A stretch of DNA of 64,000 nucleotides, from the NCBI RefSeq assembly GCF_023195915.1, contig NZ_JALPRP010000002.1, positions 62,001 to 126,000 on the forward strand. The letters run 5' to 3'. The position numbers were made by a program, and so were the translations under genes. The notes beneath the pieces were generated by a model. The model searched no databases. It saw only the letters and a program-made list of their open reading frames with translations, and was not told the origin of the DNA. Below, one piece after another: positions 1 through 64,000 of the stretch. Position 1 is the stretch's first letter. Each line of letters opens with the position of its first letter. This DNA is from Methanoculleus sp. 7T. GTDB lineage: Archaea; Halobacteriota; Methanomicrobia; Methanomicrobiales; Methanoculleaceae.

Positions 1-567
1 GTCGTGGTACCGCTCGATATGCTTGAAATCCCCGCAGTTCGGGAGAACCGGCCTGACCGGTGCTACGTCTGCAAGCGGACGATGATGGAGGCGATTGTCG
101 CGGAGGCAGAGCGGCGGGGAGGCCGGACGGTGGTCGACGGGACCCACGCCGATGACAGCCCCCGGACGCGGCCCGGGATGCGGGCGCTCCGTGAACTCGG
201 TATCAGGAGCCCGTTTGCGGAGTGCGGTATGGGGAAGGAGGATATCGAGGCCCTTGCGGGCGATCTTGGAGTGGTCGTCCGCCCGCCGTCGGCATGCCTC
301 GCCACCCGCATCCCCACCGGAGAGCCGGTTACCAAGGAGTGCCTTGCGCTCGTCGCGGCCGCTGAAGCCCTCCTCGCGCGGGAGATTCCCGGGACGATAC
401 GAGTACGGTGCATCGGGGGGCACGCCCTGGCGTACATCGAGGCCGATCCGGCGTACCGCCGGAGACTTGAGCGGCTGCTCGGTGCGGTGAAGGACCTTGG
501 GTTTCGTGACGTAACGATCGCTCCGGAGGGCTACCGGCAGGGAGGTGCGGATTCGTGGAAGCGGTGA
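1..567 (+). CDS. larE: LarE-like ATP-dependent sacrificial sulfur transferase, 5' truncated by the window edge
   Basis: Only the C-terminal part (about 189 codons) is present; the N-terminal PP-loop lies before base 1. Visible family motifs are DRCYVCK near the left edge, DGTHADD, and the ACLATRIP segment whose cysteine (codon at 295-297) matches the cysteine that donates sulfur in lactobacillar LarE. LarE enzymes adenylate and thiolate a pyridinium dicarboxylate cofactor precursor; archaeal members may supply sulfur for other cofactors. The gene overlaps the start of thiI by 13 bases, so the two are probably co-transcribed. Family assignment is firm; the physiological substrate in a methanogen is not known. 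Confidence 0.8.
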   Translation, partial: VVVPLDMLEIPAVRENRPDRCYVCKRTMMEAIVAEAERRGGRTVVDGTHADDSPRTRPGMRALRELGIRSPFAECGMGKEDIEALAGDLGVVVRPPSACLATRIPTGEPVTKECLALVAAAEALLAREIPGTIRVRCIGGHALAYIEADPAYRRRLERLLGAVKDLGFRDVTIAPEGYRQGGADSWKR

Positions 568-1733
568 TGGTCAGATACGGCGAGATATTCCTCAAGAGCG
601 AGCCGGTGAAACGGCGGTTCATATCGATAATGACCGAGAACATCAGGCTCGCGCTGGAGGCCGAAGGTCTCTCCCACCGCATCGAGACCCCGCGGGGAAG
701 GGTCCTGATCTTCGGCGACGAGCCCCGGCGCATCGCTGCGGCCGTCGCCGGAACCTTTGGGGTGGTGAGTGTCAGCGTCTGCACGGTGACCACAGCTGAT
801 ATCCCTGGGATTGCGGCTGCAGCCGTGGAACACGCAGAGTGGCATCTCAGGCCGGGGATGTCGTTTGCGGTGCGGGCACGACGGTCGGGTGTCGAGGGGT
901 TCAACAGTCAGGAACTTGCGGCTGAAGTTGGCTCGGCCGTTCTCGATCGGGTGCCGGAGGCAACGGTAAACCTGACGACGCCCGACTATGAAGTCTTCGT
1001 CGAGGCCCGGGAGTTTGGGGGACTTGTCTACGATGAGAAGATCAGCGGACCGGGGGGGCTCCCCTACGGAACGCAGGGGGAAGTGATGGCCTTGCTCTCG
1101 GCGGGCATCGACTCGCCGGTTGCGTCGTGGCTGATGATGCGCCGGGGGTGCCTGATGGTGCACGTCCACATGCACAGCGGGCGGTTTGGGGGTGCGGACT
1201 CCGAGAAGAACGTCCTGCAGAATCATGCCCGGCTCTCCCGCTGGGTCCCGGGGCACCCCGTCGACCTCCTGGTTGTGGATATGGAGCCGTTCTTTGAGGC
1301 GATCACGGCGTTGAAGGAGCCCCGTTACCGGTGTATCCTCTGCAAGCGGTTCATGCTCAGGGTGGCAAGCATCCTTGCCGAAGAGCGCGGCGCCTATGCG
1401 CTCGTCAACGGCGACAACCTCGGGCAGGTGGCGTCCCAGACGCTGGCGAACATGACCGTGATCGCCCCGGCGGCGACCGTTCCGGTGCTTCGGCCGCTCA
1501 TCGGGTTCGATAAGGAGGAGATCATCGAGCGTGCACGCGCCATCGGGACGTTCGAGGCCCATCCGGGGAGTGTCGGGTGCACGGTCGCCCCCCGCTACCC
1601 CTCGACGGCGGCACCCGCCGCGACGATCGCGCAGATTGAGGCGGTCCTCGACGTGGAGAGCCTCGCCGTCCGGGCGGCTGGGACGGTGCGGCGCTACCGG
1701 GCAAAGAACGGGGAGGTCGAGGGGGAGCGGTGA
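555..1733 (+). CDS. thiI: ThiI-type tRNA 4-thiouridine synthase
   Basis: This 392-residue protein transfers sulfur to uridine 8 of tRNA. An N-terminal ferredoxin-like/THUMP region (about residues 1-165) is followed by a PP-loop ATPase domain with SAGIDS at 182-187. There is no C-terminal rhodanese domain, as is usual in archaea. Cysteines 260 and 263 (CILC) and 342 (GC) match the three cysteines that hold an iron-sulfur cluster in methanogen ThiI. The start is GTG at 555, inside the larE-like gene; an ATG at 567 is an alternative. Thiazole synthesis is less likely without the rhodanese domain. Confidence 0.9.
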   Translation: MEAVMVRYGEIFLKSEPVKRRFISIMTENIRLALEAEGLSHRIETPRGRVLIFGDEPRRIAAAVAGTFGVVSVSVCTVTTADIPGIAAAAVEHAEWHLRPGMSFAVRARRSGVEGFNSQELAAEVGSAVLDRVPEATVNLTTPDYEVFVEAREFGGLVYDEKISGPGGLPYGTQGEVMALLSAGIDSPVASWLMMRRGCLMVHVHMHSGRFGGADSEKNVLQNHARLSRWVPGHPVDLLVVDMEPFFEAITALKEPRYRCILCKRFMLRVASILAEERGAYALVNGDNLGQVASQTLANMTVIAPAATVPVLRPLIGFDKEEIIERARAIGTFEAHPGSVGCTVAPRYPSTAAPAATIAQIEAVLDVESLAVRAAGTVRRYRAKNGEVEGER

Positions 1734-2056
1734 GAGAGCAGAACACCAAAAAGTCCAGTAGGTGGACCGTGGCCGGCTATCGCCCTGGGGTGGGGACAGG
1801 GGGGGGGGGGCCCCCCCCCCCGTCAGCCCCTCCCCAAGATGTGATATCCGGTGAAAAACCGTGCCCGGGCGACTGCCTGAACGCCCAAAGTCTACTGTTA
1901 TGTGAACTAGGTATGAGCCTAAGGTAGGCCACAGACATGCTGGGCCAATTGTTCATCAGGGTAATGACTCCCTTTACCCTACGTGTCTATATCTGACAAG
2001 TCCGGGCTGCAGGCACCTGTTCCGGGAGGGTCGGGAAAAAGGGGTTTGGGAAGCCT
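1734..2056. other. Intergenic region between convergent thiI and SepCysS genes, with G12C11 tract
   Basis: No credible gene is seen. The stretch separates two converging genes and should contain both transcript ends. Its outstanding feature is a run of 12 G directly followed by 11 C (1799-1821), followed by further C-rich sequence. Confidence 0.6.
1799..1821. repeat. G12C11 homopolymer palindrome
   Basis: Twelve G residues at 1799-1810 abut eleven C residues at 1811-1821. It is a perfect 22-base palindrome able to form a GC-only stem or G-rich structures on either strand. It lies 65 bases after thiI, so it could help end transcription, but no T-tract follows directly. Such tracts are also prone to length error in sequencing. 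Confidence 0.9.
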
Positions 2057-3235
2057 TCAGATAATATTCAACCCGTTCTCCCGCGCAACCTCGACGAACG
2101 ACTCGCCGACGTGCCGGATCTGCTTCTCAGTCAGCCCGAAGGTGTTGAACTTCCAGACCTTGGTGGAGCCTGGGATGACGCCGGTGATCCCCCGCTTCTT
2201 CATGTCGCTTGAGAGGAAGTACCCGCGTTTCTTGTGATGCTCTGCGACTTTGTCGAAGGAACCGCGGGTATCGACCCGGGTCAGGGTGTGCTGCCTCGGG
2301 TAGTCGGAGAGAACCTTCGTCCCCTCGATGGAGAGAAGGGCGTCCGTGACCGCCTGCGAGTGCGCTACCTCGGTCTCCCAGTGCTGCACCCGCTCCTTGA
2401 CATGGGGGAACGAGGCCATCATGCCGACGACGGTGACGCCCATCAAGGTGCACCCCATCATCTCCACCTCTTTCATCCCGAACGTCCTGCCGGTCACGTC
2501 GCCTTTTGCCTGCGTCATCCGGAAGACACGCTCAGCGTGCTCGTTCGTCGTCGCGAGGACGCCGGAGGGCGCCGGGGCCGCCATGCTCTTGTGGCCCGAC
2601 CCGACAACGAAATCGGCGCCGAGCGCTTTGCCGTCGACAGGCATGATCCCGACCGTGTAAGCCCCGTTGACGAGGACCGGGATGTCGTACTGGTGGGCGG
2701 CTTTTATGATGCCCGCAACGTCGTGGATGTTCCCGAACTGGTAGTCGACGTGGTCGACGAAGAGCAGCGGCGGTGTCCGCGAGAACTCCCGGATCACCGC
2801 CTCGATCTTCTCCGCCGCGGCATCGGCGGTGATGTGGTTCTTTGCGTCCTTCGGGATCTCCCGGGGGACCCCGCCGGCCGCCTCGACCGCCATGAACTCG
2901 GTGTAGTGGGCAAGCGACGTGACGATGACCGGGTCGCCCTTCTCCACATACGTGCTCGCGACAGCCTGGAACCCCCGGCGCGCTCCCGGCACCACCCGCG
3001 CCGTGTCCATGTTCAGCCATGCGGCAAGGTCCTTATGGAACTGCGCAATAGGGGGGTTCTGAATGTAATCGAGTCTTGGAGGGTTTCGGCAGTTGTCGCA
3101 GACCGAGTAGCCGTCGCCGAACGCGATCGCCGCCTTCATGGCGTCGGCGGTGAGCCGCCCGCCCGCTTGGATGGGGTCGATGTTGATGTACATCTCCTCG
3201 ACGTCGCGGGCCTCGATACCGACTCCGCACTTCAC
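2057..3235 (-). CDS. pscS: O-phospho-L-seryl-tRNA:Cys-tRNA synthase (SepCysS)
   Basis: This PLP enzyme converts phosphoseryl-tRNA(Cys) to cysteinyl-tRNA(Cys), the second step of tRNA-dependent cysteine synthesis. The INIDPIQAGGRL opening is typical of the family. The PLP lysine is K216 in SGHKSMAAPAPSG. The redox-active cysteine pair is C46/C49 (VCDNC), and C262 is the probable third catalytic cysteine. Length (392 aa) is normal. The start overlaps the stop of the upstream small ORF by four bases, so the two are translationally coupled. SepRS is not in the window. Confidence 0.95.
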   Translation of the reverse strand: MKCGVGIEARDVEEMYINIDPIQAGGRLTADAMKAAIAFGDGYSVCDNCRNPPRLDYIQNPPIAQFHKDLAAWLNMDTARVVPGARRGFQAVASTYVEKGDPVIVTSLAHYTEFMAVEAAGGVPREIPKDAKNHITADAAAEKIEAVIREFSRTPPLLFVDHVDYQFGNIHDVAGIIKAAHQYDIPVLVNGAYTVGIMPVDGKALGADFVVGSGHKSMAAPAPSGVLATTNEHAERVFRMTQAKGDVTGRTFGMKEVEMMGCTLMGVTVVGMMASFPHVKERVQHWETEVAHSQAVTDALLSIEGTKVLSDYPRQHTLTRVDTRGSFDKVAEHHKKRGYFLSSDMKKRGITGVIPGSTKVWKFNTFGLTEKQIRHVGESFVEVARENGLNII

Positions 3236-3414
3236 CGTACCAACTCCTCTTCGATGATTGCGATCTGCCGCTTCACCTTCTCGATGGAGGCTGCGGCGCG
3301 CTCTCGCTCTGCCTCGTCAAGGTCATGCTCGGGAGCTGTCTTCCGCAGCAGGAACCGGAGGTCGGATAGGATGAAGAGCGCCTGAAAAACTGCATCTACG
3401 GCCCTTTTTGACAC
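3232..3414 (-). CDS. Small helical protein coupled to SepCysS; possible SepCysE-type domain
   Basis: The product is about 60 residues (65 if a TTG at 3429 is used), predicted mostly helical, with a charged C-terminal helix rich in E, R and K. It overlaps the SepCysS start by four bases. The GTG at 3414 is preferred because an AT-rich TATA-like element (3441-3455) lies about 30 bases upstream, giving a leaderless transcript. In methanogens SepRS and SepCysS are bridged by SepCysE, or by a short N-terminal extension of SepCysS. This free-standing ORF is a candidate equivalent. I infer this from position and size, not from recognised sequence motifs. Confidence 0.6.
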   Translation of the reverse strand: MSKRAVDAVFQALFILSDLRFLLRKTAPEHDLDEAERERAAASIEKVKRQIAIIEEELVR

Positions 3415-3465
3415 GAGATCACCATACAAATATCAGTGAGAATATATTAGTTTAAGCGTATTATG

Positions 3466-3482
3466 GGCACCGGCCCGGTGCC
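3466..3482. repeat. GC-rich hairpin between divergent genes
   Basis: GGCACCG and CGGTGCC (7-bp arms) flank a 3-base loop. It sits between the divergent SepCysS operon and mre11. It could be a regulator site or a chance GC palindrome. Confidence 0.5.
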
Positions 3483-3544
3483 GGACACTTTCGCGCCGCG
3501 CAGATCAGGCATTTATGCGCGAGAAGCATGGAGACTAATTGGGC

Positions 3545-4705
3545 ATGAAGATCGTTCACATAGCAGACACGCATCTGGGATTATCGGCATTTAACCGAGT
3601 CGATCCGGAAACCGGGATGAACCTGCGCGAGCAGATCATCTACGACAACTTCCTCGCCGCCATCGACCGGATCATCGGCATGCATCCTGATGCGCTCATC
3701 CATGCGGGCGACCTCTTCCACCAGGTCAAGCCGAAGACCCGCGCCTACACGACGGCGCTCGACGCCCTCTGCCGCCTGCAGGACGCGGGGATCCCCGTGA
3801 TCGTGATTGCGGGCAATCACAGCATGGCTAAGACCCGGTATACGGCCTCACCGTTTGAAGTCCTCGAACGAGGAGGCTACCGCGCAGGCGACTTCTACGT
3901 CGCCCACAACAACCGCTACCGGCGGGTCGAACTTGACGATACGATCTTTCACCTGATACCGAATATGCTCCAGCCCGAGGGCTACCGGGCGGCGTTCGAA
4001 GCGATTGAGTTCTCGCCCGGCACAAACGTGCTCGTCACCCACGGCCTTGCGAGCATCTTGAAGGACAAACGACTGCACACCGTTGCGGAGCACGAACTGG
4101 ACGCGACCATCATATCCGACCGGTTCGACTACATCGCGCTCGGCCACTACCACAGCCAGGTGCAGGTCGCCGACAACGCCTGGTACAGCGGGTCGCTTGA
4201 ACACTGCAACTACGGGGAGATCGCAGAGACGAAGGGGGGCCTCGCCGTGGACCTGGCAACCGGTGGTGTCGAGAGAATCGACCTCCCGCACACTCCTATG
4301 ATCAGCCTCGGGCGGGTCAACTGCGACGGTCTTACGGCGCGGGAGGCGGTGGACGCCGTTCTCGCGGCGATCGACGGTGCCGGGAAGAAGGTAGACCGGG
4401 CAATCTGCCAGATCACGCTCGACGGGATACGCCGCGAGACACTTCGCGCGCTCGACCAGAAGGCTCTTTCGGATGCTCGAAACCGGATGCTGGACCTTAA
4501 ACTGCGGGCGATAGCCGTCGACGACACGTCCCAGATCTTCCGGGAAGAGTCGCTCGTCGGCGTGGACTATATCGCCGAGTTCGAACGCTTCGTGGAGAGA
4601 GAACACCTTGCCCCCGACGAGGAGGGGTACGTGAAGAGGGCAGGGACCGCGGTCCTCAGAAAGGTGATCGCGCGGCATAAAGAGGGAGAGAGTGCTGCTG
4701 AATAA
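3545..4705 (+). CDS. mre11: Mre11 nuclease, DNA double-strand break repair
   Basis: Mre11 is the Mn-dependent nuclease subunit of the Mre11-Rad50 complex. It opens with MKIVHIADTHLG (metal ligands D8 and H10), followed by HAGDLFH, IAGNHS, VTHG and LGHYHSQ, the phosphoesterase motifs in normal order. Length is about 386 aa. I chose ATG at 3545 because it gives the family's usual opening; a TTG at 3539 has a better-spaced GGAG and cannot be excluded. The 3' end overlaps the rad50 start by 14 bases. It is the first gene of a four-gene rightward operon. Confidence 0.94.
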   Translation: MKIVHIADTHLGLSAFNRVDPETGMNLREQIIYDNFLAAIDRIIGMHPDALIHAGDLFHQVKPKTRAYTTALDALCRLQDAGIPVIVIAGNHSMAKTRYTASPFEVLERGGYRAGDFYVAHNNRYRRVELDDTIFHLIPNMLQPEGYRAAFEAIEFSPGTNVLVTHGLASILKDKRLHTVAEHELDATIISDRFDYIALGHYHSQVQVADNAWYSGSLEHCNYGEIAETKGGLAVDLATGGVERIDLPHTPMISLGRVNCDGLTAREAVDAVLAAIDGAGKKVDRAICQITLDGIRRETLRALDQKALSDARNRMLDLKLRAIAVDDTSQIFREESLVGVDYIAEFERFVEREHLAPDEEGYVKRAGTAVLRKVIARHKEGESAAE

Positions 4706-7700
4706 ACTTGCGATGCGGAATTTCAAGCGGTTCCGGGACCAAGAGATCGTCTTCCAGGACGGTATCACGGGTATCGTCGGGAATAACGGGACCGGCAAGA
4801 GCAGCATCGTGAGCGCTATCCTCTTTGCCCTCTACGGGCTTCAGGGAACCGGGCTTGACGGAGATTACATCGTCAGTTCCTTTGCCGATCCGCAGGACGT
4901 CTGCGAGGTCCGCCTCGACTTTCTGGTCGGCGGCAACGAGTATACCGTCGTCAGGAAGTTCAAGCGCCGTCCTTCCTCCACCCTCCATGAGGCAAACCTC
5001 TACCTGAACCGGAAACTCCTCGCAAACAGCGTCCAGAAGGTGGGATCGGAGGTGCAACGGGTCGTCGGCATGGGGCCGGGCGACTTCCGGAACACCATCT
5101 ACGCCGGGCAGAAGGAACTCCTTACCCTGCTCGAGAGCAGGGCCGGGTCTCGGAAGGACTGGTTCATGCAGGTGCTGGGCATCGATTACCTCAAGAAGGA
5201 CAGCATGGATGAGTTGAAGCAGGTCATCGATGCCAAGGAAGGGATCTCTCGGGAACTGTCGGGGCGGCTCCAAGAACTGGATGCAGACGGGGCCCGCGGC
5301 CGCACATCAGAGCTCCGCGCCGAGCTTGCCGGTGCAGAAGAGGAGTCCGAGAGGGTCGCCGCGACGGAGAAGGACGCCGGAGAGATGCTCGAGCGTGCCA
5401 GGGGAGAACGGGACCGGGTGCTCCTGGTGCGCGACCGATACCTGCACCTCGCAAAGGAAGAGGAGGTGTTGAGGGATGAGATCGAGCGGCTCCGCGCCGA
5501 GTGCCGGGAGGGGGAAGCGGAGATTGCGGCGCGAGAGCGACTGCAGGATGACCTCAAAGACCTCTCTTCCCTCGCCGGCCGTTACGAATCCCTGAAGGCT
5601 GAGGTTGCCGCGATGGCGGAGGAGAAGGTTCTGACCGACCGTCTGGCACTCGAAGCGGAGACCACAAGAGGGCGGATCCGGGAGTACGAGGAGCGCCGCG
5701 AGAAGATCGAGGCGGACCTCGCCGCACTTGCGGCGGACGAGGAGGCGGTCGCCGGGCTTGCCCGGAAGGTCGAAGAATGGCAGGCTCTCCGCGACCGCAT
5801 TACGGCGCTGAAGTCCCTCCAGCCCGAGTATGACGCCCTCCGCGAAGAACTTGCCCGCATGGACGAGCGGTTTGTCCAGACGGAACGGCGCGTCAGAGAG
5901 AACCGGCTGGAGATCGAGGGGGTCGAGGAGAAGGCCCGGCGGCTCCGTGCGCTAGAGGATGAGACCGGCGACTACGACGCCCTCCGGGCCCGTGAAGAGG
6001 TGCTTCTTTCGGCCGCCGAGTATGCCAAGCAGGAAGAGCGGTGCCTGCGGGAGGCTCACGCCGCATCGGACGAGATGAGCCTGATCGAGAACGAGATCGC
6101 CGGGCTTGCCCGGCAGCTCGCCGAGATGGGCGCCGTCGAGGAGCGGATCGAGTCGGCGGAGAGCCGGAAGGAGTATCTGACTTCGCGGATCAGTGCCTGC
6201 TCCGCACGCCGGCAGGCAATCCGCGAAGAGATCCGAAGGCTCGCTGAACATCAGGCAGAGATCCTCAAAGCAGGCCCGGAAGGGTCCTGCCCGATGTGCC
6301 ACCAGGGTCTCGGCGAACACTACGAAGGGTTGGTCGGCGACCTTGCAGCCGCTGCCGCGTCGATGCAGGAGACGCTCGCGGGCCTTGAGCATGAGTATGC
6401 ACGGGCGACCGCCGACCACCAAGGGACGGTCGCCGAGTTGCAGGACCTCCAGCGGCAGCGCATCGCCTTCCAGCAACTGAAAGAGCGGCATGCGCTCTAC
6501 TCGTCCCGCTACGAGCAGAGCGAGGACGCCGTGCGGCGCTGGCAGGCCGAGGCCGGAGAGCACCGCGCCGCGATGAGGGCGCTCGGCGTGGAGGAGTACG
6601 ATCCGGCGGCACACGACGCCATCAAGGAGCGGCTCCGGGACCTTGCGGAGAAACGAACGATGGCCGATACCCTCCGGGGCGAGTGCAGCCGTCTCCCTGC
6701 TCTCCAAGAGGAGCGGCGGCGGCTCATCGCCGAGGTTGAGGGCTACCTCGCCCACAAAGAGAATGTAGTGGCGAGGATCGCTCAGCTAGGGTTCGACCCC
6801 GAGGTCAGGCAGCGCCTGGAAGCCGAAGCGCAGGCGCTTGAGGCGTCCTACCGCGCGTATGCGGAGGCGGAGGCCCGACTCGCGCGGAGACCGGCACTGG
6901 AAGAGGAGCGAAAGGCGGTTCTTGAGAGGCTCGAAGGGCTCCAAGCGAAGTTACGGAGCATCGGCGACGAGGAGACCCGCCTCTCGTTCGACCCCGAGCG
7001 GTTCGCACGCCTCGGCGAGGAGTGCGGCCGTGCCGAAGAAGCGCACCAAAAGACGCTCGAACTCCGTATCCGCCTCGAGGAGGTTCCGAGGCTCTCCCAA
7101 GCACTGGAGGCGAAGCGGAACCTCCTTGCAAACCGTGAGACCGAATTAATCTGTGTTGGAACAGCCGTCGGCGACCTTGGTTTCGATGAGAGGATGGTCG
7201 CCGCGGCGGAGGAGGCGCTTGCGGGCTGTGAGCGGGATCTTGCCGCGGTGCGGGAGAGGAGATATGCAGTTGCCGCCAGGATAGCCGGCCTGAAGGCGAG
7301 TATCGAGGAGGAGACCGCGAGACTCTCCCGAGCCGAGGACCTCGCCCGGCAGCAGAAGGCGCTCCTCGAGGAGACCGGGCACCTGAAACTGACCCGTTCG
7401 CTCATCAGGGACTACACGGACTACCTCCTGCAGGTGGTCAGAGACCGGATCGAGGAGGAGGCCGGGAGGGTGCTTGCCGAGATCACCGACGGGCGGTACA
7501 GCACGGTGATGCTCGACGACGACTTTACCGTCCTCGTCCATGATATGGGAGACGATTACCCGGCCGACCGGTTCAGCGGCGGCGAGCAGGACGACATCGC
7601 CATCGCCCTCAGGATCGCCCTCTCGCGGTTCCTTGCCGAGGTGAACGAGGTGCACGACTCCACGTTCCTGATCTTCGACGAGATCTTCGGGAGTCAGGAT

Positions 7701-7865
7701 GAGGGGCGGCGCAACAACCTTCTGCGTGCGCTCCGGACTCAGGAGGCTCATTTCCCCCAGATCCTTCTGATATCTCATATCACCGAGGTCCAAGACGAGT
7801 TCTCGACGACGTTCATGGTCGAGATGGGGGCGGACCAAGCAAGCCGCGTCCGGGAGTTCGACTGA
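4692..7865 (+). CDS. rad50: Rad50 ATPase, DNA double-strand break repair
   Basis: This is an SMC-like ATPase of 1057 aa. The Walker A motif GNNGTGKS is at 30-37. Two long coiled-coil stretches flank the zinc hook CPMC (C533, C536). The ABC signature FSGGEQ is near 960 and the Walker B FLIFDEIFG near 990. The start is a GTG preceded by GAGGGAG, inside the end of mre11. The stop overlaps the nurA start by one base. It tethers and processes DNA ends together with Mre11; NurA and HerA then act in resection. Confidence 0.95.
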   Translation: MLLNKLAMRNFKRFRDQEIVFQDGITGIVGNNGTGKSSIVSAILFALYGLQGTGLDGDYIVSSFADPQDVCEVRLDFLVGGNEYTVVRKFKRRPSSTLHEANLYLNRKLLANSVQKVGSEVQRVVGMGPGDFRNTIYAGQKELLTLLESRAGSRKDWFMQVLGIDYLKKDSMDELKQVIDAKEGISRELSGRLQELDADGARGRTSELRAELAGAEEESERVAATEKDAGEMLERARGERDRVLLVRDRYLHLAKEEEVLRDEIERLRAECREGEAEIAARERLQDDLKDLSSLAGRYESLKAEVAAMAEEKVLTDRLALEAETTRGRIREYEERREKIEADLAALAADEEAVAGLARKVEEWQALRDRITALKSLQPEYDALREELARMDERFVQTERRVRENRLEIEGVEEKARRLRALEDETGDYDALRAREEVLLSAAEYAKQEERCLREAHAASDEMSLIENEIAGLARQLAEMGAVEERIESAESRKEYLTSRISACSARRQAIREEIRRLAEHQAEILKAGPEGSCPMCHQGLGEHYEGLVGDLAAAAASMQETLAGLEHEYARATADHQGTVAELQDLQRQRIAFQQLKERHALYSSRYEQSEDAVRRWQAEAGEHRAAMRALGVEEYDPAAHDAIKERLRDLAEKRTMADTLRGECSRLPALQEERRRLIAEVEGYLAHKENVVARIAQLGFDPEVRQRLEAEAQALEASYRAYAEAEARLARRPALEEERKAVLERLEGLQAKLRSIGDEETRLSFDPERFARLGEECGRAEEAHQKTLELRIRLEEVPRLSQALEAKRNLLANRETELICVGTAVGDLGFDERMVAAAEEALAGCERDLAAVRERRYAVAARIAGLKASIEEETARLSRAEDLARQQKALLEETGHLKLTRSLIRDYTDYLLQVVRDRIEEEAGRVLAEITDGRYSTVMLDDDFTVLVHDMGDDYPADRFSGGEQDDIAIALRIALSRFLAEVNEVHDSTFLIFDEIFGSQDEGRRNNLLRALRTQEAHFPQILLISHITEVQDEFSTTFMVEMGADQASRVREFD

Positions 7866-8902
7866 TGGACCAGAAGTCTCTCTACCGTTACGCGATTCAG
7901 CGGGTCGCAGGAAGGATCCGCGAGTCCGCCCCGGCGGACCTTGCCGAGTTGTTCTCGGCCTGCAGCGGGTTTGGCGAGTCGTCCTACCGGCACTGCCGGC
8001 CCGAGTTCGACGGGGCAGTCTGCGCTGTGGACGGGAGCGACACCATTGTCCTCGATGCAGGCAGTTTTGCCGTCGCCGCCGTCCGGGCATCGGTCAGCGC
8101 GTACGCCGGCGGCGCACGGGTGCATCACAGGACGACACCCTTGCAGATCGTCACCGTCAATCCCGGAGCCGGAAACGAAGACTTTGACGCGCTCTTTTGC
8201 GACTGCTTCCACTGCCCTCCGAAGGTGCACCTCGACCACGACGACCCGGTCAGGAACGCCGCCGTCATACGAGATACCCTTGAGTACTGGGCGGCGATGG
8301 AGATGGCCGCGGAACTCGAGACCGGGGACCTCATCGTCCTCGACGGCACGCTCCAAGTCCGCCACGCGAGCCACGACGAGGTCATCGAGAGCCTCCTGAA
8401 CCTCTGCAACCTCCGGGGCGTGCTCATCGCCGCGGTGACGAAACGGACGTCGCTCACCTGGGGCGGGGGGCACCCCATCGTCCCGGCGGCGGAGGAGCTT
8501 GCCCGTGACCTCGGTGTCCCGGAGCCCTGGTACCTCCGCGTCTCCGCCGCGGAAGGCCTGATCGACCGTCTGACAGCGCGCCCCTGGAAGCAACGGGGCG
8601 AACAGTACGTCGCGCGGCTGCACCCGCGGGCGCAACGGGCGTTCAAAGTGGAGATCCCAAAATATTACAGCCCGGAGATGGTCGAGCGGGTCTTCTCCGC
8701 GCTCGCCTTCTTTGCCGACGACGGGCGGGTCACAGGCTACCCCTATCCGCTCCTCGACGCCCACCTGACCACCAAGATCGGGAGGGATGCGGTCGAGCAG
8801 GTCCGCCAGGACATCATCCGGGGCATGGACCGGCTCGGGATGAATCTCGCCGACTACATCGGCATCTTCGGTGACTACCATGATGAGTTTGATCGATATT
8901 GA
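7865..8902 (+). CDS. nurA: NurA 5'-3' nuclease
   Basis: NurA works as a dimer at the mouth of the HerA translocase ring to resect DNA ends. The 345-aa product has the NurA core with an acidic motif AVDGSD near residue 57, and later IVLDGTLQ, both fitting the RNase H-like metal site. It starts on the last base of the rad50 stop and overlaps herA by 23 bases, so tight coupling is expected. Confidence 0.88.
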   Translation: MDQKSLYRYAIQRVAGRIRESAPADLAELFSACSGFGESSYRHCRPEFDGAVCAVDGSDTIVLDAGSFAVAAVRASVSAYAGGARVHHRTTPLQIVTVNPGAGNEDFDALFCDCFHCPPKVHLDHDDPVRNAAVIRDTLEYWAAMEMAAELETGDLIVLDGTLQVRHASHDEVIESLLNLCNLRGVLIAAVTKRTSLTWGGGHPIVPAAEELARDLGVPEPWYLRVSAAEGLIDRLTARPWKQRGEQYVARLHPRAQRAFKVEIPKYYSPEMVERVFSALAFFADDGRVTGYPYPLLDAHLTTKIGRDAVEQVRQDIIRGMDRLGMNLADYIGIFGDYHDEFDRY

Positions 8903-10478
8903 CGGAGGCGACGCCTCGAAGTACCGCCTGATCGGGGACCGGGTCCTCAGTTACCGGTTCGCCGTCCCCCACGACGCAGAACTCTACCTCGGGGACGTGC
9001 TCAAGATCACCGACAGCACCAAGGGGCTGACGTTCTTTGCGAAGGTGAGCGACCTTCTCCACGGCTGCAACTTCTCAGACCCGAAGTGGGACACCCGTCC
9101 CCATACCGAGCACTTCTACGGGATCGGGGAAGACGTCTTCATCCTTGTGGAAGCGCTCCCGCTCGGCTACGTGGGCGAAGACGGGGTCTTCCGGAAACCC
9201 AAGACGATCCCGACAAAGTTCTCCCGCGTTGAGCAGCCGGAGGCCGGCGACTTTGCGTTCCTGCGGCAGGTTATGGGCGAGATCGAGGTGGGCGTGATGA
9301 AGACCGGCCAGGGCGTGCTCAAAGACGTGAAGGTGGCGCTCCACGCGGCGGTGATGCGGCAGCATATGGGCGTCTTTGCCACGACCGGCATGGGGAAGAG
9401 CAACTTCATGAAGGTCTTCTGCGCCTCCTGCATGCAGGCCCGGAAGTTCGGGCTCCTCATCGTTGACCCGCACGGCGAGTACGTGGCGGGGGGGCGGTCG
9501 TCGAGTGGCAAGGCCACCCAGGGGCTCCTGCACTACCAGGCCGGGCGGGACGGCCTCTCGGTCTTTACCACCCGGTCGGATGGTTTCAGGAAGAAATACC
9601 TGCTCGACCAACTCTACCTGGACTACGACGACTTCAGGGCGCCCGACCTCCTCCTGCTCTACGAGCACTCCCAGCCCCAGCGCGAGGTCGTGGAGATGCT
9701 CGAGAGCACGCCCGGTTCCGCCGTGATCGACTTCTTCCGGACCACCGACTTTGCAACGTTCGATGCCGATACCTACACCGGCCATCACCCGGGAATTGCC
9801 AGAGACCTGAAGAACTTCTCGCCGAGCACGCTCTCCGTGATGCAACGGCGCATCATGGGCATGCTCAACCGGAACAAGGGCTTCCTCCGGGAGAAGGGCT
9901 CGTCGATTCCCGACATCATCAAGGCGCTCCACGAGAATAAGGTCGTCCTGATCGATATCCCGGGGATGAGCGAACAGAGCGAACTCTTCGTCCTCTCGAT
10001 CATAACTCGCAAGATCATGCGCAACCACCAAGGCGAGGATGCCAGGGACGAGGAGGAGCAGAAACAGGTGCTGATCACCATCGAGGAGGCACAGCGGGTG
10101 CTGGGGTCCGGGCTCGGGAGCACCCGGACGTTCCGGGAAGCCGCGATGGAAGGGAGGAAGTTCGGCGTGGGGCTCTGTGTCGTCACCCAGCAGCCGAAGA
10201 ACATCGATGCGCGGGTGCTTGCCCAATTGAATACCTTCGTCGTGATGGGGCTCTCGGACCGCGGCGACCGCGATATCATAGCAAGCAGTGCAAAACAAGA
10301 CCTCTCGCGCTTGGATACCGAGATTCAGACGCTTGAGCCCGGTGAAGCGGTCATCAGCACCATCGGAATCCCGTTTCCCGTGAGCACCCGGATTCATCTC
10401 TTTGAGGAGTATATCCAGGACCTCAACGGGAGGCCGGTGCCGAGGTCGATAGAAGAGGGACTTGAAACAACGTTCTAA
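8880..10478 (+). CDS. herA: HerA hexameric DNA translocase
   Basis: HerA is an FtsK/HerA-family ATPase that drives NurA-dependent resection. An N-terminal beta-barrel (HAS-barrel) region is followed by Walker A TTGMGKSN near residue 167, Walker B LITIEEAQ near 397, and a C-terminal arginine-containing region around LSDRGDRD. I chose ATG 8880 because GGTGA lies five bases upstream; GTG 8871 is possible. The gene is last in the mre11-rad50-nurA-herA operon. Confidence 0.92.
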   Translation: MMSLIDIDGGDASKYRLIGDRVLSYRFAVPHDAELYLGDVLKITDSTKGLTFFAKVSDLLHGCNFSDPKWDTRPHTEHFYGIGEDVFILVEALPLGYVGEDGVFRKPKTIPTKFSRVEQPEAGDFAFLRQVMGEIEVGVMKTGQGVLKDVKVALHAAVMRQHMGVFATTGMGKSNFMKVFCASCMQARKFGLLIVDPHGEYVAGGRSSSGKATQGLLHYQAGRDGLSVFTTRSDGFRKKYLLDQLYLDYDDFRAPDLLLLYEHSQPQREVVEMLESTPGSAVIDFFRTTDFATFDADTYTGHHPGIARDLKNFSPSTLSVMQRRIMGMLNRNKGFLREKGSSIPDIIKALHENKVVLIDIPGMSEQSELFVLSIITRKIMRNHQGEDARDEEEQKQVLITIEEAQRVLGSGLGSTRTFREAAMEGRKFGVGLCVVTQQPKNIDARVLAQLNTFVVMGLSDRGDRDIIASSAKQDLSRLDTEIQTLEPGEAVISTIGIPFPVSTRIHLFEEYIQDLNGRPVPRSIEEGLETTF

Positions 10479-10562
10479 CGGCAATATGCGAAGGAGATGG
10501 TGACAGGATACGATCCCGGTCCAACCGTCCCTTCACTGGATTGCTTGGCGCCCATGGGGGCG

Positions 10563-11072
10563 TCAGGATTGCTGAACATTCTCTACCTTCCGGATGGAGA
10601 CGCAGTTGATGACTGCATCGCCGGTCAGGATGTAGCGTTTGACGACGGTTCCGAGCACCTCGACCACATCTCCTTCGTGCACATCTTCTGCCGGGGAGGT
10701 GAACATCTTGACCGATATCTCACCGGTCCGGTCGGCGACGAGGTACTGCGGCCGGTTGAGGAACTGGAAATATACCCGCTCGACGACTCCCTTCACACGC
10801 ACCGGCTCGCCGAGCATGTTCAGGCTGATCGCCCGTATTCGGGTGGTCTTTGCTTCTGCTTCGTAGATCGGCACCAGCGATGCATACTGCTTCTGGCTCA
10901 TGTAGTTGAGCGCCAGCGGTATGAGGATCAGCATGATGGCCGAGGGAACTGCCCAGATCAGCACGGATGCGTCCCCTGTAGTGAGGATGTACACCCCGAT
11001 CAGGACCATGAAAAAGAGGAAAACGGCCAGTACAATGGCCGTTACCCTCACTTTGATATTTCCGATCTGCAT
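10563..11072 (-). CDS. Membrane-anchored OB-fold protein
   Basis: Two hydrophobic helices (about residues 8-30 and 38-58) lead into a soluble domain that reads as an OB-fold/nucleic-acid-binding-like barrel (VRVKGVVERVYFQF, YLVADRTGEISV, GDVVEVLGTV). It lies 14 bases after fdhC on the same strand, so co-transcription is likely. Similar barrels occur in NfeD-like and tRNA_anti-like proteins. Its function is unknown; a role linked to formate transport would be inference from context only. Confidence 0.7.
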   Translation of the reverse strand: MQIGNIKVRVTAIVLAVFLFFMVLIGVYILTTGDASVLIWAVPSAIMLILIPLALNYMSQKQYASLVPIYEAEAKTTRIRAISLNMLGEPVRVKGVVERVYFQFLNRPQYLVADRTGEISVKMFTSPAEDVHEGDVVEVLGTVVKRYILTGDAVINCVSIRKVENVQQS

Positions 11073-11086
11073 CGTTTACCCGGGGT

Positions 11087-11959
11087 TTACTTGAGGGCTG
11101 CAATTTCCTTTCTGAATGCGACCCAGTAGATGACACCGACGAAGAGCAGACCGCCGACAATGTTGCCGAGCGTGACCACAATGATGTTGTTGGTCCACAT
11201 GGTTCCCCAGGTGAGCGTCGCGACTGCCTTTGTGGGGTCGATGCCCGTGCAGAAGAGGCCCGCGGGGATGAAGTACATGTTCGCAACACAGTGCTCGAAC
11301 CCGCTGGCAACGAAGGCGAAGATCGGGAACCAGATACCGACGATCTTTCCTATTGCGTCATCAGCGCAGATACCGAGCAGGATGGCGAGGTTGACAAGCC
11401 AGTTACAGGCGATTGCCTTGAGGAAGGCCGACCAGAGCGCCATGCCGCCTACGTAACTCGTCTTTGCTGTTGCTATGCCGATTGCTCTCAAGCCGAAGGG
11501 GGTGAGCGTCGCGACACCGGCGGCATCGAAGCTGACACAGGGCCCGTATGCCATGATGTACGCAAAGATTATCGACCCGATCAGGTTGCCGATATACACC
11601 CAGAGCCAGAGGTTGAGCACGCCTGCCCAGCTGACCTTGTGGATGAACGCTGCCATGGGGGCGAGCATCGCGTCGCCGGTGAAGAGTTCGGCACCGGTCA
11701 TGACCGTGATGATCAGCCCCACCGGGAAGACGGCACCCAGTATGAACTGGGCCATACCGGCACTTGCGAAACCGAACCTCATCGCGGCGTCGGATGCGAG
11801 GATTCCGGTCGAACAGACCGTCGCCAGCGCAGCGCCCATTCCGATGTAGGCTCCCGACATGATGCCACGCAGGACCATGTTCCAGGCCGGCAGTCCGACC
11901 TTGTACTTCCCGGTATCACCTGCTTTTGCTACTATAGCAACTGGAGGATGGAACACCAT
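11087..11959 (-). CDS. fdhC: Formate transporter FdhC (FNT family)
   Basis: This 290-aa channel-like protein of the formate-nitrite transporter family has about six membrane segments. Family features include AYIGMGAALA near the start, the GAELFTGDAM turn, and the NLIGS and NIVGG half-helix breaks. It imports formate for the formate dehydrogenases encoded 1 kb upstream on the same strand. AGAGAGGTG precedes the ATG. An inverted repeat lies in the leader (11986-12018). Confidence 0.93.
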   Translation of the reverse strand: MVFHPPVAIVAKAGDTGKYKVGLPAWNMVLRGIMSGAYIGMGAALATVCSTGILASDAAMRFGFASAGMAQFILGAVFPVGLIITVMTGAELFTGDAMLAPMAAFIHKVSWAGVLNLWLWVYIGNLIGSIIFAYIMAYGPCVSFDAAGVATLTPFGLRAIGIATAKTSYVGGMALWSAFLKAIACNWLVNLAILLGICADDAIGKIVGIWFPIFAFVASGFEHCVANMYFIPAGLFCTGIDPTKAVATLTWGTMWTNNIIVVTLGNIVGGLLFVGVIYWVAFRKEIAALK

Positions 11960-11985
11960 TTTTCATACACCTCTCTAAACGTCCT

Positions 11986-12018
11986 ACCTATACCTTCGAG
12001 TAATCTGACTGTATAGGT
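11986..12018. promoter_or_regulatory. Inverted repeat in the fdhC leader
   Basis: ACCTATA (11986-11992) and TATAGGT (12012-12018) form 7-base arms 19 bases apart, 27-59 bases upstream of the fdhC start codon. An AT-rich TATTAATAAG element lies further upstream (about 12044-12053). The site could be an operator or an mRNA hairpin. Confidence 0.45.
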
Positions 12019-12907
12019 CTAATTAATCAGTAATTTGAGAGGGCTATTAATAAGTTTCGAATTGATCGTTATGCACGGGGAGTATAATGTGGTTTCTGGC
12101 GTTTATCACTGTTGTAAGTTAATTTCTGTCATTAAACATCGAGAATCAATAAACGATGCTTTTGCCTTGGGTTTTGAGGCCACGCGGAATATGAGCGGCC
12201 TCGGGGGGAGTTTGAAGGTGTATGTCGGAGCGGGCGCGCCGACCTTTTGTTCATCGTCTCTATGATTGACGGCGTAGCGATTGTCCGGTAAAACCCCTCT
12301 CGGTGCCTGCGCGTCTGGGGATTATGCCCGATGGGGGCATCAAGGCGGGCCGGATGGCGCCTGTTAGGGGAGATCCGCTTGCATAATCGCCGGTTTTGGT
12401 TGTCTCTCCAAGACTGGGTCAGGCCCCTCACGGGTTTGTGAGCGGCGTGAGGCCTGCCTAGAAGGGTCCCGGCCCCCGCCGAGTTCGGCATCTCGGCAAG
12501 GGGCAGGTCGTGAGCGAGACTGGGTGTGGCCGACCCGGTGATGCGCTCCGGAACCCCGCGTCCCGCGACCACTCTCGTAGCGTGGAGGAGTGCGTCCGCG
12601 GTGCGAAGGCACGACTGTCCCGGCAGGTATGTTTTGGCCGTATCGGCATGACGGAGCAACCCACCCCGATATCATCACCCAATGAGACGCACATGTCGGG
12701 CCTATGGTGTCGTGGATACGTTTTGATATAGTTTCATCCACGGTCTTGATTATCTGTGACTATAGGGGCGTTGACGGCCTTCTGGTGCCGGTGGGTGCGG
12801 GCAGATCGCCTCTAGGCCGCCGCGCGAGCGGCCCGTGCAGCGAGGGGTAGTGGGGATCCCTTCGAAGGCCGGAGGCCTCCGTGAGTCCCCCTTGATCCCG
12901 GATTGGA

Positions 12908-12934
12908 CAACCGCCGAAGCACCTTCGGCGGTTG
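12908..12934. terminator. Perfect 12-bp stem hairpin after fdhB (first pair)
   Basis: CAACCGCCGAAG (12908-12919) and CTTCGGCGGTTG (12923-12934) pair perfectly around a CAC loop. It lies 50 bases beyond the fdhB stop on the leftward strand. This is likely a 3'-end stabiliser or terminator of the fdhAB transcript; no T-run follows. Confidence 0.6.
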
Positions 12935-12983
12935 AACTCCTCCCTCCCATGCGCATCGTTCGGCCCCTTCTTCAGCGGTGCGG

Positions 12984-14258
12984 CTACTTCTTCTCTTTGA
13001 AGATATCGAATATCTGGTCGCTCCCGGTAGCGATGAGTCGGTCGCGCTCCGCGCTCTCCTCGACGAGCGCGAGTACCGGCGGGGTCATATCCTCGCCCGG
13101 ATGGAACCCAAAGAGTTTCTCAAGATCGGTCTGGATGGCGTGGAGAAAGACCGAGTTCGAGATCTCCACGGGGCAGAGTTCCTCACACTGGCCGCAGTTG
13201 ACGCAGGAGTCCGAGATGTGCGCGAACCTGATCAGGTGGAACATGAACGGCGGCGGTATCACACCCGGCTCGACCAGGTAGTCCTTCCTTGTGCTGCAGT
13301 CGATGCAGTAGCAGATCGGGCAGTTCTCGATGCAGGAGTAGCACTTGATGCACCGTGAGGTCTGGTCCCGGATCTTCTGGAGGCGCTCCGTGCCCTCGCC
13401 GAGCGCCCCGAAGTAGCGTGCCCGCCACTTATCGCCGAGTTTCAGCATCGCGTTCTCGACCTTGCCGCGGATCTCAATCCCCTTCGGGTTCGCCGCCTCC
13501 GTAGCCAGCGCGCCCGCCTTCACGGCGGCATCGAGGAGGTTTGCGCCCTTCTCGGAGCAGACCTCGACGAAGGTGGCGTTGCCGGCGCGCTCGCCGATGA
13601 CGCCCCAGTTCCCGCAGGCGAGGTCGGCCTGGCGCGGGATCTTGATCTTGCACCGGCGGCAGTTCGACCGGCGGCCGAGCCCCTCGTTGCCGAGGAGGTC
13701 TTCCGCCCCTTCTTCGAGCTCGTCGATCGAGACGGCCGCGTGCGTGCCGTCTTTCGTGATGACGATGAACTTTCCTTTGTCGATCTCCTCCTTGACGACC
13801 GAATCGGGGTCGAGGCCGAGTTTCTCCCGGACGATGGTCCGTGCCACCTCCGGCCGGATGGTGCCGCCGCAGTTGAGGCCGATGATGATGATGTTGTCGA
13901 GGTTGACCTGGTTGCGCTTTGCCATCTCGTAGATCGCCTTGACGTCGCAACCCTTCAGGACGGTGGCGATCCGCATATCCGGCTCGGTGCTGAGGAGACA
14001 CCGCCGCATCTGTTTGGGGAGGAGCAGGGTGCCGCAGTGGAGCGATCCGGCAATGCCCCCGATCTCGGTGGGGTCGGTGATGAGCGCCGGCAGGGCGTCA
14101 TAGACGTCCGCACCCTTCCGAACCGCAAAGACCGCGTCGACCATACCGCTCTCCAGAGCGTGGCGGAGCAGGGCGGTTACCGCCCCGCCGGTCTCCGCCT
14201 TCTCCCGGAGGCTCTCGTCCGTCGTCCATGCATAGAGTAAATCGCCTTTTGCTGCCAT
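12984..14258 (-). CDS. fdhB: Formate dehydrogenase beta subunit, F420-reducing (copy 1)
   Basis: FdhB carries FAD and iron-sulfur clusters and passes electrons from FdhA to coenzyme F420. The 424-aa protein has the FrhB-type core (GGAVTALL, GCDVKAIYE, LNCGG, RSNCRRCKIKIPRQADLACGN region) followed by two ferredoxin motifs, CIKCYSCIENCPICYC and CVNCGQCEELCP. It starts three bases after the fdhA stop. It is closely similar to the second copy at 16697-17935, so the pair arose by tandem duplication. Confidence 0.94.
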   Translation of the reverse strand: MAAKGDLLYAWTTDESLREKAETGGAVTALLRHALESGMVDAVFAVRKGADVYDALPALITDPTEIGGIAGSLHCGTLLLPKQMRRCLLSTEPDMRIATVLKGCDVKAIYEMAKRNQVNLDNIIIIGLNCGGTIRPEVARTIVREKLGLDPDSVVKEEIDKGKFIVITKDGTHAAVSIDELEEGAEDLLGNEGLGRRSNCRRCKIKIPRQADLACGNWGVIGERAGNATFVEVCSEKGANLLDAAVKAGALATEAANPKGIEIRGKVENAMLKLGDKWRARYFGALGEGTERLQKIRDQTSRCIKCYSCIENCPICYCIDCSTRKDYLVEPGVIPPPFMFHLIRFAHISDSCVNCGQCEELCPVEISNSVFLHAIQTDLEKLFGFHPGEDMTPPVLALVEESAERDRLIATGSDQIFDIFKEKK

Positions 14259-14261
14259 GGT

Positions 14262-16328
14262 TCACGCCTCCTCTGCAATCTTCTCGACCTTCACGGCACA
14301 CGCCTTGAACTCGGGGATCTTTGCGATCGGGTCGAGGGCGTTGTGAGTCAGTTTATTTGCCGGATGCTCCTTGTAATGGAACGGGATGAACATGACGCCC
14401 TTCATGATCTCCGGGGTGACCCGCGCCGGGATATCGATGGAGCCGCGGCGGGTGCTTGCCCGGACGACCTCGTTGTCCCGGACCCCGAGTTCTTTTGCGT
14501 CTTCTGCGTTGATCTCGATCCAGCCGATGGGCGCCTCTTTCTCGAGGCTCCACGACCGGCGGGTCATGGTGCCGGTGTGCCACTGCCAGAGGACGCGCCC
14601 GGTCGTGAGCACGAAGGGGTACTCGGCGTCAGGCACCTCGGCGGGCGGCTTCCACTCGATGGCGCTGAAGACGCCGAGCCCGTCCGGCATGGCGAACTTC
14701 TCGCGGTGGAGGATCGGCGTACCGGGGTGCTCTGCGGTCGGGCAGGGCCAGTGCAGGCCGTCCGGGTCGAGGCGGGCGTAGGATATGCCGTGGTAGGACG
14801 GCGTGACCGCGGCGACCTCCTCGAAGATCTCCTCGGGGCCCTTGAACGCGAACTGCTCCGCATAGCCCATTCTGGCGGCGAGTTCGCAGAGGATCCGCCA
14901 GTCCGGCTTCGCCTCGCCTGGGGGGTCCTGCGCTTTCTTCCAGCGTTGGACACGGCGCTCGGTGTTCGTCTGGGTCCCGTCCTTCTCCGCGTAGCAGGCG
15001 GCAGGGAGCACCACATCGGCGAACTCGCCGGTCTCGGTCAGGAAGATGTCCTGCACGACCAAGAACTCGAGGTTCTTGAGCGCCTCCTCGACATGCTGGA
15101 TGTCGGGGTCGGAGAGCATCGGGTTCTCGCCCATGATGTACATCGCCTTGATCTCGCCGGGATTATCCGTGAGGACGTTCATCATCTCGGTGACGGTGTA
15201 ACCGGCTTTACCCTCGGCGATCTCGTCGACGCCCCACATCTCCATCATCTTCTTCCGGGCCGCTTCGTCGGTGACCTTCTGGTAGCCGGAGTAGACGTTC
15301 GGGAGGGCCCCCATATCGCAGGCGCCCTGCACGTTGTTCTGGCCGCGAAGCGGGTTGACGCCGCCGCCGGGCTTGCCCAGGTTTCCGGTGAGCATCATCA
15401 GGTTTGCGGTCGATTTGACGTTGTCCACGCCGACGGTGTGCTGGGTGATACCCATCGAGTAGATGAGCGTGGCAACCTCAGCGTTTCCGATCCACTCTGC
15501 AGCGGTCTTGAGGCTCTCGGCCGGGATGCCGGAGAGCTTCGAGACGTTCTCAAGGCTGTAGGTCTCCTTCATGACGACTTCCTTGAGTTTCTCGTAATCT
15601 TTGGTTCTCTTCTCGATGAACTCCTTATTCTCCCAGCCGTTCTTGATAATCTCCTGCATCAGGCCGTTCAAGATGGCGACGTCGGAGCCGGAGACAAACG
15701 GCATGTAGAGGTCGGCCTGGCGGGCGGTCGGCGTGTAGCGCGGGTCGGCAACGATCACCTTCGCACCGCCCTGCTTGGCACGGATGATGCTCCGCCCGAT
15801 CAGGGGGTGCTGCTCGAAGGTGTTGCTCCCGAGGACGAAGATGCATTTCGACTCGGCGATGTCCTTGATTGAGTTGGTCATCGCACCGGACCCGAAGACC
15901 GCTGCGAGGCCCGCAACGGTGGAGGCGTGGCAGAGCCGGGCGCAGTGGTCGATATGGGGGGTCTTGAGCACCACCCGTGCGAACTTCTGCATCAGGTAGT
16001 TCTCCTCGTTCGAAGTCCGGGCAGAGGAGAGGCAGGCGAGCTCGCCGGGCTTGTACGACCTGAGTTTTTCGGCAATATGGTCGTAGGCCTCGTCCCAAGT
16101 CGCCTCTACGAACTCGCCGTTCTTTCTGATCAGCGGTTTCGTGAGGCGGTCCGGGCTGTTGATAAATTCGTGGGCGTAGCGGCCTTTCGGGCAGAGCTTG
16201 CCGCCGTTGACGGGTGCGCGCTGCCAATGCGCCACGTCGAACACCTTGCCGTCCCGTACGACAAGGTTGAACCCGCAACCGGTGCCGCAGTACGGACATG
16301 TCGTCGATACATATCTGATATCCATCAT
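14262..16328 (-). CDS. fdhA: Formate dehydrogenase alpha subunit, molybdopterin enzyme (copy 1)
   Basis: This 688-aa catalytic subunit oxidises formate to CO2 at a Mo/W-bis-MGD centre. The N-terminal [4Fe-4S] ligands are C11, C14, C18 and C46 (CPYCGTGC, LCPKG). The active-site metal ligand is C133 in HCARLCHAS, so this is the cysteine rather than the selenocysteine form. A GAGGGAG ribosome site precedes the ATG pair and a TATA box lies at 16361-16372. It is followed at once by its own fdhB. Confidence 0.95.
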   Translation of the reverse strand: MMDIRYVSTTCPYCGTGCGFNLVVRDGKVFDVAHWQRAPVNGGKLCPKGRYAHEFINSPDRLTKPLIRKNGEFVEATWDEAYDHIAEKLRSYKPGELACLSSARTSNEENYLMQKFARVVLKTPHIDHCARLCHASTVAGLAAVFGSGAMTNSIKDIAESKCIFVLGSNTFEQHPLIGRSIIRAKQGGAKVIVADPRYTPTARQADLYMPFVSGSDVAILNGLMQEIIKNGWENKEFIEKRTKDYEKLKEVVMKETYSLENVSKLSGIPAESLKTAAEWIGNAEVATLIYSMGITQHTVGVDNVKSTANLMMLTGNLGKPGGGVNPLRGQNNVQGACDMGALPNVYSGYQKVTDEAARKKMMEMWGVDEIAEGKAGYTVTEMMNVLTDNPGEIKAMYIMGENPMLSDPDIQHVEEALKNLEFLVVQDIFLTETGEFADVVLPAACYAEKDGTQTNTERRVQRWKKAQDPPGEAKPDWRILCELAARMGYAEQFAFKGPEEIFEEVAAVTPSYHGISYARLDPDGLHWPCPTAEHPGTPILHREKFAMPDGLGVFSAIEWKPPAEVPDAEYPFVLTTGRVLWQWHTGTMTRRSWSLEKEAPIGWIEINAEDAKELGVRDNEVVRASTRRGSIDIPARVTPEIMKGVMFIPFHYKEHPANKLTHNALDPIAKIPEFKACAVKVEKIAEEA

Positions 16329-16360
16329 TTCTCCCTCTGGCGGAGACTACATAACGCCCG

Positions 16361-16412
16361 TATTATATAATACGCGTGGTCTCCGTGGGATTTTTGATTA
16401 ATATTGGTGGGG
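16361..16412 (-). promoter_or_regulatory. fdhA (copy 1) promoter with upstream shared element
   Basis: TATTATATAATA at 16361-16372 is a strong TATA box 33-44 bases upstream of the fdhA ATG. Beyond it, TTTTGATTAATATTGGTGGG (about 16392-16411) closely matches a segment at the same distance from the other fdhA. See the matching entry at 20040-20123. Confidence 0.7.
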
Positions 16413-16423
16413 TGGCCATCGGG

Positions 16424-16441
16424 GAGCCCGGCACCGGGCTC
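16424..16441. repeat. GAGCCCGG/CCGGGCTC hairpin
   Basis: Eight-base arms surround a 2-base centre in the spacer between fdhAB pairs. It is a stable stem, possibly a terminator element or a chance GC palindrome. Confidence 0.5.
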
Positions 16442-16460
16442 TTCCTGTCGTCACGATGGT

Positions 16461-16488
16461 GCGTGAGAGCGACCATGTGCTCTCACGC
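16461..16488. repeat. Perfect 10-bp stem hairpin
   Basis: GCGTGAGAGC (16461-16470) and GCTCTCACGC (16479-16488) pair perfectly across an 8-base loop. It lies between the upstream fdhB end and the shared fdhA promoter element, so it could separate the two transcription units. Confidence 0.6.
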
Positions 16489-16674
16489 GCCCTTCGGTCG
16501 CCGGCTCGCATCCTCGGGCTCCCTTTAGAAGAGTTCTCTTCGCGACCGTGGAGAGGAGCCGTGTTCGTGTCCCGGTCCGGGCGGCATCACGAGTCCCGAA
16601 TAGATTTTAGACGGCCTCCTCTGTGGCCGATAAGCGCACAAAGCATCCGCTAACCTGAGCAGCCGGCAATATGT

Positions 16675-16681
16675 AAAAAAA
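16675..16681 (-). terminator. U-tract terminator of fdhB (copy 2)
   Basis: Seven A on the plus strand give a U7 tract in the leftward transcript, 16 bases beyond the fdhB stop. Archaeal RNA polymerase stops at such tracts. Confidence 0.6.
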
Positions 16682-16696
16682 GGGTAGAGGTCGACT

Positions 16697-17935
16697 TTAC
16701 TTGAAGACGTCGAAGATCTGGTCGCTGCCGGTGTCGGCGAGCCGCTTGCGCTCCGTCTTCTCTTCGACGAGAGCAAGTACCGGGAGCTCCATATCCACAC
16801 CCGGGGTGTGGCCGAACATCTCCTGAAGGTCAACCTGAAGGGCGTGCATGAAGAGCGAGTTCGGGATATCCATTGCGCAGTGCTCTTCACACTGGCCGCA
16901 GTTGATGCACGAGTCTGAGATGTGGGCGTAACGGATCAGGTGGAACATGAACGGCGGCGGAACCTGACCGGGCTCGACCAGGTAGGACTTCTTCGTGCTG
17001 CACTCGACGCAGTAGCAGATCGGACAGTTCTCGATGCAGGCATAACACTTGATGCACCGGGAGGTCTCGTCCATGATCTTCTTTAAGCGGTCCTTGCCCT
17101 CGCCGAGGCCCTCGAAGTAGCGTGCCCGCCACTTGTCGCCGAGCTTCAGCATCGCGTTCTCGACCTTGCCCCGGATCTCGAGTGCCTTTGCAGGCACGGC
17201 ATCGGTCTTGACGGCTCCGGCCTTCACAGCCGCGTCGAGGAGGTTTGCACCCTTCTCGGAGCAGACCTCAACGAAGGTGGCCTTGCCGGCCTTATCGCCG
17301 ATGACACCCCAGTTGCCGCAGGCGAGGTCGGCCTGGCGCGGGATCTTCATCTTGCACCGACGGCAGTTCGACCGGCGGCCGTAGCCCTCTTCCTCGAGTT
17401 CGTCCATCGAGATGCCCTTGTGCTGGCCATCCTTCGTGACGATGATGAACTGACCCTTGTCGATCTCTTCCTTGACGACGTCGTTGGGGTCGACTCCGAA
17501 CTTGTTGGCGATCATCTTCCGGGCAGCTACCGGGCTGACCGAGCCACCACAGTTGAGGCCGATCATCAGGACGTTGTCCAGGTTGACCTGGTTGCGCTTC
17601 GCAAGCTCATACAGACCCATCGCGTCGCAGCCCTTCACCGGGACGGCGATCCGCATGTTCTCGGCGCCGTCCAGATACTTCTTGAAGAGCTTCGAGAGCA
17701 GGAGCGTCCCGCAGTGGAGCGATCCGGAAGTCTCTGCGATCTCGGCAGGGTCGGTGATGAGCACAGGCACGGCGTCGTAGATATCCTGTCCCTTCTTGAC
17801 TGCAAGGACAGCGTCCACCATGCCGGATTTGAGCGCGTGCGTCAGCAGAGCGGTGACCGCTCCACCGCACTCGCCCCTCTCCTGGCAGGCGGTGTCGGCT
17901 GCCCATGCGTAAACAGTGTCTCCTTTTGCTACCAT
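16697..17935 (-). CDS. fdhB: Formate dehydrogenase beta subunit, F420-reducing (copy 2)
   Basis: This 412-aa protein has the same role and domain order as copy 1. The FrhB core has GGAVTALL, GCDAMGLYE and LNCGGS, followed by CIKCYACIENCPICYC and CINCGQCEEHCAMDI. In the second ferredoxin motif the proline after the fourth cysteine of copy 1 is replaced by alanine, but the cysteines are kept. I start at ATG 17935 (MVAKGDTVYAW) by homology with copy 1; a longer frame reaches 18040 into fdhA. It begins two bases after the fdhA stop. Confidence 0.94.
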   Translation of the reverse strand: MVAKGDTVYAWAADTACQERGECGGAVTALLTHALKSGMVDAVLAVKKGQDIYDAVPVLITDPAEIAETSGSLHCGTLLLSKLFKKYLDGAENMRIAVPVKGCDAMGLYELAKRNQVNLDNVLMIGLNCGGSVSPVAARKMIANKFGVDPNDVVKEEIDKGQFIIVTKDGQHKGISMDELEEEGYGRRSNCRRCKMKIPRQADLACGNWGVIGDKAGKATFVEVCSEKGANLLDAAVKAGAVKTDAVPAKALEIRGKVENAMLKLGDKWRARYFEGLGEGKDRLKKIMDETSRCIKCYACIENCPICYCVECSTKKSYLVEPGQVPPPFMFHLIRYAHISDSCINCGQCEEHCAMDIPNSLFMHALQVDLQEMFGHTPGVDMELPVLALVEEKTERKRLADTGSDQIFDVFK

Positions 17936-17937
17936 TT

Positions 17938-20004
17938 TCAGGCCTCCGTAATCTTCTCGACCTTCACAGAGCAGGCCTTGAACTCCGGAATCTTTGCTAT
18001 TGGGTCGAGCGCGTTGTGGGTCAGTATGTTCGCTGCGCACTCGGCGAAGTGGAACGGCATGAACATGACGCCCTTCATGATGTCGGGGGTCACCTTCGCC
18101 GGTGCGTTGATGGACCCACGGCGGGTGCTTACACGGACGAGCTCCTTATTCTGGATGCCGAGCGCCTTCGCGTCCTCGGGGTTGATCTCGATCCAGCCGG
18201 TGGGAACCTCGGCATCAAGCGTCTCGGACCGGCGGGTCATGCTGCCGGTGTGCCAGTGCCAGAGGATACGCCCGGTCGTGAGCACGAACGGGTACTCCGG
18301 GTCGGGGACTTCCGCCGGCGGTTTCCACTCGATCGGGGCAAAGACACCCATACCGTCGGGGTGGGAGAACTTCTCGCGGTGGAGGATCGGCGTTCCGGGG
18401 TGGTCTACGGTGGGGCAGGGCCAGTGGAGCGCTTCAGGCCGGCTGAGCCGCTCGTAGTTCATGCCGTGGTAGGACGGCGTGACCGCAGCGACCTCGTTGA
18501 AGATCTCCTCGATATCCTTGTAGGGGAACTGCTTCGCGTAGCCCATCTTTGCAGCGAGCTCACTGATGATCTTCCAGTCTTCCTTTGCTTCACCGGGCGG
18601 GTTCTGGGCTTTGCGCCACAGCTGGACGCGCCGCTCGGTGCTGGTCTGGGTGCCGCCACGTTCCGCATAGCAGGCGGCGGGCAGGACGACGTCGGCGAGT
18701 TCGGCGGTCTCGGTCAGGAAGATATCCTGCACGACCAGGAACTCCAAGCTCTCGAGGGCGTGCCGGACGTGGTTGAGGTCCGGGTCGGAGAGCATCGGGT
18801 TCTCGCCCATGATGTACATGCACTTGAGTTCGCCGGGGTTGTCGGTCAGGACGTCCATCATGACGGTGACTTCGTAGCCGTTCTTCGGCTCGCAGATGCC
18901 GTCGGGGAAGCCCCAAGCGTCGGCGAACTTCTTGTGGGTGGCCGGGTCGGTGACCTTCTGGTAGCCGGTGAAGACGACCGGGAGGGCTCCCATGTCACAG
19001 GCACCCTGCACATTGTTCTGGCCACGGAGTGCGTTCACGCCGCCGCCGGGCTTGCCCAGGTTTCCGGTGAGCATCTGGATGTTGGCGACCGACCGGACGT
19101 TGTCCACGCCGACGGTGTGCTGGGTGATACCCATCGAGTAGAGGATGGCGCCGGGCTTCGTGGTGCCGAACCACTCTGCAGCGGTCTTAAGCTGCTCGAC
19201 CGGGATGCCGGAGATCTTCGAGACGTTCTCAAGGCTGTAGGTCTCCTTCATGACGACTTCCTTGAGTTTCTCGTAATCCTTGGTCCTCTTGGTGATGAAC
19301 TCCTTGTCCTCCCAGCCGTTCTTGATGATCTGCTGCATCATGCAGTTCAAGATGGCAACATCGGAGCCGGAGACAAACTGCATGTAGAGGTCGGCCTGGC
19401 GGGCGGTCGGTGTGTAGCGCGGGTCGGCGTAGATGATCTTCGCGCCGTTCAACTTGGCCTGGACGATCTTGCGGCCGATGAGGGGGTGCTGCTCGAAAGT
19501 GTTGCTCCCGATGATAAACACGCACTTGGACTGGGCGATATCGAGAATCGAGTTGGTCATTGCACCGGACCCGAACGACGCGGCGAGCCCCGCGACGGTG
19601 GATGCGTGGCAGAGCCGGGCGCAGTGGTCGATGTGCCGGGACTTCATGACACCGCGGGCGAACTTCATCAGCAGGTAGTTCTCTTCGTTCGAGACACGGG
19701 CCGATGCGAGCGCCGCGAACTCGTCGGGCTTGTACGACTTGAACTTTGATGCGATCAGGTCGTAAGCCTCGTCCCAGGTCGCCTCAACAAACTTGCCGTC
19801 TTTCTTGATCAGCGGTTTTGTGAGACGATCCGGGCTGTTCACGAACTCATGAGCATAGGTACCCTTGGGGCATACCCTTCCCTCGTTGACTGGTGAGCGG
19901 GTATACGGTTGTGTGCCGACAACCTTCCCGTCCTTCACGACGAGGTTGAAGCTGCATCCCGTACCGCAGTACGGGCATGTTGTCTGTACGTACTTGAGTT
20001 CCAT
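17938..20004 (-). CDS. fdhA: Formate dehydrogenase alpha subunit, molybdopterin enzyme (copy 2)
   Basis: This 688-aa subunit is very similar in sequence to copy 1. Iron-sulfur ligands lie in CPYCGTGC and VCPKG, and the metal-binding cysteine in HCARLCHAS. I chose ATG 20004 (MELKYVQTTCPYC), which matches copy 1 in length; the open frame extends 42 codons further with no support. GAGGT precedes the ATG and an AT-rich TATA-like AATATTTAAC lies at 20040-20049. The two pairs may serve different F420 or heterodisulfide-reductase partners, which the sequence cannot tell. Confidence 0.95.
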   Translation of the reverse strand: MELKYVQTTCPYCGTGCSFNLVVKDGKVVGTQPYTRSPVNEGRVCPKGTYAHEFVNSPDRLTKPLIKKDGKFVEATWDEAYDLIASKFKSYKPDEFAALASARVSNEENYLLMKFARGVMKSRHIDHCARLCHASTVAGLAASFGSGAMTNSILDIAQSKCVFIIGSNTFEQHPLIGRKIVQAKLNGAKIIYADPRYTPTARQADLYMQFVSGSDVAILNCMMQQIIKNGWEDKEFITKRTKDYEKLKEVVMKETYSLENVSKISGIPVEQLKTAAEWFGTTKPGAILYSMGITQHTVGVDNVRSVANIQMLTGNLGKPGGGVNALRGQNNVQGACDMGALPVVFTGYQKVTDPATHKKFADAWGFPDGICEPKNGYEVTVMMDVLTDNPGELKCMYIMGENPMLSDPDLNHVRHALESLEFLVVQDIFLTETAELADVVLPAACYAERGGTQTSTERRVQLWRKAQNPPGEAKEDWKIISELAAKMGYAKQFPYKDIEEIFNEVAAVTPSYHGMNYERLSRPEALHWPCPTVDHPGTPILHREKFSHPDGMGVFAPIEWKPPAEVPDPEYPFVLTTGRILWHWHTGSMTRRSETLDAEVPTGWIEINPEDAKALGIQNKELVRVSTRRGSINAPAKVTPDIMKGVMFMPFHFAECAANILTHNALDPIAKIPEFKACSVKVEKITEA

Positions 20005-20039
20005 GGTAAAACCTCGGATAATACTAATATAGGTGCAGG

Positions 20040-20123
20040 AATATTTAACACTAGTGATTAACTCTCGCAATTTTGATGAATATCGGTGGAGGGGTCGAGA
20101 GCATTTGCGAGTATCGGTGGAGG
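20040..20123 (-). promoter_or_regulatory. fdhA (copy 2) promoter with repeated TATCGGTGGAGG element
   Basis: A TATA-like AATATTTAAC lies at 20040-20049. TTTTGATGAATATCGGTGGAG (about 20071-20091) matches the segment upstream of the other fdhA at nearly the same distance. The core TATCGGTGGAGG occurs twice here, at 20081-20092 and 20112-20123, 31 bases (about three helical turns) apart. This looks like a regulator binding site. Confidence 0.6.
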
Positions 20124-20281
20124 TGCGCACACGATCTCCGGCGACCGGATCCCAACGCTCGATGGTGTACCTCCTCTTTACGGGTCGATATCCCGGAGGA
20201 GAACCGCGCTTGCAGAGGCAGAGGTGTTATTGCCGATGAAGAGGAGATACTTAAGGATATAAAGAGAGGGTTTTCTGCAGT

Positions 20282-20881
20282 ATGAAGAGAAAGATACTCG
20301 TGCCCCCTATGCTCGCCGACCTGACGGGGAACGCTCTGGTATCGATGGACGGCGTGAAGTTCACCGACCTTGATGCCTGTCCTTCATGCGGCGGTCCGCT
20401 GGCCGGACACGACATGCGGGCGAAGCGGTTCGCCGTCATACTCGAGAACGGAAAGGAACGTATAATCAGGGTCTACGTGAAGCGGTTCTACTGCCGAGAG
20501 TGCGGTACCCTCTGCTACGCAGACGCACCTTTCTATCCCGACACCCGCCTCGGCTCGCCCATCGTCGACCTCTGCCTCCTCTTGTCGCAGCAGATGCCGT
20601 TCAACCGGGTGGCAGAGCACCTCCGGGCGATGAGGATCGTCGTGGACAGGGGAACCATCCGGAACTACGCCTCCCGCGACTTCGGCGCTATCCCGGCAAC
20701 CGAACTCTTCGGCCTCCCTCTACCGCTCTCCCTCTTGAACCTCTCCATCTCCGCCATCGGGCGTGAGCGCGGTCCCATCGTAGGGGCAGAAGCGCTCGCC
20801 GCCTGCGGTTTCCCACCCGCAGACAGGGCAGCGCTTCACGACGGGGGGTCTCCCAAAGAGCGGGATCAGCGGAATAACTAG
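20282..20881 (+). CDS. Zinc-finger plus helix-turn-helix protein of unknown function
   Basis: This protein of up to 199 aa is divergent from fdhA. Two cysteine pairs (C33/C36 in CPSC, C71/C74 in CREC) look like a zinc ribbon. They are followed by a helical stretch (about 95-130) with HTH character ending in GTIRNYAS. The layout resembles the DNA-binding head of some transposases, but no catalytic domain follows. The last about 54 codons run antisense to the conserved gene at 20720-20968 and look low in information, so the functional protein may end near residue 147. A role in controlling the fdh genes is possible but unproven. Confidence 0.55.
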   Translation: MKRKILVPPMLADLTGNALVSMDGVKFTDLDACPSCGGPLAGHDMRAKRFAVILENGKERIIRVYVKRFYCRECGTLCYADAPFYPDTRLGSPIVDLCLLLSQQMPFNRVAEHLRAMRIVVDRGTIRNYASRDFGAIPATELFGLPLPLSLLNLSISAIGRERGPIVGAEALAACGFPPADRAALHDGGSPKERDQRNN

Positions 20882-20968
20882 GAAGAGGAAGAAGAACGGA
20901 AAGCCGAGCATCAGCGATGCTACCGTGACGACAACCGAGACCGCCAGCAGGAGGATGGTCAGTCGCAA
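20720..20968 (-). CDS. Small zinc-ribbon membrane protein in the methanofuran operon
   Basis: This 82-aa protein has a hydrophobic N-terminal half (two membrane segments, about residues 3-20 and 22-40) and a C-terminal zinc ribbon with CPVCG and CPYDG. It overlaps the end of mfnF by 10 bases, which supports translation as the third gene of the mfnD-mfnF unit. It runs antisense to the end of the gene at 20282. Function unknown. Confidence 0.65.
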   Translation of the reverse strand: MRLTILLLAVSVVVTVASLMLGFPFFFLFLVIPLIPLFGRPPVVKRCPVCGWETAGGERFCPYDGTALTPDGGDGEVQEGER

Positions 20969-21885
20969 GCGTGTTGCCGTAGCGCCACCTCACGAACCGC
21001 ATATGCCGGCAGGGCATCCGCGACCTCCCCGAGTTCCTGGTTCAGCGTGACGCCGCTGAGTTCACGGGCAAAGAGGTCCGCTCCTATCCCCGCCGTGATC
21101 ACTCGCCCGGCACCGCTCCGGAAGAGTGCGCGCCCCGTTGCGCGGACGATCAGCGTCCGCTGCGCCTCCCAGAACTGCCGTGCAACCTGGAGGGCTCCGT
21201 CTCTCCCGATCTCATCGATATCGGCGCAGACTACCCTAGCAAGCCTTCGAAGCGCAGCATCCTGGGTCTTCTCGCCGTTGTCAGGCGCGGGGCAGGTGTA
21301 GTCTTCCGGAGCGATATGGCCGAGCACGAGGTGCGCGTCGGCGCTTGCAGCGAAGTACTCGGTGCTCACCGGGGTGACCGTCCCGTCCAGCGTGACCGAT
21401 GGAAGAAGCGTCGCGATGTTTGTCCTGAGCATGCCGGTGTAGACGAGGTAATGCTTCTGCAGCCTTTTCGTGTCGGTCAGCCCCTTGAGTTCCTCGAAGC
21501 GGTTGAGAGGGATGACGTCGGCGGTGGTGCTGCCCACATCGAGGAGCACCGCGTCTGCATACTCTTCCCGCAGGTAGTCGGCCGAGGCCAGCCAGTTTGC
21601 GGCGGCAAGGTCAGGGACCGGCCGGGTGTGAAACGCCGCGTCGGTGCCGTAGAAGGCGGCGTCGGGCATGACCGAGTGGACGGCCCCGACGATCCATCGG
21701 ATCCCGTCGATCTTGTTCGCGAAGCAGTCGGCAAGTTCCCCGCTCATCACCACCGCGGCGGGTCCCGCGTAGGGTTCGAGGAGTTCGGCGAGCGGCGCGC
21801 CCTGCCAGAGCGGGCAGTAGTGGATATGCGCACCGTCGTCGTCGACGACCTTGAGGTTCGCACCGCCGATATCGATGCCGATCAT
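20959..21885 (-). CDS. mfnF: MfnF-type methanofuran biosynthesis protein (H4MPT-linked C1 transfer pathway family)
   Basis: This 308-aa ASKHA-fold protein belongs to the hydantoinase/oxoprolinase-like family. MIGIDIGGANLK at the start and LLDVGSTTADV near the middle are the phosphate-binding motifs. MfnF joins the furan-methyl diphosphate unit to gamma-glutamyl-tyramine in methanofuran synthesis. It overlaps mfnD by four bases, and mfnD supplies its substrate, which supports the assignment. Confidence 0.85.
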   Translation of the reverse strand: MIGIDIGGANLKVVDDDGAHIHYCPLWQGAPLAELLEPYAGPAAVVMSGELADCFANKIDGIRWIVGAVHSVMPDAAFYGTDAAFHTRPVPDLAAANWLASADYLREEYADAVLLDVGSTTADVIPLNRFEELKGLTDTKRLQKHYLVYTGMLRTNIATLLPSVTLDGTVTPVSTEYFAASADAHLVLGHIAPEDYTCPAPDNGEKTQDAALRRLARVVCADIDEIGRDGALQVARQFWEAQRTLIVRATGRALFRSGAGRVITAGIGADLFARELSGVTLNQELGEVADALPAYAVREVALRQHACD

Positions 21886-22772
21886 ATCCGGGAGATCCTC
21901 CCGTCCTTATCGAACCGCACCCGCCCGAAGAGGTGCACCTCCGCCGGCGCCTCGCCGTGCGACGCCGCTACCAGAATGTCGGCGATCTCCTCTTCCATGA
22001 CCGCGGCGATGCCGACCAGGCTGGTCGTGGGCCTCGGGTTGACGTCCACAACATACATCCGGTCTCCTGCGATGATGTCGATCCCGGCGTATCCCTGACA
22101 CCCGAGGACGTTCATCGCATGGACGGCGGTGGAGACGACCTCTTCGCGGCGTTCGGGGTTGACGGGCGTCTCGCCTCCGAGATACCGGAAACTCCCGTCT
22201 TCGGCGACGGCGATCTCCTGCCGGTTGACGGCAAGCAGGAGCGGGGGGTTGCCTGAGTAATACTCGCAGACGTTGCCGGTCACCCGGCTCCCCACGAGGC
22301 TCACGCTCAACGTCTCCCCCTCTATGTATGCCTGGGCAAACTCCCCGGCGCCTGGTTCCTCATCAGTCAGCCTGACTCCCTGGGCGCCGCAGCCCATGAT
22401 CGGTTTGACGACCCTTCTTCCCTCTCCGGCATCGGGAGGAACCTCTATCCCGTGCCGAGCGAGGATCGCTGCCGTCCGCTGTTTGTTGGCGCAGACGGCC
22501 GCATTCATGCTCCCGCACCCGATGTTGTGGGTGAACTGCTCGAGGAGATGCGTGTACCGGAAGATGAGGTGGTCCGGTGCGATGACCAACCCAACGTCGC
22601 ACCCGGGCGCGAGCCTCCGGATCTCGCCCTCGAAGTCGGGCCCCTCCGGCGTCACCACATCGTAGCCGCACCGGGCGAAGCTCTCGCTTATCGCGGCGAG
22701 CATGGCGGCACCTTCAGGTGCGAGTTCGGGGTCGTTGCATACGGAGTATTCGGCGAGAAAAGCCTTCATCAT
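21882..22772 (-). CDS. mfnD: Tyramine--L-glutamate ligase, ATP-grasp (methanofuran biosynthesis)
   Basis: MfnD attaches glutamate to tyramine. The 296-aa ATP-grasp protein has ANKQRT, VVKPIMGCGAQG (ATP loop), AQAYIEG and the metal-binding VVDVNPRPT. It is first in a leftward unit with mfnF and a zinc-ribbon protein and divergent from surE. Two ATG codons stand side by side at the start. Confidence 0.88.
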   Translation of the reverse strand: MMKAFLAEYSVCNDPELAPEGAAMLAAISESFARCGYDVVTPEGPDFEGEIRRLAPGCDVGLVIAPDHLIFRYTHLLEQFTHNIGCGSMNAAVCANKQRTAAILARHGIEVPPDAGEGRRVVKPIMGCGAQGVRLTDEEPGAGEFAQAYIEGETLSVSLVGSRVTGNVCEYYSGNPPLLLAVNRQEIAVAEDGSFRYLGGETPVNPERREEVVSTAVHAMNVLGCQGYAGIDIIAGDRMYVVDVNPRPTTSLVGIAAVMEEEIADILVAASHGEAPAEVHLFGRVRFDKDGRISRI

Positions 22773-22850
22773 GTAATAGGTTGGCTACCAAACACTTGAC
22801 CCTGACGATTGAGCAAGTATTTGATGCGCGGGAACAACCCTATAGGAAGG

Positions 22851-23630
22851 ATGAAGCCGAAGATAATGCTCACCAATGATGATGGGATCACGTCCACGGG
22901 ACTCTGGGCGGCGTACGAGGCGCTCGCACCGATCGCCGACGTCACCGTGGTCGCGCCTGCAACACAGCAGAGTGCTGTGGGTAGGTCGATCTCCATCTTT
23001 GAGCCTATCCGTGCAACCCGGGTGACGATGAACGGGGTGCCGGCATACTCGGTCGGCGGGAAACCGACCGACGCCGTGATCATCGGACTGTTTGCGCTGC
23101 ACCTGAACCCGGACCTTGTGGTCAGCGGCATCAATATCGGTGAGAACCTCTCGTATGAGTCCATCATGACCTCGGGCACCGTCGGGGCCGCACTTGAGGC
23201 GTCCAACCAAGGGGTTCCGTCGCTTGCCTTCTCGCTCCAGGTGGAGGACCAGGGCGACAAGTTCGACGACCCGTCCAGGATCACGGACCGGTTTTCCGAT
23301 GCAAAGCGGGTGGTCCGGGAGATCTGTGAGAAGATCCTCGAGAACGGGTTCCCGAAGGCCGCCCACGTCATCAACGTGAATATCCCCACACCCGTGCGCG
23401 GCGGCTACGAGATCACCCGTCTTGCCGAGAAGTTGTTCTACACCGGGGTGGAGGAGCGTCTCGACCCTCGCGGACGCCCCTACTACTGGATTGACGGGCC
23501 GCTGCACGAGGATGCGGAAGAGGGGACCGACGTGCATGCCGTGCAGAAGGGGAACGTCTCGATCACGCCCATCACGCTCGACTGCACGGCGTTCCGCGCC
23601 GCAGACGACCTCAAGAGCATATTCTCCTGA
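22851..23630 (+). CDS. surE: 5'/3'-nucleotidase SurE
   Basis: SurE is a metal-dependent nucleoside monophosphatase. The start MKPKIMLTNDDGI gives the usual NDDG metal site close to the N-terminus. It is followed by the AVGRSIS region, a SGIN segment and TSGTVGAALE. I chose ATG 22851 rather than the ATG 42 bases upstream, because the family starts just before the first strand. Length is 259 aa. A T7 run follows the stop. Confidence 0.93.
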   Translation: MKPKIMLTNDDGITSTGLWAAYEALAPIADVTVVAPATQQSAVGRSISIFEPIRATRVTMNGVPAYSVGGKPTDAVIIGLFALHLNPDLVVSGINIGENLSYESIMTSGTVGAALEASNQGVPSLAFSLQVEDQGDKFDDPSRITDRFSDAKRVVREICEKILENGFPKAAHVINVNIPTPVRGGYEITRLAEKLFYTGVEERLDPRGRPYYWIDGPLHEDAEEGTDVHAVQKGNVSITPITLDCTAFRAADDLKSIFS

Positions 23631-23636
23631 ACCCAC

Positions 23637-23643
23637 TTTTTTT
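23637..23643 (+). terminator. T-tract after surE
   Basis: Seven consecutive T lie 7 bases after the surE stop, followed about 30 bases later by the AGCACC-TGC-GGTGCT hairpin (23676-23690). Confidence 0.5.
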
Positions 23644-23675
23644 CGAAGCGTTCGGCCTTATCGAGTTCGCTCCGG

Positions 23676-23690
23676 AGCACCTGCGGTGCT
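23676..23690. repeat. Dispersed hairpin, AGCACC-TGC-GGTGCT
   Basis: A perfect 6-bp stem with a 3-base loop is followed by TGAG. Related GCACC-NNN-GGTGC hairpins with the same flank occur at 39435-39447 and 44752-44764, all between genes. Confidence 0.55.
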
Positions 23691-23767
23691 TGAGTGACGC
23701 CCCGTCCGTTGTTGTCTGCGTTTCCCTGACGGCACGGATATCTGGGTGGAAAGCTGAAGAGTACCCG

Positions 23768-24466
23768 ATGAACACAGCGCAGCAGGTAGAGTCAAAGCGG
23801 AACGCGGGGTATCACGCAGCCGGGATGGTCGAAGACGGGATGGTCGTCGGTCTCGGCACCGGGTCGACCGTCTTCTTTGCGATGGAGCGGTTGGGTGAGC
23901 GGATTACCGATGAGGGCCTATCCATCGCCGGTATCCCGACATCCTATCAGGCGGCCATCCGGGCGCGCCAGTACGGCATCCCGCTCTCCAGCCTCGATGA
24001 GTATCCCGAGATCGATATCGCCATCGACGGGGCCGACCAAGTCGACCCGAACTTGAACCTGATCAAGGGGCGGGGAGCGGCGCTCCTTCGAGAGAAGTGC
24101 GTCTGCGACGCCGCCCGAAAGGTGCTCATCGTCGTCGATCCGACGAAGATGGTGGATACCCTAAACGCACTTGTGCCGGTCGAGGTGCTTCCGTTTGCCT
24201 CTGCGTCCGTCTCACGGCGCCTCGAAGCACTCGGGGCCGTTCCGGTCCTCCGGGATGGGGTGAAGAAAGACGGCCCGGTCGTCACCGATAACGGCAACTT
24301 CATCCTCGACTGCGAGTTTGGGGCGATTCCAAACCCCCAAGACCTGGAAGCGGAGATATCTACGATCCCGGGTGCGCTGGAATGCGGCCTTTTTTCCGCC
24401 TATGGAGAAAAGATAATGGTTATTGTCGGTGAGGGAAAGGGTTGCCGCGTCGTATCACTGCATTGA
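23768..24466 (+). CDS. rpiA: Ribose-5-phosphate isomerase A
   Basis: RpiA interconverts ribose-5-phosphate and ribulose-5-phosphate. Family motifs are GLGTGSTVFF, DGADQVD, KGRGAALLREK, and a late NGN/LDCEFG stretch. I start at ATG 23768 (MNTAQQVESKRNAG), 232 aa, matching family length; a longer frame from 23690 has no support. The 3' end overlaps the convergent regulator gene by 12 bases. Confidence 0.93.
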   Translation: MNTAQQVESKRNAGYHAAGMVEDGMVVGLGTGSTVFFAMERLGERITDEGLSIAGIPTSYQAAIRARQYGIPLSSLDEYPEIDIAIDGADQVDPNLNLIKGRGAALLREKCVCDAARKVLIVVDPTKMVDTLNALVPVEVLPFASASVSRRLEALGAVPVLRDGVKKDGPVVTDNGNFILDCEFGAIPNPQDLEAEISTIPGALECGLFSAYGEKIMVIVGEGKGCRVVSLH

Positions 24467-24835
24467 GATACATTCCCGCATCTTCTGGATAAGGTCTAGT
24501 TGGTGTCGGGCTTCTTTCTTCTTTTCCTTCTCGATCGTATCCATGATTTCCGTTATCGGACGGGAAAGCGTGTAGATCTTCACCGGCCGCCCTTTGCTCT
24601 CCGACTTGCTCTCGCGGGTATCAACCCAGTCGCACTCCTTGAGGTAGCGCATGGCGATGCTGACCTCGGGTTGGCGGAGATCGGTGCCCCGCTCGATATC
24701 ACGGGACGTCGCCTCATCCGTGTTCGCAAGGTATACCAGCACTTTGGAGACGTTTCTCTTGATGCCGATGCCCATGAGGAGTTCGGCGAGTTCTTCGTCG
24801 CGGGGTGTAAAATATCGTACCTTGTCTGACCTCAT
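24455..24835 (-). CDS. Winged-HTH transcriptional regulator
   Basis: This 126-aa protein has one winged helix-turn-helix (VSKVLVYLANTDEATS, then RQPEVSIAMRYLKE, about residues 28-70), a basic wing (SKSESKGRPVKIYTL) and a C-terminal lysine/glutamate-rich helix likely used for dimer formation. It resembles small archaeal ArsR/TrmB-like regulators. It lies upstream of and divergent from acetyl-CoA synthetase, whose promoter carries a palindrome, so it is a candidate regulator of that gene; this is inference. Confidence 0.75.
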   Translation of the reverse strand: MRSDKVRYFTPRDEELAELLMGIGIKRNVSKVLVYLANTDEATSRDIERGTDLRQPEVSIAMRYLKECDWVDTRESKSESKGRPVKIYTLSRPITEIMDTIEKEKKKEARHQLDLIQKMRECISMQ

Positions 24836-25380
24836 CCGTTCACCATCAGATCGTATCTATTGTTTTAAATCTGACTATAAAAATATTATTATTTCAATGA
24901 GAGATCTGGCGATTATGTTTGTTTTAAGTGAATCAATGAAGCATAGCGCCGATATGGACGATTTTTTATTCGCCGGATCGGCACTGCCGCCGGCGGCGAA
25001 GGGATGCTCTGCAGAGGCAAGATGTGGGCCGGTAGGGCTCATGCCTCCGTCATTCCTGCGTTTGCTCTCGTGACCCTTGTCGGACCGGAGTGCGGCTATC
25101 GATCTGCTGCGAGGCCGTCCCAAAACACCGGTGAGGCCGCGCCGGCGACAGGGTCGATTGAGGAAGATCGGGCGGCGGATGCAATCTACGAAATCGGTTT
25201 TTCCCGATAATTCTTATACGTCGAGACCCGGAGGAGTCTCCTCCGGCGTAGCCGTCGGCTCTGCCGGAGCGTATACCGGTATGCACTCTCGAGGGGCATG
25301 TCCGTATGTCGATCTGCTCCTCCGACCAGAATGTTGATATACAATCTACATTATTAATAATGTATAATTGGAGTAATCCG
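24836..25380. other. Promoter-bearing spacer between the HTH regulator and acsA
   Basis: No gene is seen. The regulator side is AT-rich (ATAAAAATATTATT near 24878-24892, a TATA element for the leftward gene). The middle is GC-rich and featureless to me. The right end holds the acsA promoter and palindrome. Confidence 0.6.
25347..25364. promoter_or_regulatory. 18-bp perfect palindrome in the acsA promoter
   Basis: TACATTATTAATAATGTA is perfectly palindromic and ends 16 bases before the acsA ATG. A TATA-like TTGATATACA lies just upstream (25334-25343), so the palindrome would cover the start-site region. Repressor binding here would block transcription. Confidence 0.65.
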
Positions 25381-27279
25381 ATGGCTGAAAACTTTAGCGT
25401 CAAACTTGAGGAGGCGAAGTATTATACCCCCGAGGTCAGCTGCAAGGAGCACTCCTGGATAGGCGACTACTGTCGGACCTATCAGGCGTTCCTAGCCGAT
25501 CCCGACAAGTTTTGGGACGGCATAGCGAGGGAACTCGAGTGGTTCCAGCCCTGGGACCGGGTGAAGGAGTGGGACTACCCGTATGCAAAGTGGTTCCTGA
25601 ACGGGAAACTCAACATCACCCACAACTGCCTGGACCGCCACGCCCACAGCCAGCGACGGAACAAGGTCGCGATCATGTGGCGGGGGGAGACCGAGGACGA
25701 GGAGCGGATCTACACCTACCGCCAACTCTACCAGGCGGTCTGCCGGTTTGCAAACGGTCTTTCGCGTCTCGGCGTCGGAAAGGGCGACCGAGTCTGCATC
25801 TACATGCCGGTAGTGCCCGAACAGATCATCGCGATGCTCGCTTGCGCCCGTATCGGGGCCGTCCACTCGGTGGTCTTCGGCGGATTCGGCGTCAATGCGC
25901 TCAACCAACGGATCAAGGGCATCGATGCAAAGGTGGTCGTCACCGCCGACGTCACCTACCGGCGCGGCAGGGCAATCCCGCTCAAGAACATCGTGGAGGA
26001 GGCGGTCGTCAACGCCCCGAGCGTCGAGCGGATCGTCGTGTTGCGGCGGGATGCCGACAAGCCCGTGGAACTCCACCCCGAGATGGAGGTCGACTACTAC
26101 GACCTGATGGAGGGCGTGAGCCGCGAATGCCCGGCCGAACCGATGGACGCCGAGGACCCGCTCTTCGTCCTCTACACGAGCGGCACAACCGGAACCCCGA
26201 AGGGCATCGTGCACGCCTGCGGCGGCTACACGGTCGGGACCTACTACACGACGAAGTACGTCTTCGACGTCAAGGAGACCGACATCTACTGGTGCACCGC
26301 CGATCCAGGCTGGATCACCGGCCACAGTTACGGCGTCTACGGCCCGCTCCTGAACGGGGCCACCTGTCTCATCGCGGAGGCAACCCCCGATTACCCGACC
26401 CCGGGCACTTGGTGGAACCTCATCGAGGAGTACGGCGTCACCATCTTCTACACCGCCCCGACCGCCATCCGGATGTTCATGCGGGTGGGGGCGGAGTGGC
26501 CGAACCGCTACAACCTCTCGTCGCTCCGCATCCTCGGATCGGTCGGCGAGCCGCTCAACCCGGAGGCGTTCGAATGGTTCTACCACACCATCGGAAAGGA
26601 TAGGTGCCCGATCGTGGACACCTGGTGGCAGACCGAGACCGGGATGCACATGCTGACCACGATGCTCGGGGAGCCTATGCGCCCCGGATTCGTGGGAAAG
26701 CCGATCCCGGGCGTGGTTGCGGACGTCGTCGATATGGCGGGCAACCCGGTTCCGCCCCGGACAGGCGGCCTCCTGGTCATCAAGGAGCCCTGGCCCTCGA
26801 TGATGAGGACGGTCTGGGGGGACGACGAGCGCTACCGCAAGTACTGGCACACGATCCCCGGATGCTACACCGCGGCCGATCTCGCGGTGAAGGACGAGGA
26901 CGGCTACATCATGGTCATCGGGCGGTCTGACGACCTGATCGTCGTCGCCGGACACAACATCGGGACAGCGGAGGTCGAGAGCGCGCTGGTCTCCCACGAT
27001 GCCGTGGCCGAAGCGGCCGTCATCGGAAAACCCGACGCCCTGAAGGGCAACACCATCAAGGCCTTCGTCATCCTCAGGGACGGCTGTCAGCCAGGTGAAA
27101 AACTGAAGAACGACCTCATCTACCATGTCCGGATGACGCTTGGACCCATCGCCATACCGTCCGAGATCGATTTCGTCCGCTCGCTCCCCAAAACCCGGAG
27201 CGGCAAGATCATGAGGCGGGTCTTAAAAGCGCAGGAACTGGGTATGGACCCCGGGGACGTCTCGACCCTGGAGGAATAA
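25381..27279 (+). CDS. acsA: Acetyl-CoA synthetase, AMP-forming
   Basis: This 632-aa enzyme activates acetate to acetyl-CoA for anabolism. Motifs in order are YTSGTTGTPKG (phosphate loop), WWQTETG, the hinge region YIMVIGRSDDL, and the C-terminal TRSGKIMRR with the catalytic lysine. I chose ATG 25381 (MAENFSV), preceded by GGAG, over an upstream in-frame ATG at 25306. Hydrogenotrophic Methanomicrobiales commonly need acetate as carbon source, which fits. Confidence 0.95.
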   Translation: MAENFSVKLEEAKYYTPEVSCKEHSWIGDYCRTYQAFLADPDKFWDGIARELEWFQPWDRVKEWDYPYAKWFLNGKLNITHNCLDRHAHSQRRNKVAIMWRGETEDEERIYTYRQLYQAVCRFANGLSRLGVGKGDRVCIYMPVVPEQIIAMLACARIGAVHSVVFGGFGVNALNQRIKGIDAKVVVTADVTYRRGRAIPLKNIVEEAVVNAPSVERIVVLRRDADKPVELHPEMEVDYYDLMEGVSRECPAEPMDAEDPLFVLYTSGTTGTPKGIVHACGGYTVGTYYTTKYVFDVKETDIYWCTADPGWITGHSYGVYGPLLNGATCLIAEATPDYPTPGTWWNLIEEYGVTIFYTAPTAIRMFMRVGAEWPNRYNLSSLRILGSVGEPLNPEAFEWFYHTIGKDRCPIVDTWWQTETGMHMLTTMLGEPMRPGFVGKPIPGVVADVVDMAGNPVPPRTGGLLVIKEPWPSMMRTVWGDDERYRKYWHTIPGCYTAADLAVKDEDGYIMVIGRSDDLIVVAGHNIGTAEVESALVSHDAVAEAAVIGKPDALKGNTIKAFVILRDGCQPGEKLKNDLIYHVRMTLGPIAIPSEIDFVRSLPKTRSGKIMRRVLKAQELGMDPGDVSTLEE

Positions 27280-27289
27280 TCACCCAACT

Positions 27290-27299
27290 CTTTATATAC
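27290..27299 (+). promoter_or_regulatory. TATA box of tbp
   Basis: CTTTATATAC lies 22-31 bases before the tbp ATG, so the message is almost leaderless. A second AT-rich stretch TTTATAAATA sits directly before the ATG. Confidence 0.6.
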
Positions 27300-27320
27300 T
27301 GTTTTAAGCATTTTATAAAT

Positions 27321-27884
27321 ATGAATGAGCACAAACCAGAGGAGTCCCTCAAGATAGAAAATATCGTTGCTTCCGCGAAAGTGACTGATTCTCTTGATCT
27401 CCCCTCTCTTGCCTCCCAGTTGAAGGACGCGGAATACAATAAAAAGCGGTTTCCCGGCGTCGTTCTCCGGATGCAGGATCCGAAGATCGCGGCGCTTGTC
27501 TTCGGTTCCGGTAAGGTCGTTCTGACCGGTGCGAAGAGCGTCGACAGCCTCTCCCGAGGCCTACAGATCCTCGGGGACCAACTGCGGGCGCTCAATATCG
27601 ACATTCCCGAGAATTTGACTTATAAAATCCAGAATATCGTCACATCAGCAGACCTCGGGACGCCGATCAACCTGAACAAAATCGCCGTGGGTTTCAACCT
27701 AGACAAGATCGAGTACGAGCCCGAGCAGTTCCCGGGACTGGTCTACCGGCTCGACGATCCGAAGGTGGTCGTCCTTCTCTTCGGGTCCGGCAAATTGATC
27801 ATCACCGGCGGCAAGCAACCCGAGGATGCCAAGCGGGCAGTACAGCGGATACTCTCCGAACTCTCCAGTCTCGGGCTCATCTAA
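27321..27884 (+). CDS. tbp: TATA-box binding protein
   Basis: This general transcription factor of 187 aa has the two imperfect TBP repeats. Each repeat has an IENIVAS / IQNIVTS opening, an FPGVVLR / FPGLVYR stirrup strand and an LVFGSGKVVLTG / LLFGSGKLIITG strand. It recruits TFB and RNA polymerase at TATA promoters. It stands alone after acsA with its own promoter. Confidence 0.97.
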   Translation: MNEHKPEESLKIENIVASAKVTDSLDLPSLASQLKDAEYNKKRFPGVVLRMQDPKIAALVFGSGKVVLTGAKSVDSLSRGLQILGDQLRALNIDIPENLTYKIQNIVTSADLGTPINLNKIAVGFNLDKIEYEPEQFPGLVYRLDDPKVVVLLFGSGKLIITGGKQPEDAKRAVQRILSELSSLGLI

Positions 27885-27910
27885 ACCTCATTGAATACTC
27901 CTCTCCTCTG

Positions 27911-27916
27911 TTTTTT
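27911..27916 (+). terminator. T-tract after tbp
   Basis: Six T follow a pyrimidine-rich stretch 27 bases after the tbp stop. Confidence 0.4.
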
Positions 27917-28033
27917 CGGACCTGTTAGGGCCTTTTGGGCTGTCGGAGTCGTCTGATCGTGTCGCACTGTGCCCTCAAGCGAAGGGAATCAGATGGGATC
28001 TGACAAAGAAGAGTGATTAGGGTGTGATTGGGG

Positions 28034-28348
28034 TTAATCGTACTCGCGCCATGTCTTGCCGCAGGCAGTGCAGCGGAAGAACCTGACTTCGCTCTCATCT
28101 GCCGCCCGCAGTTGCCGCAGCCACCAGAACGCAGTTGTGCACTCGCATTCCGGACATTTGACGGTCGTGGTCGGGAGCGTCGCCATCTTCTCCTCTTCGT
28201 CGACGATGGTGATCTCCTTCTCCAAGCGTTTGTCTGTCTTCTTCAACCGGTCGGTTTCGTCGATATCTCTGATATAGCCACACTTTTTGCATTTCAACTG
28301 GCCGCCGGACGATATCATCAGGCCTTTGCACTGTGGACAGAACATCAT
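28034..28348 (-). CDS. tfs: Transcription factor S (TFIIS-like)
   Basis: TFS stimulates RNA cleavage by backtracked RNA polymerase. The 104-aa protein has an N-terminal zinc ribbon CPQCKG / CKKCGY and a C-terminal TFIIS ribbon CPEC / CTACGKTWREYD with the acidic tip DESEVRFF. I chose the ATG pair at 28348/28345 since the family opens with MMFCPxC; the open frame extends upstream without support. Confidence 0.93.
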   Translation of the reverse strand: MMFCPQCKGLMISSGGQLKCKKCGYIRDIDETDRLKKTDKRLEKEITIVDEEEKMATLPTTTVKCPECECTTAFWWLRQLRAADESEVRFFRCTACGKTWREYD

Positions 28349-28476
28349 TGTTATCAATAGGACGCGGATCAAAATTAACTCTTGGTCGGGCCGGTCGACC
28401 GAGACCGCGCAACCGGGGACTCTGCCGGATCGGGCGCACAAATGCTTTAATGTCAGATACGCCGAAAGGTAAGAGG

Positions 28477-29301
28477 ATGAAGGATTCCCTAGTGCTGATC
28501 TCCTGCATCTGTTTTCTTGCCTACCTCATCCCAAGCCGGTTCCGAAAGTATTTCGCCATCGGCGGGTGGGCAAGCATCGTCGGATACCTCTTCCTCGAGC
28601 TCCCCTACTACTTCTCCATCAATAACTTCATGTATCCGACGATAGCCCTCCTCTCCGTCCCGTTCCTCTATATCACCGTAAAATACCTGCTCAAAAGCGA
28701 TCCCAGAGTGATGCAGCTCTCGACGATAGCGGCCGTGGCGTTCCTGATCTACGCTCCCTTCGGCTACATACCGGCACTGGGGGATTGGTTGATTGCAGCG
28801 GTCGCGGATCAGACGGCCGCGGCACTGGCGGCGGTCGGGTATCCGGTGAACCTCAACGCCGGAAACCTGATGGAGCGCAACGGGTTCCTGACCGAGATCA
28901 TCCTCGGCTGCACCGGGATTCAGAGCATCGCCATCATGCTCGGGGTTGCCTGGGGCGTGCGGTCGACCCTTAAGCAGAAGGTTGCCGGGTTCCTCTTGGT
29001 CTTCCCGACGATCTACATCCTGAATATCGCTCGAAACGTCTTCGTGATCACGGCTTACACCGAGCAGTGGTTCCCTTACCTCCCTGCGATCGCCGGCAAC
29101 GGCGAGTTTGGTTACGAGAGTTTCTTCTGGGCGCACAACGTCATGGCCGAACTGGGGGCGCTGGTGTTCCTCGTGATCCTCGCCTATGCCCTCTTCATAA
29201 TACTTCCGGAACTCGGCGCCCTTGCCGACGGCCTCTACCGGCTCTACCGCGGCGAGGTGGAGCAGGTAGTCCGGCCGAGAGCCGGGGAATCCGAACTCTA
29301 A
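28477..29301 (+). CDS. artA: Archaeosortase A
   Basis: This multi-pass membrane transpeptidase-like enzyme (274 aa) cuts PGF-CTERM tails of surface proteins and links them to lipid. The exosortase-family triad is visible: C145 in LGCTGIQS, R186 in NIARNVF and H220 in FWAHNVMAE. I chose ATG 28477, preceded by AGGT, over ATG 28450. It is divergent from tfs. The nearby CDP-alcohol phosphotransferase may feed the lipid side of the same process. Confidence 0.9.
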   Translation: MKDSLVLISCICFLAYLIPSRFRKYFAIGGWASIVGYLFLELPYYFSINNFMYPTIALLSVPFLYITVKYLLKSDPRVMQLSTIAAVAFLIYAPFGYIPALGDWLIAAVADQTAAALAAVGYPVNLNAGNLMERNGFLTEIILGCTGIQSIAIMLGVAWGVRSTLKQKVAGFLLVFPTIYILNIARNVFVITAYTEQWFPYLPAIAGNGEFGYESFFWAHNVMAELGALVFLVILAYALFIILPELGALADGLYRLYRGEVEQVVRPRAGESEL

Positions 29302-29649
29302 CCCTGGGGAGGGCCGAGAGACCCTATGCCGGCCGGGCCCGGATTATTCTCTCGGAGCCGCCCCGCCCTGTCCCAAAACGGGGTCTCCAAACGTCTCTCC
29401 CGGGCGGGGCGCCGTCCCGCATGATGATATCCCCCACGGGTCACTGCACCGGGTGAACCGAGGGCAACTAAGTCCGATCTATCCGCGCCTCATTTTTGTC
29501 CTGGTTTACCGTTCCCCATTGGTTCGGGATAAGGCATCGTCTGAGTGGGTTTTTCATTCGCCCCGTCGGGCCGCCGCATGGATGAGGAGTTCCGCGGCGA
29601 CGATTCCTTAATTCTCTTGCTTGAAAAAAGAGGCGGGAGGGGGAGACCC
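29302..29649. other. Spacer between convergent artA and the CDP-alcohol phosphotransferase
   Basis: There is no gene. A long-range stem CCGAGAGA (29314-29321) with TCTCTCGG (29348-29355), enclosing further GC palindromes, probably marks the end of the artA message. The rest shows nothing I recognise. Confidence 0.5.
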
Positions 29650-30282
29650 TTAGGAGTACCGCCGGTAGAGGTAGAGCATCCGTTGAACCGCAGAGAGGTT
29701 CGTGCAGACCGCGATGAGGAGCACCGCAACCCAGATGTACCCGGTCACGCCGCCGAGCACCAATACGAGGATCGTCTCGGGCCTCCCGAAGAAGCCGACC
29801 CCTTCGAGGGGGTCTTCGATCTTCCCGGCGATCCTCTCGGTGTAGCCGATCTCCGCGTAGGTGACCGGTTTGATGAAGGTGTTGATCAGGGATCCGACGA
29901 GCGCCAGCCCCACGACACCGAAATCGGCGATGGGCGGGACGTTTATCAACTGACTGACAATTGGGATGCCGGAGAACCCCACGGCGAGGATGACCGCCGC
30001 ATCGACATACTTATCGGCGACCCAGTCGAAGACCGCCCCGAACTTGCTCTCTGTATGGTTCTTTCTGGCGACGTTGCCGTCCACCAAGTCAAGGATCGCG
30101 GAGACGACCAGCAGCAGGCCGCCCGCGAGAAAGCACCGCTGGGTGAAGGCGAGTGCGCACGAGAAGCCGAAGAGCACGGAGAGCACCGACACCTGATTCG
30201 GCGTAATGCCCAAGCGTATGAAAAACGACGCGATTGGTTCCGTATATTTGATGAATTTCGGCCGTAGGGAGGTTATATTCAT
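29650..30282 (-). CDS. CDP-alcohol phosphotransferase family membrane protein
   Basis: This 210-aa protein with several membrane helices carries the complete catalytic signature D-x2-DG-x2-AR-x8-G-x3-D-x3-D (DLVDGNVARK to FDWVADKYVD). It joins a CDP-archaeol-type donor to an alcohol head group. The head group (inositol phosphate, serine or glycerol phosphate) cannot be read from the sequence. It converges on artA; haloarchaeal work ties archaetidylserine synthesis to archaeosortase substrates, so a shared pathway is plausible. Confidence 0.85.
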   Translation of the reverse strand: MNITSLRPKFIKYTEPIASFFIRLGITPNQVSVLSVLFGFSCALAFTQRCFLAGGLLLVVSAILDLVDGNVARKNHTESKFGAVFDWVADKYVDAAVILAVGFSGIPIVSQLINVPPIADFGVVGLALVGSLINTFIKPVTYAEIGYTERIAGKIEDPLEGVGFFGRPETILVLVLGGVTGYIWVAVLLIAVCTNLSAVQRMLYLYRRYS

Positions 30283-30507
30283 CGCATAATTTATCAGCCC
30301 GTAAGGGGTTTAACCTTTGCTCCTGCAGGGTAGGGCCGGCACTCAGTCGGTCCTGGATCCCTTGCAGGTTAGAGCCGTATATCGGCCCATATCGGTGTAT
30401 CTCTCCAGCCGGTTCGGCGGCGCTCTATTCGGGATGCCGCACTCGTGTTCCAAAATCACCAGATTCATAAGCGCTCCCGCCAGATAGATGAGTAAGAAGG
30501 AAATCCA

Positions 30508-31203
30508 ATGGCAGATCACGACAGGCCGCATGTACTCATGATGTCAGAGATCACCGTCGACGGGAAGCTCACCCTGAAACGCGGGGCCTCAAGCAAGATC
30601 CTCATGAAGCACATGGCTCCCGAGACCGAGATTCTCCTCCACCAGACCCGGGCGGAATGCGATGCCATCATGGTCGGAGCAAACACGATCAGGATCGACA
30701 ACTCCTTCCTGACGGTCCGGCTGGTCGAGGGCAAAAGCCCGCTCCGTGTCATTCCGAACAGCCGGGCGGATATTCCGCCGGATGCAAACGTGCTCGGGTC
30801 CGATGCCCGGACGGTCGTCGCCGTCAGCGAGGCGGCACCGGCGGAGAGGGTGGCCCGACTCCGGGAGCGCGGCGTCGATGTCGTTGTGGCGGGAGCAAGC
30901 CAGGTCGACCTGCCTGAATTGATGCGGATCTTAAAGAGGGACTACGGTGTCTCGCGGATGATGATCGAAGGCGGACCGACGCTGAACTGGTCCATGCTGA
31001 ACCACCGTCTCGTGGACGAGGTACGCCTGATCCACCTGCCGTTCATTGTCGGCGGTGCCGATACCCCGTCGCTGGTCGGCGGCATGCATATCGAGACCGA
31101 GAAGGAGATGATCCGGCTCTCCCTGAAACGCTACTTCATGTGCGGGAGCAACCTCGTCACCGAGTGGAACGTGCTCTACGGGGACGCATGCGGTGGGGCC
31201 TGA
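30508..31203 (+). CDS. arfC: 2,5-diamino-6-(ribosylamino)-pyrimidinone 5'-phosphate reductase (RibD C-terminal-like)
   Basis: This NADPH reductase of riboflavin and F420-precursor synthesis reduces the ribosyl group to ribityl. The 231-aa protein has MSEITVDGKL at the start, DAIMVGANTIRIDN, a nucleotide-binding middle and MMIEGGPTLNWSML. Length and motif order are normal for the archaeal stand-alone enzyme. AAGGAA lies just before the ATG. Confidence 0.92.
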   Translation: MADHDRPHVLMMSEITVDGKLTLKRGASSKILMKHMAPETEILLHQTRAECDAIMVGANTIRIDNSFLTVRLVEGKSPLRVIPNSRADIPPDANVLGSDARTVVAVSEAAPAERVARLRERGVDVVVAGASQVDLPELMRILKRDYGVSRMMIEGGPTLNWSMLNHRLVDEVRLIHLPFIVGGADTPSLVGGMHIETEKEMIRLSLKRYFMCGSNLVTEWNVLYGDACGGA

Positions 31204-31221
31204 AGAGACCTCGCACCGCTG

Positions 31222-31227
31222 TTTTTT
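31222..31227 (+). terminator. T-tract between convergent arfC and truD
   Basis: Six T after a GC-rich segment, 18 bases beyond the arfC stop. Confidence 0.45.
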
Positions 31228-31239
31228 CATAACCGACGC

Positions 31240-32511
31240 CTATATCATGACGTAGGGGTCCGCCTTCATGTACTCCCTGCAGACCGTCGTCGCGTAGTGG
31301 CCGGGGGGGAGCGTAAACCGGAGTCGGGCGCTCTCATCGGATACCTCAGCCTGCACATCGGCGGAGAGCGTGATCGGGCGGAGGACTCCGGCAAATGCCG
31401 TCTCCACGAACCGGGAGGTGCGGTCAAAGTCTCCGGCGCCGATCTCCCACTTCTCCATCAGTTCCTGCATGATCTCGTCCATCCGGCCGTACGGCGCCAT
31501 CGGCTCGGATCCCGGGATGAATATGGCGATCCGGCACCGGCCCCGGCGGATCTGCATCAGGGCCGCCTGTCGGTTCCGTGCCGAGACGATATCCTCGCGG
31601 CCGTTCTGGAAGAGCAGCCTGTCCCCGACCTCCGGTTCGGAGAGCGACATACCTGCGTCGATACGGCCGGAGAGTGCGCAGTTGAAGAGGTACGACTGGA
31701 ACGCGCTCACCAGAAGCGAGAGGAGTTTCGGCGGGAGCGCCCGGAGCGCACCGGCGTAGTCGCCGGGGTTTGCGACGAGGTGGTTTGCCATCGCTCGCTC
31801 ATAGGTCATCTGGACGGGGAGTTCGGCGAGCGCCGCTCTTGCATCTCCGGTCTCCGTAAAGTTTCTCCGGGCTCGCTGAGCCTCTTCTGATTCCTGCGGA
31901 TACGGCCGACCTATATAGGCGACTGCGGCGCCTTCGTAATCCCCTTTTAGGATTCTCTCGCCGACAATGTGAGTGACCGGCCGGACGACGCCGAACCGCT
32001 GCAGTCCGTAGTAGTTCGGTATTCCGGCGGACGTCGCTTCCGTGGCCTCCCGAACCCGCTCCGAGAGACCCTCCGGTATGCAGTCTCGGATGACGATATC
32101 GAACCGGTTGCCTGCGAGGCCCCCGAGGGTGAGCGAGTGCTGCGACCGCCCCACGACCTCGAGGGATATATCCTTGAGATGCACCTGCGCAACCGCTTCG
32201 GGCGAGACGTCGTAGATCGAGATGAACTGGGTGGTCACCGCGTTCTTATCTTTGGTCCCCGACCAGGCGATCCGCCGGTGGCTGATGCCGAGCCGTTTTG
32301 CAATCTCCTTGACCGCCCGCTGGAGTTCCCAGTTTGTCTTGGTGAGCCGGCAGATCAGGTACGGCCCGTCGGGGTCGCTGATCGGGAGCGGTATCTCCTC
32401 GACGAGGAAGTCTTCGGGCTTTGAGCGGAGCCGTCCGCCGATGCCGGGGGTATCGGATGCGTAGTAGCGCATCCCCAGTTCCTCTTCAAGGGGATAGGGT
32501 GTGGGCATCAT
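31240..32511 (-). CDS. truD: tRNA pseudouridine(13) synthase TruD
   Basis: This 423-aa enzyme has the opening GGRLRSKPEDFLVEE, the catalytic aspartate in SGTKDKNA, the NYYGLQRFG motif and the inserted TRUD domain. It isomerises U13 in tRNA. The first ATG overlaps the stop of pth2, so the two are coupled. Confidence 0.95.
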   Translation of the reverse strand: MMPTPYPLEEELGMRYYASDTPGIGGRLRSKPEDFLVEEIPLPISDPDGPYLICRLTKTNWELQRAVKEIAKRLGISHRRIAWSGTKDKNAVTTQFISIYDVSPEAVAQVHLKDISLEVVGRSQHSLTLGGLAGNRFDIVIRDCIPEGLSERVREATEATSAGIPNYYGLQRFGVVRPVTHIVGERILKGDYEGAAVAYIGRPYPQESEEAQRARRNFTETGDARAALAELPVQMTYERAMANHLVANPGDYAGALRALPPKLLSLLVSAFQSYLFNCALSGRIDAGMSLSEPEVGDRLLFQNGREDIVSARNRQAALMQIRRGRCRIAIFIPGSEPMAPYGRMDEIMQELMEKWEIGAGDFDRTSRFVETAFAGVLRPITLSADVQAEVSDESARLRFTLPPGHYATTVCREYMKADPYVMI

Positions 32512-32870
32512 AGCAGTGAGAGGTCCCCGGTGATCCGGTCGAGGTCTTCGGCGCGGGCGGGCCCGAGACCGAGCGCCGTCACGGTTCCGGGCGGTATCTC
32601 GGTCATCCCGGCGTCTTGGATGATCGATGCCGGGATGCCTGCCCGCTCGGCGATCGTCTTGAGTTCAAAGAGTTGGCGCTCGGTCTGCACCTTCAGCACC
32701 ACCTTCTTCTGGCCCTCGTCAAGCCAAGCCTTTTTGGCGACTTTATCGGCCTTCTCGTAGGCTCCTATGGCAGCGTGGGCGATCTGTGCACACTTCTTGC
32801 CGCAGCTCATCTTGATGTCGGCGCGCACGACCAAGCACTGCTTCCACCGAAACTCCCGTATATCTGGCAT
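32508..32870 (-). CDS. pth2: Peptidyl-tRNA hydrolase, Pth2 type
   Basis: This 120-aa protein frees tRNA from peptidyl-tRNA. The family motifs WKQCLVVRADIKMSCGKKCAQ and ASIIQDAGMTEIPPGTVTALGLGP are both complete. It is the first gene of the pth2-truD pair and divergent from a membrane protein gene. Confidence 0.95.
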   Translation of the reverse strand: MPDIREFRWKQCLVVRADIKMSCGKKCAQIAHAAIGAYEKADKVAKKAWLDEGQKKVVLKVQTERQLFELKTIAERAGIPASIIQDAGMTEIPPGTVTALGLGPARAEDLDRITGDLSLL

Positions 32871-33031
32871 TTCGTATTATCTGGGGCATGATCCGTCAAA
32901 TACGCATCTATGGGGAGGTGGGCCCCGGGAGTGCGAGGCCACTTGTGTAATAGTTCTTACCCCACCCCCGGATTCCAAGCAACGTATTTATAGACAGAAT
33001 CCCTAACAGGGCCGGTACAGGGGGGAATTCT

Positions 33032-33625
33032 ATGGTAAACCGTGAACAGTTGCTTGCAGAATCGCGGCAGGAGATCTACGACAGCCTTCCGAAGATCGCC
33101 GTCGGCGTCGCCATTGCATTTCTCATATGGCTCTTCGGCGTGCTCATCTTCGTACCGCTCGCAAAGGCGCTCGGGAATCCGTTTGTCTTCGGACTGATAT
33201 TTCTCGACAGCCTCATCTCGGCGATCATCCTTGTCGCACTCGCGCTCATCATCTTCGGCATCTTCAGGGAAGTTCTCGATGTCACCGATGCGCTTGCAGG
33301 GTATGCTGCCGGAGCGTATGCCCGGACGGAGGCGCCCGACGAGAAGGTTGAGCGGTATCGGCTGGCGTTCAGGGGTATCGCTTACGTACTCCTTGCCGTC
33401 GTTGCGTTCCTGTTCTTCCTGCCGTTCATCGCAGGGATCTTCCCGGCTCTCGCAGGCGTCGTGTTGGTCGTACTGATCATCTGGGCGATCCTCGTCCTCT
33501 TCAGAACCGGTCGGCTCTTCTCCGATGAGATCGAACGGCGGACTGCGGAATTTGCCCGGCGGGTCGAGTCGCAGCGGCAGGAGATGGCGCAGGAAGAGCA
33601 GCAGGAGAAGCGCCGCAGTGAGTAG
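33032..33625 (+). CDS. Four-helix membrane protein of unknown function
   Basis: This 197-aa protein has four hydrophobic segments (about 22-45, 58-78, 112-130, 136-156), a soluble loop between helices 2 and 3, and a charged C-terminal tail rich in E, Q and R. A TATA-like GTATTTATAG near 32983 and a GGGGG ribosome site precede it. It is followed after 6 bases by another small membrane protein. I do not recognise the family. Confidence 0.75.
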   Translation: MVNREQLLAESRQEIYDSLPKIAVGVAIAFLIWLFGVLIFVPLAKALGNPFVFGLIFLDSLISAIILVALALIIFGIFREVLDVTDALAGYAAGAYARTEAPDEKVERYRLAFRGIAYVLLAVVAFLFFLPFIAGIFPALAGVVLVVLIIWAILVLFRTGRLFSDEIERRTAEFARRVESQRQEMAQEEQQEKRRSE

Positions 33626-33631
33626 ACCCTT

Positions 33632-33859
33632 ATGAGGAAGATATCGATCTACCTCATTTTTGTGGCGCTGTGGATACTTGCTTCCGTTGCCGTCGTGACT
33701 TTTCCCGGCCTTATGGTCCCGGTCTCCGGGGCGCTTGGTTTCAGCCTCGATGAGACGATTGCGCTCTTCCTGATCGTGATGGTCATACTGACCATGATCG
33801 CCCTTGCGCTCATCGGCCGGGAAGCAGGCCGATCCGTGGCTGAGTTCCTTGGGGAATAG
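33632..33859 (+). CDS. Small two-helix membrane protein
   Basis: This 75-aa protein consists of two hydrophobic helices (about 7-30 and 42-62) and a short tail. It sits six bases after the four-helix protein, so the two probably act together. Function unknown. Confidence 0.65.
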   Translation: MRKISIYLIFVALWILASVAVVTFPGLMVPVSGALGFSLDETIALFLIVMVILTMIALALIGREAGRSVAEFLGE

Positions 33860-33971
33860 GCGGCAACCGCCCGGCCGGCCGGTAACGCAGCGTGTCCATT
33901 TATGCTACACAAGCCCTCTACTATAGTCAGTAAACGGGTCGCCGGCTGCCGGCGCCAATCAATCGTACGAG

Positions 33972-35153
33972 GTGTGGCATCTGGTCTGGGATGTTGTTGT
34001 TGTAGGTGCGGGCCCCTCGGGGAGTGCCGCTGCGCGGGCGTGTGCAGAGAAGGGGCTCGCGACGCTCTGTATCGAAGAACACGGGACGATCGGCTATCCG
34101 GTGCAGTGTGCGGGACTGCTCTCTACCTCCGCGTTCGCCGAGTGCGACGTCTCCAGACAGTCGGTTCAGAATGAGGTAAGCGGCGCCCGGATGGTCTCGG
34201 ACCTCGGAGGTGAACTGCTCTTCGACGCACGGACCACAAAGGCCTACGTTGTGGACCGGTGCCGCTTGGACCTGGAGATGGCACGGAAAGCGGCGGACGC
34301 CGGGGCGGAGTTCCTCATGAAGACCAGCGTCTTCGGCGTCCGGGGTTCCTGCATCTTGACCCGAGGAGTCCGTGGGCGCGAGGAGATTCCCTTTCGTCTC
34401 CTGATCGCCGCCGATGGGCCCCGGAGTTCCGTCGCCCGGATGCTCGGCCTTCGTCGCCCGGAGGTCTACCTTGCCGGGGTGCAGGCGGAGGTGCCGTGCG
34501 CCGTGGACCCGCGATACGTCGAACTGCACCCCAACGCCTCTCCGGACTTCTTCGGGTGGGTGATTCCGGTCTCGGGAGCACGGGCACGCGTCGGGCTCTG
34601 TGCACGGGAGGGCGCAAAGGACTGCTTCGACCGGTTCATCGCCCGATACGGGGGGAACTCGCTCCACCTCGCGAGCGGGGTCATCCCGCTCGGGGTTATG
34701 CCGCAGACCTACGGCCGCCGTGCGCTCTTCGTCGGCGACGCGGCGGGTTTTGCCAAACCTACATCGGGGGGCGGCATCTACACCGGCGTCCGGTCGGCAA
34801 AGCATGCGGCAGACGTCGCGGCGGCCTGCTGTGCGCGCAAAACGTTCGACGACGAGAGCCTCAAGGACTACGAACGGCGCTGGATGGATGATTTCGGAAA
34901 AGAGCTCGATATCGGGATGAAAGCGCTTCGTATGCGCCGGAAGATGACCCCGGAGGATATCGACCGCTTCTGCCGGGCCTTAAACAACCCTGACGTTATC
35001 GAGACGATCGTGCGGCACGGCGATATGGACCGGCCGGGCGCCTTGATCCGCAGGCTCGCCCTGAAACCCGCGCTTATCAGAGCAATGGGCATACTTTTCG
35101 CATCAGGAGTACGTCAGATTCTTACTGGCCAAGAGAACCATCACGCTTGGTAA
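33972..35153 (+). CDS. Geranylgeranyl reductase family flavoprotein (archaeal lipid saturation)
   Basis: This 393-aa protein opens with the FAD dinucleotide fold [22 protein letters not shown]. It then has YPVQCAG and later [21 protein letters not shown], the family hallmark. It reduces isoprenoid double bonds of archaeal ether lipids, or acts on a related isoprenoid. The GTG at 33972 gives a short lead before the first strand. A paralog role such as quinone or cofactor side-chain reduction cannot be excluded. Confidence 0.85.
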
Positions 35154-35194
35154 CACATTTATACCCAAACGTGATACACTCAATCAGGTGTGTT

Positions 35195-35833
35195 ATGCAT
35201 ATACCTGACGCGTTTATACCGATGGGACAGGCCCTGGTCTACTGGATCATCGCCCTCATCTTCATCGCTCTCGCCCTGCGGTGGGCGCGGCGGTCAATGG
35301 AAGAGGAAAAGGTGCCGCTGGTCGCCGTGCTTGCGGCGGGTATCTTTGCCATCCAAGCGTTGAATATTCCCATCCCCTGGGGAACGAGCGGGCATATGGT
35401 CGGTGCGGCGCTCGCGGCAATCGTCCTCGGCTCGCCGTATGCAGGCGTCTTCGTCCTGACACTGGTGCTCCTTGTGCAGGGCGTCATATTCGGTGACGGC
35501 GGCATCACCGTCATGGGTGCCAACATCATCAACATGGGTGTTGTCGGCGGCTTTGTCGGTTACTACGGCTACACCGCCATCCAGAGCGTGGCGCACAACG
35601 CATACGCCGCCGCGTTCATCGCCGGGTGGGCGTCGCTCTTCATCTCCGCGATCCTCTGTGCGGTCGAACTCGCGATTGCCGGCACGTTCCCGCTGGTACT
35701 CGGCCTCACCTTCATGGGAGGGTACCATGCCGTCATCGGCCTCATCGAGGGAGGTATCACTGCGGTCGCTCTCTATCTGATAGCATCGGCACGGCCCGAT
35801 ATCCTCGAACACCCCAAGGCGGTGAGCACATAA
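35195..35833 (+). CDS. cbiM: Cobalt/nickel ECF transporter substrate-binding component CbiM/NikM
   Basis: The 212-aa membrane protein opens with MHIPDAF; its N-terminal amino group and His2 bind the metal ion. [12 protein letters not shown] and [13 protein letters not shown] are family motifs. The ATG at 35195 is chosen because the conserved N-terminus requires it. A TATA-like TTTATACC lies at about 35158-35165, inside the few bases between this gene and the reductase upstream. It leads a four-gene transporter operon. Confidence 0.93.
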
Positions 35834-36183
35834 TGGAGACGAAACAGTTTGTCATGATCGGTATAGCGGTCGCCCTCGTGATCGCCGTTGCCGCACCGTT
35901 CCTCGCGTCAGGAAATCCTGACGGCCTCGAGAGCGCGTTCTTCAGCATCTACGATGCAAAACAGTTCACGGGAAGCGAACTGGACGAAGAGGCCGCCGGC
36001 GTCGCGGAGGAGTTGGTGGTCGCCACGACCGGCAACGACTTCTCATACGAGGCCCTCATGCCCGATTACGCCATCCCCGGCTTGGATAAGACCGGGGAGG
36101 TGCTTGCCGTCGTTCTGGGCACGGTCCTCATGATCGCCCTCGCATACGGCGTTGCGCGGGTGACTGCACGGCCCGATAATTAG
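35833..36183 (+). CDS. PDGLE-domain transporter component (CbiN/NikN-like)
   Basis: This 116-aa protein has a membrane helix at each end and an extracellular loop with PDGLES after the first helix. PDGLE proteins are the small partners of NikM/CbiM and are seen mainly with nickel systems, so nickel is slightly favoured over cobalt. The ATG overlaps the cbiM stop (TAATG). Methanogens need both metals, for F430/hydrogenase and for corrinoids. Confidence 0.85.
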   Translation: METKQFVMIGIAVALVIAVAAPFLASGNPDGLESAFFSIYDAKQFTGSELDEEAAGVAEELVVATTGNDFSYEALMPDYAIPGLDKTGEVLAVVLGTVLMIALAYGVARVTARPDN

Positions 36184-36213
36184 ATACCCGACAAACTCCC
36201 ATTTTTTGCTATC

Positions 36214-37047
36214 ATGCACTTGGTCGAGACCCGCGATCTCACCCACATCTACCGTGGCAATCTTCCGGCCCTGCAGGGCGTGAACTTCATCGCAGAGAGA
36301 AAGTCCCGCATTGCTGTCATCGGGCCGAATGGGGCCGGGAAGAGCACGCTTTTCAAACACTTCAACGGCATACTCAAGCCCACGTCCGGCGAGGTGCTGG
36401 TCAGGGGCGAGCCGATCACGAAGGCGAACGTCAGGGAAGTGCGGAAGTTCGTGGGGATCGTCTTTCAGAACTCAGACGACCAGATCTTCTCCCCCACCGT
36501 GGAGCAGGACGTCGCGTTCGGTCCGACCAATCTCGGGCTCGACGAGGCGACGGTCGCCCACCGTGTCGAGGAGGCGCTGCACCTCCTCGGGATCGAGGAC
36601 CTGCGCGAGCGCGTGCCGCACCACCTCTCGGGCGGCGAGAAGAAACGGGTCGCCATCGCAGGCATCCTTGCGATGGAGCCGCAGGTGCTGGTGCTCGATG
36701 AGCCGACTGCAGGGCTCGATCCTCAGGGCGTCGCCGACCTCGTGGAGTTCGTCAATCGGCTGCCTGAGGATTACGGCATGACGGTGATCTTCTCGACGCA
36801 CCAGGTCGACCTTGTGGCGGAGGTGGCGGACTTCATCTACGTGATGGACCATGGGCAGATTGTGGCGTCCGGGACGGTCGAGGAGATCTTCACCCGGCCG
36901 GAGTTGCTCGCGCGGACCAGGCTCGACGTGCCGGTTATACCGAAACTGATACGGTCGCTGCAGGAGAACGGTGTCGCCATCGATATGGCCTACACCTACG
37001 AGGATGCGCAGAAGTCGTTCCTCGACGCCTACACGAGACGAGCATGA
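36214..37047 (+). CDS. cbiO: Cobalt/nickel ECF transporter ATPase CbiO
   Basis: This 277-aa ABC ATPase has Walker A GPNGAGKST, Q-loop VFQNSDDQIF, signature HLSGGEKKR, Walker B VLVLDEPTAGLDP and switch histidine STHQVD. It energises uptake with CbiQ and overlaps its start by four bases. A T6 run (36202-36207) precedes it without an obvious hairpin. Confidence 0.94.
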   Translation: MHLVETRDLTHIYRGNLPALQGVNFIAERKSRIAVIGPNGAGKSTLFKHFNGILKPTSGEVLVRGEPITKANVREVRKFVGIVFQNSDDQIFSPTVEQDVAFGPTNLGLDEATVAHRVEEALHLLGIEDLRERVPHHLSGGEKKRVAIAGILAMEPQVLVLDEPTAGLDPQGVADLVEFVNRLPEDYGMTVIFSTHQVDLVAEVADFIYVMDHGQIVASGTVEEIFTRPELLARTRLDVPVIPKLIRSLQENGVAIDMAYTYEDAQKSFLDAYTRRA

Positions 37048-37859
37048 TCGACGACCTGTACGCTATCGAAAAGTCGGCTTACCGGGACAGTGTCATCCAC
37101 CGGATGGACGCGAGGGTCAAACTCATCATCGCCCTTGCCGGAATCGTCGCGATTGTGGCGATGCCGTACTCGGCGAAGGTCCTCGAACTCGGCGCCGTTC
37201 TCTTCGCCTTCTTCATCGCCCTCTGGGCCTGCTCGCGTCTCTCGCCGGTTGTCTATCTCCGCCGGCTTCTACTCATCCTGCCGTTCGGGTTCTTCCTCAT
37301 CGTCTTTCAGATATTTTTGAAGAATAGATACTACGACGTCTTCCATCCGATCGCGACCCTTCCGTTCGGGCTTGAGGTCTACGCGGAGTCGGTCGAGTTC
37401 GCTTCGATCCTCCTTGTGAAGTTCGTCGTCAGCATATCGTTCATCATCCTGCTCTCGTCGACGACAAGGATGCAGGACCTCCTGGAAGCGTCGGGGAGGC
37501 TCGGCCTGCCCCGGGAGTTTATCCTCCCGCTCGGGATGATGATCCGCTACATCTTCGTCTTTGCCGATATGTTCGGCAAGATCCGGTCTGCGATGGACAC
37601 TCGGTGCTTCGATCCCTTCGACCGAGCCCTCCCCTACCGCTACCGTCTCCGCCAGCTCGGCTACACGGTCGGCATGATCTTCATCAGGTCGTACGAGCAG
37701 GGCGAGCGCACCTACACGAGCATGCTCTGCCGGGGGTATGGGAACGACGCCTGCCTGCACATCGGGCGAAAACCCCTCCGTGTCGGAGAGGTTTCGTTCT
37801 TTGCCGGCTCGCTCGCCCTCATTGCACTATCAACAGTTCTGATCTATCTGCACCCATAA
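37044..37859 (+). CDS. cbiQ: Cobalt/nickel ECF transporter permease CbiQ
   Basis: This 271-aa EcfT-type membrane protein has about five or six helices and the coupling segments near MDTRCFDPF and the ATPase-contacting RGYGND. It couples the CbiO ATPase to CbiM. It is the last gene of the operon. Confidence 0.92.
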   Translation: MIDDLYAIEKSAYRDSVIHRMDARVKLIIALAGIVAIVAMPYSAKVLELGAVLFAFFIALWACSRLSPVVYLRRLLLILPFGFFLIVFQIFLKNRYYDVFHPIATLPFGLEVYAESVEFASILLVKFVVSISFIILLSSTTRMQDLLEASGRLGLPREFILPLGMMIRYIFVFADMFGKIRSAMDTRCFDPFDRALPYRYRLRQLGYTVGMIFIRSYEQGERTYTSMLCRGYGNDACLHIGRKPLRVGEVSFFAGSLALIALSTVLIYLHP

Positions 37860-38112
37860 GCGCTCCGCCCGGGCGGCACGGCCCATTCCTGAGCGCTACG
37901 CACCGTTTCCTGCGGTGTCCTAGCAGGCACATCGCATTACGCACCTGGGTGAGGAGGGAGGTCTTCCCTTCCCCTGTCTCACTAGGGCAATACTCGTAAC
38001 CCCCGAGGTATGCCCGGGAAAAAGGCCGGTCCTGGGGGAAAATCCGGGTCCGGCACCAACCTCGTCGATGAGTGATGAAGACCGGAACGGGATTTCAACA
38101 GAGTTGGCTTTT

Positions 38113-38947
38113 CTACCCATCGCCCCGAAGCAGCCTCTGCTTCTGGGCGGCCACTTCCTCGTCGGTGAGGATGCCCTCTGCTCGCAATCGGGCCAGCCGT
38201 TCGAGGAGGTCGACGACCTCCTCCGGCGACCGGGGCCGGGAGTGAGTGGTGTCCTCGTCTCCCCCTTCGCTCTTCTGAATCTCGGTCAGGAAGGCCGAGG
38301 AGAGTAACCGGGAAGACATCCCCGTAGCCCACGGTCGAGAGGGTTGCGACGGCCCACCACATGGCGATGGGGATGTTTGCGAAGTCGTCCGGCTGCACCT
38401 CGTGCTCGGCAAAGAACATCAGGCTCGATGCGATGACGATCAGGAGCACGAGGATGAATACCAATACTCCGATGACGTGCACCTGTGCCTTCAGAACCCG
38501 GCCGAGCATCTTCAAGGCGTACGAGTACCTGCCGACCTTTAAGATTCGGAAGATCCGGAGCAGCCGCAACGCCCTCATGGACCGCAGGTCGAGCGGGATG
38601 ATCATCGGCAGGAAGAACGGCAGTATCGCCAGAAGGTCGACGATCGCGAGGGGGGTCACGGCGTATCTGACCCGGCCGAGAACGGGACCCGCATATTGCG
38701 GGTTTACGGTGCATGCCCAGAGACGGAGGAGGTATTCCACGGTGAAGACTGCGACGGAGAAGAGGTCGAACGCCCAAAAGAGGGTTGCATAGGGAGTATA
38801 CAACCCCTCGACCGATTCGAGAATCACGGCGATGACGTTTGCCACGATCAGCGCCATGATGCATGCGTCGACAATCCGGCCCGCCCCGGGATTTTCCGGG
38901 TCCGCCTCGATGAGGTGATAGATCGTTTCTTTGATCCGGCGGTGCAT
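38113..38947 (-). pseudogene. Voltage-gated K+-type channel, broken by an out-of-frame deletion after the selectivity filter
   Basis: The first frame (from ATG 38947) encodes S1-S5. It has an arginine-rich S4 (RALRLLRIFRILKVGRYS) and the pore with selectivity filter TLSTVGYGDVFPVT. Straight after PVT (about 38303-38310) it becomes out-of-frame sequence, rich in R, G and P. In the next frame the expected continuation LLSSAFLTEIQ appears and runs to a SHOCT-like C-terminus (LARLRAEGILTDEE) ending at 38113. The roughly 20-25 residues of S6 that should lie between PVT and LLSSAF are missing. The intact first frame would otherwise run to 37982. Confidence 0.8.
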
Positions 38948-38965
38948 GATACCCTCTGTGCGCAA

Positions 38966-39571
38966 AATTCCTCCTAAGGTGGGCGGAGATTATATTAAAA
39001 TCCAGAGGAATCGATCGGATTCTTAAGGGGCGGCAGGCAGCGCCGGCAAGAGGCTGAAGCAGGGGATCGGTTCGCACCTGTTTGGGGTTCATCCCGAAAC
39101 CTACGTGAAGCCGTGTCGGCCGCAAGCCGGGCGGGGCTCGCTTGAGGAAAAACACCGGCCTTAGCATACCTGTACCATCCCAGCACGGGCACGCGGAGTA
39201 CCGTTCCTGTGGGAACGTCGCCGCTCAGAGATTGCCGGACGGAGGCCGTGGTCTCGTTCCGACCCTAACCATAGCCGGACAACAGAAACCTCATATCTAG
39301 GTGCTCCGCTTCGGTGCACCATGGATTTGTATTGCGGAACGTCGCAAGTCTCACCTTACGGTGCTCCTGCTTTCTTTCTCGGAAGGCAGCGTATCGCCTT
39401 GGAGGGACCGGGAGGTGCGACCGGGGGAGCTTGAGCACCGAAGGTGCGAGCGGTGTCCCCCTCCCGGCAGAGGCGTTTTGGGACGACCTCATCTCTTCAG
39501 GTAGGGTTACCGCTGGCGGATGAGCTCGGAAAAGCGGATCGTTCATATCCACCGGCGTGCATAGGGTAGTT
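38966..39571. other. 0.6-kb spacer with dispersed hairpin motif
   Basis: I see no credible gene. An AT-rich promoter-like stretch (38990-39002) serves the channel gene. The segment 39295-39450 holds several GTGCTC/GGTGC pieces, including the GCACC-GAA-GGTGC hairpin at 39435-39447. Confidence 0.5.
39435..39447. repeat. Dispersed hairpin, GCACC-GAA-GGTGC
   Basis: A 5-bp stem and 3-base loop with the flank CTTGA on the left, the reverse complement of the flank at the other two copies. Confidence 0.5.
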
Positions 39572-39886
39572 ATGCCTGCAAAGAGCGAATTCGGCAGAGG
39601 GTTTATCGTCAACCTGATGCTGCTTTCACGGCACTTCGGCCTGCCTCCCGAGAAGGCCTTCTACGGAGCCGCCGATCACCTCAACGACTTCATCGTGCCC
39701 GAGGAGTTCCGGGGCACCGAGATCGAAGAACTTGCCGAGCGCCTCCGCAAGATGGTCATCTGGCACCAGCCGGGCACCATGGATAAGGAGGATGCGGCAG
39801 ATATCCGCAGGCTTCTCAACCGGATCGCGGTCGCAGTCGATACCCGTCTCGGCATAGCCGACCCCGATGCAGGGAAGTACGACTGA
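39572..39886 (+). CDS. Small conserved soluble protein, unknown function
   Basis: This 104-aa protein is mostly helical and has no membrane segment or metal motif. It contains a hydrophobic first helix (GFIVNLMLLSRHFGLP) and acidic later helices. I start at ATG 39572 (MPAKSEF) rather than the upstream GTG. I do not recognise the family. Confidence 0.65.
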   Translation: MPAKSEFGRGFIVNLMLLSRHFGLPPEKAFYGAADHLNDFIVPEEFRGTEIEELAERLRKMVIWHQPGTMDKEDAADIRRLLNRIAVAVDTRLGIADPDAGKYD

Positions 39887-40139
39887 TTGGGGCGTCTTGC
39901 CCGCGGGTCGGCGAGACCTTATCCCCATGTTGCGGGCGGGAGCGTCTGCCGCTCCGACACTCGTCGGACCCATCGTGATGCGCGACCGTTTCGGACAGGC
40001 TCGCGGTGAGGCCGACCGGTGCCGCATATAGCCGAGATCAGCCTAAATTAAGCGATTCTCCGGAGGCATACACTATAAGTGCCTATACAACCAATATATA
40101 CTGTGAGTTTTGCTGCGATTCAGGACGCCGCTCGTTTAG

Positions 40140-44544
<4,405 letters not shown>

Positions 44545-44964
44545 GACCTCCTCTTTCGCGCTCACGCTTCTCTAGGGCCTCGCCCCGAACATTCCTTCTA
44601 ACGTTTCCTCTCCGCACGACTCGGTTCTCTGCCAAATTGATGGTTCTGACGCATCCCCAAGGCTAACGATCACGGGGTGCGGCGAGAGGCCTGAACCAAT
44701 GAAAACGGTCTTCCCCTAGGCTCACCCTCTGTAGCGGACCGTGGTGGTCTGGCACCTTCGGTGCTCGAGCGCCCGGCGTGCCGCCGGTCGTTTATTGCAT
44801 CTGGGAATTGGGGTGGGGGGAGCCGGGAGACAGGGCTGCACGGTGATCCGCCTGCGGCCACTGAACCTAGGTTTAAAGGCGGCATCCCGGCCGTGGCCGA
44901 TCCCCGCATGCAGACTGCTTGCGTTCTCCCCGGCTGAAATTTGCGGTGTCTCCTCCAAAGAGGA
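44545..44964. other. Spacer between gyrA and a small convergent gene
   Basis: No gene is seen. It contains the GCACC-TTC-GGTGC hairpin (44752-44764) and otherwise nothing I recognise. Confidence 0.5.
44752..44764. repeat. Dispersed hairpin, GCACC-TTC-GGTGC
   Basis: A 5-bp stem with 3-base loop followed by TCGAG, matching the copies at 23676 and 39435 in layout. Confidence 0.5.
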
Positions 44965-45180
44965 TTAGTACGTCGGTTTTCTGAAATACCTGAGCGCATC
45001 GGGCCTGTGCCGCTCAAGTTCCCTGAAGAAGTACTCCGCAAGCTCGGGGTCGGAGTCGTAGATCGCCTGCTGAAGGGTGCGCATCAACCACCCCCGGATC
45101 TCTTGGCCCTGATCAGCCGTATTCATCACAACGACGATCGCCTCGTCCACATCCTTTCTATCACTCCAACGATAAGGCAT
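44965..45180 (-). CDS. Small helical protein, unknown function
   Basis: This 71-aa protein is rich in helix-forming and charged residues (GWLMRTLQQAIYDSDPELAEYFFRELERH). It has no recognised motif. The gene stands alone with its own ATG. Confidence 0.55.
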   Translation of the reverse strand: MPYRWSDRKDVDEAIVVVMNTADQGQEIRGWLMRTLQQAIYDSDPELAEYFFRELERHRPDALRYFRKPTY

Positions 45181-45394
45181 ACATTACCATCTCCGGCGAG
45201 GAGATACCTGCCCCACCTATAAAGCGTTTGCGGGCCGCCGCACAGGCAGCCCCTCCGTATGCAGAAGCATCTCTCGAGCGTGCCGCAGGGCGCCGTCGAG
45301 CACGTCGCTAAATCCGCGCGCGGCTGAACCCCCGAACGGGAAGTTTATACAGGCGAAAGGAACAACCACGGTGAGTGAATGAGGTGTCCATACG

Positions 45395-45808
45395 ATGTTT
45401 CAGACGACGATTGAGGTAGAGACGCACGGAGAGGGGGAGATCGTCAACCTCACGCCCCGGGTAGAACAGGCGGTCGCCGAGAGCGGCGTGCGGGAGGGGC
45501 TTGCAAACGTCTTCGTTTCAGGATCGACCGCCGCCGTCACCACCATCGAGTATGAGCCCGGCGTGCTCTCCGACCTCCGCCGGGCGCTCTCGGTCGTCGC
45601 CCCGGCCGATGTCCCCTACGAGCATGATGCGGCATGGGGCGACGGCAACGGACGGTCCCATGTCAGGGCGGCGATAATCGGCCCGTCGCTCACCGTCCCG
45701 GTGATCGGGGGCAGGCTCGGGTGCGGCACCTGGCAACAGGTCGTCCTTCTCGAACTGGACGTGCGGCCGAGCCGCAGGAGGACGGTCTACGTGACTATCC
45801 AAGGTTAG
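45395..45808 (+). CDS. yjbQ: YjbQ/UPF0047 family protein
   Basis: This 137-aa beta-sandwich protein carries the family motifs VSGSTAAVTTIEYEPG, then YEHDAAWGDGNGRSHVRAAIIGPS and GTWQQVVLLELD. The conserved histidines and glutamate form a metal pocket. Some members show weak thiamine phosphate synthase activity; the true role is unclear. GAGGTG precedes the ATG. Confidence 0.92.
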   Translation: MFQTTIEVETHGEGEIVNLTPRVEQAVAESGVREGLANVFVSGSTAAVTTIEYEPGVLSDLRRALSVVAPADVPYEHDAAWGDGNGRSHVRAAIIGPSLTVPVIGGRLGCGTWQQVVLLELDVRPSRRRTVYVTIQG

Positions 45809-45935
45809 GAGGGGATTTGCGATCCCGGCTGCCGTGCGGCCTACGATGAGCAGAATGAAACAGTGGCTGTCTCAACCCTGAATAATATCATTCTGCTCTG
45901 GTTTTCGCCGGAATCGTTCAAGAAGAATGAGCGGT

Positions 45936-46199
45936 TTAATCGAGAGGTACAGTTTCGAGTTGCGATACCAGTTCCCAGATGCGAGTCCGTGCGTGGACCG
46001 GCATGTTCGGGTCGTTGCTGATCTCGTCGATCATGGAGATTGCGGTTGCGGCGCGGAGACCGATACTCCGGGATTCATCCTGAAGAACTGTTTTCGTCTC
46101 GTCTGCGACGCGGCGGATATTGCGCGGGATGGTGGAATCCTCGCTGATATTCTGCAGCATCTGGATGCAGATTCGTATTGTTTCGTCTGGACTTGCCAT
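45936..46199 (-). CDS. UPF0147 family protein
   Basis: This 87-aa all-helical archaeal protein matches the UPF0147 pattern ([34 protein letters not shown]). Function is not established. It is divergent from the zinc-ribbon gene next to it, with about 65 bases of AT-rich promoter sequence between them. Confidence 0.85.
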
Positions 46200-46265
46200 T
46201 AGAATTACCCCTCTATTATTAATGGCATCCAGACATATATAAGTTGATTAAGGGAGTTCGACGAA

Positions 46266-46676
46266 ATGACGGCTGATAAGGCTGACGAAGTCATGGCTGA
46301 GTATCTCCTGAAGGGAGGAAAGATGCTCGCCAAATCCTGTAAGGTCTGCGGGTACCCTCTGTTTGAGTATAAAGGAGAGACACAGTGCGTGATCTGCCCG
46401 CTGGAAGCGTCGGAAGAGTCTTTTCCCAAACCGGAGGCACCGGAACCTGTCCAGACTCCTCAGTTGCCCCCCGAGCCTGCGACTGCACAATCTCCTGCAC
46501 CGGTAATAACCGCAGCCGTTCCCGGACCGCAAGGCCGGGTTGCCGCGGAACTCGAGCGGACGATCCTCCATCTCTGCGAGCGCATCAGGAGTGAGCCCCG
46601 GGCCGACGAATGCCTGACCCTGATGATGGCGGTAGAGAAGGGCGCCGAAGCGCTCGTCAGACTTGGTCAACGGTAA
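46266..46676 (+). CDS. Autoantigen p27-type zinc-ribbon protein
   Basis: This 136-aa protein has an N-terminal zinc ribbon CKVCGYPLFEYKGETQCVIC (residues about 25-44) preceded by MAEYLLKGGKML, typical of the Sjogren/scleroderma autoantigen family. A proline/alanine-rich linker leads to a C-terminal helical region. Function is unknown. Its 3' end overlaps the convergent hef gene by 10 bases. Confidence 0.85.
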   Translation: MTADKADEVMAEYLLKGGKMLAKSCKVCGYPLFEYKGETQCVICPLEASEESFPKPEAPEPVQTPQLPPEPATAQSPAPVITAAVPGPQGRVAAELERTILHLCERIRSEPRADECLTLMMAVEKGAEALVRLGQR

Positions 46677-48913
46677 GGCCTGCGGGCGAGATCCCATATG
46701 CCCTGCGCGGTCTTCTCGCCGATCCCGCGCACCGACGCCAGTTCCTCCGGGTCGGCGTCGATGATCGCCTTGAGCGACCCGAAGTGCTCAAGGAGGAGCC
46801 GTGCACTCCGGAGGCCGATATTCGGGAACGCGGCAAGCGCATACTCCTGTTCTTCGCGGGCCGACCGGTAGGACTTCTTCGGATGCACTTTCCGCTCTCC
46901 CCGCTCGCTCCCCTCCCGCTGTGCGAGGACGTAGAGCATCTCGGCGGTATCGTCCGCATCTCGTGTGAATAGCAGCGTAACCCCCATATCGACCGTGATG
47001 GCGGCAAGCGTGCCCCGAACGGCGTTCGGGTGGATGTTTCGCACCGTGTAGAGGTCTTCTCCCTCGATGATCAGGATCGGCCTCGGCACAACTTCCGCCA
47101 TGGCCTTGATCTGCCCGAAGAGATCCCGCTCCACGAGGGTGTCCATAAAGTCCTGCGAGGTCTTCCGCTCCACGAGGATACGGTCTCCTATGGCGTAATC
47201 GCCGAACTCCAGACGCTCGATCGTGATCGCCGCCCCAAGTTCGTGCAGGCGCACGGCGACCCGTGACGACGTCTCCCGGTCATCGACGGTGATCGCCGGC
47301 CCCTGGGATGCGAACTCCTCGAAGTTCATCTGTTTGGTGGCGGCCGGGATGGACGGGGCGGGTGCGGGATCGGGCGCGGCGCTCATCTTCTTGATCCCCA
47401 TCACCATCGCCCGCTCCCGGGTCTGGCTCACGTACCGGAACGCCTCATCGGATGTGCCTTTCGTTACCAAGACGACGATCGTGCCGCTGCCGCTCCTCCC
47501 GGTTCTCCCCTTCCGCTGAATGCTCCTGATCTCCGAAGGAACGGCCTCGTAAAAGATCACCATATCCGTCGAGGGGACATCGAGCCCTTCCTCGCCCACC
47601 GAGGTCGCGATCAGACACTTGAATTCTCCCTCCCGGAACCGCGTGAGGATCTCGATCTGCTCTTTCTGCGTGAGCCCCCGCTCCGCATCCCTTGAGGCCT
47701 GCCCGACGAATCGTTCGCAGGCGATTCCGGTCGCCGAGATTGCATCGACAAGCGTCTGGACGGTGTCGCGGTAGGTCGCAAAGACGATGATCCGGCTGTC
47801 GGGATGCTCCGCAAGTTGTGTCCGCACCAGTTCGCAGACGATTGAAACCTTGGGGTGGAGTTCCTCCTTCCAGCGCCCGGACTCCTCGACGAGGTTCCGG
47901 TAGACGGGATCGCTGACGAGGCGCTTACTTGCCTTGCTCCCTGCGCTCGAGGCCCCTTCCGCACCGAGACGCGCCAAGTAGAGTTTAAGCGCCTCGCTCC
48001 CTTGCGTCTCGGTGAGCGAGATAGCATGGCGGAGTTTCATGCACTCGGCGTGCAGGGATGCCGCGATGAAAGCGGAGGGGTCGCGCGATCGTATCCGTTG
48101 CTGGATCTGGGCGTTTAAGCCGTTGAGCGCCTTTATGGTGAGCTTATCCGGTTTCGGGACCCGGAAGTTGAGTTTCGCGAGTTTGGTGAGGCGCGACTCC
48201 ACGAGTCCCCGGAGAGCGACGAGCGCCGCCTGAAGTTCCTCGGGCAGGTAGATGTCGATATACTGGATGTCGCGCTCGTGGATGTAAGGGCGAACATCTT
48301 CGTCGGTCTCCACCCGTGTCTCGACCGCCTCGATGTGAAGGTTCTCGCAGACCTCCTGCACCTTTGCCTGATCGCCTCCGGGCGAGGCGGTCATCGCAAG
48401 CAGCAGGGGCTTGTTTGCCGTGGTGCAGTAGTGCTGGGCAAGGAAGACGTACGCGTAGTTCCCCACCGCCCGGTGGCACTCGTCCACGACCAGCAGCACG
48501 ACGTCGGCGAGGCTGTATCTCCCTGCTAAGCAGTCGTTCTTGATCACCTGCGGGGTGGCAAAACAGATCCGGCAGGCCTCCCATGCGGCGGCCCGCTCGT
48601 CGGGAGGAGTATCCCCGGTGAACATCGCAAAATAGGATTCTTCCGGCTCGGAGCCGTCTTGGGAGAGCAGGAACTGTTTAAAAAAACGGAGATGCTGCTC
48701 AACAAGGGGTTTTGTGGGCGCGAGCATCAGCACCCTGCCCGGATGGGAGAGGAGGCGGGAAGCCGCGACAAGGAGCGCGACGGCCGTCTTCCCGAGGCCG
48801 GTCGGGAGGACGACCATTGTGTTCGCGTCAAGCGCCCGGAGCGTTATGGAGAGTTGGTATCGCCGCTCCTCGATGCTCTCCTGCCGGATCAGCGGGTGGG
48901 AGACGTAGTTCAT
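46667..48913 (-). CDS. hef: Hef helicase/nuclease (XPF/FANCM-like)
   Basis: This 748-aa protein processes stalled replication forks. An SF2 helicase domain comes first (LPTGLGKTAVA, VVDECHRAVGNYAY, QRKGRTGRSG), followed by an ERCC4 nuclease domain (VDDRETSSR, VERKTSQDF) and C-terminal helix-hairpin-helix motifs (FGSLKAIIDADPEELASVRGIG region). The ATG at 48913 gives the normal N-terminus; the frame continues upstream with arginine-rich antisense sequence. It overlaps the glyS stop by four bases. Confidence 0.95.
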   Translation of the reverse strand: MNYVSHPLIRQESIEERRYQLSITLRALDANTMVVLPTGLGKTAVALLVAASRLLSHPGRVLMLAPTKPLVEQHLRFFKQFLLSQDGSEPEESYFAMFTGDTPPDERAAAWEACRICFATPQVIKNDCLAGRYSLADVVLLVVDECHRAVGNYAYVFLAQHYCTTANKPLLLAMTASPGGDQAKVQEVCENLHIEAVETRVETDEDVRPYIHERDIQYIDIYLPEELQAALVALRGLVESRLTKLAKLNFRVPKPDKLTIKALNGLNAQIQQRIRSRDPSAFIAASLHAECMKLRHAISLTETQGSEALKLYLARLGAEGASSAGSKASKRLVSDPVYRNLVEESGRWKEELHPKVSIVCELVRTQLAEHPDSRIIVFATYRDTVQTLVDAISATGIACERFVGQASRDAERGLTQKEQIEILTRFREGEFKCLIATSVGEEGLDVPSTDMVIFYEAVPSEIRSIQRKGRTGRSGSGTIVVLVTKGTSDEAFRYVSQTRERAMVMGIKKMSAAPDPAPAPSIPAATKQMNFEEFASQGPAITVDDRETSSRVAVRLHELGAAITIERLEFGDYAIGDRILVERKTSQDFMDTLVERDLFGQIKAMAEVVPRPILIIEGEDLYTVRNIHPNAVRGTLAAITVDMGVTLLFTRDADDTAEMLYVLAQREGSERGERKVHPKKSYRSAREEQEYALAAFPNIGLRSARLLLEHFGSLKAIIDADPEELASVRGIGEKTAQGIWDLARRPYR

Positions 48914-50640
48914 GCTTTGAGTTCGCGGAACGTGGTGGTGCCGGTGATGAGTGCGGAGAGGATCTCCGGCAACCGCTCGATCGGCACCCGGACCTGCTCC
49001 ATGCTGTCGCGATCCCTGACGGTAGCCGTGTTGTCTTCGAGCGTATCGTAGTCGATCGTGACGGCAAAGGGTGTCCCGACTTCGTCCTGCCTCCGGTAAC
49101 GCCTGCCGATGGCACCGGAGTCGTCGTACTGGGCGAGGATGCGGCACTGGGTGAGTCTCTCCGTGATCGTCTGCGCGATGGTATCGAGGCCGTCCCGGTT
49201 CATCAGCGGGAAGACGGCGACCTGGACCGGTGCGACCGCCGGCGGGAGCCGAAGCACCTTTCTTATCTCGCCGTCGACCTCATCTTCCGCGTAACTGTGC
49301 TCCAGCGCGACGTAGATCATCCGATCGATGCCGTATGAGGGCTCGATGACATGCGGCATCACTTCTTCGCCGCGGATCTCCACTTCCTGCTCTTTGACCT
49401 GGTAGAGGTCTGCGGGGATGAAGATCTCTTCGCCGTCGACGGTGACGCGCGCGCCGTCCTCTCCCGGTTCCGAAGCGGCTAGGGCGTCTGCGATTGCCTT
49501 CGCCTTACCGCGGAACTTGGGGCCGAGCACGCCCATGTCTGCTACGATCCGCCGTTTCATGACCCGTTTCGGCTCGTCGTACGGCATGAAGACCGTCATC
49601 GAGGTCCCGGAGTGTCCGGCATGCGAGCGCAGGTCGTAGTTGGTGCGGTCGGCTATGCCGACGACCTCAACCCACCCGAAGCGGCCGGAGTAGACCTCGG
49701 CGTCCCAGCAGTCGGCCGCGTAATGCGCCCGCTCTTCGGTCAGGTGCTGGCGGAATCGGAGTCTTGCCGGGTCTACGCCGATGGCGGTCAGCAGTTTGTG
49801 CGTGAGCGCGATATAGTAGGCGACGTACTCGTTTGCGATCAGGCCCTTGTCCACCGCGGCGCGCATCGTCATCGCGGCAGGCTCCTGGTTCTCGAGCTGC
49901 CGTGCGATGGTGAGGAGGGGCGCTTCGTGGTCTGCGTAGCGTTGGAAGGCAGGGTGTTTCTTCTCATCGGGGTGGACGAAGATCTCGGCCTCTGCTTGAG
50001 AGAACTCCCGCAGCCGGATCATTCCCTGACGAGGAGAGATCTCGTTTCGGTACGACTTCCCGATCTGGACGGCGCCGAAGGGGAGTTTGTCCCGGTAGAA
50101 GCGCAGGAGCCGGGGGAAGTCGGTGAAGATGCCCTGGGCGGTCTCTGGGCGCAGGTAACCCTTCCGCTGCGACCCGGGGCCGATGGTGGTCTCGAACATC
50201 AGATTGAACGCAAAGACGCCGGCCTCGCCCAGGGGCTCCTTGCATGCGGGGCAGGGGAGCTCGTAGAGTGCAGCCTGGAGCGCCTCGGACGAGAGCGTGC
50301 CCGCATTCTCAATGCCGTTCTCTGTTGCGATATGATCTGCGCGGAGGTATTCGCCGCAGTGCGGGCACTGCACCATCTTATCGGCAAACTCTTTCACATG
50401 ACCGGATGCGACGAAGATTGCTTCGTTTCCGACGGTGGGGCATTCGATCTCGTAGTAGCCTTCCTGGAAGACGTAGAACGATCGCCAGAGGTTCTCGATG
50501 TTCCGCTTCATCATCGCTCCGAGCGGGCCGTAATCGATGAAACCGGCGATCGACCCGTATATCTCGGATGAGGGCCAGACAAAACCACGTCTTCTGGCTA
50601 CTTCCATGACTTTTTCGTAGATATCGCTCGTCTCGGCCAT
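48910..50640 (-). CDS. glyS: Glycyl-tRNA synthetase
   Basis: This 576-aa class II synthetase of the archaeal/eukaryotic alpha2 type has LRPETAQGIFTDF (motif 2 region), YRNEISPRQGMIRLREF and VIEPSYGIDRMIYVALEHSY (motif 3), and a C-terminal anticodon-binding domain. A zinc-like CPHCG and CPAC pair lies in the N-terminal insertion. It is first in the glyS-hef pair. Confidence 0.96.
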   Translation of the reverse strand: MAETSDIYEKVMEVARRRGFVWPSSEIYGSIAGFIDYGPLGAMMKRNIENLWRSFYVFQEGYYEIECPTVGNEAIFVASGHVKEFADKMVQCPHCGEYLRADHIATENGIENAGTLSSEALQAALYELPCPACKEPLGEAGVFAFNLMFETTIGPGSQRKGYLRPETAQGIFTDFPRLLRFYRDKLPFGAVQIGKSYRNEISPRQGMIRLREFSQAEAEIFVHPDEKKHPAFQRYADHEAPLLTIARQLENQEPAAMTMRAAVDKGLIANEYVAYYIALTHKLLTAIGVDPARLRFRQHLTEERAHYAADCWDAEVYSGRFGWVEVVGIADRTNYDLRSHAGHSGTSMTVFMPYDEPKRVMKRRIVADMGVLGPKFRGKAKAIADALAASEPGEDGARVTVDGEEIFIPADLYQVKEQEVEIRGEEVMPHVIEPSYGIDRMIYVALEHSYAEDEVDGEIRKVLRLPPAVAPVQVAVFPLMNRDGLDTIAQTITERLTQCRILAQYDDSGAIGRRYRRQDEVGTPFAVTIDYDTLEDNTATVRDRDSMEQVRVPIERLPEILSALITGTTTFRELKA

Positions 50641-50950
50641 AGTCCTGCAGTATACTTGAGCGCCGATGCTAATAAAGAATGGTTCCCCTCTCGCGGGAGA
50701 TCACAAATCTTCGAAAATAGGCTGTTTAAAGAGCTCTTTTTTCCGGGGCCGGCAATATTTCGGAAGAAATGGTTACATCCTTGAAAATGATCTTTCAGTT
50801 CCGACATTTTATATGGTAAGTTTTAAATGCTAGCAGTTGTAATGTAGGGAACGTTACGCCCCGGCTTGGGGGATAATTTATATATCTGCGAGGACATCCA
50901 TGATGACCTCGCAAGCCAGATGGTGGAATTAAGGATAGAGAGACACGGAC
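50641..50950. other. Divergent promoter region with leader hairpin
   Basis: No gene is seen. The left end carries the glyS promoter. On the right, AATTTATATATC (about 50875-50886) is a strong TATA box for the 50951 gene, followed by a leader with a hairpin at 50889-50915. Confidence 0.65.
50889..50915 (+). promoter_or_regulatory. Hairpin near the transcription start of the two-HTH gene
   Basis: TGCGAGG and CCTCGCA (7-base arms) flank a 13-base loop. The TATA box just upstream places the start site in or near this palindrome. It could be an operator for the encoded HTH protein or an mRNA structure. Confidence 0.5.
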
Positions 50951-51559
50951 ATGCCAGAAGATACCCGCAAGCAGCAGCTCCTTGAGCTGTTCACGACTAT
51001 CACGAACAAGAAGACGATCGTTGAGCCGATGAGGAAGGTTCACGGTACGCTCCGGGATCGCGACGCTGTTGAGCGCGAGATCGCCCTGATCATGCGGGAG
51101 ATCCTCGATCAGGGGTACTTCAAGACCAAACTCGCCCCACGGCAGCTCGCAAAGCTCGTGGTTGCGTACTATGACGGCAAAAACGATACAGAGATTGCGA
51201 GGGCGCTCGGCGATGAGAAGCTGAGCAAGACCGTGGCACGTGCCCGGGTCCGCCTCAAACTCTTCAGGGAACTCGATTTCAAGATGCCGTTCGATCGGGA
51301 GACGATGACGGATCTTCTTGATTCCGGGAAGACCATGAAGGAGATCAGCGAGGAACTTGACGTGAGCCCCTCCACGCTTCGTGAGTACCGCCATGTGATC
51401 GAACAGCAGAGAGACACCACCCTGGACCCGTATCTGGAACGGATCAGAGATGTGATGGAGGACCGTGATCTCTCCGAACAGATGACGCGTGGTGTCACCA
51501 ACGACGGCCTCTCCGAGGCCATCGACATCACCGAAGCGATTGATATGGGGGAGTTCTGA
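50951..51559 (+). CDS. Protein with two helix-turn-helix regions, probable regulator
   Basis: This 202-aa helical protein has a first HTH-like region around NDTEIARALGDEKLSKTVARARVRLK (about 77-105) and a second around TMKEISEELDVSPSTLREYR (about 130-150), which resembles sigma-region-4-type HTH. The C-terminal tail is acidic. Related archaeal proteins are sometimes called conditioned-medium-induced protein; I am not certain of that match. It is transcribed alone from a strong TATA promoter. Confidence 0.7.
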   Translation: MPEDTRKQQLLELFTTITNKKTIVEPMRKVHGTLRDRDAVEREIALIMREILDQGYFKTKLAPRQLAKLVVAYYDGKNDTEIARALGDEKLSKTVARARVRLKLFRELDFKMPFDRETMTDLLDSGKTMKEISEELDVSPSTLREYRHVIEQQRDTTLDPYLERIRDVMEDRDLSEQMTRGVTNDGLSEAIDITEAIDMGEF

Positions 51560-51623
51560 ACCCCCAGCCCACCCTCTGTTATTCTCCTGAACATTTTTAA
51601 CGCGCAAGATCGATCTCTTCTCC

Positions 51624-52298
51624 ATGAGGTTGACTTGGTTTGGCCATGCGTGTTTTTCGCTCGTTGGATCGCGGACAGTTCTCATCGATCCCTTCGTCCC
51701 CGAGGGCACGCTCCCGGTGGAACCCGATATCGTTGCGGTGACGCACGCCCATGCGGACCATCTGGGCATGACCGTGCAGTTGAAGAAGAAGACGGTCGCC
51801 ATCAACGAGGTAGCGAAATATCTGGCGTCGAAGGGTGTCCCGGCCGAACCGATGAACATCGGCGGCAGCATCACCGTCGACGGCGTCCGGTTTACGATGA
51901 CGCCCGCCCTCCATTCATCGTGGGTGGAGGATGAGGGCATGGGCTTCTACGGCGGTGCTGCAGCGGGTTTCGTCGTAACGATGGACGGCATCAGCGTCTA
52001 CCATGCCGGGGATACGGCGCTCTTCTCCGATATGCAGCTTATCCGTGATCTCTACCGGCCGGACGTGGCGCTCCTTCCCATCGGCGGGCGCTACACGATG
52101 GGCCCCGATGAGGCGATGGTCGCGGCGCGGTACATCGGAGCCAAGTTGGTGATCCCGATGCACTACGACACCTTCCCCGCCATCTCGCAGGATACCGCGA
52201 ACTTCAAGCAGGCTATCGAGCGGACGACGGCGATCCGGGTCAAGGTTCTCTCGCCGGGCGAGAGTGTCGAGATCGGTCCTGAAGGATCTATGGAGTGA
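51624..52298 (+). CDS. UPF0173 metal-dependent hydrolase (metallo-beta-lactamase fold)
   Basis: This 224-aa protein opens with LTWFGHACF and carries the metal motif THAHADH, then HAGDTALFSDM and PMHYDTFP, in the order of the UPF0173 family. The substrate is unknown. A TATA-like TTTTTAA lies about 30 bases before the ATG, so the transcript may be leaderless. Confidence 0.9.
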   Translation: MRLTWFGHACFSLVGSRTVLIDPFVPEGTLPVEPDIVAVTHAHADHLGMTVQLKKKTVAINEVAKYLASKGVPAEPMNIGGSITVDGVRFTMTPALHSSWVEDEGMGFYGGAAAGFVVTMDGISVYHAGDTALFSDMQLIRDLYRPDVALLPIGGRYTMGPDEAMVAARYIGAKLVIPMHYDTFPAISQDTANFKQAIERTTAIRVKVLSPGESVEIGPEGSME

Positions 52299-52553
52299 CG
52301 GGTGCAGGGGTCCGGGGTGTTTCTATCCAAGACCGGCGCCTCCTGATCATCCCATCCTATGCCGTCCCCTGCAACTGCAAAGCCCCCTGGCTTCAAGGTC
52401 GGATCGCCTCGCGGGACGCACCGGAGAGGCATAACAGTCCCGATCCTCAAGCCGGTCTGCGCACCCCCACTAGCCTTGCACAAGGTATATGGGGTCTCAA
52501 GTTTGGAGTGAGGTCCGGGTCGCTCTATTCACGGTGGGATCCAGTGCGAGGTG

Positions 52554-53522
52554 ATGGAAATGAATGAAGAGATGTTCACCCCAAGCGGTAAAGAGCGTCT
52601 GCAGGTGGCACGCGACCGAGAGAACGCTCCGTATCCCCGTGGCGACGGGAAGGTCAAGTTGGTGACTACGGACTGGCTGGCCGAGCACCTGCACGATGCC
52701 GACCTGACGGTCCTCGACACCCAGCCTGATGTGCACGACTATATCCGGGAGCATATCCCTGGTGCCGTCTATCTGAACGAGGGGGTTCTGCGGGTGCCCG
52801 ACCGCGGCTTCCCGACCACCTACGGCCCGCTTGCCTGCCTTCAAGAATCGTTCCGGCGTGTGGGTCTTGAGGCGGACTCGCCGGTCGTCGTCTATACGAG
52901 CAAAGGTGCGTTCTCCGGTCGGGGCGACGGGCTTGCACAGACGATGATGGCCTATACGCTGGCAAAATACGGCCATAACGTCGTATACGTCCTCGACGGA
53001 GGGCTCGATGCCTGGAAGAGCGAGGGGCGGGAACTTTCACAGGAGTTCCCCACAGTCGAGCCGTCCAGGTTCACCGTGGAGGCGCGGGGCGACTACGCCA
53101 TCGGGTATGAGGAGTTCGTGCGGGTCAAAGACGATGAAGACGTGATCGTGCTTGATGCGCGCCCGGCAAAGGTCTATGCGGGGCAGGGGCCCTGGCGAAT
53201 GCCCGGGCATATCCCCGGCGCCGTCAGCCTGCCTTGGAGAAGCCTGATGGACGATGAGAACCCGGCGCTGCTCAAACCAAACGACGCACTCGATATGATC
53301 TTGGAAGAGCATGGTATCGACCGGAGTCGAACGGTCATCTGTACGTGCGGGACCGGGAGGGAGGCCACGAACGAGTTTATCCTCTTCAAATGGTTCTACC
53401 TCTACCCCAAGGTCCGGCTCTATGAGGGATCGTTCACCGAATGGGCCGCGCATCCGGATAACCCGGTTGTCGTAGGGTCTGAACCGCGAGAGCGCAGGAC
53501 AGAGGCGGTTTCCGCCAGGTAA
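52554..53522 (+). CDS. Tandem-rhodanese sulfurtransferase
   Basis: This 322-aa protein has two rhodanese domains. The second has the active-site loop CTCGTGRE and the DARPAKVY and HIPGAVSLPW motifs. The first retains HIPGAVYLNE, but its catalytic loop position reads VVYTSKG without cysteine, as expected for an inactive N-terminal domain. It would move sulfane sulfur, fitting with ThiI- and LarE-type chemistry elsewhere in the window. GTG 52551 directly precedes the chosen ATG. Confidence 0.88.
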   Translation: MEMNEEMFTPSGKERLQVARDRENAPYPRGDGKVKLVTTDWLAEHLHDADLTVLDTQPDVHDYIREHIPGAVYLNEGVLRVPDRGFPTTYGPLACLQESFRRVGLEADSPVVVYTSKGAFSGRGDGLAQTMMAYTLAKYGHNVVYVLDGGLDAWKSEGRELSQEFPTVEPSRFTVEARGDYAIGYEEFVRVKDDEDVIVLDARPAKVYAGQGPWRMPGHIPGAVSLPWRSLMDDENPALLKPNDALDMILEEHGIDRSRTVICTCGTGREATNEFILFKWFYLYPKVRLYEGSFTEWAAHPDNPVVVGSEPRERRTEAVSAR

Positions 53523-54240
53523 CCCCCCGGCACGTTCTCAGAATATGGTTTGGGCCCCTCGAACCTCCCGACCGGGACTTCGCCGGCCGAGTCGGTCCCG
53601 CTCTTCCCAAGCGTGGGTCCGGATGTATCCCATGATCGGCCGGTCGGCTCCCCTAGGGCATATCGGCGTTTCCTACGCCGCAGGCGCGGGTACGTCAAGG
53701 GGTGCGATCCAGCACCACTCCGCAGCGGGGGTACGTCGCTGCACTCCGAAAACCTCGGATCCGTAAACGCCCGGGCAACCGGCCAAAACCTTTATTTTTC
53801 TTTATTCGCAAACAGAAACACATAAATATTGCTGCTGACTAAACGGGCATAGAGAGATTTGGATCCGCGCAAGACACTTCCCCCCTTGACGTCGTCTTTT
53901 CGTGCATCCTCTTCTCTCTAAATCGCACTTGCCGTGCGGTCTCTTCTGGTATGCGTGCCGTCCGGTTATCGGAGAAGTTTCATGGGGAATTTCGCGGTAC
54001 ATCATCACGACTCCTCTGCCCTATCCGGTTCACACACTCTCTGACGAACTCTCGGTGCCCTCATCCAAACTGTTCTGCCCGATAGGTTGCACGGCATGCC
54101 CCTGTTCGGGATAGCGTCCCGGCCGGCATGGTCAAACCTCGGATCCTGCAGCCACGCCCAGATTCTCATCGTCGAGCCCGGGGCCGGTGCTGGTGTTCGT
54201 CCGGAAACCCTTAAATCCCCCGATCACCGTTATACCCCCT
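53523..54240. other. 0.7-kb gene-free stretch with an AT-rich core
   Basis: The only frames are short and lack domains. A 70-residue frame at 53902-54114 has a cysteine-rich end (CPIGCTACPCSG), but poor codon character and no ribosome site. Bases 53790-53835 contain TTTATTTTTCTTTATTC and ATAAATATTG, resembling a promoter or a terminator. A non-coding RNA in 53840-54120 is possible. Confidence 0.45.
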
Positions 54241-54630
54241 GTGAACGACACTGTTGTTGAGGTCACGACCTGGGATTGGGAGAGCGCCGTCGAGAAAGGA
54301 ACGAGGCCTGCCGTGGTGATGTTCTACAGCCCGGGCTGCCCGCACTGCCGCGCGATGGAGCCGTACTTCCGTAAGTTCGCCGAACGGTACGGCGAAGCGA
54401 TCCTCTTTGCAAGGCTGAACATTGAGGAGAATGTATGGATCGCCGAGCGGTACGGTGTTCTCGGCGTACCGACCTTCAAGTTCTTCTGCTCGGGCCGACC
54501 CTTTGAAGAACTGGTAGGGGAGGTTTATCCCGCGATGATCGAGAAGAGGATCGAGGACCTCCTCGAGCACGGCGAAGAGTGCGTCAGGAGTTCTACGGCT
54601 ATCGACTACGAGACCACCGGCTACGCGTGA
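54241..54630 (+). CDS. Thioredoxin-like protein with CPHC active site
   Basis: This 129-aa thioredoxin fold has the redox motif SPGCPHCRAMEPYF (CPHC) and cis-proline segment GVLGVPTFKFF. It should act as a disulfide reductant or oxidant in the cytoplasm; no signal peptide is seen. I chose GTG 54241 because TTAAAT about 30 bases upstream suggests a leaderless message starting there; an upstream start at 54187 would add a non-conserved stretch. Confidence 0.88.
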   Translation: MNDTVVEVTTWDWESAVEKGTRPAVVMFYSPGCPHCRAMEPYFRKFAERYGEAILFARLNIEENVWIAERYGVLGVPTFKFFCSGRPFEELVGEVYPAMIEKRIEDLLEHGEECVRSSTAIDYETTGYA

Positions 54631-54676
54631 CGCGTCAACTCGGGGCGACCGTACTGTTGCGGGGCAGGTGGAAGCC

Positions 54677-55327
54677 CTACTTTACTTCCACCCGCTCGCC
54701 GGTGACCATGTAGCAGACCTGCTCGGAGATGTCGCAGGCGTAATCGCCGCACCGCTCTAGGTAGCGTGCGATCATCACGTAATCGATGCATCGGGTGATG
54801 TTCTTCGGGTCTTCCATCATGTAGGTGACGCTCTCTCTAAAGATGGCGTACCTGAGATCGTCCACGACATCGTCCCGGCGCGACATGCCTTCGATGGGCG
54901 TGATCTCCTCGGTCTGATAGGCTTTCAGGGAATCGTCGATCATGGCGCAGACCAACTCGGCCATGTGCGGCAGATTCATCAGGTTCCCGATGTGAGGCTT
55001 CTCCGAGAGCCCTTCCACGAGTTTGGCGATATCTTTTCCGTACCGGCCGATACGGAAGAGCGCGAAGTTCATTCGGAGCGCGCAGATGATTGAGCGGAGG
55101 TCGCGCGCCATGGGCTGATAGAGCGCGATGAGGCGGAGCGCTGCTTCTTCGATGGCGAGGTTCCGCTCTGCGAGTTCGACTCGCTCTTGATACACGCGCT
55201 CCGCGAGTTCGGGATCCCGGTCCTCAAGAGCGGTCATCGAGCGAGAGAGCATGCCGTAGGCGAACGCTCCCTGTGCAAGGACCAAGTCCTTGAGTTCCTT
55301 CAGTTCTTCACGAAATTTGTCCACCAT
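54677..55327 (-). CDS. phoU: Phosphate transport regulator PhoU
   Basis: This 216-aa two-repeat helical bundle has the acidic metal motifs (RIGRYGKDIAK and YLERCGDYACD). It modulates the Pst transporter. It is the last gene of the leftward pstCA-pstB-phoU operon, eight bases after pstB. Confidence 0.93.
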   Translation of the reverse strand: MVDKFREELKELKDLVLAQGAFAYGMLSRSMTALEDRDPELAERVYQERVELAERNLAIEEAALRLIALYQPMARDLRSIICALRMNFALFRIGRYGKDIAKLVEGLSEKPHIGNLMNLPHMAELVCAMIDDSLKAYQTEEITPIEGMSRRDDVVDDLRYAIFRESVTYMMEDPKNITRCIDYVMIARYLERCGDYACDISEQVCYMVTGERVEVK

Positions 55328-55334
55328 GGGTATC

Positions 55335-56099
55335 CTATCCGAAACGCCCGGTCACGTAATTGTTGGTCAACTCTTCCTGCGGGTTCTCAAAGATCCGGGC
55401 GGTCGGCCCGAACTCGATCAGCCGCCCTAGGTACATGAACCCCGTGAAGTCGCTGACCCGGGCCGCCTGCTGCATATTGTGGGTCACGATGACGACGGTG
55501 TAGTGCTCTTTGAGGCCGTAGATGAGGTTTTCGATCTTTGAGGTGGCGATGGGGTCGAGCGCGGAGCAAGGCTCATCCATGAGGATGACCTCGGGCTCGA
55601 CGGCAAGCGTCCTTGCGATGCAGAGCCGTTGTTGCTGCCCGCCCGAAAGTCCCATCGCGGAGTCGTGGAGCCGGTCGGCCACCTCATCCCAGAGAGCCGC
55701 CTTTATCAGGCTCTCCTGGACGATTACGTCCAGCGTCTTTCTGCTATGGACGCCGTGGACGCGAGGGCCGTAGGCGATGTTGTCGTAGATGGACGAGGGG
55801 AAGGGGTTCGGCTTCTGGAAGACCATCCCGATCCGTTTCCGTAATTCCACGACGTCGCAGTCGGGAGCACGGATATCCCTGCCCTCGAAGAGGATCTTGC
55901 CCTCGGTTCTGACTCCCTCGACGAGGTCGTTGAGCCGGTTGAAGCAGCGCAGGAGGGTCGATTTCCCACACCCGGACGGCCCGATCAGTGAGGTGACCCG
56001 GTTCCGCGGGATGTGGACTGATATGTCGGAAAGGGCCTGCTTCTCGCCGTAATAGAGGTTTACGTGCTCAGTTGCAAGGATGCTGTCGTCTCTCTGCAT
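55335..56099 (-). CDS. pstB: Phosphate ABC transporter ATPase PstB
   Basis: This 254-aa ABC ATPase has Walker [11 protein letters not shown]-loop VFQKPNPFP, signature GLSGGQQQR, Walker [14 protein letters not shown] and THNMQQA. The FQKPNPFP segment and CFNRLNDL are typical of PstB. It lies seven bases after the fused permease gene. Confidence 0.96.
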
Positions 56100-56105
56100 T
56101 ATGGG

Positions 56106-58181
56106 TCACCATCTGATTGACTTCTGGTAGCGGTCTCGGACGAGGATCGCGATCAGGTAGATAGCCGTCACCAGTATGAGAAGCACCAGCGCCGTTCCGT
56201 ACTGGTTCTCTCTTGCCCCGGGAACGTTGGTCGCCAGGATGAAGAGGTGATAGGGAAGCGCCATAACCGGTTCCATCACCGATCCGGGGAGGAATCGCCT
56301 GGAGAAGACGACCGCGGTGAAGAGGATCGGCGCAGTCTCCCCGGCCGCCCGCCCGATGCCGAGGATCGTGCCGGTCAGGATTCCCGGCACCGCCGGGGGG
56401 AGCACGACCCGCCATATGGTCTGCCAGTGCGTCGCCCCAAGGGCGAGGCTCCCTTCCCTGACGGCGGCCGGGACGCTCTTTAATGCCTCTTCGGTCGTCC
56501 TGATGATGGTGGGGAGGATCATCAGCCCCAGCGTGATCTGGCCGGCGAGCAGCGATACGCCTAAGTTCAGGTAGAGCACGAGGAACGCGAACCCGAAGAG
56601 GCCGAAGACGATGGACGGCGTGCCGTTCAGGAGGTCGACACCTGCCCTGATGATCTCGGTGATGCGCCCGCCTCGGGTGTACTCGTGGAGGTAGACGGCG
56701 GCGCCGATGCCGATCGGGAGGGCGAAGAGGACGGCGCCCCCGACCAGATAGAGGGTCCCGAGGATGGCCGGGCCGATTCCTCCCGCCCGGCCGAGATCGC
56801 TCGGTGGAGCGGTCAGGAACTCCCAGGAGAGCGCAGGCAGGCCGTTTGAGACGATGTCGTAGAGGATGACTCCGAGGAAGAGGAGTACGATGCCGGCAGA
56901 CGCGTACACAAGCCCGAACGCGATCTTCTCTCTGATCTTCGGGGGAATCCTGCGTCCGACATGCACCGCTCCGAAGAAAGTCACGGCGACGACGGCGGTG
57001 ATCAGAAGATCCGTGGCCGCCGCAAGGAGTCCGAGCGCGCCGATGCCGAGAGCCGCACGGGCATAAGGCTTTGCCGTGTCGCCTCCTCTCTTTGGGGCCC
57101 GGCGGGCCGCTCCGGCGGCTGCCGTGTGCCGCTCGCCGAGCCTCTTCAGGATACCTCGCGCGAGGAGGTTTACCGCAAGGGTGATCGCCAAGAGGACGAC
57201 GGCGACGGCGAAGAGCGCATGGTAGTGGGCGCTGCCGACGGCGACCTCTCCCATCTCGATGCCCAGCGTCCCGGTGAGTGTCCGGACCGGGGAGAGGGTG
57301 TTCCAGAGGGGTTCGGGGATGACGCCTGCGTTGCCGACCACCATGATCACCGCCATCGTCTCGCCGATCGCCCTCCCTATCCCGAGGATGATCGCAGCGG
57401 TGATCCCGGAGAGGGCTCCCGGGATCACGACTCCGGTGATCGTCTGCCAGTGCGTCGCTCCGAGCGCAAGGGACCCCTCCCGGTATCCCCGCGGCACGGC
57501 GCTGATCGCGTCCTCCGAGACGCTGACGATCGTCGGGAGCGCCATGATGCCGAGCAGGATGGAGCCGGCAAGCCAGGTCTCCCCCGAGGCGACATTAAAG
57601 GAGGTGCGGATCCAGTCGGTCAATACGACGAGACCGAAGAAACCGTAGACCACCGAGGGGATCCCCGCCAAGAGTTCGATGGCGGGTTTCACGGCCCTCC
57701 GCAGCCGCGGCGGCGCAAGTTCGGCGATGAAGACGGCGCTTGCGATCCCGAGCGGGACTGCGATTGCCATCGCGCCGAGCGTGACAAGGAGCGTGCCGAC
57801 GATCAGCGGATAGATGCCGTATGCCGGAGGCGCTCCCGTCGGGTTCCAGAGATCGCCGGTGAGGAAGTTCCAGACCCCGACCTGCTCGAGGGCTGGGTAA
57901 CCGTTCTTGACCAGAAAGAAGATGATGAAGAAGATGGCGACGACGGCGAAGATGGCCGTGCAGAACCAGAGTGCCCGGACGGCCCCTTCACGAATCCGCC
58001 TGGATCTCTTCCGGAGGGAGAACAACGTATGCGGGATACGCGGTTCTTTGGGCATCCGTGCGATTCTCGACCCGGTATGGGCGGCCGGATGGCCGGACCG
58101 ACCGTCTCTCTCCCCGCGGGGCGGCATTGCCCGCGGCGAGGGCGATGGAGTTACGTTGCGAAGATCATCTCCTTTGCTCAT
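56106..58181 (-). CDS. Fused PstC-PstA phosphate permease
   Basis: This 691-aa protein contains both permease subunits of the phosphate ABC transporter in one chain. The first half (to about 345) is PstC-like, and the second (about 390-691) PstA-like. Each half has the EAA-type loop EGSLALGATHWQTI and GIGRAxGET. An extra hydrophobic stretch links them. About 40 residues at the N-terminus are low-complexity and basic; ATG 58055 (MPKEPRI) is an alternative start. No PstS gene is adjacent. Confidence 0.92.
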   Translation of the reverse strand: MSKGDDLRNVTPSPSPRAMPPRGERDGRSGHPAAHTGSRIARMPKEPRIPHTLFSLRKRSRRIREGAVRALWFCTAIFAVVAIFFIIFFLVKNGYPALEQVGVWNFLTGDLWNPTGAPPAYGIYPLIVGTLLVTLGAMAIAVPLGIASAVFIAELAPPRLRRAVKPAIELLAGIPSVVYGFFGLVVLTDWIRTSFNVASGETWLAGSILLGIMALPTIVSVSEDAISAVPRGYREGSLALGATHWQTITGVVIPGALSGITAAIILGIGRAIGETMAVIMVVGNAGVIPEPLWNTLSPVRTLTGTLGIEMGEVAVGSAHYHALFAVAVVLLAITLAVNLLARGILKRLGERHTAAAGAARRAPKRGGDTAKPYARAALGIGALGLLAAATDLLITAVVAVTFFGAVHVGRRIPPKIREKIAFGLVYASAGIVLLFLGVILYDIVSNGLPALSWEFLTAPPSDLGRAGGIGPAILGTLYLVGGAVLFALPIGIGAAVYLHEYTRGGRITEIIRAGVDLLNGTPSIVFGLFGFAFLVLYLNLGVSLLAGQITLGLMILPTIIRTTEEALKSVPAAVREGSLALGATHWQTIWRVVLPPAVPGILTGTILGIGRAAGETAPILFTAVVFSRRFLPGSVMEPVMALPYHLFILATNVPGARENQYGTALVLLILVTAIYLIAILVRDRYQKSIRW

Positions 58182-58329
58182 GATACCAAACCAGGATCCA
58201 TGTTTATCTCAGTGCGGCCGTGGCCTGAGTGCCGCACCGTTGTCCAGCCATCACCACCCGTGCCCTTCGGCCCCCGATCTCTGCTTTGGGTGTGGGCGTA
58301 CAGGTAGATAGGCGTTCCCGAAGGAGACT

Positions 58330-58396
58330 ATATACGTATATGTCTCTCCAATAAATCACGGGGAGGTATATACATATCCCGAATGTATATATCCTC
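58330..58396. promoter_or_regulatory. AT-rich palindromes between pst operon and AbrB-PhoU gene
   Basis: ATATACGTATAT (58330-58341) is a perfect 12-bp palindrome. GAGGTATATACAT (58364-58376) and ATGTATATATCCTC (58383-58396) form a near-perfect inverted repeat with one extra base. Both lie over likely TATA boxes of the divergent units, the latter ending 24 bases before the ATG at 58420. They are good operator candidates for the adjacent regulator. Confidence 0.65.
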
Positions 58397-58419
58397 ACGA
58401 CGCCAACGCCTATCAATCC

Positions 58420-59427
58420 ATGGAGATCAGAAAGGTTCAGATCACCGGGGGCTCGTCGTATATCGTATCCCTGCCGAAACAGTGGATCAAGTCTACGAAG
58501 ATCCAGAAGAACGACCCTGTAGGGCTGATTGCGCAGCCTGACGGCTCGCTCTTGATCACCCCGAAGATCGACGGAGAGTCGGTCCACCGGGACAGGGTCT
58601 TCGAAGTCGGCGCCGCGACGGACCGCACGTTCCTGCTCCGTCTCCTTGTCGGGGCGTACGTCTCCGGTTTTACGACCATCCGGCTCGAATCGAAAGGGCG
58701 GCTGCCCCCGTTCGTCCGGCAGTTGGTCAGGGAGTTCACGCAGATGGCGATCGGGCAGGAAGTGGTCGGCGAGACGGACTCCTCGATAACGCTCAAGGAC
58801 CTCCTCAACCCTGCCGAGATGCCGTTTGAGAATACCATAAAACGGATGCATGTGCTGGCGCGGGGCATGCAACAGGATGCAATGACCGCACTCCGAGAGC
58901 ATGATGCGGCTCTCGCCGAGGATGTCGTCATGCGTGACACGGAAGTTGACCGGCTGCACTGGCTCGTCGCCCGGCAGTATAACCTTATCCATACCGACGT
59001 CACGCTCTCGCGCCGGATGGGTATCCCGGTAAATCAGGCGGCGTACTATTTCCAGGTCAGCAGAATCGTCGAGCGGATAGGTGACCATGCCACCAGGGTG
59101 GCGCAGAATGCTCTCGCCTTGATCGACCGCGAGGCCGACTCGACGACGCTCAACCTCATGGATGAGGCGAGCACGCTCGCCCTGGATATCTTCTCGCGGA
59201 GCATGGAAGCGTTCCATACGGGAGACATCAGAAAGGCGAACGCGACGCTTCAGGCGGTGCGAGACCTCGAGGATACAACCCGAGAGGTCAACGCTCAGGT
59301 GCTCCGGTTCGAGGCGGTGGCGGCGATCCCCCTCGGTCAGATCGCAGATAGCGTCCGGCGGATCGGGGAGTACTCAGGCGACATCTGCGAATGCGTCATC
59401 AATTACATCGTCGGACAAGAGGCCTGA
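58420..59427 (+). CDS. SpoVT-AbrB/PhoU phosphate uptake regulator
   Basis: This 335-aa protein has an N-terminal AbrB-type DNA-binding domain (MEIRKVQITGGSSYIVSLPK, KNDPVGLIAQPDGSLLI, residues 1-50) followed by two PhoU repeats (QVSRIVERIGDHATRVAQ, SVRRIGEYSGDICE). This archaeal class is thought to control phosphate uptake genes. It is divergent from pstCA-pstB-phoU across palindromic DNA, which fits that role. A hairpin plus T6 terminator follows. Confidence 0.92.
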   Translation: MEIRKVQITGGSSYIVSLPKQWIKSTKIQKNDPVGLIAQPDGSLLITPKIDGESVHRDRVFEVGAATDRTFLLRLLVGAYVSGFTTIRLESKGRLPPFVRQLVREFTQMAIGQEVVGETDSSITLKDLLNPAEMPFENTIKRMHVLARGMQQDAMTALREHDAALAEDVVMRDTEVDRLHWLVARQYNLIHTDVTLSRRMGIPVNQAAYYFQVSRIVERIGDHATRVAQNALALIDREADSTTLNLMDEASTLALDIFSRSMEAFHTGDIRKANATLQAVRDLEDTTREVNAQVLRFEAVAAIPLGQIADSVRRIGEYSGDICECVINYIVGQEA

Positions 59428-59430
59428 CCG

Positions 59431-59458
59431 CCCGGGAAGCCCGGGTGATCTCTTTTTT
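59431..59458 (+). terminator. Intrinsic-type terminator after the AbrB-PhoU gene
   Basis: CCCGGG-AAG-CCCGGG (59431-59445) is a perfect 6-bp stem, followed within eight bases by T6 (59453-59458). Confidence 0.7.
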
Positions 59459-59508
59459 CGGGTGCGCGGTGCAACCCTGATCAGTGCGCTCTTCCCGACG
59501 GTAGTACC

Positions 59509-60759
59509 ATGGGCACCCTCATCCCGCTCGTTGTTCTCGTTCTGGTCTTCCTCCTGATCGCGGTTAGGAAGATCGGGGACGTCAACCTCCGTATCTGGCA
59601 GGTGATGGTCCTCGGGGCGGCCGCCGTCGTGCTGACCGGGGCAATCACGCCTGAGGATGCGCTGGCGTCCGTCAACCTCGATGTGATGCTCTTTCTCTTC
59701 GGTATGTTTGTGGTGGGAGAGGCGCTCGCAGAGAGCGGCTACCTCTACCACCTGGCCTTTCGCCTCTTCTCCCGGGCGGAGTCGGTCAGACGTCTGGTCT
59801 TTCTCATCCTCGTCGGTGCCGGTCTGCTCTCGGCGCTTCTGATGAACGACACCCTGGCGGTCGTCGGCACCCCGCTGATGCTCTACTTCGCCCGACGGCA
59901 CGAGATCTCCCCGAAACTCCTGCTGTTGACACTCGCCTTCGCCGTCACGACGGGCAGTGTTGCAAGCCCCATCGGGAACCCGCAGAACCTTCTCGTCGCA
60001 CTCTCCGGCGGCGTCGAGAACCCGTTCGTCACGTTCCCTTTCTACCTAGCCGTCCCGACGGTAATCTCCCTGCTCCTAGCGTATATATTTCTCTTCCGGG
60101 CGTTTCCGGATGAGTTCCACCCGGTCCCGCTGGTTCACCGCGAGGAGGAGATCCGCGACCCGGCCCTGGCGGCTCTCGCCCGCCTCTCGCTTATCCTGCT
60201 TGTCTTCCTGATCGGCGTCAAGGTCGTCGCGGTCATGCTTGTCCCCGAATTCGATATCGGGCTGACTTGGATCGCGCTCGTTGCGGCCATACCCGTCCTC
60301 GTCGGGAGCAGGCGGCGCGTCGAGATCCTCCGCCGGGTCGACTGGCCGACACTGGCCTTCTTCGCCGGCCTCTTCGTCCTTATGGCGAGCGTCTGGGAGT
60401 CGGGAGTCTTCCAGCCGCTCATCGAGGGAACTTCCCTCGATCTCACCGCCGTCCCGGTCATCGTTACGGTGAGCGTCGTCGTCTCCCAGTTCGTCTCGAA
60501 CGTCCCCTTCGTCGCCCTCTCCCTCCCGGTTCTCTCACATCTCGGGACGTCCACGACGGGCATGATGGCGCTTGCGGCCGGCAGCACCATCGCCGGGAAT
60601 ATGCTGATCCTTGGGGCGGCAAGCAACGTCATCATCATCCAAGGCGCGGAGAAGGACGGCGAGACGCTGACCTTTTGGGAGTTTGCCCGGGTCGGTGTTC
60701 CGCTCACTATTGCCCAGACGGCGGTCTACGTGCTCTTCCTCTCGTTCTTTCCGGCCTGA
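59509..60759 (+). CDS. SLC13/ArsB-NhaD type anion transporter
   Basis: This 416-aa membrane protein has about eleven helices. Family features include NDTLAVVGTPLML, TGSVASPIGNPQNLL and SNVPFVALSLPVL, with asparagine-rich half-helix hairpins typical of the ArsB/NhaD superfamily. Possible substrates are arsenite, dicarboxylate, sulfate or sodium; the sequence does not decide. It lies next to the phosphate genes but has its own start region. Confidence 0.85.
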   Translation: MGTLIPLVVLVLVFLLIAVRKIGDVNLRIWQVMVLGAAAVVLTGAITPEDALASVNLDVMLFLFGMFVVGEALAESGYLYHLAFRLFSRAESVRRLVFLILVGAGLLSALLMNDTLAVVGTPLMLYFARRHEISPKLLLLTLAFAVTTGSVASPIGNPQNLLVALSGGVENPFVTFPFYLAVPTVISLLLAYIFLFRAFPDEFHPVPLVHREEEIRDPALAALARLSLILLVFLIGVKVVAVMLVPEFDIGLTWIALVAAIPVLVGSRRRVEILRRVDWPTLAFFAGLFVLMASVWESGVFQPLIEGTSLDLTAVPVIVTVSVVVSQFVSNVPFVALSLPVLSHLGTSTTGMMALAAGSTIAGNMLILGAASNVIIIQGAEKDGETLTFWEFARVGVPLTIAQTAVYVLFLSFFPA

Positions 60760-60763
60760 AACA

Positions 60764-61654
60764 TCACGGGCGGGAGGACTCCATCGATCCCGGGTCTGCA
60801 TCCAAGTCCAAGTAGAGCGAACCGAACCGAACCGATGCGACGGCGGCGGGGTCGAACGGCGGCGCGAAGACCGTAAGAGCGCGCCTTCGGGGGTGGATCT
60901 CCTCGACGATGCCGAGGGCAAGGGCAAAGTTCTCGGGGTCGTTGAAAGAGACCAGCCGCCGCTCGACACCGTGGGGGTCCTTCAGGTCGGGCACCCGGCC
61001 CTGAAGCCCGAGCCCTCGGAGCGGGATCTCCTGTGAGAGGCCGTCGGCAAAATAGGCGGTGAAACGCTCTTCGCGATAGCGTCGCCGCTCGGTTACGGTC
61101 CGGGCGACGGCAGCCGGAGAGACAGGGATCCGCCGGACCGCAACCTCGGGGTGCCTGGCGAAGTTCGCGAGCAGCCGTTCCAGTTCCCGCCCGTGCTGGA
61201 GGGCGACGATCTGGGTGGGACGGAGCAGGTCGATCATCTGGAACTGGAACTCGACGCCTACCCCGCCGAAGACGAGCCCGGGCGAGTCGATGATGGTGGC
61301 GCCGGCCGAGAGCTCGGCGGCTTTCTCGACAAGGCGCTTTGCTCCCGTCAACGTCTGGAGGAAGTGGCCGCCGGGAGACGTCGAACCGACGAACCGGAGG
61401 TAGGCCCGGCCGGGCGGGTCCGGCGGTCGGGAATGGACGACCATCCCCTCGGTCGTCGGCGGGCCGATCCGGGACTGTCCGGTGTCGCAGTCGACGTATG
61501 CGGTCCTCGTGTGCGTCGCCGTCTCATCGGCGAGGTAGCGGCAGAGCGTGGTCTTTCCGCTGTTCGTCGCTCCGACGACATACACACGTTGCGGGGCATC
61601 CGCCTGCGAGAGCGCCGCAGCAAGTTCCTCCCACTCCTCTCCGACGATGATCAC
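60764..61654 (-). CDS. Clp1/Grc3-like polynucleotide 5'-kinase
   Basis: This 296-aa P-loop protein has Walker A GATNSGKTTLC and the family's YVDCDTGQSRIGPP. It also has a lid-like FVGSTSPGGH and DSPGLVFG. Archaeal Clp1-like enzymes phosphorylate RNA or DNA 5'-OH ends and may act in tRNA or rRNA processing. It converges on the transporter gene with four bases between stops. Confidence 0.88.
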   Translation of the reverse strand: MIIVGEEWEELAAALSQADAPQRVYVVGATNSGKTTLCRYLADETATHTRTAYVDCDTGQSRIGPPTTEGMVVHSRPPDPPGRAYLRFVGSTSPGGHFLQTLTGAKRLVEKAAELSAGATIIDSPGLVFGGVGVEFQFQMIDLLRPTQIVALQHGRELERLLANFARHPEVAVRRIPVSPAAVARTVTERRRYREERFTAYFADGLSQEIPLRGLGLQGRVPDLKDPHGVERRLVSFNDPENFALALGIVEEIHPRRRALTVFAPPFDPAAVASVRFGSLYLDLDADPGSMESSRP

Positions 61655-61827
61655 GGCGCGGCAAACCTCCTAGAGAGGAGTATCGCGGTCCGTATGTATA
61701 GTGCTTGGCACGAGGCCTCCACGCGAAGAGACGGCCTCGGAGCCCCGAAGGGGCCTTATCCTCCCGACCCGGCCGGTGCGGTTCGCCCGGCAGAGGCTTT
61801 ATGTGGGGAGCACCCCACCGACAGGCC

Positions 61828-62349
61828 ATGAACGGAACTGCAGAAACTACTGAAGCAGTGCCTGCAGCCATAGGCAGGACGTTTCCCACCCTTATGGCCA
61901 CGTCGATCTCCGGCAGGACCGTCACCCTCCCCGACGATGCGGAGGGCGACGTCTCGCTCGTCGTTCTCGTCTTCCTTGAGTCCGCCTGGCCGATGGCGGA
62001 GTCGTGGAGCGGCCCCTTTGCAGGAGCGTTCACTGAGAACCCACGGGTGACGACCTACCTGGTATCGGTGGTCGGCGACAGCCTCATCGGCAAGTCCCTC
62101 GCCGACCGCATTCACCAGGGGTTGCGGGGAGGCGTCCCTCCCGCGAAGCACGACCAAGTGCTGACCGTACCGGGAGGGATCGAGCGGTGCAGGCGGGCCT
62201 ACGGGATCGACGACCCGTCGCTCGCCTACGTCTACCTCCTCGACGGGCGCGGCATCATCCGCTGGATGGAGAAGGGGACCGCCGCACCGGAAGGGCTTGA
62301 TACTCTGCTGGATACGGCCCGCGCGATGCTCGAACCGCTCCTAGAGTGA
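61828..62349 (+). CDS. Thioredoxin-fold protein, possibly ATP10-like
   Basis: This 173-aa protein starts at ATG 61828 (MNGTAETTE). It reads as a peroxiredoxin/thioredoxin fold without a CxxC motif. The stretch SAWPMAESWSGPF resembles the mitochondrial ATP10 family, and VYLLDGRGIIRWMEKG is a typical late strand pair. I am unsure of the subfamily. It has its own short intergenic promoter region and converges on the next gene. Confidence 0.6.
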   Translation: MNGTAETTEAVPAAIGRTFPTLMATSISGRTVTLPDDAEGDVSLVVLVFLESAWPMAESWSGPFAGAFTENPRVTTYLVSVVGDSLIGKSLADRIHQGLRGGVPPAKHDQVLTVPGGIERCRRAYGIDDPSLAYVYLLDGRGIIRWMEKGTAAPEGLDTLLDTARAMLEPLLE

Positions 62350-62372
62350 TGTAAGGGGCCTCTCGGCACTAC

Positions 62373-63374
62373 TCACGCACGTGAGCGGCGGCGTGCCGGC
62401 ATGACGGCGGCGATGAAGGCGAACAAGGGACCGATCACGAGCCCCGCCCAAGTAACAAGGCCCAAGAGGCCGAGCACCGTCATGGCGATCCGCTCTCCGG
62501 CTCCGATCCGCTCCCGAAATGCCACCACGAGCGCCCATGCCCCAAGAAGAATGGGAGCGAGCGCGAATACGAGGGTCAGGAGGATCGCCGACCCGGGATC
62601 CGTTCCCACAGCCGCGACGGCCGTCTGCATCAGGATCATGCCGCCGCTCCCGATTAAGAGGAGACCTGCGGCCGTCCCCGCCAGCGTGAAGGGGGAGAGA
62701 GACCTGCGCCGCCGGAACAGCAGCCCAGCTCCAACGGCAAGGACGGCGATCATTGGTGCGAAGATCAGGAGGAGGGGCTGCCCCTCGTGGCGATGGATGC
62801 CGACGACGTCCATCGGGACCAGAACCCATTCCCCAACGGTGTAGGACTCGACGAAGCCGAGCGCGAGGGCATAGTTTCCCCCCTGCCCGGAAGTGTAGAC
62901 CGCGAGTGTGTAATCACCGGTTGCCGGTGCCGTCGTATCGATTCGGGCCAGTTCGTAGAACTTCGTCGGCGTGAACGGCTCGTACTCCGGCCGTTCGGGA
63001 AGTCTCCCCGGCACTACTAGTGCGCCGGTGCCCCCCGGGACTCTGACGTCCGGCAGGACCGTGCCCCGACTCTGGATGCCCGGCCCCGCGAGCACCATAC
63101 CGGGCACGAACCCTCCTGCATGCGGCACTTGGAGTGTCGCATATATCCGCTCCCCTTCCTCCATCCGGAACCGATAGTACACAGCCGCGGGACCTCTCGG
63201 CAGCGTGTCGTAGATCACCCAGGATCGTGTCGGATCTTCGATGACAAACGCCGAATCCGGTGAGGAACCGTTCTCGGAGAAGAGGGGGACGTGAGCAAGG
63301 GCAGGTGTTGCGGCCAAGAGCGCAGCAAGAAGAACAGCAAGCACTGGGCGGGATCCGGGCACCATAGCCGCCAC
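62373..63374 (-). CDS. Secreted/membrane-anchored protein of unknown function
   Basis: This 333-aa protein has an N-terminal signal peptide (hydrophobic core VLAVLLAALLAATPALA, cleavage after ALA). An extracellular beta-rich domain (about 28-215) follows with DPTRSWVIYDTLP, then four membrane helices (about 220-240, 250-270, 278-300, 305-325). It ends in a basic tail. The outer domain may bind a surface partner; I do not recognise it. Confidence 0.75.
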   Translation of the reverse strand: MAAMVPGSRPVLAVLLAALLAATPALAHVPLFSENGSSPDSAFVIEDPTRSWVIYDTLPRGPAAVYYRFRMEEGERIYATLQVPHAGGFVPGMVLAGPGIQSRGTVLPDVRVPGGTGALVVPGRLPERPEYEPFTPTKFYELARIDTTAPATGDYTLAVYTSGQGGNYALALGFVESYTVGEWVLVPMDVVGIHRHEGQPLLLIFAPMIAVLAVGAGLLFRRRRSLSPFTLAGTAAGLLLIGSGGMILMQTAVAAVGTDPGSAILLTLVFALAPILLGAWALVVAFRERIGAGERIAMTVLGLLGLVTWAGLVIGPLFAFIAAVMPARRRSRA

Positions 63375-63432
63375 ATGTCGTCCCGGTCAATAATAGTTTC
63401 GCACCCTTGACTGCCCGGCCGCGAAAATAAGG

Positions 63433-63909
63433 TTATAGATTCTTCAAGGCGACGATGTCGGTCACCCCGGTAAGTTTCCAGATGTTCGAGCGCTCTTCGG
63501 ATGCGATGGACCCGATCGGCTCCTCGGGCTTGTGGCCGAGTGCGGCGAGGATGTTCCGCGAGAGGTTGTGCGCCTTGATCATATCCACGAACTTCTCTCT
63601 GATGATCTTCTTCTCGATCGCATCCTCAAGCTGCACCAGGTAGCCCTGCATGGTCACAAAGGTGTAGCAAGAGAGATCGCTCGAATACTTTTCGATCTCG
63701 ACTGAGACATACGGGTGCTGTCGGAAGAGATCGTTCTTCCTGCCGTACTTGGTCGCCAGGAAGTAGAGGAACTTCCCGTCGAAGACGTAGAGAAACGGGG
63801 CTATATACGGGTACTTACTCCCTTGGAACGCAATTCGGCTGATAAACCCTTCCTCAATGAGTTGGTCGTACTCTGCTTTGTCCATATTCGGGATCTTCAC
63901 GATCTCCAT
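63433..63909 (-). CDS. Pyridoxamine 5'-phosphate oxidase-like FMN-binding protein
   Basis: This 158-aa split-barrel protein has ISRIAFQGSKYPYIAPFLYVFDGKFLYF and KNDLFRQHPYVSVEIEK, typical of the FMN/F420-binding fold. In methanogens such proteins may use F420. The exact reaction is unknown. A TATA-like CTTATATG (rev.) and GAGGGATG lie upstream (63915-63955). Confidence 0.85.
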   Translation of the reverse strand: MEIVKIPNMDKAEYDQLIEEGFISRIAFQGSKYPYIAPFLYVFDGKFLYFLATKYGRKNDLFRQHPYVSVEIEKYSSDLSCYTFVTMQGYLVQLEDAIEKKIIREKFVDMIKAHNLSRNILAALGHKPEEPIGSIASEERSNIWKLTGVTDIVALKNL

Positions 63910-64000
63910 CTGACATCCCTCTTATCCCGATACCTCGTGAGAGTTCATATAAGTTTCCACAGATGGGCGTGCCTCCTCTCTTATTCGAGAGGATATCCGC
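63910..64000. promoter_or_regulatory. Upstream region of the split-barrel protein, cut by the window end
   Basis: It contains a TATA-like ACTTATATGA reading leftward (about 63945-63954) and the ribosome site of the gene. The upstream gene is outside the window. Confidence 0.5.

Follow-up and report, generated by a model that had tools for sequence, protein, structure and literature searches.

The DNA analysed here, a window of 64,000 nucleotides from Methanoculleus sp. 7T, carries directly before its SepCysS gene a small gene, sepCysSn, whose product is, judged by sequence profile and predicted fold, homologous to the N-terminal, SepCysS-binding domain of SepCysE. We think it likely that free-standing SepCysSn represents the SepCysS-docking domain of SepCysE, kept as a separate gene for 60 amino acids that is translated together with SepCysS, and that its helical hairpin docks on the enzyme in a 2:2 complex with a structural role.

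Genes of this kind are named in the main text of Mukai et al. 2017, as SepCysSn where a split gene precedes SepCysS and as SepCysSN where the two are fused (PMC5424206), and the description is repeated in that of a 2022 follow-up by Mukai et al. (PMC8762117). As presented there, they share with the window gene a product homologous to the N-terminal helical domain of SepCysE, a position directly before SepCysS or as its N-terminal fusion, and a genome without full-length SepCysE, so that the window gene is no different in kind. Neither main text names Methanoculleus or Methanomicrobiales for SepCysSn, and a literature search for SepCysS together with Methanoculleus returned no paper. The split arrangement is nonetheless already known, and the window gene is mostly a known find.

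A similar arrangement exists for another enzyme. PylSn, the free-standing N-terminal domain of PylRS, binds tRNA. It is likewise a small adapter that is either encoded separately from its enzyme or joined to it, a parallel drawn by Mukai et al., although the enzyme differs, being PylRS for PylSn and SepCysS for SepCysSn.

A short gene overlapping the start of SepCysS

SepCysS occupies positions 2057-3235 of the minus strand and is identified by PRK09331 (E 4e-178) and by the NCBIfam model TIGR02539 (385 bits, cut-off 365). Upstream of it on the same strand the frame at 3232-3429 is open, and its TGA stop (3234-3232) falls within the GTG start codon of SepCysS, the two genes overlapping by four bases in GTGA (3235-3232). 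An earlier, sequence-only reading of the window had described both the overlap and the identity of SepCysS correctly. The overlap suggests that the two genes may be translationally coupled and their products made in equal amounts.

The extent of the gene given in that reading needs amendment at one end. The first start codon of the frame, TTG 3429, would yield 65 residues, and we reject it as lying five codons outside position 3414, where a GTG or ATG is conserved in 23 sequences of the genus behind a ribosome site. Because this conserved start stands just behind GGTGATC, the product is taken to have 60 residues and not 65, and on locus reading and homology sepCysSn is best placed at 3232-3414 of the minus strand, its translation from GTG 3414 being MSKRAVDAVFQALFILSDLRFLLRKTAPEHDLDEAERERAAASIEKVKRQIAIIEEELVR. 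The Shine-Dalgarno-like GGTGATC (3417-3423, minus strand), which we take to match the tail of 16S rRNA, is kept in nearly all of the 23 genus sequences, and GGTGAT in all 23. Further upstream lies the TATA-box-like element CTAATATAT (3442-3450, minus strand), 28-36 bases before the start codon; as CTAATATA(T) it is found at this distance in the 23 genus sequences, in keeping with the proposal that the ORF has a TATA box of its own.

The sepCysSn leader also contains an out-of-frame ATG (about 3424-3395, minus strand; ATGGTGATCTCGTGTCAAAAAGGGCCGTAG), which opens the short frame MVISCQKGP with one Cys codon; this frame is probably incidental to the ribosome site and the sepCysSn start. An ORF overlapping the region in antisense, at 2234-3385 of the plus strand, was not counted among the genes, since in most homologues the sepCysSn stretch has its minus-strand frames closed.

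A search with the sepCysSn protein gave a match in all 41 relatives, drawn from six families of Methanomicrobiales. In 40 the E-value is no higher than 6e-12; the match in the 41st, an 80%-complete genome, is at chance level only. Among loci L001-L040, SepCysS follows immediately downstream in each of the 39 that hold sepCysSn, and the neighbourhood is thus conserved within the order; a lack of such conservation would have counted against the sequence-only reading. The sepCysSn frame is open in 39/39 homologues, the other five frames in 0-8 of the 39, and 252 pairs within the genus give a median dN/dS of 0.19. Residues M1, D7, F10, L16, R20, R24, A27, P28 and H30 are invariant in 19 diverse members. 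It could be argued from the shortness of the ORF, its non-ATG start in the window and the absence of any match in Pfam and NCBIfam that it is spurious, or that, as a regulatory upstream ORF, it yields no stable protein; with a dN/dS of about 0.19, a frame open throughout and a protein conserved across six families, we give this idea practically no credence, and on such comparative evidence the ORF is a real gene.

Relationship to SepCysE

When the window protein was searched singly against the PDB, MJ1481, the SepCysE of M. jannaschii, ranked first at a non-significant E of 0.64. A profile built from 19 SepCysSn members likewise has MJ1481 as its top match, at a sequence E of 6e-4 over residues 54-95, with the first unrelated match only at E 1.2; the best domain alone gives a modest E of 0.022. 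The APxHxL turn is common to the profile and to MJ1481, where it reads APKHELNEEE. The profile comparison with SepCysE proposed by the sequence-only reading has therefore come out positive, and the helical character that it ascribed to the protein agrees with the predicted structure, a two-helix hairpin (helices 3-25 and 34-58) with a pLDDT of 96.4. Compared by Foldseek with 350,542 PDB chains, this hairpin has as its best five matches SepCysE N-terminal domains in every case (3WKR, 3WKS, 5X6B; probability 1.00), with 0.9 Å over 46-49 columns for two chains. The Foldseek E-values of these matches are weak, at about 0.2, as expected at 60 residues, so that the conclusion rests on the rank order and the sequence evidence combined.

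SepCysE is thought to act by tying together SepRS, SepCysS and tRNA. In M. jannaschii, its N-helix (residues 1-24) binds SepRS, the domain at 35-101, as a dimer, binds the SepCysS dimer, and the domain at 111-213 binds tRNA, its deletion leaving the SepCysE-SepCysS complex with no detectable tRNA binding (PMC5688128). SepCysSn shares with SepCysE (MJ1481; Pfam DUF2100, PF09873; structures 3WKR, 3WKS, 5X6B and 5X6C) the N-terminal helical hairpin including its APxH turn and is predicted to have the same partner, SepCysS. By extrapolation from the matched residues 54-95 it spans about residues 44-103 of MJ1481, that is, the SepCysS-binding domain only. Both of the other parts are missing: the alignment begins at about residue 44, past the SepRS-binding N-helix (about 1-24), and SepCysSn ends at about residue 103, short of the Toprim-like, tRNA-binding C-terminal domain (111-213). 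Of the earlier suggestion that the ORF is a SepCysE equivalent, the homology to the SepCysS-binding part stands; at the level of sequence SepCysSn is a partial equivalent, the docking domain, and not the whole of SepCysE. Recruitment of SepRS and tRNA, which the same reading had envisaged, loses its footing here, with only the SepCysS-binding domain aligning.

Split and fused forms

In another genome of the genus, a 465-residue SepCysS frame (L041) has an N-terminal extension to which the window protein aligns at E 2.4e-4, and the profile matches fused SepCysSN proteins at up to E 1e-14, which supports the relation to SepCysS extensions raised by the sequence-only reading. Two of the fused proteins (L095 and L096) contain ETAPDHRLDE, the APxH turn motif of the free-standing proteins. 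When 197 genomes of the phylum were searched with the profile, 84 of the 95 matches had a listed SepCysS directly downstream, and three of the remaining 11 were confirmed by locus reading. Viewed from the enzyme, 84/87 listed SepCysS of the clade have a SepCysSn match, and one of the three without (L110) has, on reading, an extension that follows this pattern in diverged form; canonical SepCysS, scoring 490 bits and more, had no SepCysSn-like neighbour in the phylum sample. The loci scanned include 75 split pairs of sepCysSn and SepCysS, and one genome of the same genus (G021) holds two fused genes together with one split pair.

These fusions bear on whether the small gene might merely be co-transcribed with SepCysS and act elsewhere. 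It does have a separate reading frame, and its contact with SepCysS is a prediction, but many relatives carry this domain fused to the enzyme, and both its fold and its sequence match a known SepCysS-binding domain, which makes an unrelated function very improbable.

In a 75-row tree of SepCysS, rooted on the canonical enzymes, fused proteins come off first and split genes are nested twice inside the fused ones, with the split group of Methanomicrobiales supported at 100/100. In a tree from a smaller sample the split genes all fall together (87/93), and in that sample a single clade of fused proteins is weakly rejected (p-AU 0.04). The rooting favours an origin of the split genes by fission from a fused ancestor, as far as can be judged from these sequences.

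Some loci depart from the simple split or fused pattern. At L060 (G002:C1:1542000-1545500) a minus-strand ORF (1046-1396) comprises the SepCysSn domain and the first SepCysS residues and then breaks off, next to ORFs resembling cysteine synthase and serine acetyltransferase; it looks like the remnant of a fused SepCysSN, a second SepCysS having been lost where free cysteine synthesis is encoded. At L102 (G174:C130; 920-1165, plus strand) a free-standing near-copy of a SepCysSn domain lies about 540 bases upstream of a fused SepCysSN, with a nucleotidyltransferase-like ORF in between, and is uncoupled to any SepCysS start. A tRNA-Cys gene is present in 10 of the 11 fused loci scanned (L041-L052, L060), and the window contains no tRNA gene at all.

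Genomic setting

The Methanoculleus sp. 7T genome, which is 99.88% complete, encodes SepRS (709 bits) and no CysRS above the cut-off (best 35 bits); the SepRS/SepCysS pathway is therefore probably its sole source of Cys-tRNA. No match to SepCysE (PF09873) was found in this genome, and a search of 61 Methanomicrobiales genomes, for which M. jannaschii served as the positive control, was equally negative.

Divergent from sepCysSn, on the plus strand at 3545-10478, genes for Mre11, Rad50, a NurA-domain protein and a HerA-like protein stand in a row, an ordinary archaeal repair set that has the short intergenic region in common with the sepCysSn promoter. On the plus strand, past the end of SepCysS, lies ThiI, a tRNA uracil 4-sulfurtransferase (555-1733; TIGR00342, 299 bits), which places two tRNA sulfur enzymes close together.

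A probable structural role for SepCysSn

What might a docking domain do by itself? SepCysSn most likely folds as a two-helix hairpin and would pair with a second copy, and this dimer may dock onto that of SepCysS so that their two-fold axes coincide, in the manner of the SepCysE N-terminal domain (3WKR/5X6B). The two proteins would then form an obligate 2:2 complex. Homology gives good grounds for docking on SepCysS. The main role is taken to be a structural one, in which SepCysSn would stabilise the SepCysS dimer and hold the SepCysS N-terminal strand in position, and not one of bridging to SepRS or tRNA, because the SepRS-binding helix and the tRNA-binding domain are absent.

Against this it can be said that many functional contacts of SepCysE involve partners beyond the reach of SepCysSn by the known arms, which makes its strict conservation hard to account for. 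The near-invariant polar residues D7, D18, R20 and R24 are moreover not shared with MJ1481 and so leave room for another partner. SepCysSn alone could on this basis form a minimal transsulfursome, bridging SepCysS to SepRS or Sep-tRNA-Cys by means of a lineage-specific surface taking the place of the absent arms, and in a genome with SepRS and no CysRS above the cut-off such channelling could be useful. If true, this would mean a transsulfursome that works without the N-helix and the tRNA-binding domain thought necessary. SepCysSn nevertheless has neither of these parts, and M. jannaschii SepCysE no longer bound SepRS once its N-helix had been deleted, while tRNA binding became undetectable when the C-terminal domain was removed (PMC5688128); the four polar residues may simply suit this clade of SepCysS. 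We accordingly regard a bridging function as unlikely and retain the structural, docking role.

On the docking reading, the sole surviving piece of SepCysE would be the one that docks on SepCysS, and it has been under selection throughout an order. A genome with SepRS, without CysRS and without SepCysE offers a clean setting, in which the docking domain's own function is directly testable.

Follow-up and report, generated by a model that had tools for sequence, protein, structure and literature searches.

In the bacterial PhoR/PhoB-PhoU-Pst system, the Pst transporter and PhoU sense phosphate and control pst, and PhoU acts negatively on Pst expression. To our knowledge, archaeal control of phosphate uptake without a PhoR/PhoB pair has been little studied in methanogens. 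Pst increases under phosphate limitation in Methanosarcina mazei and Methanococcus maripaludis, according to excerpts of PMC6864096 and PMC2723118, respectively. In Halobacterium salinarum, two phosphate ABC transporter promoters contain pho-boxes (Furtwangler et al. 2010, as cited in PMC6560208), which the excerpt of the citing paper describes as binding motifs of PhoU regulators that are essential for upregulation. TK2245 of Thermococcus kodakarensis is a SpoVT/AbrB-family regulator with a PhoU domain; the available part of PMC7325993 lists it in a table, within a section that deals with chromosome-associated proteins, and gives no target or site for it. The open-access collection searched yielded no paper on the operator of an AbrB-PhoU protein.

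The divergent locus and its AbrB-PhoU protein

The window, by which we mean the whole 64,000-nucleotide stretch of DNA analysed, contains a promoter region between pst genes on the minus strand and a gene for an AbrB/PhoU fusion protein on the plus strand (Table 1). The minus-strand pst genes of this locus do not include pstS, and phoU matched PF01895 as its sole Pfam family. Long single PstC-PstA open frames are also present in relatives.

Table 1 Genes, protein domains and promoter elements of the locus (nucleotide positions within the window unless residues are given).
Feature	Position	Strand	Basis or remark
phoU, classical two-repeat PhoU without DNA-binding domain	54677-55327	-	TIGR02135 above cut-off
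pstB	55335-56099	-	TIGR00972 above cut-off
pstCA, fused PstC-PstA permease, 691 aa	56106-58181	-	TIGR02138 and TIGR00974 above cut-offs
Promoter region	58300-58420		between pstCA-pstB-phoU (-) and the AbrB/PhoU fusion gene (+)
Weak TATA-like element of pst, GCCTATCTACC, inferred	58303-58313	-	position relative to BRE
pst BRE, TCGGGAA, inferred	58315-58321	-	aligns with TCGAAAA then TATA in other families
Composite TATA-N4-TATA-N7-TCG(A/G)GAA, predicted operator plus pst BRE	58315-58340	-	sole match in its own genome
Site A core, TATA-N4-TATA	58329-58340		predicted operator, inside GACTATATACGTATATGTC (58326-58344)
Block B, GTATATAC	58366-58373		directly upstream of abrB-phoU BRE
Inverted repeat with 9-bp arms	TATATACAT 58367-58375 / ATGTATATA 58383-58391		arms 7 nt apart
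Block C, GAATGTATATATCC, BRE/TATA of abrB-phoU, inferred	58381-58394	+	position and conservation
abrB-phoU regulator gene, 335 aa	58420-59427	+	PF04014 and PF01895 above Pfam cut-offs
Regulator, AbrB/MazE domain	residues 8-49		
Regulator, Alba-like domain, predicted	residues ~54-130		
Regulator, PhoU domain	residues ~130-334		

The closest named orthologs of the regulator are 78-84% identical to it and come mostly from Methanoculleus, which assigns the window to a Methanoculleus-like archaeon. PF04014 matched its N-terminal residues 8-49 with 36.8 bits (cut-off, 24.7) and also matched all 20 members aligned (E ≤ 10; lowest E-value, 2.3e-13), and PF01895 matched two stretches of the regulator with 85.5 bits. 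These matches and the AlphaFold model bear out the claim of an earlier, sequence-only reading of this DNA that an AbrB domain is joined to PhoU repeats. The full-length PhoU equivalog TIGR02135 scored 70.2 bits, below its cut-off of 130.25; the regulator has a PhoU domain without being a classical PhoU.

In the AlphaFold model of the whole protein (mean pLDDT 83.9), a beta-rich N-terminal AbrB part, modelled with lower confidence, is followed by an alpha/beta domain and then by the helical PhoU part, of which residues 130-333 matched PhoU 1t72 with Z 27.1 and rmsd 2.2 over 200 aligned residues. Structure matches of the whole model span residues 56-334, and no AbrB structure was among them. The unannotated middle domain (58579-58809), lying between the AbrB and PhoU parts, is predicted to adopt an Alba/IF3-C type fold. 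When modelled alone (pLDDT 90.6), it matched Alba 2z7c best (Z 9.9, rmsd 2.2, 73 aligned), followed by IF3-C (Z 8.5) and SepF (Z 8.2); its sequence gave no match in the PDB, Foldseek gave none at E ≤ 0.001, and Alba is not among the Pfam families listed for the 20 regulator members. The predicted likeness to Alba is one of fold and says nothing on function, and it raises the structural question of how such regulators grip DNA.

Conserved elements of the promoter region

The sequence-only reading had pointed to two AT-rich palindromes between the divergent units. The first, the 12-bp perfect palindrome ATATACGTATAT, is present at 58330-58341. The window contains 27 perfect 12-bp palindromes, three of them AT-rich, against about 16 expected in uniform random sequence (64000/4^6); being one of 27, the palindrome was rejected as evidence by itself and can draw meaning only from conservation. 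The second, given there as a 13-bp inverted repeat, was also found as an AT-rich inverted repeat, with arms of 9 bp; no repeat with 13-bp arms was listed in that region. As a conserved operator this repeat (58367-58391) was rejected, since orthologs keep just its two TATATA blocks and not the repeat. A perfect 10-bp inverted repeat, GATAGGCGTT/AACGCCTATC (58307-58316 and 58405-58414), brackets the whole promoter region, and its left arm overlaps the pst TATA-like element.

AbrB-PhoU was present in 33/40 family genomes. Among the 53 loci, 21 upstream regions were identical to another, leaving 32 rows, and L053 was dropped; in the resulting 31-row alignment, pst accompanies abrB-phoU in 15 rows and is absent from the locus in the other 16. 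Three AT blocks are kept in it: A (TTCcCGAA...ACTATAnnnnTATAt), B (gTATATAC) and C (GAATGtATATATCC). At site A, TATA-N4-TATA occurs in 13/15 rows with pst and 12/16 rows without, and the relaxed form ATA-N4-TAT in 13/15 and 13/16, being missing from two rows with pst and three without. The conserved dyad is centred at 58334.5, one base off the centre of the palindrome (58335.5). Site A stops seven bases short of the pst BRE and touches neither this BRE nor the pst TATA as mapped.

The columns of block B (58367-58374) have pairwise identities of 0.81-0.88 in the alignment and lie at a nearly constant distance from the ATG, and the block may be a second contact of the regulator. Judging from its place and conservation, block C very probably holds the BRE and TATA of abrB-phoU: its pairwise identities are 0.82-0.85, and in most rows its TATA precedes the ATG by about 34 bp. 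Site A lies about 50 bp upstream of this TATA box. Thus, the proposal that the palindromes cover the TATA boxes of both units very probably stands for the right block and falls for the left one, since alignment with other families places the pst BRE and TATA-like sequence a short way downstream of the left palindrome. Site A was accordingly rejected as the TATA of pst, which in another family, f6, has a separate BRE and TATA downstream of site A. Because site A is upstream of both the pst BRE and the abrB-phoU TATA, one site can serve both units.

The pst genes were gained or lost at this locus in five changes on the 31-gene tree, at least four of which are forced by well-supported branches. 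Pairwise identity of the pst TATA region (58302-58316) is 0.70 among Methanoculleus rows with pst vs 0.39 among rows without; the stretch scored as the pst BRE in the alignment identities lies two bases off 58315-58321. In the rows without pst, the two TATA halves of site A keep 0.73 and 0.97, the right half-site being the best kept. In 14 of the 16 rows without local pst, the genome carries a pst2 elsewhere, and 13 of these 14 keep ATA-N4-TAT, vs 0/2 for G015 and G030 (85% and 95% complete), in which no pst was detected (Fisher p=0.025, with tiny numbers and related genomes). The persistence of site A at abrB-phoU genes without local pst in the genus is what autoregulation would predict and supports it.

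Distribution of the site and of the regulator

In the first 40 loci from other genera (one just 120 bp), abrB-phoU was divergent from pst in 30. When the pst-ward strand was aligned on TCGAAAA-like elements, several loci of f6 (like f1, a family label; f6 is a different family from that of the window's genus) showed site A, then a BRE, then a TATA. The pattern TATA-N4-TATA-N7-TCG was fixed and then tested on 40 newly fetched f6 loci, having been devised with loci from these families, and in part from these genera, already in view. It occurred exactly in 12/40 loci (0.00 expected from dinucleotide shuffles) and with at most one mismatch in 24/40 (0.28 expected), namely in 22/30 loci with divergent pst and 2/10 without detected pst. 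By this split, the site in f6 follows pst and not the regulator gene, and since f6 loci without detected pst mostly lack the site, the support for self-regulation via site A is confined to the genus. The sequence-only reading had suggested a search upstream of pst in other genomes with AbrB-PhoU proteins, and the left site is conserved there in both the f6 test and the genome searches described below.

Across 66 anchored rows, the left TATA was found at spacing 4 in 45, 6 in 35 and 8 in 31, the overlap between these counts coming from TA tracts in f6. Only f1 shows the N4 spacing clearly, with L027 there also having a left TATA at 6 and 8. A motif matrix was built from 23 selected rows, with six poorer or shifted rows left out of the motif alignment (L012, L013, L018, L022, L023 and L024) and L026 and L052 removed from the motif references. 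The motif reached at least 9 bits in 9/15 f6 loci vs 5/24 non-f6 loci (three of these being f1 second copies; 0.5 expected), and the f1 matrix gave p<0.05 in 15/39 other loci, mostly f6. The element is thus conserved in pst promoters of regulator-bearing genomes of f1 and f6 and weak elsewhere; the genomes are related and several loci, including f6 loci, are near-copies, so that the counts are not independent.

Whole genomes were searched with the composite of site and BRE. In the 35 genus genomes, TATAN4TATAN7TCGRGAA matched 13 times and its reversed control not at all; every match lies 5' of abrB-phoU, four of them at loci without pst (G004, G007, G008 and G010). In 16 f6 genomes, TATAN4TATAN7TCGAAA matched 17 times, against once for the reversed control; every one of the 17 adjoins pst genes and 16 also adjoin abrB-phoU. 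The f6 genomes were picked partly for exact sites, which makes the 15/16 uninformative on frequency and leaves specificity unaffected. The seventeenth f6 match (G120, L275) precedes a pstS-pstCA operon that does not adjoin abrB-phoU, and the only AbrB-PhoU match of that genome at E ≤ 1e-40 is located elsewhere. An element found with pst and without the regulator gene, or in the genus the reverse, is most simply read as the target of one protein that would act on both in trans. In the window's own genome, CTATATNNGTATATNT matched 32 times with two mismatches allowed vs 26 times for the reversed control, this locus being the only match with fewer than two mismatches, and CWATANNNNTATWG occurs at three places, none near the pst operon or an orphan pstS by coordinates.

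The regulator and pst also co-occur. AbrB-PhoU was matched at E ≤ 1e-40 in 147/159 genomes of the order, covering 31/33 genera. Among the 35 genus genomes, 27 have pst and AbrB-PhoU, two the regulator only, none pst only, and six neither (five of these six are 80-87% complete; p=1.7e-5 without kinship correction). Of the order genomes, 12 gave no AbrB-PhoU match, and ten of these gave none to Pst either. The remaining two are G050, whose sequence stops 37 bp past its pst match, as would fit a contig end, and a genome whose sole Pst is a distant one.

Other phosphate loci were also inspected. Upstream of pstS of the pst2 that is unlinked to AbrB-PhoU, CWATA-N4-TATWG, which resembles site A, was found in at least 8/10 genomes; among the matches listed, this pattern alone was rarer than its reversed control in 33/35 genomes and also matched other genes. 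A second AbrB-PhoU, 46-48% identical, is divergent from the pst2 pstS in six genus genomes (G007, G010, G012, G020, G031 and G033; L094-L099), and no other AbrB-PhoU was found in G012 and G031. The orphan pstS of the window's genome lies far from the pst operon (L137:1664-2542; G000:C1:1861163-1862038); it and several orthologs carry a different conserved element like TATGGRTTTACTATAT upstream of a BRE, unlike site A. The sequence CTATACCACTATAG recurs at L139:1998-2011 and L140:2001-2014, and at 2001-2014 of L141, L142 and L152. It lies directly upstream of a DUF6573/HTH_17 gene (assigned by Pfam on two loci; the gene is missing from the L141 ORF list) that is not obviously phosphate-related.

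A candidate phosphate switch

Based on these comparisons, site A is quite likely an operator of the adjacent AbrB-PhoU protein that adjoins the pst BRE, and it would probably serve pst and, in the genus, the regulator's own gene. We infer AbrB-PhoU as the binder, phosphate as the signal and the sign of control. In this model, the AbrB domains of a dimer would hold site A, the PhoU domain would read the state of the Pst transporter or intracellular phosphate, and the state so read would alter the recruitment of TBP and TFB to pst and, in the genus, also to abrB-phoU, perhaps with block B. The one-protein phosphate switch of the sequence-only reading thus keeps its outline, with a conserved site, and loses its details of the left TATA and the second repeat; for its third detail, repression of both units, activation of pst is at least as likely an alternative.

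As to the sign, activation of pst under phosphate limitation is slightly favoured over repression. The lean arises because site A abuts the BRE without covering the BRE or the TATA, because the pst TATA here is weak, and because the H. salinarum pho-boxes are reported, in the excerpt of PMC6560208, to be necessary for upregulation. Against it, the same site accompanies good TATA boxes in many pst promoters of f6, and a bound protein could also block TFB.

A version of the model close to the sequence-only reading, which had both units repressed at low or high phosphate status, is that AbrB-PhoU at site A would purely repress both units under ample phosphate; this is possible, if doubtful. It would agree with the negative action of bacterial PhoU on Pst expression and with the place of the site between the promoters, next to the pst BRE, where a bound protein could block TFB. 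However, the site leaves the mapped BRE and TATA of both units uncovered and lies about 50 bp away from the abrB-phoU TATA, and, in the part of PMC6560208 available, upregulation is said to require the H. salinarum pho-boxes.

It is improbable that the AT-rich blocks are just core promoter elements, the TATA boxes of the divergent units, with no regulator site. Block C does resemble the abrB-phoU TATA, site A is TATA-like on both strands and could be read as a distal second TATA of abrB-phoU with a CGAA-like BRE adjoining it on the plus strand, and the TATA assigned to pst is weak in Methanoculleus. However, the pst genes of f6 have their own BRE and TATA at fixed spacing downstream of site A, site A in the genus outlives the decayed pst core promoter, and the identity of 0.97 at the right half-site in rows without pst is not predicted by a distal plus-strand TATA alone. 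A genuine operator for a regulator other than AbrB-PhoU is quite improbable: site and protein are linked by association, G120 has the site at a pst operon without abrB-phoU beside it, and most f6 abrB-phoU loci without pst are also without the site, but site, pst and AbrB-PhoU co-occur, the site in the genus stays beside abrB-phoU where pst is absent, and G120 does have one AbrB-PhoU elsewhere.

If AbrB-PhoU is the binder of site A, as we favour, a bolder form of the model, speculative and on balance unlikely, is that the regulator, built of AbrB, Alba-like and PhoU parts, would contact DNA through two of its domains, sit on site A and block B together, wrap the divergent promoter and couple the working state of Pst directly to how TFB/TBP are recruited to a pst promoter with a weak TATA. 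If true, this would be a complete archaeal phosphate switch in one polypeptide, with no two-component system. With a candidate operator, the regulator that probably binds it and promoters from across the order in hand, the idea of a one-protein switch is directly testable.

Compared with the bacterial PhoR/PhoB system, PhoU is fused to AbrB here, and the model needs no separate sensor kinase and response regulator. The domain combination stated for TK2245 in the available part of PMC7325993 is identical to that of the window's regulator. As far as the excerpted source describes them, the H. salinarum pho-boxes are, like site A, elements of pst promoters, a likeness of description and not of sequence or spacing. 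PhoU2 of Haloferax volcanii (HVO_2374), which lies beside pst1, is a prediction from a haloarchaeon; the portion of the source available names neither its DNA-binding domain nor an operator, and the likeness is again one of description and not of sequence. With these haloarchaeal precedents, the kind of system is already known, and the site and regulator described here appear as a further member.
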